Shown: positions 1 to 45,421 of the stretch, one piece after another | How positions within the stretch are numbered: position 1 is the first letter of the stretch | Layout: each line of letters opens with the position of its first letter | From: Candidatus Poribacteria bacterium | GTDB lineage: Bacteria > Poribacteria > WGA-4E > PCPOR2b | Length of the DNA: 45,421 nt | NCBI GenBank assembly: GCA_022822785.1 | Contig: JAJEAL010000114.1 | Coordinates: 1 to 45,421, forward strand | Direction: 5' to 3' | Made by a program: the position numbers and the translations under genes | The notes under the pieces: generated by a model | The model's input: the letters and a program-made list of their open reading frames with translations, nothing else | Databases searched by the model: none | Told to the model about the DNA's origin: nothing

Positions 1-133
1 CACCCGCTTCTTATTGACCCCTGATAAGTTTCCCCCCCCCCTGACAAGGGGGGCTAGGGGGTTGGGGGATTTAGAGGGGCGGCTGTGCACCGAGAATGCC
101 CAAGTAATTCTAAAATCTACCATAGCTGCTAAT
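1..133. repeat. Repeat-filled flank: family D hairpin and family A right end
   Basis: No gene is visible here. Positions 33-80 hold a G/C-run hairpin of the CCCCCTGACAAGGGGGG type (family D), which recurs near 7662, 12219, 20277, 20451, 33731 and 37303. Positions 99-125 hold the sequence CAAGTAATTCTAAAATCTAC followed by CATAG, the right end of family A elements seen again near 7940, 18000, 34040 and 38402. The left part of this copy is missing or lies outside the window. Confidence 0.6.
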
Positions 134-1693
134 CTATTCGGTTGCCGGTGCCATATCCCAAGCATCAACGGACTTCACATCTACACTCTCACCGCGGCTG
201 AATAGTGTCACACCGAGACTGTCGTCACGGGTCGGATAGATCCGCTGTGTCACACACTGACGCCCATTGGCGAAAACCTCTAACACCGAACGGTCTATAA
301 ATAGACGCAACTTGAGTGATTCATCGGGGAATAGCTCAAACGGCGCTTCTTGGGCGCTCACCACTCGCTTGCCTTCAGGCACCCGTTTCGTCGCGCTTTC
401 ATTGCGGTAGTAAATATATCTTATGCTTTCATCAAGGCTGGATTTGCTAATATCTACGCTCAGTGTCTTTGCGCTCGGGTTGTACACAATGGCGGTCTGT
501 TCTTCCCTCTCCGGCGAACACCGAACCTTCACGCCAAACTCAGCGCCATCTATTGGGTCAACCTCCACAACCAGTTCCAGACAATCCCCCTGAACATCGT
601 CAAGTGCCAATTCTGAATCGGCGGTCAGATGGATATTCTCGTGATGACGGTGATTCTGCCGCAGCACCCTCAGTTCGGGGGCAGGCTCAATGGTCAAACT
701 GCTATCTTCGGCTAGTGATAGGATTCGTGGCAGGGTCATCACGCCAGACCAGCCGGAGGCACGTTCCGATGCTTCTGTTCTCGCCTCACGGATCCAGTCA
801 AAGAAGATGCGACGGCCATTCCCATCTAACATAGTGATGCCGCCGCCGAGGTGTCCGCCGGGCCAACTCATGCGTGCATATTGCTCCGGGTAAAGCCGGT
901 CCTCCTCATATCGTCCGAGATAATATTGGGTTCCTTGTAGATGACTGCAAAACAGTAACATGTGTCTATCCCCTATTGGGAAGAAATTCGGGACAGCGCA
1001 ATCCTCATCCGCCTCGGTCCAACGCCGATTTGATTTATAGAATGGGTGCAGATACTCCCAGTGAACCATATCGGGGGACTTGAACAGATAGGCGGTATCG
1101 CCTCCCGCTGGGTCGCGATTGCCACACAACGCATACCAAAAATCGCCGTGCTTCCACGCACACGGATCATAGACACGATACTTTCCATAATCCGGATCGT
1201 CCGGTTGCGGGACCGGTATAACGGGGTTCGCAGGATGTTTCGTCCACTGAATTAGATCTGGATCCTCGCTGGTAGCGATACAGGTCCCTTCAGGGACGCC
1301 GTGGTAAATTAGCGTCGGAACACCATCGTTAATCACCGCACCGCCACTGAAGCAACCGTCCCGGTCAGGACCGCCCAACGTCGGTGTCAATGCTATCGGA
1401 TGGTGCGTCCAATGCACAAGATCTGGACTCGATGCGTGTCCCCACTGAATCCATTTCCAATAGGCACCGTCGGGGTTGTGCTGATAGAAGATATGGTATC
1501 TACCATTCCAAAAGAGGGGTCCATTGATGTCATTCATCCACGCCCACGGTGGCGTGAAGTGATATGCCGGTCGATGGGGATCTGTCTGAAACTTCTCTCT
1601 CAGTTCCTGTGCACCTTGGATGAGTTGTTCCGTCTTTTCAATTTCGTTGGCCACTATGGGTTCACTCCCTTCATACTCTTGGAGATCTGTCAC
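134..1693 (-). CDS. Glycoside hydrolase family 32 protein (beta-fructosidase-like)
   Basis: Predicted to hydrolyse beta-fructosides (sucrose, levan or inulin type). The N-terminal five-bladed propeller begins with WMNDINGPLFW (residues 52-62), matching the GH32 WMNDPNG nucleophile motif with D55 as nucleophile. The second motif reads YDPCAW instead of RDP, and the acid/base motif reads EDCAVPNFF instead of the usual ECP. A C-terminal beta-sandwich region includes FIDRSVLEVFANG, typical of GH32 module C. No signal peptide is seen, so the enzyme is probably cytoplasmic. The GTG start overlaps the stop of the upstream NADAR gene (GTGA); an alternative GTG at about 1654 has a better GGGAG upstream. 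The altered motifs suggest a divergent subfamily, so the substrate is uncertain. Confidence 0.88.
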   Translation of the reverse strand: MTDLQEYEGSEPIVANEIEKTEQLIQGAQELREKFQTDPHRPAYHFTPPWAWMNDINGPLFWNGRYHIFYQHNPDGAYWKWIQWGHASSPDLVHWTHHPIALTPTLGGPDRDGCFSGGAVINDGVPTLIYHGVPEGTCIATSEDPDLIQWTKHPANPVIPVPQPDDPDYGKYRVYDPCAWKHGDFWYALCGNRDPAGGDTAYLFKSPDMVHWEYLHPFYKSNRRWTEADEDCAVPNFFPIGDRHMLLFCSHLQGTQYYLGRYEEDRLYPEQYARMSWPGGHLGGGITMLDGNGRRIFFDWIREARTEASERASGWSGVMTLPRILSLAEDSSLTIEPAPELRVLRQNHRHHENIHLTADSELALDDVQGDCLELVVEVDPIDGAEFGVKVRCSPEREEQTAIVYNPSAKTLSVDISKSSLDESIRYIYYRNESATKRVPEGKRVVSAQEAPFELFPDESLKLRLFIDRSVLEVFANGRQCVTQRIYPTRDDSLGVTLFSRGESVDVKSVDAWDMAPATE

Positions 1694-2346
1694 GAAGGCT
1701 CGATGCCCGGTAGCAAAGGTTGTTCTGAACCAACATTGCCTATTACTCCCGTATTACCTATTACTTCAATTTGGCGTTTATATAGCAGGAAGTTGGGGAT
1801 AGGAAGCGGATCCACATGCAGGAGCTCACTTGAATCGTTTTTTACCTGGTCTCTCAGCTCCATCAGCAAACGGCCCAAAGCGTTCACTCCAATTAGCGTA
1901 TCCTTATCTACCGGCTTGGCACCCCAAAAGTCATCCCGTCTTGATTGTTCTACTATCGGGAGGTTTGCGGTGTCTAACAATAGTTTGCTGAATGAATCCC
2001 AATTCTGGACGAGTTTCACTCGCAAGCACCAGCGCATAATTTTAACTCGAACCGCATCCCAATCGGGACGAGAGTTTTGTCGATGAGGTTTGCCCTTCAT
2101 CTTTGCTGTCATTGGGCTTCTCTGCTCTATAATCAGTTGCTGGATTTCTGGCATATGTGGAAAACGGCAAGCCTGATACAACGCCTCGGACGTGCGAATT
2201 TTAATGCTATTCACAACGAGCGGAAAACCGCCGGCCATGTTAGATAGACCGCCATATGTTTCTTTAGTTTTGAGGAAAACAGCGGAGTCAGCGCGGCGAT
2301 ACGTCCGCAGCTGGTTATTGCCTTGGCTGTTAGTTGCAGTAGTCAT
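1690..2346 (-). CDS. NADAR family protein (YbiA-like, ADP-ribose chemistry)
   Basis: The 218-residue protein carries the NADAR (formerly DUF1768) signature: GGLSNMAGGFPL near residue 33, SEALYQACRFP near residue 53, SPMTAKMKGK, DWDAVRVKIMRWCLRVK, a PIVEQS segment and DDFWGA. NADAR proteins act on N-glycosidic bonds of ADP-ribosyl or riboflavin-pathway intermediates; some remove ADP-ribose from guanine and neutralise DarT1-type toxins (family knowledge). It starts at ATG 2346 with AGGAGGAG six bases upstream. That ribosome-binding site overlaps the stop of the upstream PRTase-like gene, and the gene itself overlaps the GH32 start, so the three genes look translationally coupled. The upstream PRTase-like partner suggests a conflict or NAD-linked role. 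No DarT-like toxin was recognised in the window. Confidence 0.85.
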   Translation of the reverse strand: MTTATNSQGNNQLRTYRRADSAVFLKTKETYGGLSNMAGGFPLVVNSIKIRTSEALYQACRFPHMPEIQQLIIEQRSPMTAKMKGKPHRQNSRPDWDAVRVKIMRWCLRVKLVQNWDSFSKLLLDTANLPIVEQSRRDDFWGAKPVDKDTLIGVNALGRLLMELRDQVKNDSSELLHVDPLPIPNFLLYKRQIEVIGNTGVIGNVGSEQPLLPGIEPS

Positions 2347-2357
2347 TTCGGCTCCTC

Positions 2358-3332
2358 CTATGAGTCATAGATTTTGCGCGGAAACAGCGGATACCATCTG
2401 CCGAGGGGATGGTTATGTGAGTACTCCGGGTTCCCATACCAAAAAGCAAGCGGACAGTTGTTAGGGCAGTTTCGGTAAGTTACAAACAACGATCCGAAAC
2501 CGGGGGGAAATCGATAAAAACCAAGAGGTTTAAGCATCGGATTAGGTTCATTGGCAAAATTGTATATCTTGTGTCCTGCAGCCAGAAGTGCACGCTCAAG
2601 CAACTGGCGACTTTGTTCGCTAGTAAAAAAGCGACTCACTCCATACCCAGGGTGGCGTGGATAAAAAGAGGTATCGGAATAAACCTCCGCCGTTGGCCAA
2701 AGTACGTCGGATCGATTTCGGTATGAACGCCGATTCTCAAATACGAATTCATTGAAGAATATCCGAAAATTGATGCTGATTTGCTTGTCCGCTTTCAAGC
2801 GTTCTAAATTTTGTTCATTTTCAATCCAATATTTTCCGAGTTCATGTATTGCGATAACCATTACGTACAGCGTTGCGTTTGCTACAGCTTGACCTTGCAT
2901 CCAATATGAGAGGTCGTGTATAACACGCTCTCCGGTGAAGATAGTGTCATCAAGATAAACGAAATCACCTCCTGCGGAACCCTGGTAATCGATATCGTAA
3001 TCGCATTGCTCTCTCAGGATTTGACGGAATAACTCGCGGATTTCACGCTGACTCCTACCGTTCCTTTGAATATTGAGGATATGTGCCTCCCGCCAAAAAT
3101 CGCAAGAAAAATTTCCTGCTATTTGTCTCAGTAATTGTAATACCTTTCCCTTAGAAACGTAAGTGAGTTTGAATATGTGATCCAATTCACGCAGCATCGG
3201 AATTTGCACCTTTTCATCAAACTGGCTAATCCATTGGTCAACATGATCTGGGGTGGGTTCAGCTATTTCGCCCGCCCGGTAGTCCTTGATCGTGTTAGTT
3301 ATAGATGCTAGCAAATTCCTTCGTTCAGTCAT
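2358..3332 (-). CDS. Phosphoribosyltransferase-like protein (PRTase-CE type)
   Basis: A 324-residue protein with an N-terminal helical region (residues 1-90, including VDQWISQFDEKVQ) and a central GGDFVYLDDTIFTGERV segment (near residue 122). That segment resembles the PRPP-binding loop of type I phosphoribosyltransferases (hydrophobic-DD-x2-TG). The arrangement matches the PRTase-CE family described in bacterial conflict systems, recalled from the literature and not searched. The start at ATG 3332 has GAGGAG five bases upstream. The stop is 11 bp from the NADAR start, so the two are almost certainly co-expressed. No membrane segment or signal peptide is visible. The substrate is unknown; a nucleotide or ADP-ribose linked activity is inferred from the NADAR partner. 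Confidence 0.7.
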   Translation of the reverse strand: MTERRNLLASITNTIKDYRAGEIAEPTPDHVDQWISQFDEKVQIPMLRELDHIFKLTYVSKGKVLQLLRQIAGNFSCDFWREAHILNIQRNGRSQREIRELFRQILREQCDYDIDYQGSAGGDFVYLDDTIFTGERVIHDLSYWMQGQAVANATLYVMVIAIHELGKYWIENEQNLERLKADKQISINFRIFFNEFVFENRRSYRNRSDVLWPTAEVYSDTSFYPRHPGYGVSRFFTSEQSRQLLERALLAAGHKIYNFANEPNPMLKPLGFYRFPPGFGSLFVTYRNCPNNCPLAFWYGNPEYSHNHPLGRWYPLFPRKIYDS

Positions 3333-3376
3333 CGTGGCTCCTCACCGTTCATCACTCTGTTCCTAAGAGAAATCTC

Positions 3377-4204
3377 TTATCCATACGCCCCACGCGGGTG
3401 TTCGCCGAGCAGTTCTCGTTGGCGAGGATTGCATTGGTCGAGAATATCACGGGACAGACTGTAATTGAGAAAGGGCCAAAACCGTTGTGCAACAAATCGA
3501 CGGGCGTAACTCGGAACAACCGACAGCCGGGTGCGGTCTGTCCGGTTTGGCGCTCCGCGATGCCACATCTGGTTGCTATACATGATACAATCTCCAGCAT
3601 TGCAGGTCAGGGATACCGGGCCTTGACCCCGCCAATGCGGTGGATCGCCGTCTTCAAGCTTCGGCTGCCGACAGGCACGATGGCTGCCAGGAACTACCTC
3701 TGTGGGCCCCAATTCCATCGGAACATCCACAACGTAATAGTGGCAGTTGATCGTGTTGATGATAGGCGGATATTCCACATCATCACTCACATCTGCCGGG
3801 CGCTGCAGGTAAATTTCGTCGGAGTGGAATCTCGATACTTCGTTTCCTGCAAACATCCGGTGCCCCTGCAAGCCGATAATGTGCATCCGTTCACCGAAGA
3901 TACGTTCCATCAGGGTGAAAATAGGTTCATTCAGCAGCAGATCCACAAAATCCATCCCTTTTTCAAACAGACGCACCAAGGAGTTGGATCCATAGCCGAC
4001 GGACGGTTCAAACTCGGCGATACGGTCCCGAAAGTGCTCGACCGCCGGCGTAGGCAAAGCGTTTGGAACAATAATATATCCCACGTCAATCAGCTGTGCT
4101 TCCCAGTGGGCGAGCTGGTCTTCACTCGGTTTTTCGGTATTCAGTGGTGGGGTCTCAATCTTTTCAAATCGACTCCGTGGAGAAGCGGTGGAGGCTTTTT
4201 GCAT
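3377..4204 (-). CDS. Phytanoyl-CoA dioxygenase (PhyH) family protein, second of pair
   Basis: Predicted Fe(II)/2-oxoglutarate-dependent dioxygenase of 275 residues. The metal site reads H127-S-D129 (RFHSDE) with the distal histidine H215 in MWHRGAPN; R226 is placed to bind 2-oxoglutarate. The GPTEVVPGSHR segment (166-176) is typical of PhyH proteins. The ATG at 4204 follows AAGGAG by seven bases. It lies 41 bp downstream of another PhyH gene and 44 bp upstream of the PRTase-like gene, in the same direction, so it probably belongs to one transcription unit. The substrate cannot be read from the sequence; members hydroxylate lipids, amino acids and small secondary metabolites. Confidence 0.9.
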   Translation of the reverse strand: MQKASTASPRSRFEKIETPPLNTEKPSEDQLAHWEAQLIDVGYIIVPNALPTPAVEHFRDRIAEFEPSVGYGSNSLVRLFEKGMDFVDLLLNEPIFTLMERIFGERMHIIGLQGHRMFAGNEVSRFHSDEIYLQRPADVSDDVEYPPIINTINCHYYVVDVPMELGPTEVVPGSHRACRQPKLEDGDPPHWRGQGPVSLTCNAGDCIMYSNQMWHRGAPNRTDRTRLSVVPSYARRFVAQRFWPFLNYSLSRDILDQCNPRQRELLGEHPRGAYG

Positions 4205-4245
4205 ATCAATCTCCTTTCAAATCAAATTCCCATCTGTTCATTCTA

Positions 4246-5064
4246 CTACTGATAACGTTCTTCGGGGTGGAATCGGTGATCGCCCAGTACCTGAAGCAGA
4301 CGTTCACTCGCGCCTTCCAGGAGGTGTGCCGACATCTTGTAGTTGATGTAGGCGTTATAACGTGGAAAGGACCATCGCCTACCGTACTGCTGCTGGAGCA
4401 GATAGCGAACCTGGCCCGACCGATTCGGGGTACCACGATGCCAACATTGCGGGTCGTGTAGATAGATGTCGCCCGCCTTGCACAGTATCGAAACCGGTCC
4501 ACGCCCTTCAAATGTCGGCGTATCGGTTTTCGGTGGGTTTCTGCCCGAATAGTGGCTCACAGGAACGTATTGCGTCGGACCGTGCTCAATCGAATCGATA
4601 TCCGTCAGCGGCACCTGCACAGTCAGCCACTGCACCGGCAGATCGATGCGAGGATCGTGACGCGGGACATCATCGGGAAGCGGGAAGAACAGGGCATCGT
4701 CTACATGCCACTGGTCTATTGCATTCGTGTCGTCAGTCCGTAGGACGTTCATGCCGCACTGCTGGAAACCCTTGCCAAAAATCGCCTCCATCAGGCTGAA
4801 AATCGGCTCACGAATCAGTAGGTCACAGAAGATACGATCTAATTCATTGGTGTGTCTGAGGATGAAGTTCCTCTGGACATAACCGCCGTTTATAGCCTCC
4901 GGATCGACAAACAGCACATCTGTCTTCTCACGCAGCGCCTTCACTTCATGGGGTTCAAGTACCCCCGGAATTAGCGTAAATCCATTTGCTCTGAAATCAC
5001 GGATGATTTCAGCTGTCCGTTCCTCGCTGAAAGGTTCTCCTGTGTTAATCGGTGTCGAATTCAA
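4246..5064 (-). CDS. Phytanoyl-CoA dioxygenase (PhyH) family protein, first of pair
   Basis: Predicted Fe(II)/2-oxoglutarate dioxygenase. From the chosen start it has 272 residues, with H120-V-D122 (QWHVDDALFF), H209 (CWHRGTPNRS) and R220 as the metal and 2-oxoglutarate site, and GPTQYVPVSHYSG as the PhyH core strand. I chose the TTG at 5064 because AAGGAGGA sits seven bases upstream; the reading frame extends to 5136 without a comparable ribosome-binding site. It heads the leftward run of five closely spaced genes ending in GH32. It shares only the general fold motifs with the next PhyH gene, so the pair is not a recent duplication. Confidence 0.9.
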   Translation of the reverse strand: MNSTPINTGEPFSEERTAEIIRDFRANGFTLIPGVLEPHEVKALREKTDVLFVDPEAINGGYVQRNFILRHTNELDRIFCDLLIREPIFSLMEAIFGKGFQQCGMNVLRTDDTNAIDQWHVDDALFFPLPDDVPRHDPRIDLPVQWLTVQVPLTDIDSIEHGPTQYVPVSHYSGRNPPKTDTPTFEGRGPVSILCKAGDIYLHDPQCWHRGTPNRSGQVRYLLQQQYGRRWSFPRYNAYINYKMSAHLLEGASERLLQVLGDHRFHPEERYQ

Positions 5065-5429
5065 GGGAGTGTCCTCCTTTGCGGAAGGATCCAAATGATA
5101 TGAAGCGAACCTTGCAAAGATTTTATGCCATCGCAAGATTGGATTTCTACACCATTCGGTATCATAGCAAAGTTAGGGCAATTCCGCAACGAAAAAGGTG
5201 TCTGCATAGGGGCATGAGGGATTTCCCAATCCCGATACACCGCTCAAATCTTGATAAATTGAGAATTCTCGATCCGCGCAGCGCAATCCGCGCTACGCAG
5301 GACTTGCGAGACAGGGACAAACCCGAAAACTCTTGACCTTGTTTCGGTTTCGTCATAATATAAATTCAAACTCCAAAATTTCAGCGATAATGCTCCGGCC
5401 CAGACGCAACCCCAAGGAGGCTAAATCTC
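5065..5429. other. Divergent intergenic region
   Basis: This stretch separates the leftward PhyH operon from the rightward alcohol dehydrogenase gene. It contains the rightward promoter at 5333-5361. A GC-rich segment at 5273-5310 repeats the word CCGCGC with inverted pieces and may fold. I see no gene; the reading frame extending the PhyH gene to 5136 is probably untranslated leader. Confidence 0.5.
5333..5361 (+). promoter_or_regulatory. Sigma-70-type promoter for the alcohol dehydrogenase gene
   Basis: TTGACC (5333-5338), a 17-base spacer and TAATAT (5356-5361) match the sigma-70 consensus with ideal spacing. The start codon is about 60 bases downstream of the expected transcription start. 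Confidence 0.65.
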
Positions 5430-6512
5430 ATGAAAGCTGCTGTGTTATATGAAATCAATACGCCACTGAAAATCGAGGAATTTGATCTGCCGGATACAGG
5501 ACCCAATCAGGTGAGAGTGCGAATCGTCGCCAGCGGCGTTTGTCATTCCGATTGGCATGTCGTCAAGGGCGATTGGCCCCACATCCCAATACCGAGCATC
5601 TTGGGTCATGAAGGGGCAGGTATTGTCGAGGAGGTCGGGACTCAAGTCACTGGGCTTCGTGAAGGCGACCACGTCATCCTGTCGTGGAAGCGGACTTGTG
5701 GCTACTGTGAGGTGTGTCAAAAAGGGTTTCCCACCCTGTGCGAGCTCCCGCCCGATAGCTCCACCCTCCCCCGATTCCCCGGCGACCAGAGAACGATGGA
5801 AAAGATGGCAGGGCTAGGCACCTTTGGCACCCATGCGCTGCTACCGCAGGACGCAGTTGTTTCCATTGATAAAGATATGCCTTTCGCACAAGCAGCATTG
5901 ATTGGATGCGGCGTCATGACAGGCGTGGGCGCAGCCATCAATACCGCTCAAGTACAGGGCGGAAGCTCAGTGGCAGTCTTCGGCTGTGGCGGTGTAGGGC
6001 TCAACTGCATTCAGGGTGCAGCGATGGCCGGTGCCGAACCGATTATCGCAGTAGATGTCCGAGACAACAAACTGGAGATGGCAAAGCGCTTCGGTGCAAC
6101 CCATACCGTCAATGCCTCTCAAGAGGACCCTGTCGCTCGCATTCAGGAGCTCAGCGGCGGTCCCGGCGTCCACTATGCCTTTGAAGCGATTGGGATTACG
6201 GGTGAGACGTTCCTCCAGGCTATCCAATGCACCCGAAGGCGGGGCATCACTGTTTTCGTCGGTCATGCGCCCGAAGGCACACCTGTTGCCTTGGACGCCC
6301 GGATGTTGATGTATGAGAAAATGGTCATCGGGTCCTATTACGGCTCCGCACGGCCCCAAGTAGATTTTCCGCGTCTAATTCGTCTCTACAAGGCGGGAAA
6401 ATTAAAGCTAGATGAGTTGGTAACCCGGACGTATCCATTGGAGAAGGTCAACGAAGCGTTTGAAGCACTGGCGAGAGGCGAGGTCGCGCGTAGCGTATTG
6501 ATGCTTGATTGA
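5430..6512 (+). CDS. Zinc-dependent alcohol dehydrogenase (MDR family)
   Basis: A 360-residue medium-chain dehydrogenase that oxidises an alcohol or reduces an aldehyde with NAD(P). Catalytic zinc ligands are visible as C38 and G59-H60-E61. The structural-zinc loop is CGYCEVC plus C104 (C90, C93, C96, C104). The coenzyme fold follows with VFGCGGVGLNCIQ near residue 185 and an acidic residue in IIAVDVRDNK suggesting NAD(H) preference. The AAGGAGG before ATG 5430 is strong. Length and motifs resemble class III (glutathione-linked) and aryl-alcohol dehydrogenases, but the substrate is not determined. It stands alone between divergent and convergent neighbours. Confidence 0.93.
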   Translation: MKAAVLYEINTPLKIEEFDLPDTGPNQVRVRIVASGVCHSDWHVVKGDWPHIPIPSILGHEGAGIVEEVGTQVTGLREGDHVILSWKRTCGYCEVCQKGFPTLCELPPDSSTLPRFPGDQRTMEKMAGLGTFGTHALLPQDAVVSIDKDMPFAQAALIGCGVMTGVGAAINTAQVQGGSSVAVFGCGGVGLNCIQGAAMAGAEPIIAVDVRDNKLEMAKRFGATHTVNASQEDPVARIQELSGGPGVHYAFEAIGITGETFLQAIQCTRRRGITVFVGHAPEGTPVALDARMLMYEKMVIGSYYGSARPQVDFPRLIRLYKAGKLKLDELVTRTYPLEKVNEAFEALARGEVARSVLMLD

Positions 6513-6523
6513 GATGCTTAAAG

Positions 6524-7348
6524 TCACGGTTTTTGCGCTGAGACGAGAATCGCAGGCATCGGAATCTCTACCACGCCACTCTTTTCGTAAGTAGCGGCTG
6601 CCTTGATAACGGCTGCGCGAATCGCGGTCAGTGCCATCCCAGATTGGACGCGGAGCAATCCACCCGTACGCGCCGTACCGTCGTAGAACGCGACAAAGAG
6701 TTCATCGGGCGAAGAAAGTTGCCATACCTGCTGTACCTCTGTAATCGAGGTATGGGTAAAGCCGATTGCCCGTAGAGTTCCTTCGCTTTCGACCCGATCG
6801 CTGAAGCGAAAGAAGGGAGGACCTTCAGGCAGTGGGACGTTCGGATCGCCATGGGTTTCAATCGCCCGGAGCATAATTTGAAATCCGATGGCGCTTGCAG
6901 GCTTTGCCCAGACGGTAAAACCGATCCGTCCCCCGCGGCATAGAACGCGATACGCTTCTCTCAACGCTTGTTCGGGATGACCGAGATGCAACAGGCCGAA
7001 ATTGATAACAACTACATCAAAGCTGTTGTCAGCGAAGGGCAGCCCCTCTGCATCGCCTTGGCAAAAGTCAATTTCTGGATACTGTTGCCGCGCTTGGGCG
7101 AGCATCGCTGTTGAGAAATCGATCCCGACAACCCGCAGCCCTTTTCTAGCAGCCGCCTGCGCGACGTTACCCGAGCCAGTTGCGACATCAAGGAGACGCA
7201 TCGCAACCCCTCTGTGGAGACCGGACAGAAGGGGCTCTATCGCTTGACTGGTGAGAGATGTCCAAAAATTGTGATACGTCCTCGCGCTCCGCTCCCATGC
7301 GGTGTGTTCAAATCTCCAAAATGGGTCAGGGTGTGAGTTGCTTGTCAT
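6524..7348 (-). CDS. Class I SAM-dependent methyltransferase
   Basis: A 274-residue UbiE/Methyltransf_11-type protein. Motif I is LLDVATGSGNVAQAAA (near residue 53), followed by the acidic VVGIDFSTAML, the motif II-like GDAEGLPFADNSFDVVV and GLLHLGHPEQALREAYRVL. This is the order seen in small-molecule and quinone methyltransferases. It lies tail-to-tail with the alcohol dehydrogenase (12 bp apart). No clear Shine-Dalgarno precedes the ATG at 7348, so the start is less certain. The substrate is unknown. Confidence 0.88.
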   Translation of the reverse strand: MTSNSHPDPFWRFEHTAWERSARTYHNFWTSLTSQAIEPLLSGLHRGVAMRLLDVATGSGNVAQAAARKGLRVVGIDFSTAMLAQARQQYPEIDFCQGDAEGLPFADNSFDVVVINFGLLHLGHPEQALREAYRVLCRGGRIGFTVWAKPASAIGFQIMLRAIETHGDPNVPLPEGPPFFRFSDRVESEGTLRAIGFTHTSITEVQQVWQLSSPDELFVAFYDGTARTGGLLRVQSGMALTAIRAAVIKAAATYEKSGVVEIPMPAILVSAQKP

Positions 7349-7373
7349 GATGAGTGTGTCAGGGCGAATATCA

Positions 7374-7565
7374 CTAATATGCGCTGTGCGATGTCGTCAA
7401 CGGACACCATCGAGAGGTGAGGAGATGATTAAACAGAAGGTTTGTCGCTTCAGGGGTGCCCATCTGTTTCAAAGCAACCATGGTCGGTCCCATATCTTCG
7501 GTCGTGTCCTGCGGATAGTAAAAACCCATCATCCACCGACACCGGTGACGCCGTATCTGTTCGTC
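7374..7565 (-). pseudogene. Possible relic of a PhyH dioxygenase gene
   Basis: On the minus strand an open stretch encodes GFYYPQDTTEDMGPTMV (from about 7526), preceded by RRHRCRW. This resembles the YPQDTT..GPT core strand of PhyH proteins, but the usual PGSH follow-up and both metal-ligand regions are missing, and a stop falls at 7374-7376. It is best read as a fragment left after deletion. The similarity is judged by eye from a short motif and could be fortuitous. Confidence 0.4.
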
Positions 7566-8034
7566 CCCTTCGTAGGAATCTTTATGAAAGTTGGCTCATG
7601 TTAAGATTTAGTGCAACACAAGCCCCAAGAACTGGCAGTACCCTTTATCAAGCGGTTACTCTCCCCCTGCTTGCGGGGGGATTAAGGGGGGTACAAAAGC
7701 ACACTCCTTTTTGCACTTTCTTTTTCCATGAGCCAATCCTAAAAACCGATAGACGCTTTCGCTCTGTGTATGGTAGGCGCTGTTTCCAACTGCGCCGATT
7801 TGCTCCTCGTGTATGGTAGGCGCTGTTTCCAACTGCGCCGATTCGCTCCTCGTGTATGGTAGGCGCTGTTTCCAACTGCGCCAATTCGCTCCTCGTGTAT
7901 GGTAGGCGCTGTTTCCAACTGCGCCGATTGGCAATGTCCAAATAATTCTAAAATCCACCATAGTTCATTTTCTCTTTTTACATTTCACGCATCACGTTTC
8001 ACGTTACCAACAGCCTCAAACGGACCCTATCTTG
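7566..8034. repeat. Repeat-rich intergenic region with 43-bp hairpin array (family A)
   Basis: Positions 7662-7692 hold a family D hairpin. A family A element follows: TAGACGCTTTCGCTC at about 7751, four copies of a 43-bp unit starting at 7766, 7809, 7852 and 7895, and the right end TTCTAAAATCCACCATAG ending near 7964. Each unit contains GGCGCTGTTTCCAACTGCGCC, an imperfect palindrome with the arms GGCGC and GCGCC. The reading frames through this array are repeat artefacts. The left inverted end seen in other copies is not recognisable here. Confidence 0.75.
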
Positions 8035-9561
8035 TCATAAAGATGTCACCAATTTCGTAGAAATCTTGAGGCGACGCCGTACAAACTGTGATACGGAGTC
8101 AATGCCCATATTGAGGAGTACGGTAATAAGAATCAGCAAGATTGCCTTATCGATCTGGTCATCGGAAATTGCGCTGTCAATGTAGAATCCCAGTGTATAG
8201 ATGCCCAAGATACCGAGGATTGCCGACTCTCGCATCATCACCTCCCAACGATAAAACAGGAACGCGAGAAACTGCCCGTATACACGCGGCAAAATTTCAA
8301 ACAGGTATCGATCTATCCGTCTCCCGGGAGCATCTATCCGCAATTGCACCAAGTCGGCGTTGTTGCTGCACAGGAAACCAAGAATTGCGCCGTTATGTAG
8401 CAGAATCGCCCAGACAGCGGGGAGCATCGAAGGCCCCCACAATTGCACAAGGATATACGCGAGGATATACTCCGGTGTGGTACGGATAACAATTAGAGCA
8501 TAGTGCGAAATCCGGCTGGCTATCTTTCCCGAGAAATGCCGGCAAGCGAAGGGAAAACTGAGCAGCGCAAATACACCCGTCCCTACCAACACAATCTGCG
8601 TGAGCACCACCGTATTCCATATCCCTTCCCACGCTTCGTGGACAAAAATCTCGCTAGCCCAGCTCACAATCGGTTCCCATGCGAATGAAATCTCGCGCGT
8701 ACCGTCCAGAACCCCCTCTCGGCGCATCGGCCACGGTAGGAGGTCGTAGGTGAAAAAGCGAACGATATTGGCCCACGACACCGTGATTGTCCGCGACAGC
8801 AACACAAACGACGCCGCGATATAGAGAGGGACAAGGCGGGGCGTGAGCCAGTACCTGAGCGAGGCTATCAAGATATAGAACGCATACAGCAGCGCCCACG
8901 CCTCCGAGTATATCCCTTCGCGGAACGCGGTCTCAAGGTGGAATCCGAGGGTCGGCAGTCCGATGAAGCCAAGAATCGCACTAGAGCGTAGCGCACACTC
9001 AAAACGGTAGCCCGTATAGTGTTTCGCATCAGCATAGATGATGGGCAGGATACCGTAGACGAAGCGGCTCAAACCGCCAGACGCTCTCGGTACGCCCTCT
9101 AGTGGACGCCGATCCGACTCTTGAATAATCTCTGCATACACCTTCGCAAAGATACCAGCATAGGGGATTGCGATGGCGAGTACGCCGCAGGTTGGGTTGA
9201 GGCCTACAATAGGAAGAAAGATGAAAGCCCAAAAAATCTCATGAATCGCGCGGACAAAAGCGCAGAACAATCTGACAGGGGTAAAATGGAACGCGAAAGC
9301 CAGTCCAATGCCAAGTATGACAGCCAGAAAGATTCCGCAGAAGGCAAAAACCACTGTGTTGAGCAGCGCGAGTTTCAGATTCCAAAGGGAAGGGACATCT
9401 GGAGTGAGGGCGCCCCAAGCCATTCGGCTCAGCTCAGTCCACGGGTGTAGCGTAGAGACTTCCAGATCCGCTAACAGGAGGGCTATCAGGGCGATCGCAA
9501 CGAAGAACAGACTGGTTTTTAACATGGTGATAGTATCCCTCTTGAAAAGTGCTGCCTTCAA
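8035..9561 (-). CDS. phnE: Phosphonate-type ABC transporter permease, PhnE-PhnE tandem fusion
   Basis: A 508-residue inner-membrane protein in which two PhnE-like permeases (each usually about 260 residues) are fused. Both halves carry an ExxA-type loop: RAIHEIFWAFIF and PYAGIFAKVYAEIIQE in the first, and RTTPEYILAYILVQL with LLHNGAILGFLCSNN in the second. Each half ends with a similar permease segment (ALRSSAILGFIGLPTLGF and MRESAILGILGIYTLGF). It forms the channel of an importer for phosphonate, phosphite or phosphate. The TTG start at 9561 overlaps the ATPase stop (TTGA); an ATG at 9525 with GAGGG eleven bases upstream is an alternative. The binding protein gene lies 4.5 kb upstream. Confidence 0.85.
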   Translation of the reverse strand: MKAALFKRDTITMLKTSLFFVAIALIALLLADLEVSTLHPWTELSRMAWGALTPDVPSLWNLKLALLNTVVFAFCGIFLAVILGIGLAFAFHFTPVRLFCAFVRAIHEIFWAFIFLPIVGLNPTCGVLAIAIPYAGIFAKVYAEIIQESDRRPLEGVPRASGGLSRFVYGILPIIYADAKHYTGYRFECALRSSAILGFIGLPTLGFHLETAFREGIYSEAWALLYAFYILIASLRYWLTPRLVPLYIAASFVLLSRTITVSWANIVRFFTYDLLPWPMRREGVLDGTREISFAWEPIVSWASEIFVHEAWEGIWNTVVLTQIVLVGTGVFALLSFPFACRHFSGKIASRISHYALIVIRTTPEYILAYILVQLWGPSMLPAVWAILLHNGAILGFLCSNNADLVQLRIDAPGRRIDRYLFEILPRVYGQFLAFLFYRWEVMMRESAILGILGIYTLGFYIDSAISDDQIDKAILLILITVLLNMGIDSVSQFVRRRLKISTKLVTSL

Positions 9562-10244
9562 AAGGGTTTCCCGTTCCGATACAGTTCCGTCAGCATCGTT
9601 TGCGTCACTTCCTTGGTTGGTAAATCGAATTCAATCTCCCCATCGCTCAAGCCGACTATCCGCCGCGCGAACTTTAGGGCAAATTCCACTGCATGCAGCG
9701 ATACCACAACGGTTTCTGTATTCTCAATAATAATTTCCATCACCGTGCCCGCTTGATGGGGATCCACTGAGGATATCGGTTCGTCCGCTAACAAGATATC
9801 CTCTCCGCGATAAATCGCACGCGCAACGGCGACCCGCTGCTGCTGCCCGCCAGACATCGACCCAACCTTTTCAAAAATTTTCTCCTCCATTCCCAACTCG
9901 CCTAAGATGGGAGTGATTTCCTGCAGCTCCTGCTTCTGTGGCTTAATTAGGTTCAAGAGATTGTGGAATGTGGAATATCGATCAAGCCGTCCCGTATAGA
10001 TATTGTGGAAAGCAGAAAGCTGATGTACTAGCGCATAGTGTTGATCCACGTATGCAGACCGGTCCGCAACACTATTGTAGAGTCTACGCAGCAAGGTCGT
10101 TTTGCCGGCACCGCTCGGACCGACCAATGCGACCTTTTCGCCTCTGTCAATTTGTAGGGTGATATTTTTTAGAACAACGGTGTTTTCGTAGGCTACACTT
10201 TCTGCAGCCAAGTTAAACAGTTCAGTATTGGGAGATGACTTCAT
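9558..10244 (-). CDS. phnC: Phosphonate-type ABC transporter ATP-binding protein
   Basis: A 228-residue ABC ATPase with Walker A GPSGAGKTT (42-50), the Q-loop region, signature MSGGQQQRVAVARAI, Walker B ILLADEPIS and D-loop SVDPHQAG, then the switch histidine in VVSLHAVEFALKF. The sequence style and the coupled PhnE-like partner indicate the PhnC/PtxA group. It drives the permease encoded by the next, overlapping gene. It is slightly shorter than typical PhnC proteins (about 250-260 residues). Upstream DNA is a repeat field, and I see only a weak promoter candidate. Confidence 0.85.
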   Translation of the reverse strand: MKSSPNTELFNLAAESVAYENTVVLKNITLQIDRGEKVALVGPSGAGKTTLLRRLYNSVADRSAYVDQHYALVHQLSAFHNIYTGRLDRYSTFHNLLNLIKPQKQELQEITPILGELGMEEKIFEKVGSMSGGQQQRVAVARAIYRGEDILLADEPISSVDPHQAGTVMEIIIENTETVVVSLHAVEFALKFARRIVGLSDGEIEFDLPTKEVTQTMLTELYRNGKPF

Positions 10245-10586
10245 ATTCTATAAATTAAGATGAAAGTTGAAGAACTAATCCTCGTCAATATAAAAAGAAA
10301 GTGCACAGCAGCTTAGAGAAACCGAGTTTTTTCTTGAAAACTCGGTTTCTTTGCGTGATTTCTTACAAATAAATGTTGGACTTGTGCAGCTGACTGTAGA
10401 AGGGGCATCCCTGTGACCCCAAACCCATCTCTGTACCACAGATTAACTTGTGCAGCTGACTGTGAGCCCTTGCACCCTTTGATATTCAGGTCTGGGGAAG
10501 GGTTCGTCTGTACCACAGATTAACTTGTGCAGCTGACTGTGAGAGGGGCATCCCTGCCCCGATACGTAAGTCCTATAAACGTAACC
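10245..10586. repeat. Intergenic repeats: family B hairpin and irregular GTGCAGCTGAC repeats
   Basis: Positions 10317-10350 carry the family B hairpin, with 12-bp arms AAACCGAGTTTT and AAAACTCGGTTT. Positions 10381-10550 contain three irregular repeats centred on ACTTGTGCAGCTGACTGT (at about 10380, 10446 and 10523). Two of them are preceded by TACCACAGATTA, and AGGGGCATCCCTG occurs twice. A half-end of family C (ACGTAAGTCCTATA) lies near 10564. No gene is seen. Confidence 0.7.
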
Positions 10587-11636
10587 TTAGCGTGGAAGCA
10601 AGACCTCATTCGGAACAACAATGGCGCCAGAGATAATTTCCGCTCTCAATGATTCAACGGTTGCTATAATTTCGGCCGAAAGCTCAGCTCGGTTGTGCTC
10701 ATCAAGGGCATAGTCAACCCCGCCATCCGCGAGTCCGAGATAGCGGATACCTCCCATAAAAGCACCGTCAATAGTTTCGCTAATCACTCCATAGACAGAG
10801 CTCTCAATCTGTTTGACCATGCTCGTCAGGACTGTCCCCGGTGCGAGGTGATTCCCGTTGGAGTCAACCCAAATGACATACGTCCCCTGCTCTTGGGCAG
10901 CTTGAAGTACGCCCAAACCGGATCCACCCGCAGCGGTATAAATGACATCGACGCCGTCCGCATATTGGGTTAACGCAATCGCTTTCGCCCGGTCCGGCTG
11001 ATTAAAACCGCCTATATCCTCACTGATGTAGTCTATGGACACAACCGCGTCCGGATTGACAGCGTGAACCCCAGCGACGTAGCCAGCTTCAAATTCTCGC
11101 AATAAGGGTACATCCACCCCACCGATATAGCCAATCTGACCGGTCGCCGACTTTAACCCGGCAATTGCCCCGACCAGAAATGAGCCTTCGTTTGCCTTAT
11201 AGTTAAGACCTGCCACATTGGGAAGGTCAAGCGCAACATCGACAATTGCAAATTTGACATCGGGAAAGTCAGCGGCGACACGCGACAACGGCTCTCCCAT
11301 CTGGAAACCCGCAGTTATAATCAGAGCGGAATTTTGAGCTGCCTGTCTGAACAACATCTCTGTCGCTACCGGATCGCTCTCCATTCCAATAACTTCGTTG
11401 AGGTGAATCCCCAGTTCCGCTTCAGCACGTTTGACCCCAAAATGGAGCGCGTCGCAGTACCCCGAATCCCCAATGCAATCGTCCGGATATATCAGGGTTA
11501 CACTGATCGATGCGGGATCCGCCGCACTGCTTGGTGGTTCGGAAAGGATGAGCTCCTGAACTAAGTCACAACTACACAGTAAAAGTACCCCTAACATCCA
11601 AAAGGGATATTTTTTTAAAATACTAAAATTTTTCAT
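10587..11636 (-). CDS. BMP-family substrate-binding lipoprotein
   Basis: From ATG 11636 (AAAGGAG five bases upstream) this is a 349-residue lipoprotein. A hydrophobic signal ends in a lipobox LLCSC, so it should be membrane-anchored by its cysteine. The body matches the BMP/Med/TmpC periplasmic-binding family, with VTLIYPDDCIGDSGYCDAL at the N-terminus, AALHFG-like helix residues, ALIITAGFQMGEPL, NEGSFLVGAIAGL, GQIGYIGGVDVPLLREFEAG and VDVIYTAAGGSG. Family members bind nucleosides or related ligands for ABC uptake. No BMP-type permease or ATPase is adjacent; the flanking transporter genes are of the phosphonate type. The open frame extends to 11687 without a better start. Confidence 0.88.
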   Translation of the reverse strand: MKNFSILKKYPFWMLGVLLLCSCDLVQELILSEPPSSAADPASISVTLIYPDDCIGDSGYCDALHFGVKRAEAELGIHLNEVIGMESDPVATEMLFRQAAQNSALIITAGFQMGEPLSRVAADFPDVKFAIVDVALDLPNVAGLNYKANEGSFLVGAIAGLKSATGQIGYIGGVDVPLLREFEAGYVAGVHAVNPDAVVSIDYISEDIGGFNQPDRAKAIALTQYADGVDVIYTAAGGSGLGVLQAAQEQGTYVIWVDSNGNHLAPGTVLTSMVKQIESSVYGVISETIDGAFMGGIRYLGLADGGVDYALDEHNRAELSAEIIATVESLRAEIISGAIVVPNEVLLPR

Positions 11637-12203
11637 GTTTGCTCCTTTGTGGTTACGCAAATCCTCGCTTCCTTGAAATGTTAGCATAAGTGCTAGATTA
11701 TCGCAAGCCTAGCGGCAGATACCATAGGGCTGTTCAGTTTTCCGCTCGTAGTCACAGATTGCCTAATCTGTGATCGCCCGTTGCGTAGAGACGTTCAATT
11801 TGATGCAGATATTGACATCGGACTCAAGCACCGATTATTTAAAAGTGCATCTTTATTGTCTGAATCAAGATTTTCAGGATTAAAGGATTTACAGGATAGA
11901 AAACAGAATAGGAGTTACGCAGTTGAACGCTTGCAGCCTTGTAATTTGGCGATTCATCACCGGTGAATATGACCCTTGGTACCCAACGAATTGGGCAGCT
12001 ACACTCAGGCCACTAGGTTCGTAGTAGGGCGATTTATCGCCCGTCCAAACGCGCAATAAATTGCGCTACTACAAACTGAAGTGCGTAAGTCCTACAGAAT
12101 CTGAAACGTGATGCAGTGCATAGGTGCATTTAGCCCCAGAGGGGCGACATGTTTATAGCCGGGTGATAGGTCCCTCCTTCCAAGCCCCAGCGGGGCGACA
12201 TGT
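11637..12203. repeat. Repeat-rich intergenic region (families G, C, E, D)
   Basis: I see no gene. Positions 11737-11840 hold repeat G (hairpin CACAGATTGCCTAATCTGTG, then TTGATGCAGATATTGACATC), which recurs at 38427-38530. Positions 11909-12094 are a family C element. Two family E units (GCCCCAGAGGGGCGACATG type) lie at 12130-12160 and 12181-12210. A family D hairpin at 12219-12250 runs into the end of the adjacent short gene. Confidence 0.7.
11909..12094. repeat. Family C MITE-like element, 186 bp
   Basis: Bounded by TAGGAGTTACGCA and its near-exact inverse TGCGTAAGTCCTA. The interior is made of small palindromes (for example GCGCAATAAATTGCGC) and coding potential is absent. The same boundaries occur at 14929-15089, 37229-37359 and 39669-39852. 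Confidence 0.75.
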
Positions 12204-12536
12204 TTATAGAATCTTAAAGTCCCCCTGATAAGGGGGATTTAGGGGGTTAAACGCATGTATCGGGGCGGAGCGCAATGTGTATAGCGGAAATGTCATTGTA
12301 GTTTCATGAGGCAAATTCTCGTCAAGCAGCTCACACATCAACGGCCTCCAGCTCATCTTCAGATACGCGACCGCTTGCTCACGAGATACGGTTGGAAAGT
12401 CATCAAGGAATTTGTTAAGCGAGTCCCCTGCTGTTAGATGTTGAATCAAGCTCTCAACCGGAGCACGGGTGCCAGCGAAAACCAAAGCGCCATTCATCAC
12501 CTTTGGGTTGCGGGAAACAATCTGTTCCTTTTTCAT
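12204..12536 (-). CDS. DUF433 antitoxin-like protein with abnormal C-terminus
   Basis: From ATG 12536 (AAGGA upstream) the protein has 110 residues. Residues 1-65 match DUF433: IVSRNPKVMNGALVFAGTRA, PVESLIQHLTAGDS, FLDDFPTVSREQAVAYL. DUF433 proteins are usually about 75 residues and act as antitoxins for DUF5615 PIN-like toxins. Here the frame continues into CELLDENLPH, which looks like the start of a DUF5615 toxin, and then into repeat-derived sequence. In the other frame the end would read DELEAVDV and stop, overlapping an ATG. A one-base loss near 12350 therefore seems to have fused the two genes. The tail is probably non-functional; whether the DUF433 part still works is unknown. Confidence 0.65.
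   Translation of the reverse strand: MKKEQIVSRNPKVMNGALVFAGTRAPVESLIQHLTAGDSLNKFLDDFPTVSREQAVAYLKMSWRPLMCELLDENLPHETTMTFPLYTLRSAPIHAFNPLNPPYQGDFKIL
12298..12338 (-). pseudogene. Remnant of a DUF5615 PIN-like toxin start
   Basis: An ATG at 12338 begins MCELLDENLPH, matching the conserved N-terminus of DUF5615 proteins (KxLLDENLP). Homology stops within about a dozen codons. The following DNA contains GAGCGCAATGTGTATAG, identical to a family E repeat at 44831-44846, and then a family D hairpin. The toxin body is absent. Confidence 0.5.
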
Positions 12537-12650
12537 GCTGGGATTTCCTTGAATCCGATATGAATTTTTCGCTCGTACAAAGAAATCGTGCAACAGCAAC
12601 TGTAAAGAACAACGATCGTTGTTCCCTACTACCTAACCCGTAGATCCCAT

Positions 12651-13910
12651 CTAAACCTCGCTTCGGACATCTATCTTGCCTGTTACCACTTCGGAGATAA
12701 GGGATCGACGGTACTCTTTGAGGAGTTCAATTTTTCGCTGCTCCACGGATATCAGTTTGTCAATCTGTCCCGTCTTTCGATCGAGGAAGTTGGCGATTTC
12801 TGTTTGTTCAGAAAATGAAGGAAAGATAGCAGGTATATTTTTGAAACCATCATAATATAAGTTATGCCTCTGGTCCACTACTTGGTAAGATTCCCTATCA
12901 AAGATTGCTTTATACAAATCAGTCCGAAATAGATAGTGAAAATACTTGGAAACTGCCTTTGTAGTAGGACGACAAACCTGATAGGCGGGGCTAACTATTC
13001 CTTCATAATCGGACATACCTATTCCACCCTTCCAAGCTGTCATTACATTAAAAGCAATATCCCCAACCTCTACGCGCTTATAGAGGGATTTGTCCGCAGA
13101 TGAAACATCTTTTTGCCCTGTTTGACTTTTCGGGATTATTCCCTTTATGCCAATTGAAAGTAAAAGCAAATTTGGATAACCTACATCTCTAATTTGCTCG
13201 AATATAAACTTATTGCGAACCATTTCCCAATGCTTTGGAATCTTCCCAATCCACTCTATCCCCGACGGTTTCATCTCCACATTTGGGTCAAGTCCCTTCG
13301 TCACTACCTGATTTATCAGGACGGTTCGTTGTTCGTGCAGCAGTTCTACCTGCCGTTCCTTGATGCGGATGAGCTCGTCAATCTGTCCTGTCTTGCAGTT
13401 AAGAAAATTGGCGATTTGGGTTTGTTCAGAGAACGGTGGCACCACGCAAGTGATATTAGAAATATCATTTACTGTAACAGCATCATAAGTGGTGCCGATC
13501 GCAACGACATGCAGCTTGGTACGGACAACCTCAAGCAAATATTTAGCATAGCGGCGTTCAAGTTGACTCGTGCGAGGACGTATTGCACACAAACCACGAC
13601 CAATCCCGTATTCTTGATCTGCAACATTGATGGCTCCTACAGGTGCACGGACTGACAATAAAATATCACCGGGGATTGCATGTTTCCTGGCTGTTGGACA
13701 ATAAATTTTCGGTGTCGGATGATGCGGTCCAAAATCAGCGTTGCCTTGAAGAAAGGGGGTACCCAGCGAATCACTGTTGTATTCTTCCGAAGGTGGTGAT
13801 TGACCCATGTTTAAGTCCGCAACATACTTCAATCGCTTCACCTCAAAATGTACGGGTATCTTCCCAATCCACTCCACACCACTCTCTTTATATTCAGGAT
13901 AACGCCTCAT
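12651..13910 (-). CDS. hsdS: Type I restriction-modification specificity subunit (HsdS), orphan
   Basis: A 419-residue DNA-specificity subunit with two target-recognition domains and two conserved helical regions. The halves repeat GVEWIGKIPVHFEVKRLKY / GIEWIGKIPKHWEMVRNKF at their starts and PPFSEQTQIANFLNCKTGQI / PSFSEQTEIANFLDRKTGQI at the start of each coiled spacer. It would direct an HsdM/HsdR complex to a bipartite DNA site. ATG 13910 follows GAGGTG. No hsdM or hsdR occurs in the window; both sides are repeats and transporter genes. It may be a displaced gene or serve a complex encoded elsewhere. The protein is full length, without obvious breaks. Confidence 0.93.
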   Translation of the reverse strand: MRRYPEYKESGVEWIGKIPVHFEVKRLKYVADLNMGQSPPSEEYNSDSLGTPFLQGNADFGPHHPTPKIYCPTARKHAIPGDILLSVRAPVGAINVADQEYGIGRGLCAIRPRTSQLERRYAKYLLEVVRTKLHVVAIGTTYDAVTVNDISNITCVVPPFSEQTQIANFLNCKTGQIDELIRIKERQVELLHEQRTVLINQVVTKGLDPNVEMKPSGIEWIGKIPKHWEMVRNKFIFEQIRDVGYPNLLLLSIGIKGIIPKSQTGQKDVSSADKSLYKRVEVGDIAFNVMTAWKGGIGMSDYEGIVSPAYQVCRPTTKAVSKYFHYLFRTDLYKAIFDRESYQVVDQRHNLYYDGFKNIPAIFPSFSEQTEIANFLDRKTGQIDKLISVEQRKIELLKEYRRSLISEVVTGKIDVRSEV

Positions 13911-13969
13911 AACCCGAACACCTCAATCAACAGGCCGTTGTTTTCCGTTCATGTTAAGAAATTGTACAA

Positions 13970-14003
13970 AGAAACCGAGTTTTTTCTTGAAAACTCGGTT
14001 TCT
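13970..14003. repeat. Family B hairpin between hsdS and the PhnD-like gene
   Basis: The arms AAACCGAGTTTT and AAAACTCGGTTT flank a short TTCTTGA loop. Lying downstream of the PhnD-like gene and upstream of hsdS, it could terminate transcription in either direction. Flanking GAGCAGCTC-type sequence is shared with the copy at 10317, in inverse orientation. Confidence 0.65.
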
Positions 14004-14034
14004 CTGAGCTGCTCTGCACTTTTCTACATGAACC

Positions 14035-14901
14035 TCAATTCCTTATAATCCCAACCTCAATAGCCGTATCAAGAATAGGTTGGTACATAGAATTATCGGC
14101 AGGGATGAACTTTGCCCTCGGAAAAGCGTTAAGTATCGCCGGATCCGTGATGTCGAGAAGGGCATCCTGAACCTTCTTAATGAACCCCTCACCATAAGTT
14201 TCCTCCACACTGCCGCGGATTGTCCAGTTATAGTCTGGGTAGCCGGGGGTGCGCCAGATGACCTGTACCTTTGTTGGATCCACCTTGCCAGCCTCAACCT
14301 CCTTCAGCCAAACCTTGAAATTCATCGCCCCCACCTCATAGCTACCCGCTTGAACCAGCGCCAGCGTTTTGGAATGATCGCCACTGAAGCCGACCCGCTT
14401 AAAAACGTCACGGGGGGCCTTCCCTTCAAACGCCTCTCGGATGAAAAGTTCAGGCATCAGCCGCCCTGAAGTCGATCCCTTCGAACCGAAAGTAAATGTC
14501 TTGTCAGCGATGGCTGTGGGAAACTTTTCAGAAAACGACAGGCCCGTACTCGTGTTAGCGATGAAATAGCTGATGAAATCGGGATCTTCAGCGCCTTGCG
14601 CGATAGCGACCGAGTTCGGAACTGCCATACGGGCTTGGACGCCTGACAATCCACCAAACCAAGCCAGTTGAACTTCGTTATTCTTAAACGCCTGAACCGA
14701 TGCGCTATAGGATTTCACAGGGATGTATTTCACCGTGATCCCCAATTCCTCCGAAAGATAATCAGCTATCTTGCCGAAGCGTTCTTCCAGTCGAGTCGTG
14801 TCCTGATCCGGAATGGCGGTGAACGTAAAATCGGCACCCCATGCCGACACGGTTGATAAAGTAGCAACTAACAATAGTGTAACAATCAAAATAGATTTCA
14901 T
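14035..14901 (-). CDS. phnD: Phosphate/phosphonate ABC transporter substrate-binding protein (PhnD-like)
   Basis: A 288-residue periplasmic binding protein. The signal peptide runs to about residue 23 (SAWGADF). The body matches the PhnD/PtxB family: FTAIPDQDTTRLEERFGKIA, VKYIPVKSYSASVQAFKNNE, VQLAWFGGLSGVQA, TFTFGSKGSTSGRLMPELF and VGAMNFKVW. It should deliver phosphonate, phosphite or a related anion to the PhnC/PhnE importer at 8035-10244, from which it is now separated by three unrelated genes. A possible AAGGAA site lies 12 bases before ATG 14901. The upstream gap holds a family C element and then the porin gene. Confidence 0.88.
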   Translation of the reverse strand: MKSILIVTLLLVATLSTVSAWGADFTFTAIPDQDTTRLEERFGKIADYLSEELGITVKYIPVKSYSASVQAFKNNEVQLAWFGGLSGVQARMAVPNSVAIAQGAEDPDFISYFIANTSTGLSFSEKFPTAIADKTFTFGSKGSTSGRLMPELFIREAFEGKAPRDVFKRVGFSGDHSKTLALVQAGSYEVGAMNFKVWLKEVEAGKVDPTKVQVIWRTPGYPDYNWTIRGSVEETYGEGFIKKVQDALLDITDPAILNAFPRAKFIPADNSMYQPILDTAIEVGIIRN

Positions 14902-14928
14902 CTGATGAGTAATTCCTTTCTTTTATAG

Positions 14929-15089
14929 TAGGAGTTACGCATTTGAATGCTCAACCCCTTGTAGTTCGGCGATTTATCGCCAATAGATACCGTTCCCAAC
15001 GCCCGATGAATCGGGCAACTACAATAGACGTGCCTCAGAGTTCGTAGGGAACAACAATCGTTGTTCCCTACTGAAATGCGTAAGTCCTA
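14929..15089. repeat. Family C MITE-like element abutting the porin gene
   Basis: Bounded by TAGGAGTTACGCA (14929-14941) and TGCGTAAGTCCTA (15077-15089). The last three bases are the TAG stop codon of the porin read on the minus strand. The interior contains CGATTTATCG, CCCGATGAATCGGG and AACAACAATCGTTGTT palindromes. Confidence 0.8.
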
Positions 15090-16313
15090 AAAATTATAAA
15101 TGGTATAAAGATTAACGCGGTCACTCGTACCGTTCTCAAAACCGACGTACTCCGTTACCCAATGGAGATACTCAATACCGAGCGTGAAATGTCCGAAGAC
15201 AGACTGCACTGCGCCATACACGGCGTAATTCAAATCTCTACCGCCATCGTTGAGATCGGCATCATCAGCGTCATCCATTGCGATACCGGCATGGAGGACA
15301 TTTTTGTAGCGTTCGGTTTTGACAGCGGTCCAACTCAACTGTGCGAACCCGCCCATCGCCTGAATCTCCGCTCCGGTTACGGTGTTGATTCCCTGAAGAA
15401 TGCCCCCTCGGACGTCGCTCAGGTTTTTCCCCGTCCAACCTTCAGCGGTGAGCGCGAGACGGTCTTGATAAAGCGGCAGCTTGAGGTCTACGCCGACCAC
15501 ACTGCTCTGAAAACTGTCTTCTTCAGTGCCATCAAGTGGGGCATCTAACTCCTCCCACGCCTGATGTACCCATGCACCGATTTCAAGTGGGTGAGACTTG
15601 TCATCCGCTGTTTTCCAGAGCGGCAGACGCAGCGCGAGGCGTCCCTGCAGCGTCGGTAATCCAGAAACCTCGCCGTCAGGCACACCATTTTTATCAAGGT
15701 CTTTCCGATCAATAGCGTTGGTGAGTCCAGCTGCACTCTGTATCAGCAGTTGGCTTGCGCCAATCGGTAGGGTATACTGGGCGCGGGTCTGTGGGCGCCG
15801 ATCCGCTAAATTTCCTGTCCCCCACATCAACATATCAGCGTTCACAGACGGGTAAAGCGGTGAAATCAGGTCGGATGTCTGTCCCGCGAGCAGGAGAAAA
15901 TTGCCCCATTGGAGTTTTGCCCACGCATGCCGCATCCGGAACATATTCCGCGAATCCGATGCGGGACCACCGTAGAAATCGACCTCAATCCGTCCGGTGA
16001 GTTTGGCCGAACCAATCGCCGCTACGTCGCCACCGTTCAAGTTCAAACCGAAGCGGGTCATGCGGGTATAGAGGGTGAATTCGCTCTGATTTTCTGGGGC
16101 AGCGCCGGGGGCATTGGGATCCTCAGAACGTACGAAAACCGGAATCTGCGTATCACTCATCCGTGAAGTATCATAAGCCATATCCATGCGCAGAAAACCG
16201 TAAAATTGAATATCCGATCCCTTCTGGGTTTGTCCTGCAAACACGGTTGTGGAGCCTATCAGTAACAGGAGAAATGCAGTTAGGCCAACATTTCTCCACA
16301 AGTGGTCTGTCAT
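15087..16313 (-). CDS. Outer-membrane porin (DcaP-like)
   Basis: A 408-residue beta-barrel with a signal peptide (cleavage near VFAGQ, residue 26). It begins IQFYGFLRMDMAYDTSR and contains TRMTRFGLNLNG, TGRIEVDFYGG, MRHAWAKLQWGNFLLLAGQT, all reminiscent of DcaP-type porins. Alternating aromatic strands continue to the C-terminal VNLYTIYNF, with the final phenylalanine expected for barrel assembly. ATG 16313 follows AAGGTGAT. It lies upstream of the PhnD-like gene in the same direction and could serve its uptake; that link is inference from position. The stop codon comes from the abutting family C repeat. Confidence 0.82.
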   Translation of the reverse strand: MTDHLWRNVGLTAFLLLLIGSTTVFAGQTQKGSDIQFYGFLRMDMAYDTSRMSDTQIPVFVRSEDPNAPGAAPENQSEFTLYTRMTRFGLNLNGGDVAAIGSAKLTGRIEVDFYGGPASDSRNMFRMRHAWAKLQWGNFLLLAGQTSDLISPLYPSVNADMLMWGTGNLADRRPQTRAQYTLPIGASQLLIQSAAGLTNAIDRKDLDKNGVPDGEVSGLPTLQGRLALRLPLWKTADDKSHPLEIGAWVHQAWEELDAPLDGTEEDSFQSSVVGVDLKLPLYQDRLALTAEGWTGKNLSDVRGGILQGINTVTGAEIQAMGGFAQLSWTAVKTERYKNVLHAGIAMDDADDADLNDGGRDLNYAVYGAVQSVFGHFTLGIEYLHWVTEYVGFENGTSDRVNLYTIYNF

Positions 16314-16715
16314 TAGTCATCACCTTTCAAATTCTAAGTTTTTCAGAAACTGATAATGTTTCTGGATATGGATTTCCGTATCATGTGCATCAAACCAAGA
16401 GCGTCAATACACATCTCCTAGACGAAATTGTAACCATCGGACTATGTTATCATATCTAAAGAAGAAAATCAAAACGATTATATTGTCAATGGAGATACTT
16501 AGTTTTCCGCTCTGGCTCATGCGCCGCTGTTGATAGTCGTGCATTCACTGCGTCTTATTATGCTAGTTGAGCGTCAGCGAAATCCCGATTTATCCGGAAT
16601 CTTATCGGGGCAATACAGATACAATTCTCCATAGCAGTGGTAGAAATCCCTTGACTCTAGCCCCCCGCTCAGGTATCATGTCCAAATCTCAGGTGATGGA
16701 CAAAGGATTTGATTG
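16314..16715. other. Divergent intergenic region with promoter
   Basis: This stretch separates the leftward porin from the rightward enolase-superfamily gene. It holds the promoter at 16651-16679. A short hairpin CCCGATTTATCCGGAATCTT, followed by ATCGGGG, lies near 16583-16611. I see no coding sequence. Confidence 0.5.
16651..16679 (+). promoter_or_regulatory. Sigma-70-type promoter for the enolase-superfamily gene
   Basis: TTGACT (16651-16656), a 17-base spacer and TATCAT (16674-16679) lie about 37 bases before the start codon. The spacing is ideal. Confidence 0.65.
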
Positions 16716-17897
16716 ATGAAAATTATCGCTGTCGATCCCTTTTACCTCAAGATGCCGCAGATTACCGACGCAGCCGACGGCACACAGGATACACTTCTCG
16801 TGCGCATCCAAACGGATGACGGAATAACTGGGTGGGGTGAGTGCGATGCCTCACCGCTTGTATCGCTAGCCGTGTATTGCTGCCCAATGTCACATGGGAA
16901 TATCATCAATATCCGTGACTCTTTGATTGGAGAAACAATCGATAGTCCCGACGACGTGATTCGACTGCATCAAAAGGTTTTGCGGAATGGACTCGACATT
17001 CAGCAGATTCATCACGCCTACAGTGGGGCAGACATCGCCTTATGGGACCTCATCGGACAGAAGGTGGGGGAGCCAATCTATCGCCTGCTCGATCCGCAAC
17101 ACCAAAGTTATGCCAAGCTTCCCTACGCCTCGGTCCTCTTTGGCGATACCCCCGAAGAAACCTGCCGGATTGCAACACAGTTGCGTGAGCAGGGATACCG
17201 TGCTGCAAAGTTCGGGTGGGGACCGATGGGGAAATTCGGCCAGCAGAACGACATCGCCTTGGTCCGTGCAGCGCGCGAAGGAATGGGACAAGATGCCCAG
17301 ATCATGATCGATGCCGGCGTCGTCTGGGGCGAAGACTATGAAACTGCCTATGCCCGTACAAAACGGTTCGCGTCGTTTGCGCCTACATGGTTGGAAGAGC
17401 CGCTCGCGCCCGACGCGATTGAAGCATACACGGCGTTATCACAGCAGAACCCGCCGGTGCCGATTGCTGCAGGCGAGGGATCCGGAACATATCGTATGGC
17501 AGAAGACCTTATCCTGCACGGTGGGATTCAGTTTGTGCAAATCGATGTCGGCCGCATAGGCGGTATCACCGCGGCTTTCCGCGTCCGACAACTTGCTGAA
17601 CAGCACGGGGTTCAATATGTGAATCACACCTTCAAAAGCCATTTAAGCCTTGCCGCTTCACTGCATGTATTTGCGACCAATGAATCGTTCAGCCTGTTGG
17701 AGTATCCGGCTGCCGGTTCTGCGCTCTCTCAACGCCTGACGGTTGAGCGGTTGGAAGTTGGGGATGACGGAATGGTGGCGCTGACGGGTAAGCCGGGGCT
17801 AGGCGTACATGTTGATACAGGGGTCATGGATGCATATCTAGCGCCGGTATGGATTCAGGTCGGCAACGACGTTATTTTTGAACCGGCTGAACTTTAA
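16716..17897 (+). CDS. Mandelate racemase/muconate lactonizing enzyme family protein
   Basis: A 393-residue enolase-superfamily enzyme that abstracts a proton alpha to a carboxylate, probably on a sugar acid or related compound. The N-terminal cap (1-130) includes GWGECDASP. In the barrel, the base-bearing strand reads AAKFGWGP (K165), metal ligands are D199 (MIDAGVVW), E227/E228 (WLEEPL) and E254 (AAGEGSG), and H304 (YVNHTFKSH) is the possible second base. ATG 16716 follows AAAGGA; a TTG three bases earlier is less likely. It stands alone downstream of a good promoter, so the exact reaction (dehydration or racemisation) is open. Confidence 0.9.
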   Translation: MKIIAVDPFYLKMPQITDAADGTQDTLLVRIQTDDGITGWGECDASPLVSLAVYCCPMSHGNIINIRDSLIGETIDSPDDVIRLHQKVLRNGLDIQQIHHAYSGADIALWDLIGQKVGEPIYRLLDPQHQSYAKLPYASVLFGDTPEETCRIATQLREQGYRAAKFGWGPMGKFGQQNDIALVRAAREGMGQDAQIMIDAGVVWGEDYETAYARTKRFASFAPTWLEEPLAPDAIEAYTALSQQNPPVPIAAGEGSGTYRMAEDLILHGGIQFVQIDVGRIGGITAAFRVRQLAEQHGVQYVNHTFKSHLSLAASLHVFATNESFSLLEYPAAGSALSQRLTVERLEVGDDGMVALTGKPGLGVHVDTGVMDAYLAPVWIQVGNDVIFEPAEL

Positions 17898-17911
17898 TAG
17901 CCTCCGTGTGA

Positions 17912-18020
17912 CTATGGTGAATTAGAGAAATAAATAGACACTTTCGCTCACCGTGTTGGGTAGGCGCTGTTTTCAACTGCGCCGATTGGCAGTGTTCAAG
18001 TAATTCTAAAATCTACCATA
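17912..18020. repeat. Family A element with a single hairpin unit, 109 bp
   Basis: The left end is CTATGGTGAATTAG, then TAGACACTTTCGCTC, one GGTAGGCGCTG...GCGCCG hairpin unit, and the right end TTCTAAAATCTACCATA, inverse to the left end. It is the minimal copy of the family, which has four units near 7766 and five near 38201. Confidence 0.75.
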
Positions 18021-18046
18021 AATCTTGAGACTCATTTGAAAAGAAG

Positions 18047-18110
18047 GTGCAGTGCAACTCAGAGCAACCGACTTTTTTTCCGAAAAACTCGGGGACTTTG
18101 CACGGTTGCT
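18047..18110. repeat. Diverged family B hairpin
   Basis: The sequence CAACCGACTTTTTTTCCG followed by AAAAACTCGG resembles the family B hairpin with several mismatches. It is flanked by GTGCAACTCAGAGCAA and TTTGCACGGTTGCTTAA, which recur around the copies near 20191 and 20364. Confidence 0.55.
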
Positions 18111-18176
18111 TAACGTGGACGGACTTTGAAAAAACTATATCAAACGACTAACTGGACGCTAACAATGGAGAAAAAT

Positions 18177-18929
18177 ATGATCCAGAAATATCGAGGTGCC
18201 TCGATTTTGAACCTTATTATGGCCGCCTGTGTGATTTTCGTTTCTTGTGGAGATGAGGGAGAAGTGGTACAACCTGAATCCCCTACCTCACAGCCGCCGA
18301 CCGCGAGTGAGCCAACCCTTGAACCTACCATCCCACAACCAGCGCAGCCAACTGAACAGACTCCTCAACCGGTTGAGCAGATGCCACAACCCCCGGAACA
18401 GCAGCAACCACAACCGGTCGAGCAGATGCCTGAACAACAGCCACCGCCGGTAGAACAGCAGCCACTACCACAACCCGAACCACCCCAGGTCGAACAGATG
18501 CAACAACCAGAGCCACCGGCTGCCCTTCCGGGAGTTCCTGATGATACCGCCGGATATGATCAGTGGCTGAAATTGAATGCTGAACCAATCCCTCCCGTTC
18601 CGGGCTTCGACCCACATAATGGAACGAAAAATGTCTATGTCAACCAAACGCGTGAGGGCATTGCGCCCAATGGTGAGCAACAGTTCCCTTATCCGGACGG
18701 CACGATTGTTGTAAAAGAAGCGATGCGCCCAGGTAAAGACTTTATCGGGCTAATCGCCGTGATGTGGAAGGAAGCAGGGACCAATCCCGCCTTTGGCGAC
18801 TGGAGATTTGAAGAATATACACGAAACGCGGCAGACGCAGAGTTCCGTCTGCTCGCTGAAGGCGCAGTCTGCACAGGGTGTCATGCAGGCGCGGCTGCTA
18901 CAGATTTTGTATTCGTACTACTTGAATAA
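18177..18929 (+). CDS. Cytochrome P460-like lipoprotein with one c-heme motif
   Basis: From ATG 18177 (GGAG six bases upstream) the protein has 250 residues. A lipoprotein signal ends at FVSCGDEG. Residues about 30-130 form a low-complexity Pro/Gln/Glu linker with repeated PQPVEQMP units. The C-terminal domain (about 135-250) resembles cytochrome P460: FPYPDGTIVVKEAMRPGKD, GLIAVMWKEAG, GDWRFEEYT and a heme site CTGCHAG, ending DFVFVLLE. P460 domains oxidise hydroxylamine or act as c-type electron carriers. It probably hangs from a membrane on the flexible linker and passes electrons. It is 63 bp upstream of the diheme-barrel gene, so likely co-transcribed. Confidence 0.82.
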   Translation: MIQKYRGASILNLIMAACVIFVSCGDEGEVVQPESPTSQPPTASEPTLEPTIPQPAQPTEQTPQPVEQMPQPPEQQQPQPVEQMPEQQPPPVEQQPLPQPEPPQVEQMQQPEPPAALPGVPDDTAGYDQWLKLNAEPIPPVPGFDPHNGTKNVYVNQTREGIAPNGEQQFPYPDGTIVVKEAMRPGKDFIGLIAVMWKEAGTNPAFGDWRFEEYTRNAADAEFRLLAEGAVCTGCHAGAAATDFVFVLLE

Positions 18930-18992
18930 TGTGCAAGAGACAATCCCGACTTTTTTCGCTTTATTACCCTTTACACATACGGAGGTCATCAA

Positions 18993-20174
18993 TTGAGTTA
19001 CAGATTTCAGTTTGCATTTTTGGTCTTTTGGCTCTGTGGGCTATTGACCTTTTCTTTCGTCTATGATAGTGGGGCGCGCCCCGAATTTGCGGCGATGGAA
19101 GACAAGGAGTGCGTTTTCTGCCACCTTGACCCCGCCGGCGGAGGACCGCGAAACGCAATCGGGCAGGTTTATGAGGATAACTATTTTGAATTTCCCGAAG
19201 ATTTCGACCCAGAGGCAATTATGGCGGAGGCGGAGGAGGTGCGCCAGCGGCTTACAATGGCAGTCAACATCCGCACCGCTTATATCAAAACACTCCATGT
19301 CAATCTCGACGGACGTGAAAGGGCAACCTGCACCTCCTGTCACTCAGCCGTTGATAGCTTTCTGCTGATGCAGGGCGAACTGACCGTTAATGCACAGGCA
19401 TCAGACAAACTCAGGCTGACTTTGTCCAACAATATGGGAGCCCCCCTCAACATGTTTGCCACGGTCGACGCTATCCCCACACACCTCTACGTCAAAGTTG
19501 GGCAATTCCGGCTTCCCTTCGGCCTTAAACAACGGGACCACAACATCTTGGTTCGTCAGGGGTATAACCTCGGTTCACACAAACGGGATGTCGGCGTCGA
19601 GGTCGGCGGCACTTACGGCAAGGTGTTCTATAACGCTGCTGTGGTCAACGGAAATCGGACTGCCGGGCAAGCCGCTGATAACAACCAACATAAAGGGTGG
19701 GTTGCAACTGCCGGCGGCACGCTAGGACCGGTCCGAGGCGGCGTCTCCTTTCTTCTTGATAGGGATAGACAGTTGGATCGTGAAATGATTGCCGGCGCGT
19801 TTTTAACTGCCGCTCTCAAAAATCTTACCCTTGAAGGCGAATTCAATTTCGGGGGCAGCTTCGGTGATGATGAGAGCATCGGCTTCAGTGATGACGACAT
19901 CGCGTCTAAGGGATATTACGCCGGCGCCAAATATCGCGTCATGCCGGAACTAATGCTCTCCGGACGTTATGGACTGTTCGATGGAGACCGCACGCTCAAA
20001 GGGGATGGTCGTCAGCGTATAACGCTAGGCGCACAATATATCTTCATGCAAAACGGATCGCTTGAGCTATTTTACTGGCTCAACTTTGCCAACGATGACC
20101 GAAATAGAGAAAATGCTGACCGACAGCTTGAAGGGACAGATCAGCTTATCTTGATGTCCCATTTTTGGTTCTAA
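18993..20174 (+). CDS. Diheme cytochrome c fused to an outer-membrane beta-barrel
   Basis: A 393-residue protein starting at TTG 18993 (GGAGG seven bases upstream). After a signal-like segment (1-28) come two c-heme sites, CVFCH (40-44) and CTSCH (113-117), within a small N-terminal domain. From about residue 125 the sequence alternates polar and aromatic strands typical of porins: HLYVKVGQFRLPFGLK, RDVGVEVGGTYGKVFY, VRGGVSFLLD, YYAGAKYRVMPELMLSGRYG, ending LILMSHFWF with the terminal phenylalanine used for barrel assembly. It suggests a one-polypeptide porin-cytochrome placing hemes at or in an outer-membrane pore. The gene follows the P460-like lipoprotein gene. The barrel portion resembles phosphate-selective porins O/P in strand style. 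Confidence 0.8.
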   Translation: MSYRFQFAFLVFWLCGLLTFSFVYDSGARPEFAAMEDKECVFCHLDPAGGGPRNAIGQVYEDNYFEFPEDFDPEAIMAEAEEVRQRLTMAVNIRTAYIKTLHVNLDGRERATCTSCHSAVDSFLLMQGELTVNAQASDKLRLTLSNNMGAPLNMFATVDAIPTHLYVKVGQFRLPFGLKQRDHNILVRQGYNLGSHKRDVGVEVGGTYGKVFYNAAVVNGNRTAGQAADNNQHKGWVATAGGTLGPVRGGVSFLLDRDRQLDREMIAGAFLTAALKNLTLEGEFNFGGSFGDDESIGFSDDDIASKGYYAGAKYRVMPELMLSGRYGLFDGDRTLKGDGRQRITLGAQYIFMQNGSLELFYWLNFANDDRNRENADRQLEGTDQLILMSHFWF

Positions 20175-20190
20175 CGCGCTCTGCGCTCAG

Positions 20191-20531
20191 GTTAAGCAAT
20201 CGTGCAACCGAAGCCGAGTTTTTTCTTGAGAACTCGGTTTCTTTTTATACTTAAGACTTACGCGGCTGGCTCATAAGTCCCCCTGACAAGGGGGATTTAG
20301 GGGGTTAAAAATCAAAAATCTACCCCCGTGTGCTAAATTGTCCTGTAAAAATTGCCGGCTCATGTTAAGCAATCGTGCAACCGAAGCCGAGTTTTTTCTT
20401 GAGAACTCGGTTTCTTTTTATACTTAAGACTTACACGGCTGGCTCATAAGTCCCCCTGACAAGGGGGATTTAGGGGGTTAAAAATCAAAAATCTACCCTC
20501 CCGTGTGCTAAATTGTCCTGTAAAAATTGCC
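20191..20531. repeat. Tandem duplication, 166 + 168 bp, in the 388-bp gap after the diheme-barrel gene
   Basis: Copy one spans 20191-20356 and copy two 20364-20531, with a period of 173 bp and only a few differences (a G/A change and a 2-bp insertion). Each copy contains a family B hairpin (20211-20246 and 20384-20419) with a T-rich tail and a family D hairpin. Two consecutive terminator-like hairpins thus separate the diheme-barrel gene from the membrane cytochrome. No gene is visible. Confidence 0.85.
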
Positions 20532-20562
20532 AAAAATGTCCTCTATAGGGAGATGAGATAGA

Positions 20563-21681
20563 ATGTCTACTGCAACCAGTACAATACTTGGACTGATTTT
20601 TCTCGGTTTGGGAAATGCCTCCGTATTCTTGATGTATAAACTATGGGGCTATCCCTTCGACCATGAGACCCGTACCAGTGCGGCACCAAAATCGCTGATG
20701 TTTATCCACCGTGCTATCGGCTATGCCTATCTAATCCTTTACATCTTCATGATGTGGCACATGGTCCCCCGCCTCTGGAACTATCAGGTGGAGCTCCCAC
20801 CGCGTACCGTGGCTCACCTAATGCTCGGTATCACAATCGGTGTGCTACTGCTAGTCAAAATTTCGATTCTCCGCTTCTTTCGACACTTTGAGGAAGCGAT
20901 GCCTTATATCGGGACAGGGCTCTTGATATGCACTTATCTGCTGATTGGTCTCTCTGTCCCCTTCACCCTGCGGGAAAGTGCCCTACGGGTAAAGAGCAAT
21001 GTCTTCAGCGATGCTAGCATTGAACGGACATATACGCGGCTACAAATGGCGGGATTGCCGCCCGATGCGCCACTTGATATGTTGGCATCGAGGCGGAAAC
21101 TGCGTGAAGGACAGGCCGTTCTACTGAAGAAGTGCGTACAGTGCCACGATTTGCGAACCATCCTAGCGCGGCCACGTACCCCACCGGATTGGGTGCGGAC
21201 CGTCGACCGGATGGCAATCAAGCCGATGATAGGGGAGCCGATTACCCTAGAAGATCAGTGGACCGTCTCAGCATATCTCATCGCTATCACACCTGAGTTG
21301 CAAGTGTCAGCGAAAGAGCAACGGAAACAACGGGTGCAAGCCAGCCAAGCGCAAAACGCGTTAGCTGTCTTAACTAATCCCGATGAAGCAGCAGATGAGG
21401 TGATCGTGAATCCCGATGAAGTGATTGTGAATCCGGATGAGGTTGAGGAGATAGATGAAACGTCAGCTGAAGAGGCTTATAACCCGGAGGATGCAAAAGA
21501 ACTGTATGAAATCACCTGCTCCCTCTGCCATGACCTTTCAGATGTTGATAATGCTCCACCCACATCGGAGGCGGAGACCACAGAACTTATCGCCCGTATG
21601 ATTGATAACGGGCTTTTCATCGAGGAAGAAGATATCAGAATCATCGCCCGCTACCTAAATGAAACCTATGTGAACCCGTGA
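20563..21681 (+). CDS. Four-helix membrane protein with two cytochrome c motifs
   Basis: A 372-residue inner-membrane protein. Hydrophobic helices lie at about 5-25, 45-68, 83-105 and 115-138; histidines in or near them (FIHRAIGY, MMWHMV, VAHLML) could bind b-type heme, as in cytochrome b561 or ferric-reductase-like proteins. After the membrane part come two single-heme domains with CVQCH (191-195) and CSLCH (319-323), joined by an acidic linker with NPDEVIVNPDEV repeats. It could transfer electrons between the quinone pool and periplasmic carriers. It is in the same direction as the P460-like and diheme-barrel genes. I do not recognise an exact named family. Confidence 0.75.
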   Translation: MSTATSTILGLIFLGLGNASVFLMYKLWGYPFDHETRTSAAPKSLMFIHRAIGYAYLILYIFMMWHMVPRLWNYQVELPPRTVAHLMLGITIGVLLLVKISILRFFRHFEEAMPYIGTGLLICTYLLIGLSVPFTLRESALRVKSNVFSDASIERTYTRLQMAGLPPDAPLDMLASRRKLREGQAVLLKKCVQCHDLRTILARPRTPPDWVRTVDRMAIKPMIGEPITLEDQWTVSAYLIAITPELQVSAKEQRKQRVQASQAQNALAVLTNPDEAADEVIVNPDEVIVNPDEVEEIDETSAEEAYNPEDAKELYEITCSLCHDLSDVDNAPPTSEAETTELIARMIDNGLFIEEEDIRIIARYLNETYVNP

Positions 21682-21880
21682 GGTGGCGAGGGCGTGTTGA
21701 CATTTAACAGATTGAACCGATGCTGATGCCCCTTAAGGCGATTTCGGACTTCTGTAGGGGTAACCCTTGTGGTTACCCTGTTGTTTGGGCAGACACAAAC
21801 CTACCCCGCTGAAATCAATAATCGGAGGTCGGGCATCTTACCCGACTGATAACAATCCGCGTCTCCCCTAAAAGGTTGCG

Positions 21881-22714
21881 CTATCCTTGCGATCGGTTGA
21901 TATCCAACTCGGTCATCATTCGCAGATTCAACAGAGGGGTCATGGTGCCTCCCGCTGCCGGAATCACTCGGCCGGTGTCGTATATCTTCATCGCAGCAAT
22001 GGCGGCATAGGCGATGTCCTCCGGTCTGCCCGGCCGAAACATAAAGACATACCCCTTTTTCGACGCTTCCTCGTAGTCCGGGATACGAATCCGCGATAAA
22101 TCTGTGTCGATCACACCCGCCTCGATGCCGTTGACTTTAATCCCCTCTTCTGCCAATCGTCCCGCGTAAGCCTTCATACCCATCTCCAAACCCGCTTTGG
22201 AGATGCAGTAGGCAGCGCGATTATCGGACGCGATTGTGTCTGAAATGGATAGGGTATAAACAATACACCCACGAATCCCCTCGGCAATCATGTAATTCGC
22301 GACCCGCTGCGTCAGAAAGTGCGGCGCTTTAAGATTGGTCTTGATGAGGGTATCGAAATCTTCTTCAGATTCTTCGAGGATATCGGCTATCCGCGTAATG
22401 CCCGCATTGTTGACCAGAATATCGACCTTGCCAAAGGCGTCAACCGCAGTATCGAGCAGTCTCTGATGCTGTCCGAGGTCGCTGACATCCGCTTGCGCGA
22501 TAACCGCTTGTCTGCCAAGATTTTCGATTTCGTCCTTGACCTCTTCCGCTGCTTGACGGTTAGTGTTGTAATTCACAAGAACATCCGCTCCCTGACGGGC
22601 GAGCTCAACGGCAATTGCCCGCCCAATCCCTCGACTTGAACCGGTGACAATTGCGCTTTTGCCCCCTATGGAGACATCTGTTGCGAAAAATCCCATATCT
22701 TGCTCTGATGACAT
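21881..22714 (-). CDS. Short-chain dehydrogenase/reductase (SDR)
   Basis: A 277-residue classical SDR. The cofactor motif TGSSRGIGRA lies near residue 26, NNAG follows (DILVNNAGITRI), and the active-site tyrosine and lysine are in YCISK (the preceding serine site reads YTLSISD). LVNYNTNR after the second strand suggests NADP(H). Family members include 3-oxoacyl reductases and glucose dehydrogenases. ATG 22714 follows AGGAGGAG, 14 bp downstream of the der stop, so it is likely co-transcribed with der. The substrate is not determined. Confidence 0.9.
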   Translation of the reverse strand: MSSEQDMGFFATDVSIGGKSAIVTGSSRGIGRAIAVELARQGADVLVNYNTNRQAAEEVKDEIENLGRQAVIAQADVSDLGQHQRLLDTAVDAFGKVDILVNNAGITRIADILEESEEDFDTLIKTNLKAPHFLTQRVANYMIAEGIRGCIVYTLSISDTIASDNRAAYCISKAGLEMGMKAYAGRLAEEGIKVNGIEAGVIDTDLSRIRIPDYEEASKKGYVFMFRPGRPEDIAYAAIAAMKIYDTGRVIPAAGGTMTPLLNLRMMTELDINRSQG

Positions 22715-22728
22715 GTGCTCCTCCTATT

Positions 22729-24126
22729 TCATGCCCTGCGTCTTCTCGCAGCGGCAGCTCTTCTGCCTCGCTCTTTCTGTTGATCACCGGAATTTCGCTC
22801 CGATTTCGCGTCCGCAGACCGATAGTAAATTCGTAGCGGCGTCCCGCTAAATCCGAATGCCTCACGGATACCGTTCATCAGATAGGCTTCATAATGGGGC
22901 TGAATTTTATGTGCATGACGGGCAAAAAGTAAAAAGGTTGGTGGTCGGACCTTAATCTGCGTCATATATTTCAAGGAAGGACGCACACCGCCAGAGCGTG
23001 GGGGCTGGTGGGCGTTTTTAAGATGGGTAAGCAGGTTGTTTAACGCTTGCGTGGGAACGGTCGTCGAATATTCACGATCAATGGTGAGTGTGAGATCGAG
23101 CAGCTTCATCACGCGCAGCTCCGTGAGCGCCGAAACGAAAAGCATCGGAACATAGAATAGCTGCGGCATTTGACGGCGAATCGATTCGACAAATTGGTTA
23201 AAAGTGGAGTTATCTTTCGCAATCAAATCCCATTTGTTGACCGCCAAGATGCACGCTTTACCCTGTCTGGCAATGTAATTGGCGATGGTCTTGTCTTGAT
23301 GCGCGATTTCGCGAGTAGCATCGACAACGAGCCATGAAATGTCACTTTTGCGTATGCTACGGATAGCGCGTTGGACGGTCGATTGTTCCAGCTGGCTGTT
23401 GATAGCAGTTTTCCTACGCATCCCTGCCGTGTCAATAAGCTCAAACGGCACCGCATTATAGGCAAAGCTAATGTTTATCGCATCGCGCGTTGTGCCGGGC
23501 TGATCATCCACAATTAGCCGATCCTCGCCAATAATTGCATTAATGAGAGAAGATTTACCGGCATTCGGACGCCCAACAATAGCGATTTTAATCGACTCTG
23601 CAACGGGATCGGCCCTTTCAGTCTCTGCTTCCGGCATGGCGAACACAACTTCGTCAAGCAGAATATTAATCCCCATGTTCTGTGCACACGAAATGAAAAA
23701 AGGATCGCCGAGTGCAAGTTGGTAGAACTCCGTGCCCTCGGTCTCCAGCCGAACATTGTCCGCTTTGTTGACGACGACAAAAATCTCTTTGTCCGTTTTT
23801 CTCAGCATGTTTGCAATCAGCAAATCTTGCGGCATAATTCCCGTCTGGGCGTCAACAACAAACAGAATTACCGCCGCTTCCTCCAAAGCGACTTCGACCT
23901 GCCACTGAACGCTGCTAATGAGGTGATCCTCCGGATCGAGATCTAAACCACCGGTGTCTACAACCGTAAAGTGGCCATCGCCCCACTCAACATCAGCGTA
24001 AATCCGGTCTCGGGTTACGCCCGGCAAATCGTGGACAACGGCGATCCGTTCTTTCGCAATCAGATTGAAAAGGGAAGATTTTCCTACGTTGGGCCTTCCA
24101 ACGATTGCGACAACTGGTTGTGTCAT
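22729..24126 (-). CDS. der: Ribosome biogenesis GTPase Der (EngA)
   Basis: A 465-residue protein with two tandem GTPase domains: GRPNVGKSSLF (near residue 10), DTGGLDLDPED and NKAD in the first, and GRPNAGKSSLI, DTAGMRRK and NKWDL in the second. A C-terminal KH-like domain and an Arg-rich tail follow. Der assists assembly of the large ribosomal subunit in the cytoplasm. Start ATG 24126 follows GGAAGGAGGAG. The order DUF58 > der > SDR is compact and probably one transcript. Confidence 0.96.
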   Translation of the reverse strand: MTQPVVAIVGRPNVGKSSLFNLIAKERIAVVHDLPGVTRDRIYADVEWGDGHFTVVDTGGLDLDPEDHLISSVQWQVEVALEEAAVILFVVDAQTGIMPQDLLIANMLRKTDKEIFVVVNKADNVRLETEGTEFYQLALGDPFFISCAQNMGINILLDEVVFAMPEAETERADPVAESIKIAIVGRPNAGKSSLINAIIGEDRLIVDDQPGTTRDAINISFAYNAVPFELIDTAGMRRKTAINSQLEQSTVQRAIRSIRKSDISWLVVDATREIAHQDKTIANYIARQGKACILAVNKWDLIAKDNSTFNQFVESIRRQMPQLFYVPMLFVSALTELRVMKLLDLTLTIDREYSTTVPTQALNNLLTHLKNAHQPPRSGGVRPSLKYMTQIKVRPPTFLLFARHAHKIQPHYEAYLMNGIREAFGFSGTPLRIYYRSADAKSERNSGDQQKERGRRAAAARRRRA

Positions 24127-24147
24127 GAGTTACTCCTCCTTCCCTGC

Positions 24148-25023
24148 TCAATGGATAACGCTGCGCCGGCGTAGATCACGCAAAACGAACTGTTCGATCG
24201 GCGTTTGATGATTCATACGAATATAAGTTACACCACGATTCACGCAATAGCGTTTCAAGCCCTCACAAAAAGTGTTCAATCGTTGGGTATAACTCGCGCG
24301 CGCCCCCTCATTCACAGTGATTTCTTTAGCCTGTCCTGTTTCCGCGTCCGCTAACTGTAACTCACCCGAAAGTTGAGGATGCATCTCCTCTTCACTCAGC
24401 AGGTGAATGAGGGTTAGATCGAAATTGCGGGATAGGAGTCGTTTAACCCCTGTGTCGTAACCGTCCATATCCCAAAAATCCGAGATGATAATCGCAACGC
24501 CAGCTCCCTTCGTTTCAGTGACGAAGCGCTGTAAGCAGGCCGCTAGGCGCGTCTCTCCACCTACGACGATTCCCTCAACGGCTTGTGATACCTGTGAAAA
24601 CTGTGCTTTGCCGTACGCGAAAGATACAATCGGGACCAGCTGATCTGAAAACGTATAGACCGATATACGATCGAAACTGATTAAACCGATATAACCCAGG
24701 GCCGCAGCAACCCGCTTAGCGCACGCTAGCTTCGTAGGTTGACCGAAGTTCATTGAGGTACTATTATCAATCAGGATAAAGATTGGGAGATCTTCCTCCG
24801 CGTTGAACAGCTTCAGAAAAAGCCGATCCAGCCGAGCATAAATGTTCCAGTCAATGTAGCGCAGGTCATCCCCAAGTTCATAGGTCCGATAGTCCGCAAA
24901 CTCCACGCTCGCGCCTCGATTGAGGCTGCGCCGCTCACCCTTAAATTTCCCCCGAAATACCTGTTCAGAACGAATCTGAAGGCGAGCAATCTGTTTCAGA
25001 AACTTGGGGTCTAAAAGGGCCAT
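24148..25023 (-). CDS. DUF58 domain protein (von Willebrand A-like)
   Basis: A 291-residue protein with the DUF58 core GASVEFADYRTYELGDDLR, YIDWNIYARLDRLFLK, followed by a vWA-like metal site FILIDNSTSMNF and IISDFWDMDGYD. DUF58 proteins usually pair with a MoxR AAA ATPase in chaperone-like systems. No MoxR gene is next to it in this window; it heads the der-SDR run instead. ATG 25023 follows AAGGTGAA. No membrane segment is seen. Confidence 0.9.
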   Translation of the reverse strand: MALLDPKFLKQIARLQIRSEQVFRGKFKGERRSLNRGASVEFADYRTYELGDDLRYIDWNIYARLDRLFLKLFNAEEDLPIFILIDNSTSMNFGQPTKLACAKRVAAALGYIGLISFDRISVYTFSDQLVPIVSFAYGKAQFSQVSQAVEGIVVGGETRLAACLQRFVTETKGAGVAIIISDFWDMDGYDTGVKRLLSRNFDLTLIHLLSEEEMHPQLSGELQLADAETGQAKEITVNEGARASYTQRLNTFCEGLKRYCVNRGVTYIRMNHQTPIEQFVLRDLRRRSVIH

Positions 25024-25227
25024 TGGCTTTTCACCTTATCAGCGGATTATGAACGACTGCCTGCGTCAACAGTTGGCATGATAGTCTACTATTTTACCAA
25101 ACAGTTGCTTAAGCTGCCACACAAATGTCTTGAACATACAAGATTCTGTTTCTCCTGTCACCCTATTGGGCTATCTAGCAACTTGCGCTACGATAATAGA
25201 ATCTTCGCTATCAATCTGAATTTTGAC

Positions 25228-25256
25228 TTGCAACTACCTATAAAATGTGGTATATT
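25228..25256 (+). promoter_or_regulatory. Sigma-70-type promoter of a short transcript
   Basis: TTGCAA (25228-25233), a 17-base spacer and TATATT (25251-25256) match sigma-70 elements. Transcription would start near 25263 and meet a terminator about 110 bases later. Confidence 0.55.
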
Positions 25257-25334
25257 TTCCGGGCTTTTTTGCAGCATGGCTGAAAAAAGACGGGCGTATC
25301 GTGGCCCAATCAATCTATTCCGATCTAAGCGATC

Positions 25335-25374
25335 GGGAAAGGCGGAGGTCTAAATCCTTTCCGCCTGTTTTTTT
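25335..25374 (+). terminator. Rho-independent terminator before the tRNA cluster
   Basis: The arms AGGCGGA (25340-25346) and TCCGCCT (25360-25366) are followed by G and seven Ts (25368-25374). An alternative stem GGAAAGG/CCTTTCC is possible. Confidence 0.65.
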
Positions 25375-25387
25375 CCACTTCTTGTCT

Positions 25388-25464
25388 GCGCCCGTAGCTC
25401 AGCTGGATAGAGCACCTGACTTCTAATCAGGTGGTCGCAGGTTCGAACCCTGCCGGGCGTGCCA
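25388..25464 (+). tRNA. tRNA-Arg (anticodon TCT)
   Basis: The cloverleaf is complete. The acceptor GCGCCCG pairs with CGGGCGT (a G-T end pair). The anticodon arm reads CCTGA-CTTCTAA-TCAGG, giving TCT. A GGTTCGAACC T-arm and encoded CCA are present. Confidence 0.95.
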
Positions 25465-25474
25465 AATCTTTTAT

Positions 25475-25548
25475 GGTGGATGTAGCTCAGTCGGTAGAGC
25501 GCTTGACTGTGGATCAAGTGGCCGTGGGTTCAAATCCCATCATCCACC
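25475..25548 (+). tRNA. tRNA-His (anticodon GTG)
   Basis: The anticodon arm CTTGA-CTGTGGA-TCAAG gives GTG. The extra 5' G pairs with C73 as in histidine tRNAs. CCA is not encoded. Confidence 0.95.
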
Positions 25549-25555
25549 CTTTTTT

Positions 25556-25631
<76 letters not shown>

Positions 25632-25795
25632 TTTTTGCGAGAATGTCGTGCCTTATTATCGCATGGCGGGTGTAGCCCGGTTATCCTATGCTGATGTGGA
25701 AATCGAAGCGCCGTATTCTACGGTGATAACCGCACTCAATATAGGCTACCGTCCCCGACTAGCGCTTAACCATTCCGTAATAAAAGCAGTAACAT

Positions 25796-25869
25796 GCGTC
25801 CGTAGTTCAATTGGATAGAGCAATAGACTTCGGATCTATAAGTTGGGGGTTCGAGTCCCTCCGGGCGCA
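25796..25869 (+). tRNA. tRNA-Arg (anticodon TCG)
   Basis: The acceptor GCGTCCG pairs with CGGGCGC. The anticodon arm ATAGA-CTTCGGA-TCTAT gives TCG. CCA is not encoded. The 165 bases before it (25631-25795) hold no recognisable tRNA, although GGCGGGTGTAGCCCGGTTA near 25665 resembles a tRNA 5' half. Confidence 0.93.
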
Positions 25870-25879
25870 CTTGTCTTTG

Positions 25880-25956
25880 GCGCCGTTAGCTCAACCAGGC
25901 AGAGCATCTGACTCTTAATCAGGCGGTTGAAGGTTCGATTCCTTCACGGCGCACCA
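25880..25956 (+). tRNA. tRNA-Lys (anticodon CTT)
   Basis: The acceptor GCGCCGT pairs with ACGGCGC. The anticodon arm TCTGA-CTCTTAA-TCAGG gives CTT. CCA is encoded. Confidence 0.94.
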
Positions 25957-25965
25957 TCTTGATGC

Positions 25966-26052
25966 GGGCGGGTGTTGGAACCGGTAGACAAGATAGATTT
26001 AGGATCTATTGGGGTTTTCCCCGTGAGGGTTCAAATCCCTCCTCGCCCACCA
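25966..26052 (+). tRNA. tRNA-Leu (anticodon TAG)
   Basis: The acceptor GGGCGGG pairs with CTCGCCC. The anticodon arm ATAGA-TTTAGGA-TCTAT gives TAG. The long variable arm (TTGGGG...CCCCGT) marks a class II tRNA. CCA is encoded. It lies 32 bp before tig. Confidence 0.95.
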
Positions 26053-26084
26053 AACGCCTTTTTTAATATAATCTGGAGGTCTAC

Positions 26085-27386
26085 TTGAAGGTTGAAGTTG
26101 AAAGGTTGGGAAACAGTCAGGTCTGTTTACGCATTGAAATTTCCCCCGAAGAAGTTGACCAAGAACTTGAACGTAACTGCCAGGCCTTGCGAACCAAAGT
26201 ATCAGTTCCCGGCTTTCGCAAAGGAAAAGTTCCCCTGAGTATCCTCAAATCACGCTTTGCAGAACACCTCAAAGCGGAAGTCATCCAAAATCTTGTCCCA
26301 CCTGCCTATGAACAGGCGCTGATTTCTGAACGGCTAATCCCTCTCGGTAACCTTCAGCTGTCGCCGCCCATGAACCAGATGGAACTGGCGGAAGGGCAGC
26401 CCCTTGCTTTTGAAGCGACACTTGACGTCAAGCCTGATTTCTCCCTGCCAGAATATGAAGATTTAGTCATTGATAAATCGCCACCTAATGTGCCGCGTGA
26501 TGAGGTCGATGATTATGTGCAGCGGTTGCAGGAACAGTATGCCACCTACATCCCCCTCGAACTAGACCGATCTGTCCAAGAAAGCGATTCCGTGCGGCTT
26601 GACTGGGAATGCCTCGTCAATGGCAACCCCATCACCGATGGGAGTAAACAGGATGCAGATATCGACCTAGGCACGGGAATGCTCCTGCCAGCCGTAGAGG
26701 CTGAGATAGTGGGGATGGCTGTTGATGAGACCCGACAGGTTGAAATTGACTTCGAAGCCGATCATGAAAACCCTGAACTCGCCGGTAAACATGCCCTATT
26801 TAACGTGACGCTACGAGCAATCACCGAAAAACAGCTACCAGCCCTCGATGATGAATTCGCAAAAGATTTGGAATACGAAAATTATGAACAATTGAGAGGC
26901 GCAATCTGGAATAATCTTGTCGAAGAACAGAAAGCACTACACGATCAACGGCAGCGAGAAGATATCCTGCAACAGCTAATTGAGAAAGCGGACATCGAAA
27001 TCCCTGAATCTATCGTCGATCAGCACGTCCAGCAAACGGTCCAAAATATTCTCTTACGACTACGGCAAGAGGGACGAACCCCTGAGCAAGCGGGAATAGA
27101 TATGGAGAAGTTACCAACCGAATTGCGCGAAGATGCAATCAAGCAAACGAAGCAGGCGTGGATGTTTGAGGTCATTGCTGAACGTGAAAATATTAGGGTC
27201 ACAGACGATGAACTAGACCTAGAAATTCGACGCATCGCTGACCAGCAAAATCGAGACGCTCAAAAATATGCGAGCCTATTGAGGGAGAGCAATCGTTTAG
27301 AGGAGTTCCGAGACACCCTACGAAATGATAAGGTTTACCGGCTCTTGATTCAACGCGCTTCTGCCAAACAATCTTTGATTATTTGA
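26085..27386 (+). CDS. tig: Trigger factor (ribosome-associated chaperone)
   Basis: A 433-residue trigger factor. The N-terminal ribosome-binding domain carries the signature VPGFRKGKVP (near residue 41). The middle prolyl-isomerase domain (about 150-235) includes DSVRLDWECLVNG and GMAVDETRQVEIDF. The C-terminal helical chaperone arms follow. It binds nascent chains at the ribosome exit. The start is TTG 26085 with TGGAGG upstream. It heads the tig-clpP-clpX-lon-rqcP series, a conserved bacterial order for folding and proteolysis. Confidence 0.96.
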   Translation: MKVEVERLGNSQVCLRIEISPEEVDQELERNCQALRTKVSVPGFRKGKVPLSILKSRFAEHLKAEVIQNLVPPAYEQALISERLIPLGNLQLSPPMNQMELAEGQPLAFEATLDVKPDFSLPEYEDLVIDKSPPNVPRDEVDDYVQRLQEQYATYIPLELDRSVQESDSVRLDWECLVNGNPITDGSKQDADIDLGTGMLLPAVEAEIVGMAVDETRQVEIDFEADHENPELAGKHALFNVTLRAITEKQLPALDDEFAKDLEYENYEQLRGAIWNNLVEEQKALHDQRQREDILQQLIEKADIEIPESIVDQHVQQTVQNILLRLRQEGRTPEQAGIDMEKLPTELREDAIKQTKQAWMFEVIAERENIRVTDDELDLEIRRIADQQNRDAQKYASLLRESNRLEEFRDTLRNDKVYRLLIQRASAKQSLII

Positions 27387-27434
27387 TGATATACCGAAAA
27401 TACAGCCCGTCACGGTGTCAGGAGAATTTTTAGT

Positions 27435-28049
27435 ATGAACCTCGTTCCGATTGTGGTGGAACAAACGAGTCGTGGTGAACGCTCTTACGACATTTATTCG
27501 CGGCTGCTGAGGGATCGAATCATTATGGTTGGGTCGGTAATTGATGATAATGTTGCTAACAGTGTCGTCGCCCAGATGCTCTTTTTGGAGAGCGATAATC
27601 CCGATGCGGATATTATACTTTACTTAAACACATTGGGCGGATCGGTGCCAGCTGGATTAGCAATCTATGATACAATGCATTATATCAAGCCTGATGTACA
27701 AACATGGTGTGTCGGTCAAGCCTATAGCATGGGCGCAATCTTGCTTGCCGGGGGCGCAAGTGGTAAACGGTATGCCCTGCCACATTCCACCACCCTCATT
27801 CATCAGCCCATCACCAGTGGTATTAGCGGTCAGGCGTCCGATATTGATATCCATGCCAAAGAGATTCTTCGGACCCGCGAAGAGCTATACGCCATCTTAG
27901 CAGAACACACAGGACAAGCGCCGGATAAAATTAAGGCGGATGCAGACCGAGACTTTTACATGACAGCTCAAGAGGCACTTACATACGGCCTTATTGATTC
28001 GATTGCCGCGCGCCGATCTGCCGAAGAAGCCGGACCTGAGACCGAATAG
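27435..28049 (+). CDS. clpP: ATP-dependent Clp protease proteolytic subunit
   Basis: A 204-residue serine protease. The catalytic serine is S98 in [14 protein letters not shown], the histidine H123 in TLIHQP, and the aspartate lies in the DADRDF segment. One residue before the serine is tyrosine where alanine is common. It forms the proteolytic barrel partnered by ClpX, encoded next. ATG 27435 follows CAGGAGAA. Confidence 0.96.
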
Positions 28050-28163
28050 GCATACCGTTCAACGGTCGATAAATGCACAAAACGCATAGCGAGTTGAGGT
28101 GACAGGTGCTTCCTCAACCTAATGTGATATTGTAGTTTTCATTAAACAAATTTGGAGATTTCC

Positions 28164-29435
28164 ATGCCGGCAATTATTGATAGTCAACGGTGTTCTTTCT
28201 GTGATAAGGGTCACGAGGAGGTGCGGAAACTCATCGCCAGTCCCATCGGATCTGGTGTCTATGTCTGTGATGAGTGTGTTGAAGTCTGTAGCGACCTCTT
28301 GGCCGATCTGTATGAGCCCGAAGAACAGGACGAGTTTACTGAAACCTCAGATTCCCTATCCCTCCTGCGTCCCGCTGAAATTAAAGCACAACTTGATAAA
28401 TACGTAATTGGCCAGGATGAAGCCAAGAAAATTCTTTCCGTTGCTGTATACAATCACTATAAAAAACTACAATTTCATCAAGATTCAGATGTCGAGTTAG
28501 AAAAAAGTAATATTCTGTTGGTTGGCCCGACGGGAACGGGTAAAACCCTGCTCGCGCAAACCTTAGCCCGTGTCCTAAATGTGCCTTTCGCCATTACCGA
28601 TGCAACCACATTGACAGAAGCGGGGTATGTGGGTGAGGATGTTGAAAATATCATCCTCAAGCTTGTACAAGCCGCAGAAGGCGACATCGCGCGCGCAGAA
28701 CAGGGAATTATCTATATTGACGAAATTGACAAAATTAGCCGTAAATCCGAAAACCCTTCCATTACAAGAGATGTTTCTGGCGAAGGGGTCCAACAAGCCC
28801 TACTGAAAATTCTGGAGGGGAAAACAGCGAATGTACCCCCACAGGGAGGGCGCAAACACCCGCATCAAGAATTGATTGAAGTCGATACGTCAAAGGTGCT
28901 CTTCATATGTGGCGGCACCTTTGTTGGCTTGGATAAAATTATCGAGCAACGGACGGGAAACCAAGGGATAGGATTTGGATCCACGGTTCAGGCGAAGAGC
29001 GAAAGAAAGATTCACGAAACCCTCTCACAAGTTGCGCCGAGGGATTTGGTCCAGTACGGCTTTATCCCCGAATTTGTCGGACGTTTGCCTGTCGCTGCAG
29101 TCCTGCACGACCTTGACGAATCAGCGTTAATCCAAATCTTGACTGAGCCTCAAAACGCCCTGATTAAACAGTATCACCAGCTGCTGCATTATGACAACGT
29201 GTCGCTCCAGATCGGACAAGAGGCGATCAGAGCAATCGCTCAAGAAGCTATAAGGCGTGAAACCGGAGCAAGAGGGCTGAGGGCAATATTGGAGAACCTG
29301 ATGCTGGATATCATGTATGAAATACCATCGTCTCCCAAAATGGTCAAAGAATGTATCATCACTGCGGATGCCATTTTGAAAAATGAACCACCTGTACTAG
29401 TTTATGAAGATGAACAAGAAGCCCTAACTGCCTAG
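28164..29435 (+). CDS. clpX: ATP-dependent Clp protease ATP-binding subunit ClpX
   Basis: A 423-residue AAA+ unfoldase. The N-terminal zinc finger reads CSFC and CDEC; Walker A is [12 protein letters not shown], Walker [11 protein letters not shown], and the pore loop GYVGED. The IGFG loop that docks on ClpP is visible as QGIGFGS. I chose ATG 28164 (GGAGA upstream) over the TTG four codons earlier. It unfolds tagged proteins for ClpP, encoded 114 bp upstream. Confidence 0.96.
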
Positions 29436-29496
29436 CAAATTAACGAATGAGCGAATTACGTATCACGCACTACGTTTTACGTTCAAGGAGTTCATT

Positions 29497-31956
29497 ATGA
29501 CTCAAGATTCAAGCAAAGACCATCAGGCTGATGAAGTTTTAATACTTCCGGTTATTCCTACCCCCGGAAAGGTGTTCTTTCCACGGACAAGCACCCCCTT
29601 AAATGTCATTCGCAAAATGGGGGTCCGAGCGACAAAATACGCCCTGGAAACAGGTCAGGATGTGCTGTTGCTCAACCAAAAGGACAAAGACGAGGAAAAT
29701 CCAGGCACCGATGGCTTTTATCGTGTTGGAACTGCTACCAACATTGCTGACTCTTATGACCCACGCGATGGAAGCATCCGGATTGCAATTGAGGGATACA
29801 GCCGTGCGATTGTCCTACGCTGCTTTGAAACAGACGGGTTCCTCAAAGCAGAGGTCAAAATTGTGCGCGAGGAATCGGACCAATCAAAGCAAGCAACCTC
29901 GTTGATGAAAGCAGCGGTCACAGCATTTGAGGAGTATGTCAAGGGCAATCGCCAAACGCCTGAAGAAGCGTTGATGGTTGTCCAAAAAGAGACTGAACCG
30001 GGGCACCTGGCCGACTCAATTGCTAGCTTCACCAATATGGAGGCGGAACGGTTGCAGACCGTATTGGACGAGATTAACCCGATTAAGCGGCTTCAGATTA
30101 TTATTGACCTGCTTCAGGAAGACTTAGAACTTTTCAAACTAGACGATAAAATTAATACACAGGTGCGCAAGTCCGTTGAGCGAACGCATAGGGAGTTTTA
30201 CCTTCAGGAAAAAATGAAAGCTATCCAGAAGGAACTCGGTCGAGGTGACGAACAGAACGACATTGATGACCTGCGCGAACAGATTGAGGAAGCGGGGATG
30301 ACCGAGGAAGCGCAAGAAAAGGCGTTGAAAGAGCTTGACCGACTTCATCAGATGCCACCCATGTCCGCAGAATCAGGGGTTATCCGCACCTATATCGACT
30401 GGCTCCTCGCTCTACCTTGGGATAAACAGACAGAAAGCAAAATCGACCTAGAGGAAGCCGAGAAAATACTGGACGATGACCACTACGGCCTCAAAAAACC
30501 GAAGGAACGAATCCTTGAATATCTTGCCGTATTACAATTGGTCAAGAAACTCAAAGGGCCCATCCTCTGTTTTGTAGGACCACCCGGAGTTGGAAAGACC
30601 TCATTGGGGCAGTCAATTGCTAGGGCAACCGGGCGAAACTTTATCCGCATGTCTTTGGGAGGAGTACGCGACGAAGCCGAAATCCGTGGACATCGCCGAA
30701 CCTACATCGGATCTCTACCGGGCAGAATTATTCAAGGGCTGCGGGACGCTAAATCGAGGAACCCACTCTTCCTCCTAGACGAAATCGACAAAATGAGTAT
30801 GGACTTTCGAGGCGATCCCGCGTCGGCCCTGCTTGAAGTCCTTGACCCTGAACAAAATGGCACTTTTCGTGACCACTACCTCGATGTCGCGTTCGATCTC
30901 TCGGAGATTATGTTCATTACCACTGCAAATACACGGGAGCCAATTCCACCCGCTCTAGAAGATCGCATGGAGATTATCGAACTCCCCGGCTACACCGAGT
31001 ATGAAAAGCACAAAATCGCCAATCTCTTTCTGATTCCTAAGCAGATTGAAGCCCACGGCCTCAAAGAGGAATCCCTCACATTCACGGACGAGGCAATTTT
31101 TGGTATCACTCACAAGTATACCCGCGAAGCGGGCGTCCGAAACCTTGAACGTGAAATTACCAGTATCTGTCGTAAAGTTGCTCGAGAGGTCGTCAAAAAC
31201 GACAACGCTGAGATGAAAGTTGATGTCGGCGTTGAAGATTTGACTGAATATCTCGGGCCCCCGAAATTTACCCAAGGAAAAGCGGAAAAACAGGATGAAG
31301 TCGGCGTTGCAACCGGCTTGGTCGTCTCTCAGGCAGGTGGAGATGTCGTTCCAATTGAAGTCGCTACAATGGATGGAGACGGCAAGTTACACATGACCGG
31401 CAGGCTTCAAGAAATTATGCGCGAATCTGTTCAAACAGCACTCGGTTATATCCGCTCTCAAGCGAAGTCGCTTGAGATGCCATCCGATTTGCAGTTCAAT
31501 AAGCGCGATATCCATATCCATGTGCCCGAAGGCGCGATTCCCGTAGAAGGGCCCTCGGCAGGGATTACCCTCGCCACCGCTATGGTTTCTGCGATGACCG
31601 GGCAGCAGGTCCGTAAAGATATCGCGATGACCGGTGAGATCACGCTGCGTGGGCATGTCCTTCCGATTGGTGGGTTGAAAGAGAAGGTGCTCGCAGCACA
31701 CCGCAACGATATCAAGAACGTCATTATCCCCCAAGAGAACGATAAGGATCTCCCTGATATCCCCGAAGAAGTTCGGGATTCCTTGAAATTTTACAAGGTC
31801 AGCGATATGAGTGAGGTGTTAGCGCTTGCTCTAAAAAAATCCGATTCGTCTAATGATGCCACTCAAGAGGGGGAGGACATAGCTGAAGTGTTAGATTTAC
31901 CGCTGGGGACACCCGATGCGCCTCGACAAATTCCTACAGGTGAGCCGCCTCATTAA
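29497..31956 (+). CDS. lon: ATP-dependent Lon protease
   Basis: An 819-residue Lon. The N-terminal substrate-binding domain starts [13 protein letters not shown]. The AAA+ module has Walker [10 protein letters not shown] (361-369) and Walker [12 protein letters not shown]. The protease domain has the catalytic pair S687 (EGPSAGIT) and K730 (GGLKEK). It degrades damaged and regulatory proteins in the cytoplasm. AAGGAG precedes ATG 29497. Its last 41 bases overlap the rqcP-like gene, indicating coupled translation. Confidence 0.96.
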
Positions 31957-32182
31957 ACGCCGCACCGTTGCCAACTCGATTTGCAGCCGTGGACGGGTAA
32001 AGGTCAATGGACACACCGCAAAGGCGGGGAAAGAACTGTCCGTCGGCGATACATTGTCAATTAACTTTGGGGATGAAGAGGCGACTGTATATGAAGTGCT
32101 AGAGGTACCTGCCGGCAATGTGCCGAGAGGGCGAGCCTCAACCCTCTACCGCCGAATTGATAACTCAGAAGATAGCGCGTAG
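31916..32182 (+). CDS. rqcP: S4-domain RNA-binding protein, RqcP-like
   Basis: An 88-residue S4-domain protein opening [20 protein letters not shown], closely similar to Bacillus RqcP (YabO), with [20 protein letters not shown] in the core. RqcP stabilises peptidyl-tRNA on split large subunits during ribosome quality control with RqcH. The ATG lies inside the end of lon, in another frame. Placement after lon is consistent with a protein-quality role. HslR-type heat-shock proteins are the alternative. Confidence 0.87.
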
Positions 32183-32188
32183 ATTGCC

Positions 32189-32219
32189 AGACCCCGGTCG
32201 AAAATCGGGGTCTTTTTTT
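32189..32219 (+). terminator. Rho-independent terminator after rqcP
   Basis: AGACCCCG and CGGGGTCT form a perfect 8-bp stem with a 9-base loop, followed by a T run (32212-32219). Confidence 0.9.
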
Positions 32220-32263
32220 GTCTAATTTAGGAGTGAACGTGAACCCTAGGAGAAAATATTGAC

Positions 32264-33685
32264 ATGAGCAATACCGATATACACCATTACGACCTTATCT
32301 GTATTGGAAGTGGCAGCGGCGGGTTTTCAGCGGCGATGGCCGCCAAAGCCGAAGGATTGAAGAACATTCTTTTGATAGAGAAACGCCGTGTTGGATACAG
32401 CTTATGCACCAACGAAGGCTGCATGCCCTCTAAAACCTTACTGGCCTCCGCAAGCGTGAAACGTACCTTTGAAGAGAGCCCCGATTTCGGCATCACCGCT
32501 AGCGACCTACAAGTCAACTGGTCAACCGTCCAGAAACGGGTCCGAACCTTAGTGGAAGATGATTTTTTCGCCGCACGCAGAGAGGCTATCCTTAACGCAT
32601 CGGTCGATATCGTCGAGGGCAGCGCAAGCTTCATTGACCCACATACCATTCAAGTTGCGGATAACCGCTATGCCGGAGAGAAAATCGTTATCGCCACCGG
32701 ATCGACGGTAGATGTGCCACCCTTGCCCGGCTTAAAAGAGACCGGATACATCACCAGTGATGAGGCGCTCTATCTGGAACACCTACCCAGTTCTTTGATT
32801 GTCATCGGCAGTGGGTATATCGCGCTGGAGTTGGGCTATCTTTTCCACATGGTAGGGGTCGAAATTACCATGTTAGTCCGCAGTCCGCGGGTCCTTAGAC
32901 GCCTTGACCCGGATATCGGCTTTGAGTTACAGGACCTGCTCCGGCGAGACGGGATGAACATCCTGACCGAGACCCAACTGCAATCGTTCAAGCGTACAGA
33001 GAACGGTAAGGAGGTACGCTTTGTGCAAAACGGCGAGGAGAAGGTAGTCAGTGCGGAGGAGATTATGGTAAATACGGGTCGCCGTCCCACGGTAGATGGT
33101 CTAGGCTTAGAAAAAACGGGTTTGCTGCTCGGTGAAAAGGGTGCGATTGAAGTCAATGACTACATGCAGACCAATGTGCCACACATCTATGCGGTCGGTG
33201 ATGTCACCGGCAAAGCAGGACTGGTCTATGCCGCGACGATGGAAGGGAAAGTTGCCGGCTTACACGCCGCCGGAAAACGCAGCGTCAAAATGAACTACGA
33301 CCTAGTCTCCAACATCATCTTCTCTCACCCGGAAATTGGCACAGTCGGACTCACTGAGGCGGAAGCGAAGGCGAAGGGGGTGGACGTCATCGCCGTAAAA
33401 ACGCCGATGGAAGACATCGGCAAAGCCGTCGCTATCGGCGAGATAGACGGTTTTGTAAAGCTGGTTGCCGAGCGACCATCAGGACGTATCATCGGGCTAC
33501 ATATCCTGGGACCCCATGCCACCGACATCATGCAGATTGCGCTACCACACCTCTATCACAACGACACTGTATTTGATGTGCTGAATATCCCCTATCCGCA
33601 TCCGACCCTCGGCGAGGCGCTCAGCTACCCTGCAGAAGACATCGCGGATGAACTAACCGCCACCTATGGTAAATTAGACAAATAA
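32264..33685 (+). CDS. Pyridine nucleotide-disulfide oxidoreductase (dihydrolipoamide dehydrogenase-like)
   Basis: A 473-residue flavoprotein. FAD binds at GSGSGGFSAA (near residue 15). The redox-active disulfide is C48/C53 in CTNEGCMPSK, but the usual GGT before it is replaced by VGYSL. NAD binding uses IGSGYIALELGY, and VYAVGDVTGK-type sequence (IYAVGDVTG) marks the second FAD motif. The C-terminal HPHPTLGEAL segment supplies the His-Glu pair. It oxidises dihydrolipoamide or a related dithiol with NAD. No other subunits of 2-oxoacid dehydrogenase complexes are adjacent. ATG 32264 follows AGGAG. Confidence 0.88.
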   Translation: MSNTDIHHYDLICIGSGSGGFSAAMAAKAEGLKNILLIEKRRVGYSLCTNEGCMPSKTLLASASVKRTFEESPDFGITASDLQVNWSTVQKRVRTLVEDDFFAARREAILNASVDIVEGSASFIDPHTIQVADNRYAGEKIVIATGSTVDVPPLPGLKETGYITSDEALYLEHLPSSLIVIGSGYIALELGYLFHMVGVEITMLVRSPRVLRRLDPDIGFELQDLLRRDGMNILTETQLQSFKRTENGKEVRFVQNGEEKVVSAEEIMVNTGRRPTVDGLGLEKTGLLLGEKGAIEVNDYMQTNVPHIYAVGDVTGKAGLVYAATMEGKVAGLHAAGKRSVKMNYDLVSNIIFSHPEIGTVGLTEAEAKAKGVDVIAVKTPMEDIGKAVAIGEIDGFVKLVAERPSGRIIGLHILGPHATDIMQIALPHLYHNDTVFDVLNIPYPHPTLGEALSYPAEDIADELTATYGKLDK

Positions 33686-34095
33686 GTGAATATTTCCCCA
33701 AGTCCCCCTGCAGCTCCCCTGACAATGGGTCTCCCCCTGATAAGGGGGCCAGGGGGTTAGGGGATCTTCTCCCTTGTCTTTCCCTTCTTATCAGACGGGT
33801 TGGGGGATTTAGGGGCGTGTTTGTAGGTACAGATTTTCCAATCTGTACATGTGCATCGCCAGTATCTAGGGCGTGTTGACATTTGGCTTTTGCTGTCGCG
33901 AGAAACCCTCAAATCATTGGAGAAGATACCAGAAACCGAGTTTTTTCTTCAAAACTCGGTTTCTTGTCTGGGGTGTTACGTCAGTGCACCGATTTATGTC
34001 TCTCTATTATCTGGCCACAATGAAATGTCAACAGAACCTAAGTCATTCTAAAATCTACCATAATACTCACGATACATCACAGCTTGGAATGAGTT
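33686..34095. repeat. Intergenic repeats (families D, B and A end)
   Basis: I see no gene. A family D hairpin lies at 33731-33760 with a related G-run at 33796-33815. The short hairpin GTACAGATTTTCCAATCTGT follows at about 33828. A family B hairpin lies at 33931-33964. The right end of family A (CATTCTAAAATCTACCATAA) lies near 34043-34062. Confidence 0.65.
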
Positions 34096-36114
34096 ATGGA
34101 AATTCCTCTGCTTTATGACATCTGCATCATATTCGGTCTATCAATTGGCGTTCTACTAATCTGTCATCGGTTGAATGTGCCTTCAATTATTGGCTTCCTC
34201 GTGACAGGCTTGATTGCCGGTCCTCACGGGTTAGCGCTAATTCAGGCTGCTCACGAAGTCGAAATCCTAGCAGAAATCGGCGTCATTTTACTGCTGTTCA
34301 CCATCGGCATCGAATTTTCACTGAAGAATCTGCTGCAGATTAAGCGAGCCGTGTTGATAGGGGGATCGTTACAGGTCGGATTCACGCTGCTAGCCGCGTT
34401 TGCAATAGCTCGGCACTACGGTCAAGTGGTCAACGAATCACTGTTTATCGGTTGCCTTGCCGCTGTTAGCAGTACGGCGATTGTGATGAAACTGCTACAA
34501 GAGCGCGACGAAACGCGAACACCGCACGGACGCACAGCATTGGCAATCCTGATTTTTCAGGATATTGCCATTGTCCCGATGATACTAATCACCCCAATTC
34601 TGGCTGGAGAGCAGGGCGACATAAACAAAGCGCTCATTCTACTGTTAGCAAAGGCTGTGGGGATGATTGCTGTCGTGTTTGTTGGTGCAAAATACATCGT
34701 CCCGCTTATTCTATCGCAAGTACTGCGAACGCGCAGCCGAGAGGTCTTCTTGTTGAGCGTTCTCGCCATCTGCCTCGCTGTCGTCTGGTTAACCTCGCGT
34801 TTCGGCGTGTCATTGGCACTCGGGGCATTCCTCGCCGGGCTAATCGTTTCCGAATCGGACTCGAGCCACGACGCACTCGGTCACATCTCACCATTTCGGG
34901 ATGTGTTCACCAGCTTCTTCTTCGTGTCGGTCGGTATGTTGCTCGACTTTCACATACTATTTCAAAAACCGTTACTGATTGCGGGGCTCACAATCGGCAC
35001 GCTCATTGGCAAGAGCATCATCGCAGGTGGAGTAACCTCAATCCTCGGATACCCGCTACGAACAGCCATTCTGGCGGGACTCACACTCAGTCAGGTGGGA
35101 GAATTTGCATTTATCTTGTCGAAATCAGGAGTCGAATACGGCTTACTCGACGACACAAATTACAAACTATTTCTCGCTGTTTCGGTTGTAACGATGGCGG
35201 CAACGCCGTTTATCATCTCAGCAGCACCCCGTATCGCTGATGGATTATTACGATTGCCGCTGCCAAGACGACTCGTGTCGGGATTGAAATCGACTGCCTC
35301 AACCCAACATACCGAGCTCACAAACCATCTTGTCATCATCGGCTTCGGAGTCAACGGTCGAAATGTCGCAAAAGCAGCACGGGCGGCGGACATTCCCTAT
35401 GTCGTCGTCGAAATGAATCCTGAAACCGTCCGAACGGAACGGGCAAATGGTGAGCCGATTTTCTACGGCGATGCTATCTACGATGCTGTGCTTCTCCATG
35501 CGAACATCAAATCGGCGCGAGTGGTTGTAATAGCGATTTCTGACGACGCTGCCTCCCGCCGAATCGTAGCCGCTGCCCATGCCTTGAATCCAACCGCGCA
35601 CATCATCGTCAGAACACGCCATCTAGTTGAAGTCGAACCCCTGTATCGTGTCGGTGCACACCAAGTGATTCCGGAGGAGTTCGAGACATCGGTCGAAATT
35701 TTTACACGGGTGTTGATGGAATACCTCATCCCGCACGATCGGATTGAACAGTTCATCGCTGAGGTGCGTGCCGACGGTTATAAGATGTTCCGTGCGCTGT
35801 CCAAGGACACCCCGTCCGTTTCCAATCTGGAGATACATCTCCCTGACTTTGAGATTGCTGTCCTACGGGTCGATCCGAAGTCGTCTTTTGTTGGGAAATC
35901 GTTGGCAGAACTCGCCCTACGAGGAAGGTATGAGGTGACGGCCTTGGCAATCCGACGGGAAGAGCAGATCTTCGCTAATCCGCACGGCGCGACACAGATT
36001 GAGTGCGATAATGAAGTGTACCTGCTAGGAACCCCTGAAAAGATTGCTCAAGTTGCCGATCTGTTTGACAACCCTGAAAGTCAAAACCTAACGCAAACAG
36101 GTGACGACGATTGA
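34096..36114 (+). CDS. CPA2-family monovalent cation:proton antiporter with RCK domain (KefB/KefC-like)
   Basis: A 672-residue inner-membrane protein. About twelve hydrophobic helices occupy residues 1-385, with PSIIGFLVTGLIAGPHGLAL, LLLFTIGIEFSLK and the ion-site region LIFQDIAIVPM typical of the CPA2 family. A TrkA-N (RCK) domain starts near residue 411: LVIIGFGVNGRNVAKA binds a nucleotide. A TrkA-C domain covers about 575-660. It should exchange K+ or Na+ for protons and be gated through the RCK domain. ATG 34096 has a GGAATGAG sequence upstream. Neighbours give no further clue. Confidence 0.9.
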   Translation: MEIPLLYDICIIFGLSIGVLLICHRLNVPSIIGFLVTGLIAGPHGLALIQAAHEVEILAEIGVILLLFTIGIEFSLKNLLQIKRAVLIGGSLQVGFTLLAAFAIARHYGQVVNESLFIGCLAAVSSTAIVMKLLQERDETRTPHGRTALAILIFQDIAIVPMILITPILAGEQGDINKALILLLAKAVGMIAVVFVGAKYIVPLILSQVLRTRSREVFLLSVLAICLAVVWLTSRFGVSLALGAFLAGLIVSESDSSHDALGHISPFRDVFTSFFFVSVGMLLDFHILFQKPLLIAGLTIGTLIGKSIIAGGVTSILGYPLRTAILAGLTLSQVGEFAFILSKSGVEYGLLDDTNYKLFLAVSVVTMAATPFIISAAPRIADGLLRLPLPRRLVSGLKSTASTQHTELTNHLVIIGFGVNGRNVAKAARAADIPYVVVEMNPETVRTERANGEPIFYGDAIYDAVLLHANIKSARVVVIAISDDAASRRIVAAAHALNPTAHIIVRTRHLVEVEPLYRVGAHQVIPEEFETSVEIFTRVLMEYLIPHDRIEQFIAEVRADGYKMFRALSKDTPSVSNLEIHLPDFEIAVLRVDPKSSFVGKSLAELALRGRYEVTALAIRREEQIFANPHGATQIECDNEVYLLGTPEKIAQVADLFDNPESQNLTQTGDDD

Positions 36115-36166
36115 TGTCAAGAGAACTCTGACGTTTAACATCACCTTTTTACCGGTGTTAACCGTA

Positions 36167-37186
36167 CTAGCCAGATAACTCCACAAAAAGCACCCACATC
36201 GGATTATCCCCGACTGTGTAAGTCTCCAAAGGTTGGAGCTCACCGCTCTCTGGGTCAATCCGATAAGTGGCGAGCCGCCCCGACCCTTGACCGCCAGCAA
36301 ACAGAAAATTCCCCGTCAAATCAACATTGAACGCTCTCGGCGTTGGCTCCGTCGGCTGTTGACCAATCGCGGTCAGGGCCCCCGTCACATCATCGGTTGC
36401 GAAGCCAGCAATGCTGTCATGTCCACGGTTTGAAACATACACAAACTTTCCATTCGGCGTGATATGGATCTGTGCACAAGAATTTTCCTCGTCAAAATCA
36501 GCCGGTAGCGTTGAGAGCGTCTGAAAAGCGGACAAGGTGCCCGCTGACGAGTCAAAATTGTAAGCCGTTATGCTGCACCCCTGTTCGTTTGAAGTGTAGA
36601 CCACATCTTGGTTTGGATGAAAAACGAAATGACGCGGGCCCTCCCCTTCCCCAGCAGCGAGCACGGGAACGGAAGCATTCGGGGTCAGCGCGCCGGTGTT
36701 TTCGTCAAACTGGAATTGAAAAATAGCGTTAGACTCTCCGACGTGCGGGAGAAAGGCGAACTTATTGGACGCATCGGTCATAATGCAATGCGCTTTGTTC
36801 GCTGTTGGAATCCAGTCGATAGCAGGGCCACCCACAACCCCATCTGCGCCGATCGGATGAACCGATGTCGCTCCAGCACCGTAATAAGCCGAGAGTAAGA
36901 AGTTGCCGGTCCCATCTGTGGCGATATAGCACGGATCTGATTCAAGCGATACCGACCCTATCGGGGATAGGTCGCCTGTGCTTGGATCGATGCTGAAACT
37001 AGCGATTTCCTGTATCGAGCGGAGCCCCGCGTAAAGAAATTTGCTCCCCGGATCCACTGCTAACGGACCGGGGGCACCGCCAACCGCTACATCACGCTCA
37101 AATGTGAGCTGCCCTGTATCCCGGTTCAGGGTAAAGGTCGAAATTTTGTTTTCGCCTGCAATCGGAATGTAAACATAGTATGCCAT
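36167..37186 (-). CDS. Lactonase-family seven-bladed propeller (6-phosphogluconolactonase-like)
   Basis: A 339-residue cytoplasmic propeller of the YbhE/lactonase family. Repeats share the pattern YVSNRGHDSIAGFATD and FLFAGGQGSGRLATYRIDPE, and GPRHFVFHPNQDVVYTSNE is the typical family signature. Members hydrolyse 6-phosphogluconolactone or muconolactone. ATG 37186 follows AAAGGAAA. It converges with the antiporter gene 52 bp away; an imperfect TTAACA hairpin lies between them. Confidence 0.87.
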   Translation of the reverse strand: MAYYVYIPIAGENKISTFTLNRDTGQLTFERDVAVGGAPGPLAVDPGSKFLYAGLRSIQEIASFSIDPSTGDLSPIGSVSLESDPCYIATDGTGNFLLSAYYGAGATSVHPIGADGVVGGPAIDWIPTANKAHCIMTDASNKFAFLPHVGESNAIFQFQFDENTGALTPNASVPVLAAGEGEGPRHFVFHPNQDVVYTSNEQGCSITAYNFDSSAGTLSAFQTLSTLPADFDEENSCAQIHITPNGKFVYVSNRGHDSIAGFATDDVTGALTAIGQQPTEPTPRAFNVDLTGNFLFAGGQGSGRLATYRIDPESGELQPLETYTVGDNPMWVLFVELSG

Positions 37187-37228
37187 CTCTGTTTCCTTTG
37201 CTAAATAGGGTTATGATTCAATACTCCG

Positions 37229-37359
37229 TAGGAGTTACGCACTTCAGTTTGTAGTAGCGCCATTCAGGGCGCGTCCCGACAGGCGATAAATCGCCGAACT
37301 ACCCCCTTGATAAGGGGGGCAGGGAGGTTGGTTTTGAACGTTCAACTGCGTAAGTCCTA
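37229..37359. repeat. Family C MITE-like element, 131 bp
   Basis: Bounded by TAGGAGTTACGCA and TGCGTAAGTCCTA. It contains GCGATAAATCGC and a family D hairpin (about 37303-37332) nested inside. It lies between the lactonase and ferritin-like genes. Confidence 0.75.
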
Positions 37360-37426
37360 ACTCCGGTGAAATGATCGGTTAAATTACTGTAAATCCACTA
37401 TTTCCTACCTAAAAGGTGACTGTCAA

Positions 37427-37972
37427 TTAGTGGGCATGATGTTCCTTTAAAATATACGCTTTGCGGACCAGTTCCGGATCCTTAGCGAACCGCTTTGTTG
37501 CATCGATCAGATTATCAATGTGCGTGTGCATATCCCTCTCGATGTGGGCAATTCGGTCTAATAAGTAGGTTTCCTGGCTCTGATGAATCGCTTTCCTGAT
37601 AACCGAGAGGAGATACATATAGACTGTGTCCGCTTCACTTCCTTCTATCTCAATGGCAATCTCAAATCCCTCTTGGAGCGTAACCTGTTCTGAAACGACC
37701 TGCTCCTCATATTTATCGAGAGCATGTCTAATCTGCTGAATAGATACAACCGGCATCTCCGTGGCGGGGGTGTTCAGTCCAAAACTCCGGGCACACAGCG
37801 ACCTGCCAAAGTCCACGAGAATATAGTGTTGCCACTCCTCCGTGCTCATCTGCTCCCAAAATCGAGCGACCCGCTCATCAACATTCCCCAGCAGAAGGGA
37901 CAGCGTTGCGTACAGTTTTGCATGCCTTAGCTCAATATCTTGACATGAATCGAATACTTCTGCTAAAGTCAC
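37427..37972 (-). CDS. Ferritin-like (rubrerythrin-type) diiron protein
   Basis: A 181-residue all-helical protein. Carboxylate/histidine pairs fit a ferritin-like diiron site: DIELRHAKLY, STEEWQHYIL, IEIEGSEADTVYMYL and HIERDMHTHID. Rubrerythrin-type domains handle peroxide or iron; no rubredoxin tail is seen. It starts at GTG 37972 with AAAGGA eleven bases upstream, about 40 bases after a good promoter. It is monocistronic. Confidence 0.68.
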   Translation of the reverse strand: MTLAEVFDSCQDIELRHAKLYATLSLLLGNVDERVARFWEQMSTEEWQHYILVDFGRSLCARSFGLNTPATEMPVVSIQQIRHALDKYEEQVVSEQVTLQEGFEIAIEIEGSEADTVYMYLLSVIRKAIHQSQETYLLDRIAHIERDMHTHIDNLIDATKRFAKDPELVRKAYILKEHHAH

Positions 37973-38019
37973 GGGCAGTTTATCCTTTCTAATTAGTTTG
38001 ATAGATTATACTAAACATA

Positions 38020-38048
38020 AGTATAGCAGCATGTTAGCCGTTAATCAA
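38020..38048 (-). promoter_or_regulatory. Sigma-70-type promoter for the ferritin-like gene
   Basis: On the minus strand, TTGATT (38048-38043), a 17-base spacer and TATACT (38025-38020) lie about 48 bases before the GTG start. Confidence 0.6.
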
Positions 38049-38154
38049 ATAAAAAGTAAGGTAGTACCGCGATCGTCGTTGGATTTGATAATGTAGCCGA
38101 AATCGTAATCGACTCTCACGGGGAGGCAGGAAAACCGATACGTTTAGGGCTATT

Positions 38155-38426
38155 TATGGTGAACAATATAAATATGTAGACACTTTCGCTCCCCATGTTT
38201 GGTAGGCGCTGTTTCCAACTGCGCTGTCCGGTCTCCCCTTTGGTAGGTGCTGTTTCCAACTGCGCTGTCCAGTCTCTCATATGGTAGGCGCTGTTTCCAA
38301 CTGCGCTGTCCGGTCTCCCCTTTGGTAGGTGCTGTTTCCAACTGCGCTGTCCAGTCTTCCATTTGGTAGGCGCTGTTTCCAACTGCGCCGGTATAGAGTG
38401 TCCAAGTAATTCTAAAATTCACCATA
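38155..38426. repeat. Family A element with five hairpin units, 272 bp
   Basis: The left end is TATGGTGAAC followed by TAGACACTTTCGCTC. Five GGTAGG(C/T)GCTGTTTCC hairpin units start at 38201, 38242, 38283, 38324 and 38365, an exact 41-bp period with alternating spacers (82-bp superperiod). The right end TTCTAAAATTCACCATA is inverse to the left end. Confidence 0.85.
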
Positions 38427-38530
38427 GTTTTCCGCCCGTAGTCGCAGATTGCCTAATCTGTGATCACCTGTGGCGTAGGCCCCCCCCCCCTCAATCTGAT
38501 GCAGATTTTGACTTCGGACTCACGCACCGA
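38427..38530. repeat. Repeat G, second copy
   Basis: It begins GTTTTCCGCCCGTAGTCGCA, contains the hairpin CAGATTGCCTAATCTG and ends near TCGGACTCACGCACCGA. It aligns with 11737-11840, differing in scattered bases and a C run. Confidence 0.65.
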
Positions 38531-38734
38531 AAAACCGAGAATTAAATGACCCTCTGCCGTTTGTAGTAGCCTTTAGCCCCAGCGGGGCGGCATGTTTATA
38601 GCCGGGCTTCCAAGCCCCAAAGAGACGCGCGGACTTCGATCAAAAATAGAGCATACCCCTGCCCGTCGGCAGCTGCCCACCAAACGGATTCGGTCTGTAC
38701 GATGGATCGGGAACCGTATCGGAGCCGGAGACTC

Positions 38735-39502
38735 TCACCGCAACGCCGGCAAATTATCCCAGCTGCACTCAAGGCAGAAGTAATTGGCTCCACCAATCTG
38801 TTGGATCTCCCCGTCACATTCTGGACATGTCACTATCGTCGCTGATGCGTCAGCCTGATGATCGGGACTACCGGCAGTTGAGGCGTCGAGGTTACTCCGA
38901 ACTGTATCAATTACCTCTTGCGGATGGAGGGCTAGGGGTGGAGGCGTGCTACCGGCAAGGTCAATGAAATCGCTGTGATAAACGTTGATTTCATTGGCTG
39001 CATTGACCTGGCGCAGGAAGATTGTGTACTTGTTGGGAGCGATTAGGTAAGCCTCTGCGTCCAAAAGTTGAACGCCCGTCCCCACAATCAGATCGTATCC
39101 GTTGAAGTTGATAAGCCGGCGGCTATATCGGGTCCCGCTATTGTAAACCTCAAACAACTCGTGTGTCCGTCCCGAAGATAAAAGAAGGCAATACTGACGG
39201 CACAGATAGCGGTCTAAACGGGCTATCGGTAAAAAAACGTCCGCTTCGGCAGCACCCCTCAAAAACTTGGTAAACATCTTATAGGCATCGTTGGGGATTT
39301 CATTCCGAATTTGCCGCGTCAGGTTGCGGCGGGTGCTGTCTCTGAGTGTGTGCAGCCGGTGAACCTCCCACGAGCGGAGCAGAGACCTGACCTCGATATC
39401 AAGTTCTTGAGGATGCGCCGGCGGTCGGATTCGACACAAGTGCATCGTCGCCTGATCTGTTGTTTTAATCGTAAATGGGAGCATGTTCATCGGATCAATC
39501 AC
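38735..39502 (-). CDS. Protein of unknown function with C-terminal zinc ribbon
   Basis: A 255-residue protein that I do not recognise. The C-terminus carries two cysteine pairs, CPECDGEIQQIGGANYFCLE followed by C, forming a zinc ribbon. The body (1-200) is charged and has no membrane segment; it includes RDSTRRNLTRQIRNEIP and VYNSGTRYSRRLINFNGYD. The first codon at 39502 is GTG, with an ATG five codons on; neither has a strong ribosome-binding site, so the start is uncertain. It is flanked on both sides by repeats and has no operon partner. A nucleic-acid or protein-binding role is possible only by analogy with zinc ribbons. Confidence 0.65.
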   Translation of the reverse strand: MIDPMNMLPFTIKTTDQATMHLCRIRPPAHPQELDIEVRSLLRSWEVHRLHTLRDSTRRNLTRQIRNEIPNDAYKMFTKFLRGAAEADVFLPIARLDRYLCRQYCLLLSSGRTHELFEVYNSGTRYSRRLINFNGYDLIVGTGVQLLDAEAYLIAPNKYTIFLRQVNAANEINVYHSDFIDLAGSTPPPLALHPQEVIDTVRSNLDASTAGSPDHQADASATIVTCPECDGEIQQIGGANYFCLECSWDNLPALR

Positions 39503-40056
39503 TTCTGTGTTGAAACAATGTTTGATAGCAACCTAAATTAGTTTACCACAGGGGGTGAAGCGTGTCCAGCAAAACCGAACACAGCTGCCCGGTAGGTGCG
39601 GTTTCCAACCGCACCGGTTTGGAGTGTCTCATTAATTTTAAGGTCCACTATAAATAAACTAGCTCATGCAGGAGTTACGCAGTTCAGTTTGTAGTCGCGC
39701 AATTCATTGCGCGTCCCGACAGGCAATCAATCGCCCGACGACAAACCTAAGACCTGACTGTAGTTGCCCGATTCATCGGGCGTTGGAAATGGTGTCCTAC
39801 GGTGGTGAATCGCCGAACTACAAAGTTTTGAATGTTCTAGGGCGTAAGTCCTATCATATAAAAGGTGCAAAGCACGAACAAAAACCGAGTTTTTTCTTCA
39901 AAACTCGGTTTCTCTTCCATTAACATAAACCAATAAACTTTCTCTCAAAATAAGCGGTTTTTTGTGTTGTCAGTACAATCGAAATCGGTTATACTATCTG
40001 CCGACAATGCAACTTGCATTGCTGCCGGAATATAACCCCATTCGATAGAAGCCTTT
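39503..40056. repeat. Repeat-rich intergenic region upstream of the membrane protein gene
   Basis: Positions 39590-39618 hold a single perfect hairpin GGTGCGGTTTCCAACCGCAC plus C, a compensated variant of the family A unit, followed by a diverged right end near 39655. A family C element lies at 39669-39852, a family B hairpin at about 39881-39912, and a promoter at 39967-39995. No gene is visible. Confidence 0.7.
39967..39995 (+). promoter_or_regulatory. Sigma-70-type promoter of the membrane protein/peptidase/PhyH operon
   Basis: TTGTCA (39967-39972), a 17-base spacer and TATACT (39990-39995) lie about 61 bases before the ATG at 40057. Confidence 0.7.
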
Positions 40057-41994
40057 ATGACGACTCCCGCTCCACCTACTAAACAACCACCCGAAAAAAT
40101 TACTTGGCGCACAGTTATCCTTTCGCTCCTTTTCCTGCCGTTTATCTACGTGTGGCATATTGAGTGCGAAGCGCTCCGATACACCTTTCCGACGCTGATG
40201 GCGCCCTTTTATAGCGTCGTCTTTACCATCCTCGTTTTAGTTATAATCAATGTTCCCATCAAAAAGTTCGCCGCCAAGTACGCCCTAACGGGTGGGGAAT
40301 TAATCTCTCTCTACGTCCTGATGTCGATGACGCTGCTATTCATGTCCTACGACATGTTCCTGCCACTAGTCTCGATCATCGTTCACGCCTTCTATTTCGC
40401 CACGCCGGAGAATGAGTGGCGCGACCTGTTCTGGAAATATCTGCCAGAGTGGTTGACCATTAACGACCCTGACACGCTAAATGCCTTTTATCGTGGTGAC
40501 GAGGACTTCCTTCAATGGCGCTATCTTCGCCGCTGGATAGAACCTACGCTGTGGTGGTCCGCTTTCACATTTGCTCTCATTTTTGTGATGCACTGCATCA
40601 ATACTATCATCCGTAAACAGTGGGCAGAGCAGGAACGGCTTGTCTACCCAATTGTTGAACTCCCTTATCAAATCTCTTATAACAGTAAGACCTTCTTTCG
40701 CAACGGAGCTATGTGGTGGGGATTTACAATCGCAGCGTTTATCAGTATCCTCAATGGACTCCACCTCTTTTTTCCGATTCTCCCTGAAATTCCGGTGAAG
40801 CATTTCTCCTTGAATCTATTCTTCAGCGATAAACCGTGGACCGCCTTCTTGACCGGCGGAAGTGCTATTTTGGTCTATCCGTTTGCCGTTGGGCTTAGCT
40901 TTCTAATGCCGCTTGACCTACTCATGTCATGCATCCTCTTTTTCTTCTTATACAAAATGCAGGCTTTCTTTGGAATCCTATCCGGCCTGGACAATCTGCC
41001 CGGTTTTCCCTTCCCTTATGAGCAGAACATCGGCGCATATACCGGGGTGTCCGTGATTGTGCTATGGGGGACACGACGGCAGATATGGCGAGCGTTCCTC
41101 CAAGCTATTGGGCGGAGACCGCGTGAGGACGAGAACGAACCGATGCGATATCGGACCGCATTTTTAGGCCTAGTATTCGGTGGCATATTCATCATCTGGT
41201 TCGCAATGCGCGGCGGAATGGCGCTCTGGATTGCGGTCCTCTTTTTCGTCGCACACTTTCTGACCATTGCCATCGCTGTCACCCGTATCCGTGCACAGAT
41301 TGGACTCTCCATCCATAATACAACCTTCATCGGGCCACACCATAGCCTCGTCAGTCTGTTTGGCACACGACGGATTGGTGGGCAAAATCTCACCTGGTTT
41401 TCCCTATTCTTCTGGTTCAATCGAGACAATCGCAGCCACCCAATGCCGCATCAGCTTGAGGCGTTCAAACTGGCTGAACGGGGAAACCTTGATGTCAAAG
41501 GATTGTCCCGCCTGATGCTCGGCCTTATCGTTATTGCGATGCCGTTGTGTATTCTAATGTTGGTGAATGTCTTTTTCGATCTCGGCGTGGATAGCGGTAA
41601 GGTCGGAGGGCAGATTAACAGCTTTGGAGGACGCTCCTATAATTTTTTACACGGCTGGCTCACAACACCACGCGATGCGGACACCGGACATATCATCGCC
41701 ATAGCCATTGGATTCCTGTTTACTATCTTCTTGGCGGTGGTGCGGAGCCACCTTTTCTGGTGGCCCATCCATCCACTCGGCTACGGAGTCGCCTTCCATA
41801 TGTATACCTTCTGGGCCGCCTTCATCGTCGCCGCCATCGCTAAGTGGGTGGTACTCAAATATGGCGGTATCCGCCTTTATCGGAGAGCCGTTCCGTTTTT
41901 CCTAGGGTTGATACTCGGTGACTTTGTCATCGGCAGCTTCTGGAATATCTTAAGCATTATGATTGACCGACCGACATACACGTTCTATTACTAA
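40057..41994 (+). CDS. Large polytopic membrane protein, DUF6785/DUF6784-like
   Basis: A 645-residue inner-membrane protein with roughly 12-14 hydrophobic helices. Recognisable segments include GGELISLYVLMSMTLLFMSY (near 85), ERLVYPIVELPYQI (near 190), FPFPYEQNIGAYTGVSVI and GPHHSLVSLFGTRRIGGQN. The pattern resembles the DUF6785/DUF6784 membrane proteins common in Poribacteria and Planctomycetes (recalled) and loosely the oligopeptide transporter superfamily. Transport is therefore suspected, but no substrate can be named. It starts an apparent operon with the C69 peptidase (26 bp away) and a PhyH gene. Confidence 0.75.
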   Translation: MTTPAPPTKQPPEKITWRTVILSLLFLPFIYVWHIECEALRYTFPTLMAPFYSVVFTILVLVIINVPIKKFAAKYALTGGELISLYVLMSMTLLFMSYDMFLPLVSIIVHAFYFATPENEWRDLFWKYLPEWLTINDPDTLNAFYRGDEDFLQWRYLRRWIEPTLWWSAFTFALIFVMHCINTIIRKQWAEQERLVYPIVELPYQISYNSKTFFRNGAMWWGFTIAAFISILNGLHLFFPILPEIPVKHFSLNLFFSDKPWTAFLTGGSAILVYPFAVGLSFLMPLDLLMSCILFFFLYKMQAFFGILSGLDNLPGFPFPYEQNIGAYTGVSVIVLWGTRRQIWRAFLQAIGRRPREDENEPMRYRTAFLGLVFGGIFIIWFAMRGGMALWIAVLFFVAHFLTIAIAVTRIRAQIGLSIHNTTFIGPHHSLVSLFGTRRIGGQNLTWFSLFFWFNRDNRSHPMPHQLEAFKLAERGNLDVKGLSRLMLGLIVIAMPLCILMLVNVFFDLGVDSGKVGGQINSFGGRSYNFLHGWLTTPRDADTGHIIAIAIGFLFTIFLAVVRSHLFWWPIHPLGYGVAFHMYTFWAAFIVAAIAKWVVLKYGGIRLYRRAVPFFLGLILGDFVIGSFWNILSIMIDRPTYTFYY

Positions 41995-42020
41995 TCTCAA
42001 CAGCGTGAAAGGGGGCTGCA

Positions 42021-43346
42021 ATGCCTAAAAATTGTGACACCATGGTTGCCTTACCGAGCGCAACCAAAGAGAACCAAACAATCTTTGCCAAAAATAGTGA
42101 CCGATCGGCGACCGAGTGCCAACCGCTTGTTCAACACGCAAGGAAAACACATCCCGCTGGAACAAGCACAAAATGCCAATTTGTCGAACTCCCCGAAGTC
42201 GCAACAACCTATCGTCATATCGGCTCCCGTCCGTATTGGTGTTGGGGCTATGAACACGGGGTTAACGAACATCAGGTGGTCATCGGAAACGAAGGATTGG
42301 GATCCAAATATGAGTTCGATTCCCCGAAGCTGATTGGCATGGAGCTGATACGACTCGGCCTCGAACGCGGAGCAACCGCCGCCGAAGCTGTTACCGTCAT
42401 GACAGACCTAATTACGAAATACGGTCAAGGGAAATTCAGCAACGATCAAGGCGTCCGCACCTACGACAACGGCTATATTATCGCCGACCCTACAGAAGCC
42501 TACATCCTCCAGACCGCTGGGCATCAATGGGCGGTCAAACAGGTGCACGACGCGGTCGGAATCAGCAATGTCTATTCTATTGAGGACGACTGGGACCACC
42601 TATCGCCGAACTGTATCGATGATGCCATTACGCAAGGGTGGTGGACGGATTCGTCGGCGCGGTTTAATTTTTCCGACGCTTACAGCCGTACAGCAGACCG
42701 ATCCGTCGGAAGTGGTGCCAGGCGTCGGAAGCGTTCCTGCGCGGTCCTTAACGCATACACCGGCAAGGTTGAAGTACAAACCATGATGGCGTTGTTGAGC
42801 GATCACTCCGACGGAAGTCAGCCCGATGAACCGTTCCAAACCGAAATTGCGAGCGGGCCCTCCATCTGCGTTCATCACAATGACAAAGGAGAGGGCGGCA
42901 ACACCGCTGCAAGTATAGTGGCACATCTCTGCGACGACGGCTCACGGCTGCCTGTCTACTGGTGTAGCTTCTATTCGCCCTGTTTAAGCGTCTTCCTCCC
43001 AATGTTTATTGAAGGGGAGTTGCCACAGGTCCTAGCAATCGGCGATGAAACCCCTTCGGAGGATAGCCCGTGGTGGCTCTTCCGCCAACTGAGTCTGAAA
43101 TTGCGCCTAGACGAATCCAGCCGGATCCCAACAGTGCAGAAAAAATGGGAGACGCTTCAAACCCAACTCTTTGCAACCGCTTATCAGATAGCCAAAGAAG
43201 CGAAATTCCTTATGGATAAGGGATGCCAAAACACCGCCAATCAACTGCTGACACAATATATGGCGGAGAATGTCGAGGCGATGTTACGAACCGTTCGAGG
43301 GATGTTGGCGGAGGTCGAGCAAGCCATCGAAATGGCTGCCGGTTAA
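42021..43346 (+). CDS. Peptidase C69 (secernin/dipeptidase-like)
   Basis: A 441-residue N-terminal nucleophile hydrolase of the C69/secernin type. The N-terminus MPKNCDTMVAL places a cysteine (C5) as candidate nucleophile, followed by FAKNSDRS and VVIGNEGLGSK, typical of the family. YIIADPTEAYILQTAG is the conserved strand. Members cleave dipeptides or act as amidases. No signal peptide is seen, so cytoplasmic. GGGGG lies upstream of ATG 42021. Position after a transporter-like gene suggests breakdown of an imported amide or peptide (inference). Confidence 0.87.
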   Translation: MPKNCDTMVALPSATKENQTIFAKNSDRSATECQPLVQHARKTHPAGTSTKCQFVELPEVATTYRHIGSRPYWCWGYEHGVNEHQVVIGNEGLGSKYEFDSPKLIGMELIRLGLERGATAAEAVTVMTDLITKYGQGKFSNDQGVRTYDNGYIIADPTEAYILQTAGHQWAVKQVHDAVGISNVYSIEDDWDHLSPNCIDDAITQGWWTDSSARFNFSDAYSRTADRSVGSGARRRKRSCAVLNAYTGKVEVQTMMALLSDHSDGSQPDEPFQTEIASGPSICVHHNDKGEGGNTAASIVAHLCDDGSRLPVYWCSFYSPCLSVFLPMFIEGELPQVLAIGDETPSEDSPWWLFRQLSLKLRLDESSRIPTVQKKWETLQTQLFATAYQIAKEAKFLMDKGCQNTANQLLTQYMAENVEAMLRTVRGMLAEVEQAIEMAAG

Positions 43347-43376
43347 CATATGCCCCCGCTGAACGGAGGATAAGCT

Positions 43377-44120
43377 ATGGCAGATCGCTCAATTATCCCA
43401 CAACAGCTGAATCCTGAACTCACTCCGCAGTTAGCACAGGAGGTCGATTTTTTCCTGAAATGGGGTTATCTCGTTGTCGAGGAGGCGATAAGTCAAGAAC
43501 AGGTGGAATCGCTACGTGAGGCGTTGGATGAAACCTTTGACAGGAAGGGCGAGCAGTTCACCCACCAGCTTCTCGAGGAGGACCAGCGCTTTGCGTTCCT
43601 CTTGGACAATCCGCCGGTGCTTACCCGCATGAAAGCCATCCTCGGCAACTGCGTGCAACTCCACAGCGCGACCGCTCGCGTGACGCAGCCCGGCGAACCC
43701 GATCAGAACTGGCATCGTGACGGACCGTGGCCCATGGCGCCAGAAAACACACCTTACGGCAGTATCCCCGGTCAGATTAACTGCGGCTACTTCCTCGACG
43801 AATTGACGATGGAGAACGGCCCGATTGCAATTGTTCCGGGCAGCCAACGGGTCCCCTTCCGGCCACCTGAAGGACACCCACATTTTCCGGACGAGAAATT
43901 TGTCCTTGCCACACCCGGCCAGGCGGTTATGTTCGACGGATGGATTTATCATCGCGGCGTCGCCAACAATTCCGACCAGCGCCGCCGCGTCTGCCTCATG
44001 TGCTACCAGAATGCGTGGATGAAATCCCGCGAGCCTTTTGACGGGCCCCGCGTCACCAAGCTACGCGAAAACGGCACGCCAGAACAGCAGCTCCTCCTCG
44101 GTGGACTGCCGCATTGGTAA
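43377..44120 (+). CDS. Phytanoyl-CoA dioxygenase (PhyH) family protein
   Basis: A 247-residue Fe(II)/2-oxoglutarate dioxygenase. The metal site is H113-x-D115 (NWHRDGPW) with H192 (YHRGVANNS); an arginine near 202-204 should bind 2-oxoglutarate. GPIAIVPGSQRVP is the PhyH core strand. GGAGG lies seven bases before ATG 43377. It is the third gene of the run with the membrane protein and C69 peptidase, 30 bp after the latter. The substrate is unknown. Confidence 0.9.
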   Translation: MADRSIIPQQLNPELTPQLAQEVDFFLKWGYLVVEEAISQEQVESLREALDETFDRKGEQFTHQLLEEDQRFAFLLDNPPVLTRMKAILGNCVQLHSATARVTQPGEPDQNWHRDGPWPMAPENTPYGSIPGQINCGYFLDELTMENGPIAIVPGSQRVPFRPPEGHPHFPDEKFVLATPGQAVMFDGWIYHRGVANNSDQRRRVCLMCYQNAWMKSREPFDGPRVTKLRENGTPEQQLLLGGLPHW

Positions 44121-44946
44121 TGTCTATGCCCTCCCGTTGCACACGGTACAATCCCAAAATATAGATGGTTATCACGGCAAGCCTTCTGCTTGCCTTTTTT
44201 CTTGTTCCCTATTCAGTGATAGCTACCCAAGAGCGGAAGCAAGGTGCCCCACCCCTACGATGTAGGTATGCCGTCAATCACCCAACCTGTAGGATGGACT
44301 TCCCAGCCTCAATATGTTTCCCTTACCCCTAGTAGGTGCGGTTTCCAACCGCACCGGACATCACTCAGCTTGCGCTACTTATGCCAGATCGCCTCAACTA
44401 CGAAGCTTTGAACGTTCAACTGCGCAAGTCCTATCCCGATTTATCGGGGCCGAGCACTATATGGGCACCTGAACGGTGAATTACGAAAAGCGCCCCGGGA
44501 ACATAAACCAAAGCCATCCGCTGTCTTTAGCCCCAGCGGGGCGACATGTGGGTGGCACCAATGGCGATGAATCTGTTAATTATCCGCAATGAATAACAAA
44601 ATCTAATACCAGTAGGAGTTACGCACTTCAGTTTGTATTAGCGCCATTCATTGCGCGTTCCGACAGGCGCGTCCGACTATAAACCTAAGACCTGCCCGTA
44701 GTGGCAACTCTTGTGTTTGCCCACCTATCCTGACAATTTATTGATTTTCTGCTGAAATGTTTCGCTTTTCGCTCCAGAGGAGCGACCTGTCTATAGCACA
44801 GGGATAAGCGCAATACACGCGCTCCAGAGGAGCGCAATGTGTATAGTATTAGTAAACAGGTAACAATTCTCAACTTTGGCTGCCCCCTCGCCAAATCCGG
44901 CAACACTCCGGTAACGGTAACCGGCGGAAACGCTAGATGGGAACGC
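44121..44946. repeat. Repeat-rich region before the CRISPR array
   Basis: Positions 44332-44357 hold a perfect GGTGCGGTTTCCAACCGCAC hairpin. A family C right half ends at 44433 and a left half starts at 44613, each lacking its partner. Family E units lie at 44526-44550, about 44769-44795 and 44820-44846 (GCTCCAGAGGAGC stems). I see no intact gene. Confidence 0.65.
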
Positions 44947-45110
44947 TTGATATTTCAATATGACCGCCAAGCGGATATTCTGTACATAAATACCTGTGAA
45001 CCAGAGCAGGAGAGCGAAAAACTTGAGGCGAGATCACCGCACGAGTTAACCCTGAGACCGACGAAATCGAAAATCTTGAGAGTCCATGTTTTCTACGCGA
45101 TTACTGCGTT
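44947..45110 (+). pseudogene. Frameshifted DUF2283 gene relic
   Basis: Frame one encodes IFQYDRQADILYINTCEP and EQESEKL, matching DUF2283. A +1 shift near 45030 continues as GEITARVNPETDEIENLE. A further shift near 45083 gives MFSTRLLR, matching the family end. Joined, the three pieces form a nearly complete small protein of about 55 residues, so the gene is broken by two frameshifts. No clear ribosome-binding site remains; the first codon may be TTG 44947. Confidence 0.6.
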
Positions 45111-45141
45111 GGGTTACAACCAGCGCGGCGCACTATTCTCC

Positions 45142-45421
45142 GTTTCAATCTCATACTTGAGATTCTTCTAATTGATAGTTAAACCGTCTGGACGGCAGAC
45201 GCTAAACGCCGTCGTTTCAATCTCATACTTGAGATTCTTCTAATTGATAGCACCGACAAGGACGCCCGAAAATGACCCCTAATTATTTTGTTTCAATCTC
45301 ATACTTGAGATTCTTCTAATTGATAGCGAACATCTTGCACTCGACGAAAGTAACATATTCCTTGTTTCAATCTCATACTTGAGATTCTTCTAATTGATAG
45401 TTACCATCTCACGATGGTATG
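45142..45421 (-). CRISPR. CRISPR array edge: four 37-bp repeats, three full spacers
   Basis: Identical 37-bp repeats lie at 45142-45178, 45214-45250, 45290-45326 and 45364-45400. The spacers are 35, 39 and 37 bp, and a fourth is cut by the window end. On the plus strand the repeat starts GTTTCAATC and ends AATTGATAG; on the minus strand it ends ATTGAAAC, the usual 8-base 5' handle of type I/III crRNAs, so transcription is probably leftward. The repeat folds via AATCTCA/TGAGATT (7-bp stem, 4-base loop). No cas gene is in the window; the leader and cas genes would lie to the right. The left edge is then the old, leader-distal end. Confidence 0.95.

Follow-up and report, generated by a model that had tools for sequence, protein, structure and literature searches.

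Can a member of the Poribacteria pass electrons through its outer membrane on a single protein chain? The question is raised by three consecutive plus-strand genes in the window, i.e., the whole stretch of Candidatus Poribacteria DNA analysed here (45,421 nucleotides), which encode a P460-type lipoprotein, a porin with two c-type heme motifs and a membrane cytochrome (Table 1). A preliminary description had read these neighbours as one set that could carry electrons between the quinone pool and the cell surface. Three adjoining same-strand genes were indeed found at the place it gave, with one correction at the front: the ATG at which it began the first gene (18177) is in frame, but the homologues begin at an ATG matching 18165. 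Farther along the window, six tRNA genes (Arg, His, Pro, Arg, Lys and Leu, 25388-26052) are followed by genes for trigger factor, clpP, clpX and lon.

Table 1. Features of the three-gene locus, with positions counted from the first letter of the window.
Feature	Position	Strand	Remarks
P460-superfamily lipoprotein gene	18165..18929	+	PF16694, E 1.9e-12; start judged from homologues
Lipobox Cys24 and Pro/Gln/Glu-rich tether	18246..18551	+	102 residues (30 P, 22 Q, 14 E)
P460 domain	18549..18914	+	residues 125-246
Lys180	18714..18716	+	aligned with Phe61 of McCP-beta; Lys in 50/50 homologues
Ala194	18756..18758	+	aligned with Gly82 of McCP-beta and Ala131 of NsP460; Ala in 50/50
CTGCH heme motif of P460 domain	18870..18884	+	
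Diheme cytochrome-porin gene	18993..20174	+	TTG start, 393 aa
Heme 1 motif CVFCH	19110..19124	+	residues 40-44; N-terminal tail (predicted periplasmic), within ARPEFA...CVFCHLDPAGGGPRN..G
Predicted 16-strand barrel	19251..20171	+	residues 87-393, ends ...HFWF
Heme 2 motif CTSCH	19329..19343	+	residues 113-117; predicted strand 1-2 loop (first surface loop)
Asp182-His183	19536..19541	+	predicted strand 5-6 loop
Two tandem repeat copies, each with a terminator-like hairpin	20185..20531	+	between porin and membrane cytochrome genes
Membrane cytochrome gene	20563..21681	+	four N-terminal helices, two C-terminal c-heme domains
Membrane cytochrome heme motifs	21133-21147 and 21517-21531	+	

The answer turns on the second gene. 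The preliminary description had proposed structure prediction of its product as a check and had held that a model lacking a barrel would tell against its reading. That objection falls away, since an AlphaFold model built on 34 homologues, with the hemes left out, has 16 strands (87-100, 123-135, 140-147, 154-160, 165-172, 199-208, 211-218, 235-244, 247-256, 263-275, 278-290, 303-317, 320-328, 341-352, 355-364 and 384-392), in which long loops alternate with short turns and the C-terminus is aromatic. When the model was searched with Foldseek, general porins ranked first (OmpC, OmpM1 and Omp-Pst2, E 1.9e-12 to 1.5e-11), and a PDB search with the sequence, single or as a profile, returned no match. 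In known porins the N-terminus is periplasmic, and if it is taken to be so here, with the long loops outside and the short turns inside, the strand order would assign heme 1 to the periplasmic tail and heme 2 to the first surface loop. Support is good for the predicted type of barrel but not for the placement of the hemes, because the mean pLDDT of the model was 59.9 (pTM 0.60) and that of the heme-2 loop was below 50. Prediction and order-wide conservation together support the earlier claim of a barrel fused to two c-hemes in a single chain. A second porin-like gene, heme-free and on the minus strand, lies two genes upstream of the P460 gene (15087-16313); its DcaP match was sub-threshold (E 1.1e-05), and one sister locus matches its N-terminal end only.

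How such a protein relates to known systems is best seen from the conduits first. In MtrAB, MtoAB and PioAB the barrel has 26 strands and the hemes are on a decaheme subunit of their own. The Poribacteria protein resembles them in principle, in that hemes would conduct electrons through a barrel in the outer membrane, although its hemes lie in the barrel chain itself. MtrB/PioB (PF11854) was matched in 0/16 genomes, so no classical conduit of this type was seen. The preliminary description had stated that barrel and cytochrome are separate subunits in the known conduits; the statement is wrong, and the case for novelty built on it partly so, because Cyc2, an iron oxidase (PMC8406198), and Cyc572 of Leptospirillum (PMC10654088) are both fused monoheme cytochrome-porins. 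The likeness to Cyc2 is considerable: a signal peptide, an N-terminal c-heme and a 16-strand porin in a single chain (PMC8406198; here predicted, with moderate to low model confidence), an A-x-P-x-F-A stretch shortly ahead of the first CXXCH, and a porin of the OprO/OprP (Porin_O_P) type, on which Cyc2 has been modelled (PMC8406198). The differences are as specific. Cyc2 has one CXXCH whereas 34/34 of the aligned porins have two, the second in the predicted surface loop; of the Cyc2 motif AXPXFAR[Q/K][T/Y] (PMC8406198), the sequence ARPEFAAME has AXPXFA without R[Q/K][T/Y]; where Cyc2 has PXL, four residues past CXXCH (PMC8406198), the Poribacteria protein has CVFCHLDPAGGGPRN; and it has DPAGGGPRN..G after the heme and a P460 gene as its neighbour. 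Cyc572 likewise has an N-terminal CXXCH on a 16-strand porin of PorB-like topology but is monoheme and longer, a comparison made by description only (PMC10654088). Judged by its motifs, the porin is a diheme variant that resembles Cyc2 but stands apart from it and should not be filed under that name, although it may work like a fused cytochrome-porin. What sets it apart from the known fusions is the second heme and its predicted first-surface-loop position; a literature search, to which subscription papers were mostly beyond reach, found no diheme cytochrome-porin fusion described.

The porin family was present in 75/85 Poribacteria genomes, a count that takes in a few distant, monoheme or heme-free members, and in 53/56 of those of good quality. 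The 33 relatives aligned are 47-88% identical to the window protein, and the Cys and His of both CXXCH motifs are invariant in 34/34 homologues, so the motifs are not there by chance. The two heme histidines aside, the conserved His positions in these 34 are His164 and His183 alone, and the conserved Met positions are Met126 and Met388. His183 was considered as a ligand of heme 2 and rejected, being present in relatives without that heme: neither the monoheme relatives of family f7 nor G016, a relative that keeps the barrel and is missing the heme-2 stretch, departs from Asp182-His183. As heme 2 alone does not explain His183, Asp182-His183 would appear to serve heme 1 or the pore. The heme 1 motif is invariant in monoheme relatives too, while that of heme 2 is absent from them. 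Monoheme cytochrome-porins of a sister family in the same class (L135, 7063-8256; L137, 6840-7988; L138, 5088-6482) have the pattern LPRF...CHxNPxGxGxR and keep the pore-loop DH motif; they may be related to the ancestor from which the diheme form arose, and a tree meant to locate the step at which the second heme was gained or lost had long branches. Heme-free proteins that matched the porin profile weakly were Porin_O_P members (PF07396). Plasmid records held no relative of the porin gene or of the membrane cytochrome gene. Outside the phylum, a contig scan turned up no more than a similar N-terminal heme module (YARQT..CSFCHLDPAGGG), which in a Nitrospirae MAG and in Geomonas (L122, 9150-10115, and L123, 9944-10912) is fused to another kind of membrane protein, one with multiple helices; since the scan relied on two peptide patterns only, distant relatives may have been missed. 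The module thus occurs in different architectures.

The first gene was equally informative. Its product had been described as a lipoprotein with a P460-like heme domain on a long linker, and so it proved, with a lipobox, a tether whose length differs among homologues and an above-cut-off match to PF16694. The nearest solved sequences in a PDB sequence search were cytochromes c'-beta (7ead and 6hih), and with the P460/c'-beta superfamily the protein shares the domain match, the CXXCH, a Lys at the crosslink position and a Gly five residues ahead of it (PMC6427953, PMC11928373), differing in its lipid anchor and long Pro/Gln tether, in the adjoining diheme porin gene and in its lack of the distal carboxylate. 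Phe61 of McCP-beta is the residue equivalent to the crosslinking Lys of cytochromes P460 (PMC6427953), so that Lys180, as aligned, stands at the crosslink position of a P460, unlike a c'-beta, which has a hydrophobic Phe cap and no crosslink Lys; the Phe32 position of c'-beta, where the alignment is gapped, is at or near it mostly Asn (43/50). The distal-carboxylate position, in turn, is Glu or Asp in active P460 proteins, Ala131 in NsP460, which is crosslinked yet inactive, and Gly82 in McCP-beta (PMC11928373). With Lys at the one position and Ala at the other, the lipoprotein is predicted to be crosslinked and not to oxidise hydroxylamine, i.e., to be a ‘halfway house’ protein in the sense of a review (PMC11928373); hydroxylamine oxidation is unlikely because the carboxylate that hydroxylamine-oxidising P460 proteins have is absent. 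A second, divergent P460-domain gene occurs in the same genome (G000:C101:6965-7342, 34% identity). Adjacency could be judged at 52 loci with enough upstream sequence: at 45 of them the P460 gene immediately precedes the porin gene and shares its strand, and at the remaining seven it is missing from that place. In family f2 and genus g2 it is found elsewhere in the genome, and in family f4, where the porin is present, neither it nor the membrane cytochrome was matched.

The reading we prefer, at a probability of about one half, is that of a fused diheme outer-membrane cytochrome-porin that works with a P460-type lipoprotein and moves electrons across the membrane. The analysis shows the sequence architecture and its conservation, the linkage of the pair, a predicted barrel and the Lys at the crosslink position; the placement of the hemes relative to the membrane, the flow and direction of the electrons, their substrate and the part played by the lipoprotein are what we infer. 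In this scheme, heme 1 in the N-terminal tail would sit at the periplasmic mouth of the 16-strand barrel and heme 2, on the first surface loop, at or in its outer mouth. Periplasmic cytochromes and a small soluble redox partner with access to the outer mouth would exchange electrons through the porin, and the end point would be a heme-copper oxidase; a respiratory link of this kind is possible because COX1-family heme-copper oxidase genes are present in this genome and MtrB is absent. We lean slightly toward an oxidative role, as in Cyc2, with a reduced metal in solution or a small molecule as the electron donor. The tethered lipoprotein is the likely periplasmic neighbour of the porin; it would shuttle electrons or else, by binding gas (NO), protect or regulate the hemes of the porin. 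Electron transfer across the outer membrane by the diheme porin is plausible, but several matters count against it: the confidence of the barrel model is limited, the distance between the hemes may exceed the limit of about 14 A for fast electron tunnelling, G016 lacks the heme-2 motif and a sister family has heme 1 only, family f4 has the porin without a P460 match, and the pair is apart in family f2 and genus g2. A more ambitious version is put forward tentatively: the single polypeptide would be a complete two-heme outer-membrane relay in which the first surface loop keeps heme 2 within the pore. It would have arisen from a monoheme cytochrome-porin through gain of the loop heme, would be a core Poribacteria trait and would have a crosslinked P460 lipoprotein as its partner.

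The same conservation can be read differently. A porin that is near-universal and mostly single-copy in an order of heterotrophic, host-associated bacteria suits housekeeping rather than respiration, and outward electrons might serve to reduce ferric iron or another metal, which the pore would then admit as the reduced ion. An Asp182-His183 kept in a pore loop even where heme 2 is absent would fit such a metal-acquisition porin. The porin also matched NF033652, a family of siderophore porins, but weakly (E 0.048, below the cut-off and not significant), and no linked iron-transport gene was noticed near the porin in the loci inspected, whose neighbours were not exhaustively annotated. We regard this alternative as unlikely, though it fares best of the three considered. 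Somewhat less likely again is that the hemes do not transfer electrons across the membrane at all, and instead bind gas or peroxide or stabilise a plug of the porin, with the lipoprotein handling NO independently. P460/c'-beta proteins are ligand-binding hemes (PMC11928373), the solved sequences nearest to the lipoprotein are of the c'-beta type, and heme 2 can be absent, all of which is in keeping with this idea; against it, every other sampled member of the order has the heme 2 motif unchanged, a constancy beyond what a structural plug would seem to call for, and the Ala found in 50/50 lipoproteins makes an enzymatic role in hydroxylamine oxidation unlikely.

There remains the third gene, and with it the set as originally conceived. 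The product is, as had been described, a four-helix membrane protein with two c-heme domains: four N-terminal helices were predicted, and while the model (five close sequences) was of low confidence, with a mean pLDDT of 50.4, the hydrophobic stretches are clear too; CXXCH motifs occur at 191-195 and 319-323, and a cytochrome c domain was matched (PF13442, E 3.3e-07). DUF6529 was tried for the membrane part and rejected, the match of the window protein being below the cut-off. The family is present in 69/85 Poribacteria genomes. As regards linkage, of which the preliminary description had called for a survey, the trio holds together in the genus of the window and in one sister genus, and in the other families the membrane cytochrome lies far from the porin among varied neighbours. 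Judged by gene order, the conserved unit is therefore the P460-porin pair, not the trio, since the P460 gene is upstream of the porin at 45 of the 52 loci and the membrane cytochrome adjoins it in two genera only. The two repeat copies (148 nt at 97%) that part the porin and membrane cytochrome genes in this genome belong to a dispersed repeat, of which some 47 partial matches occur genome-wide. Although the membrane cytochrome gene follows on the same strand, with a gap of about 50-66 bp in some sister genomes, is linked in all examined genomes of the window's genus and in one sister genus, and is, like the other two genes, widespread in the order (family f4 being without both it and the P460 gene), a conduit from quinol through membrane cytochrome, P460 lipoprotein and diheme barrel to the surface is the least supported reading and an improbable one, given the distant and variously placed gene in the other families, the terminator-like hairpins that intervene here and the replacement by Tyr, in two homologues, of one candidate heme-b histidine (His66).

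Poribacteria are best known from marine sponges and, to our knowledge, are not known for extracellular electron transfer. The fused cytochrome-porins with one heme leave the crossing of the barrel unexplained, and a conserved heme in a surface loop would answer it with two hops; if the more ambitious version is true, the diheme porin would be a minimal, one-chain conduit. Searches with Cyc2 as the marker may miss it, because the Poribacteria genome KW1-S08_28 carries a gene of the diheme porin family, yet the six cyc2-bearing genomes of its source study were all assigned to other phyla (PMC10367259). The diheme porin may, then, be an unrecognised route for electrons across the outer membrane and, if so, Poribacteria would exchange electrons with their surroundings.
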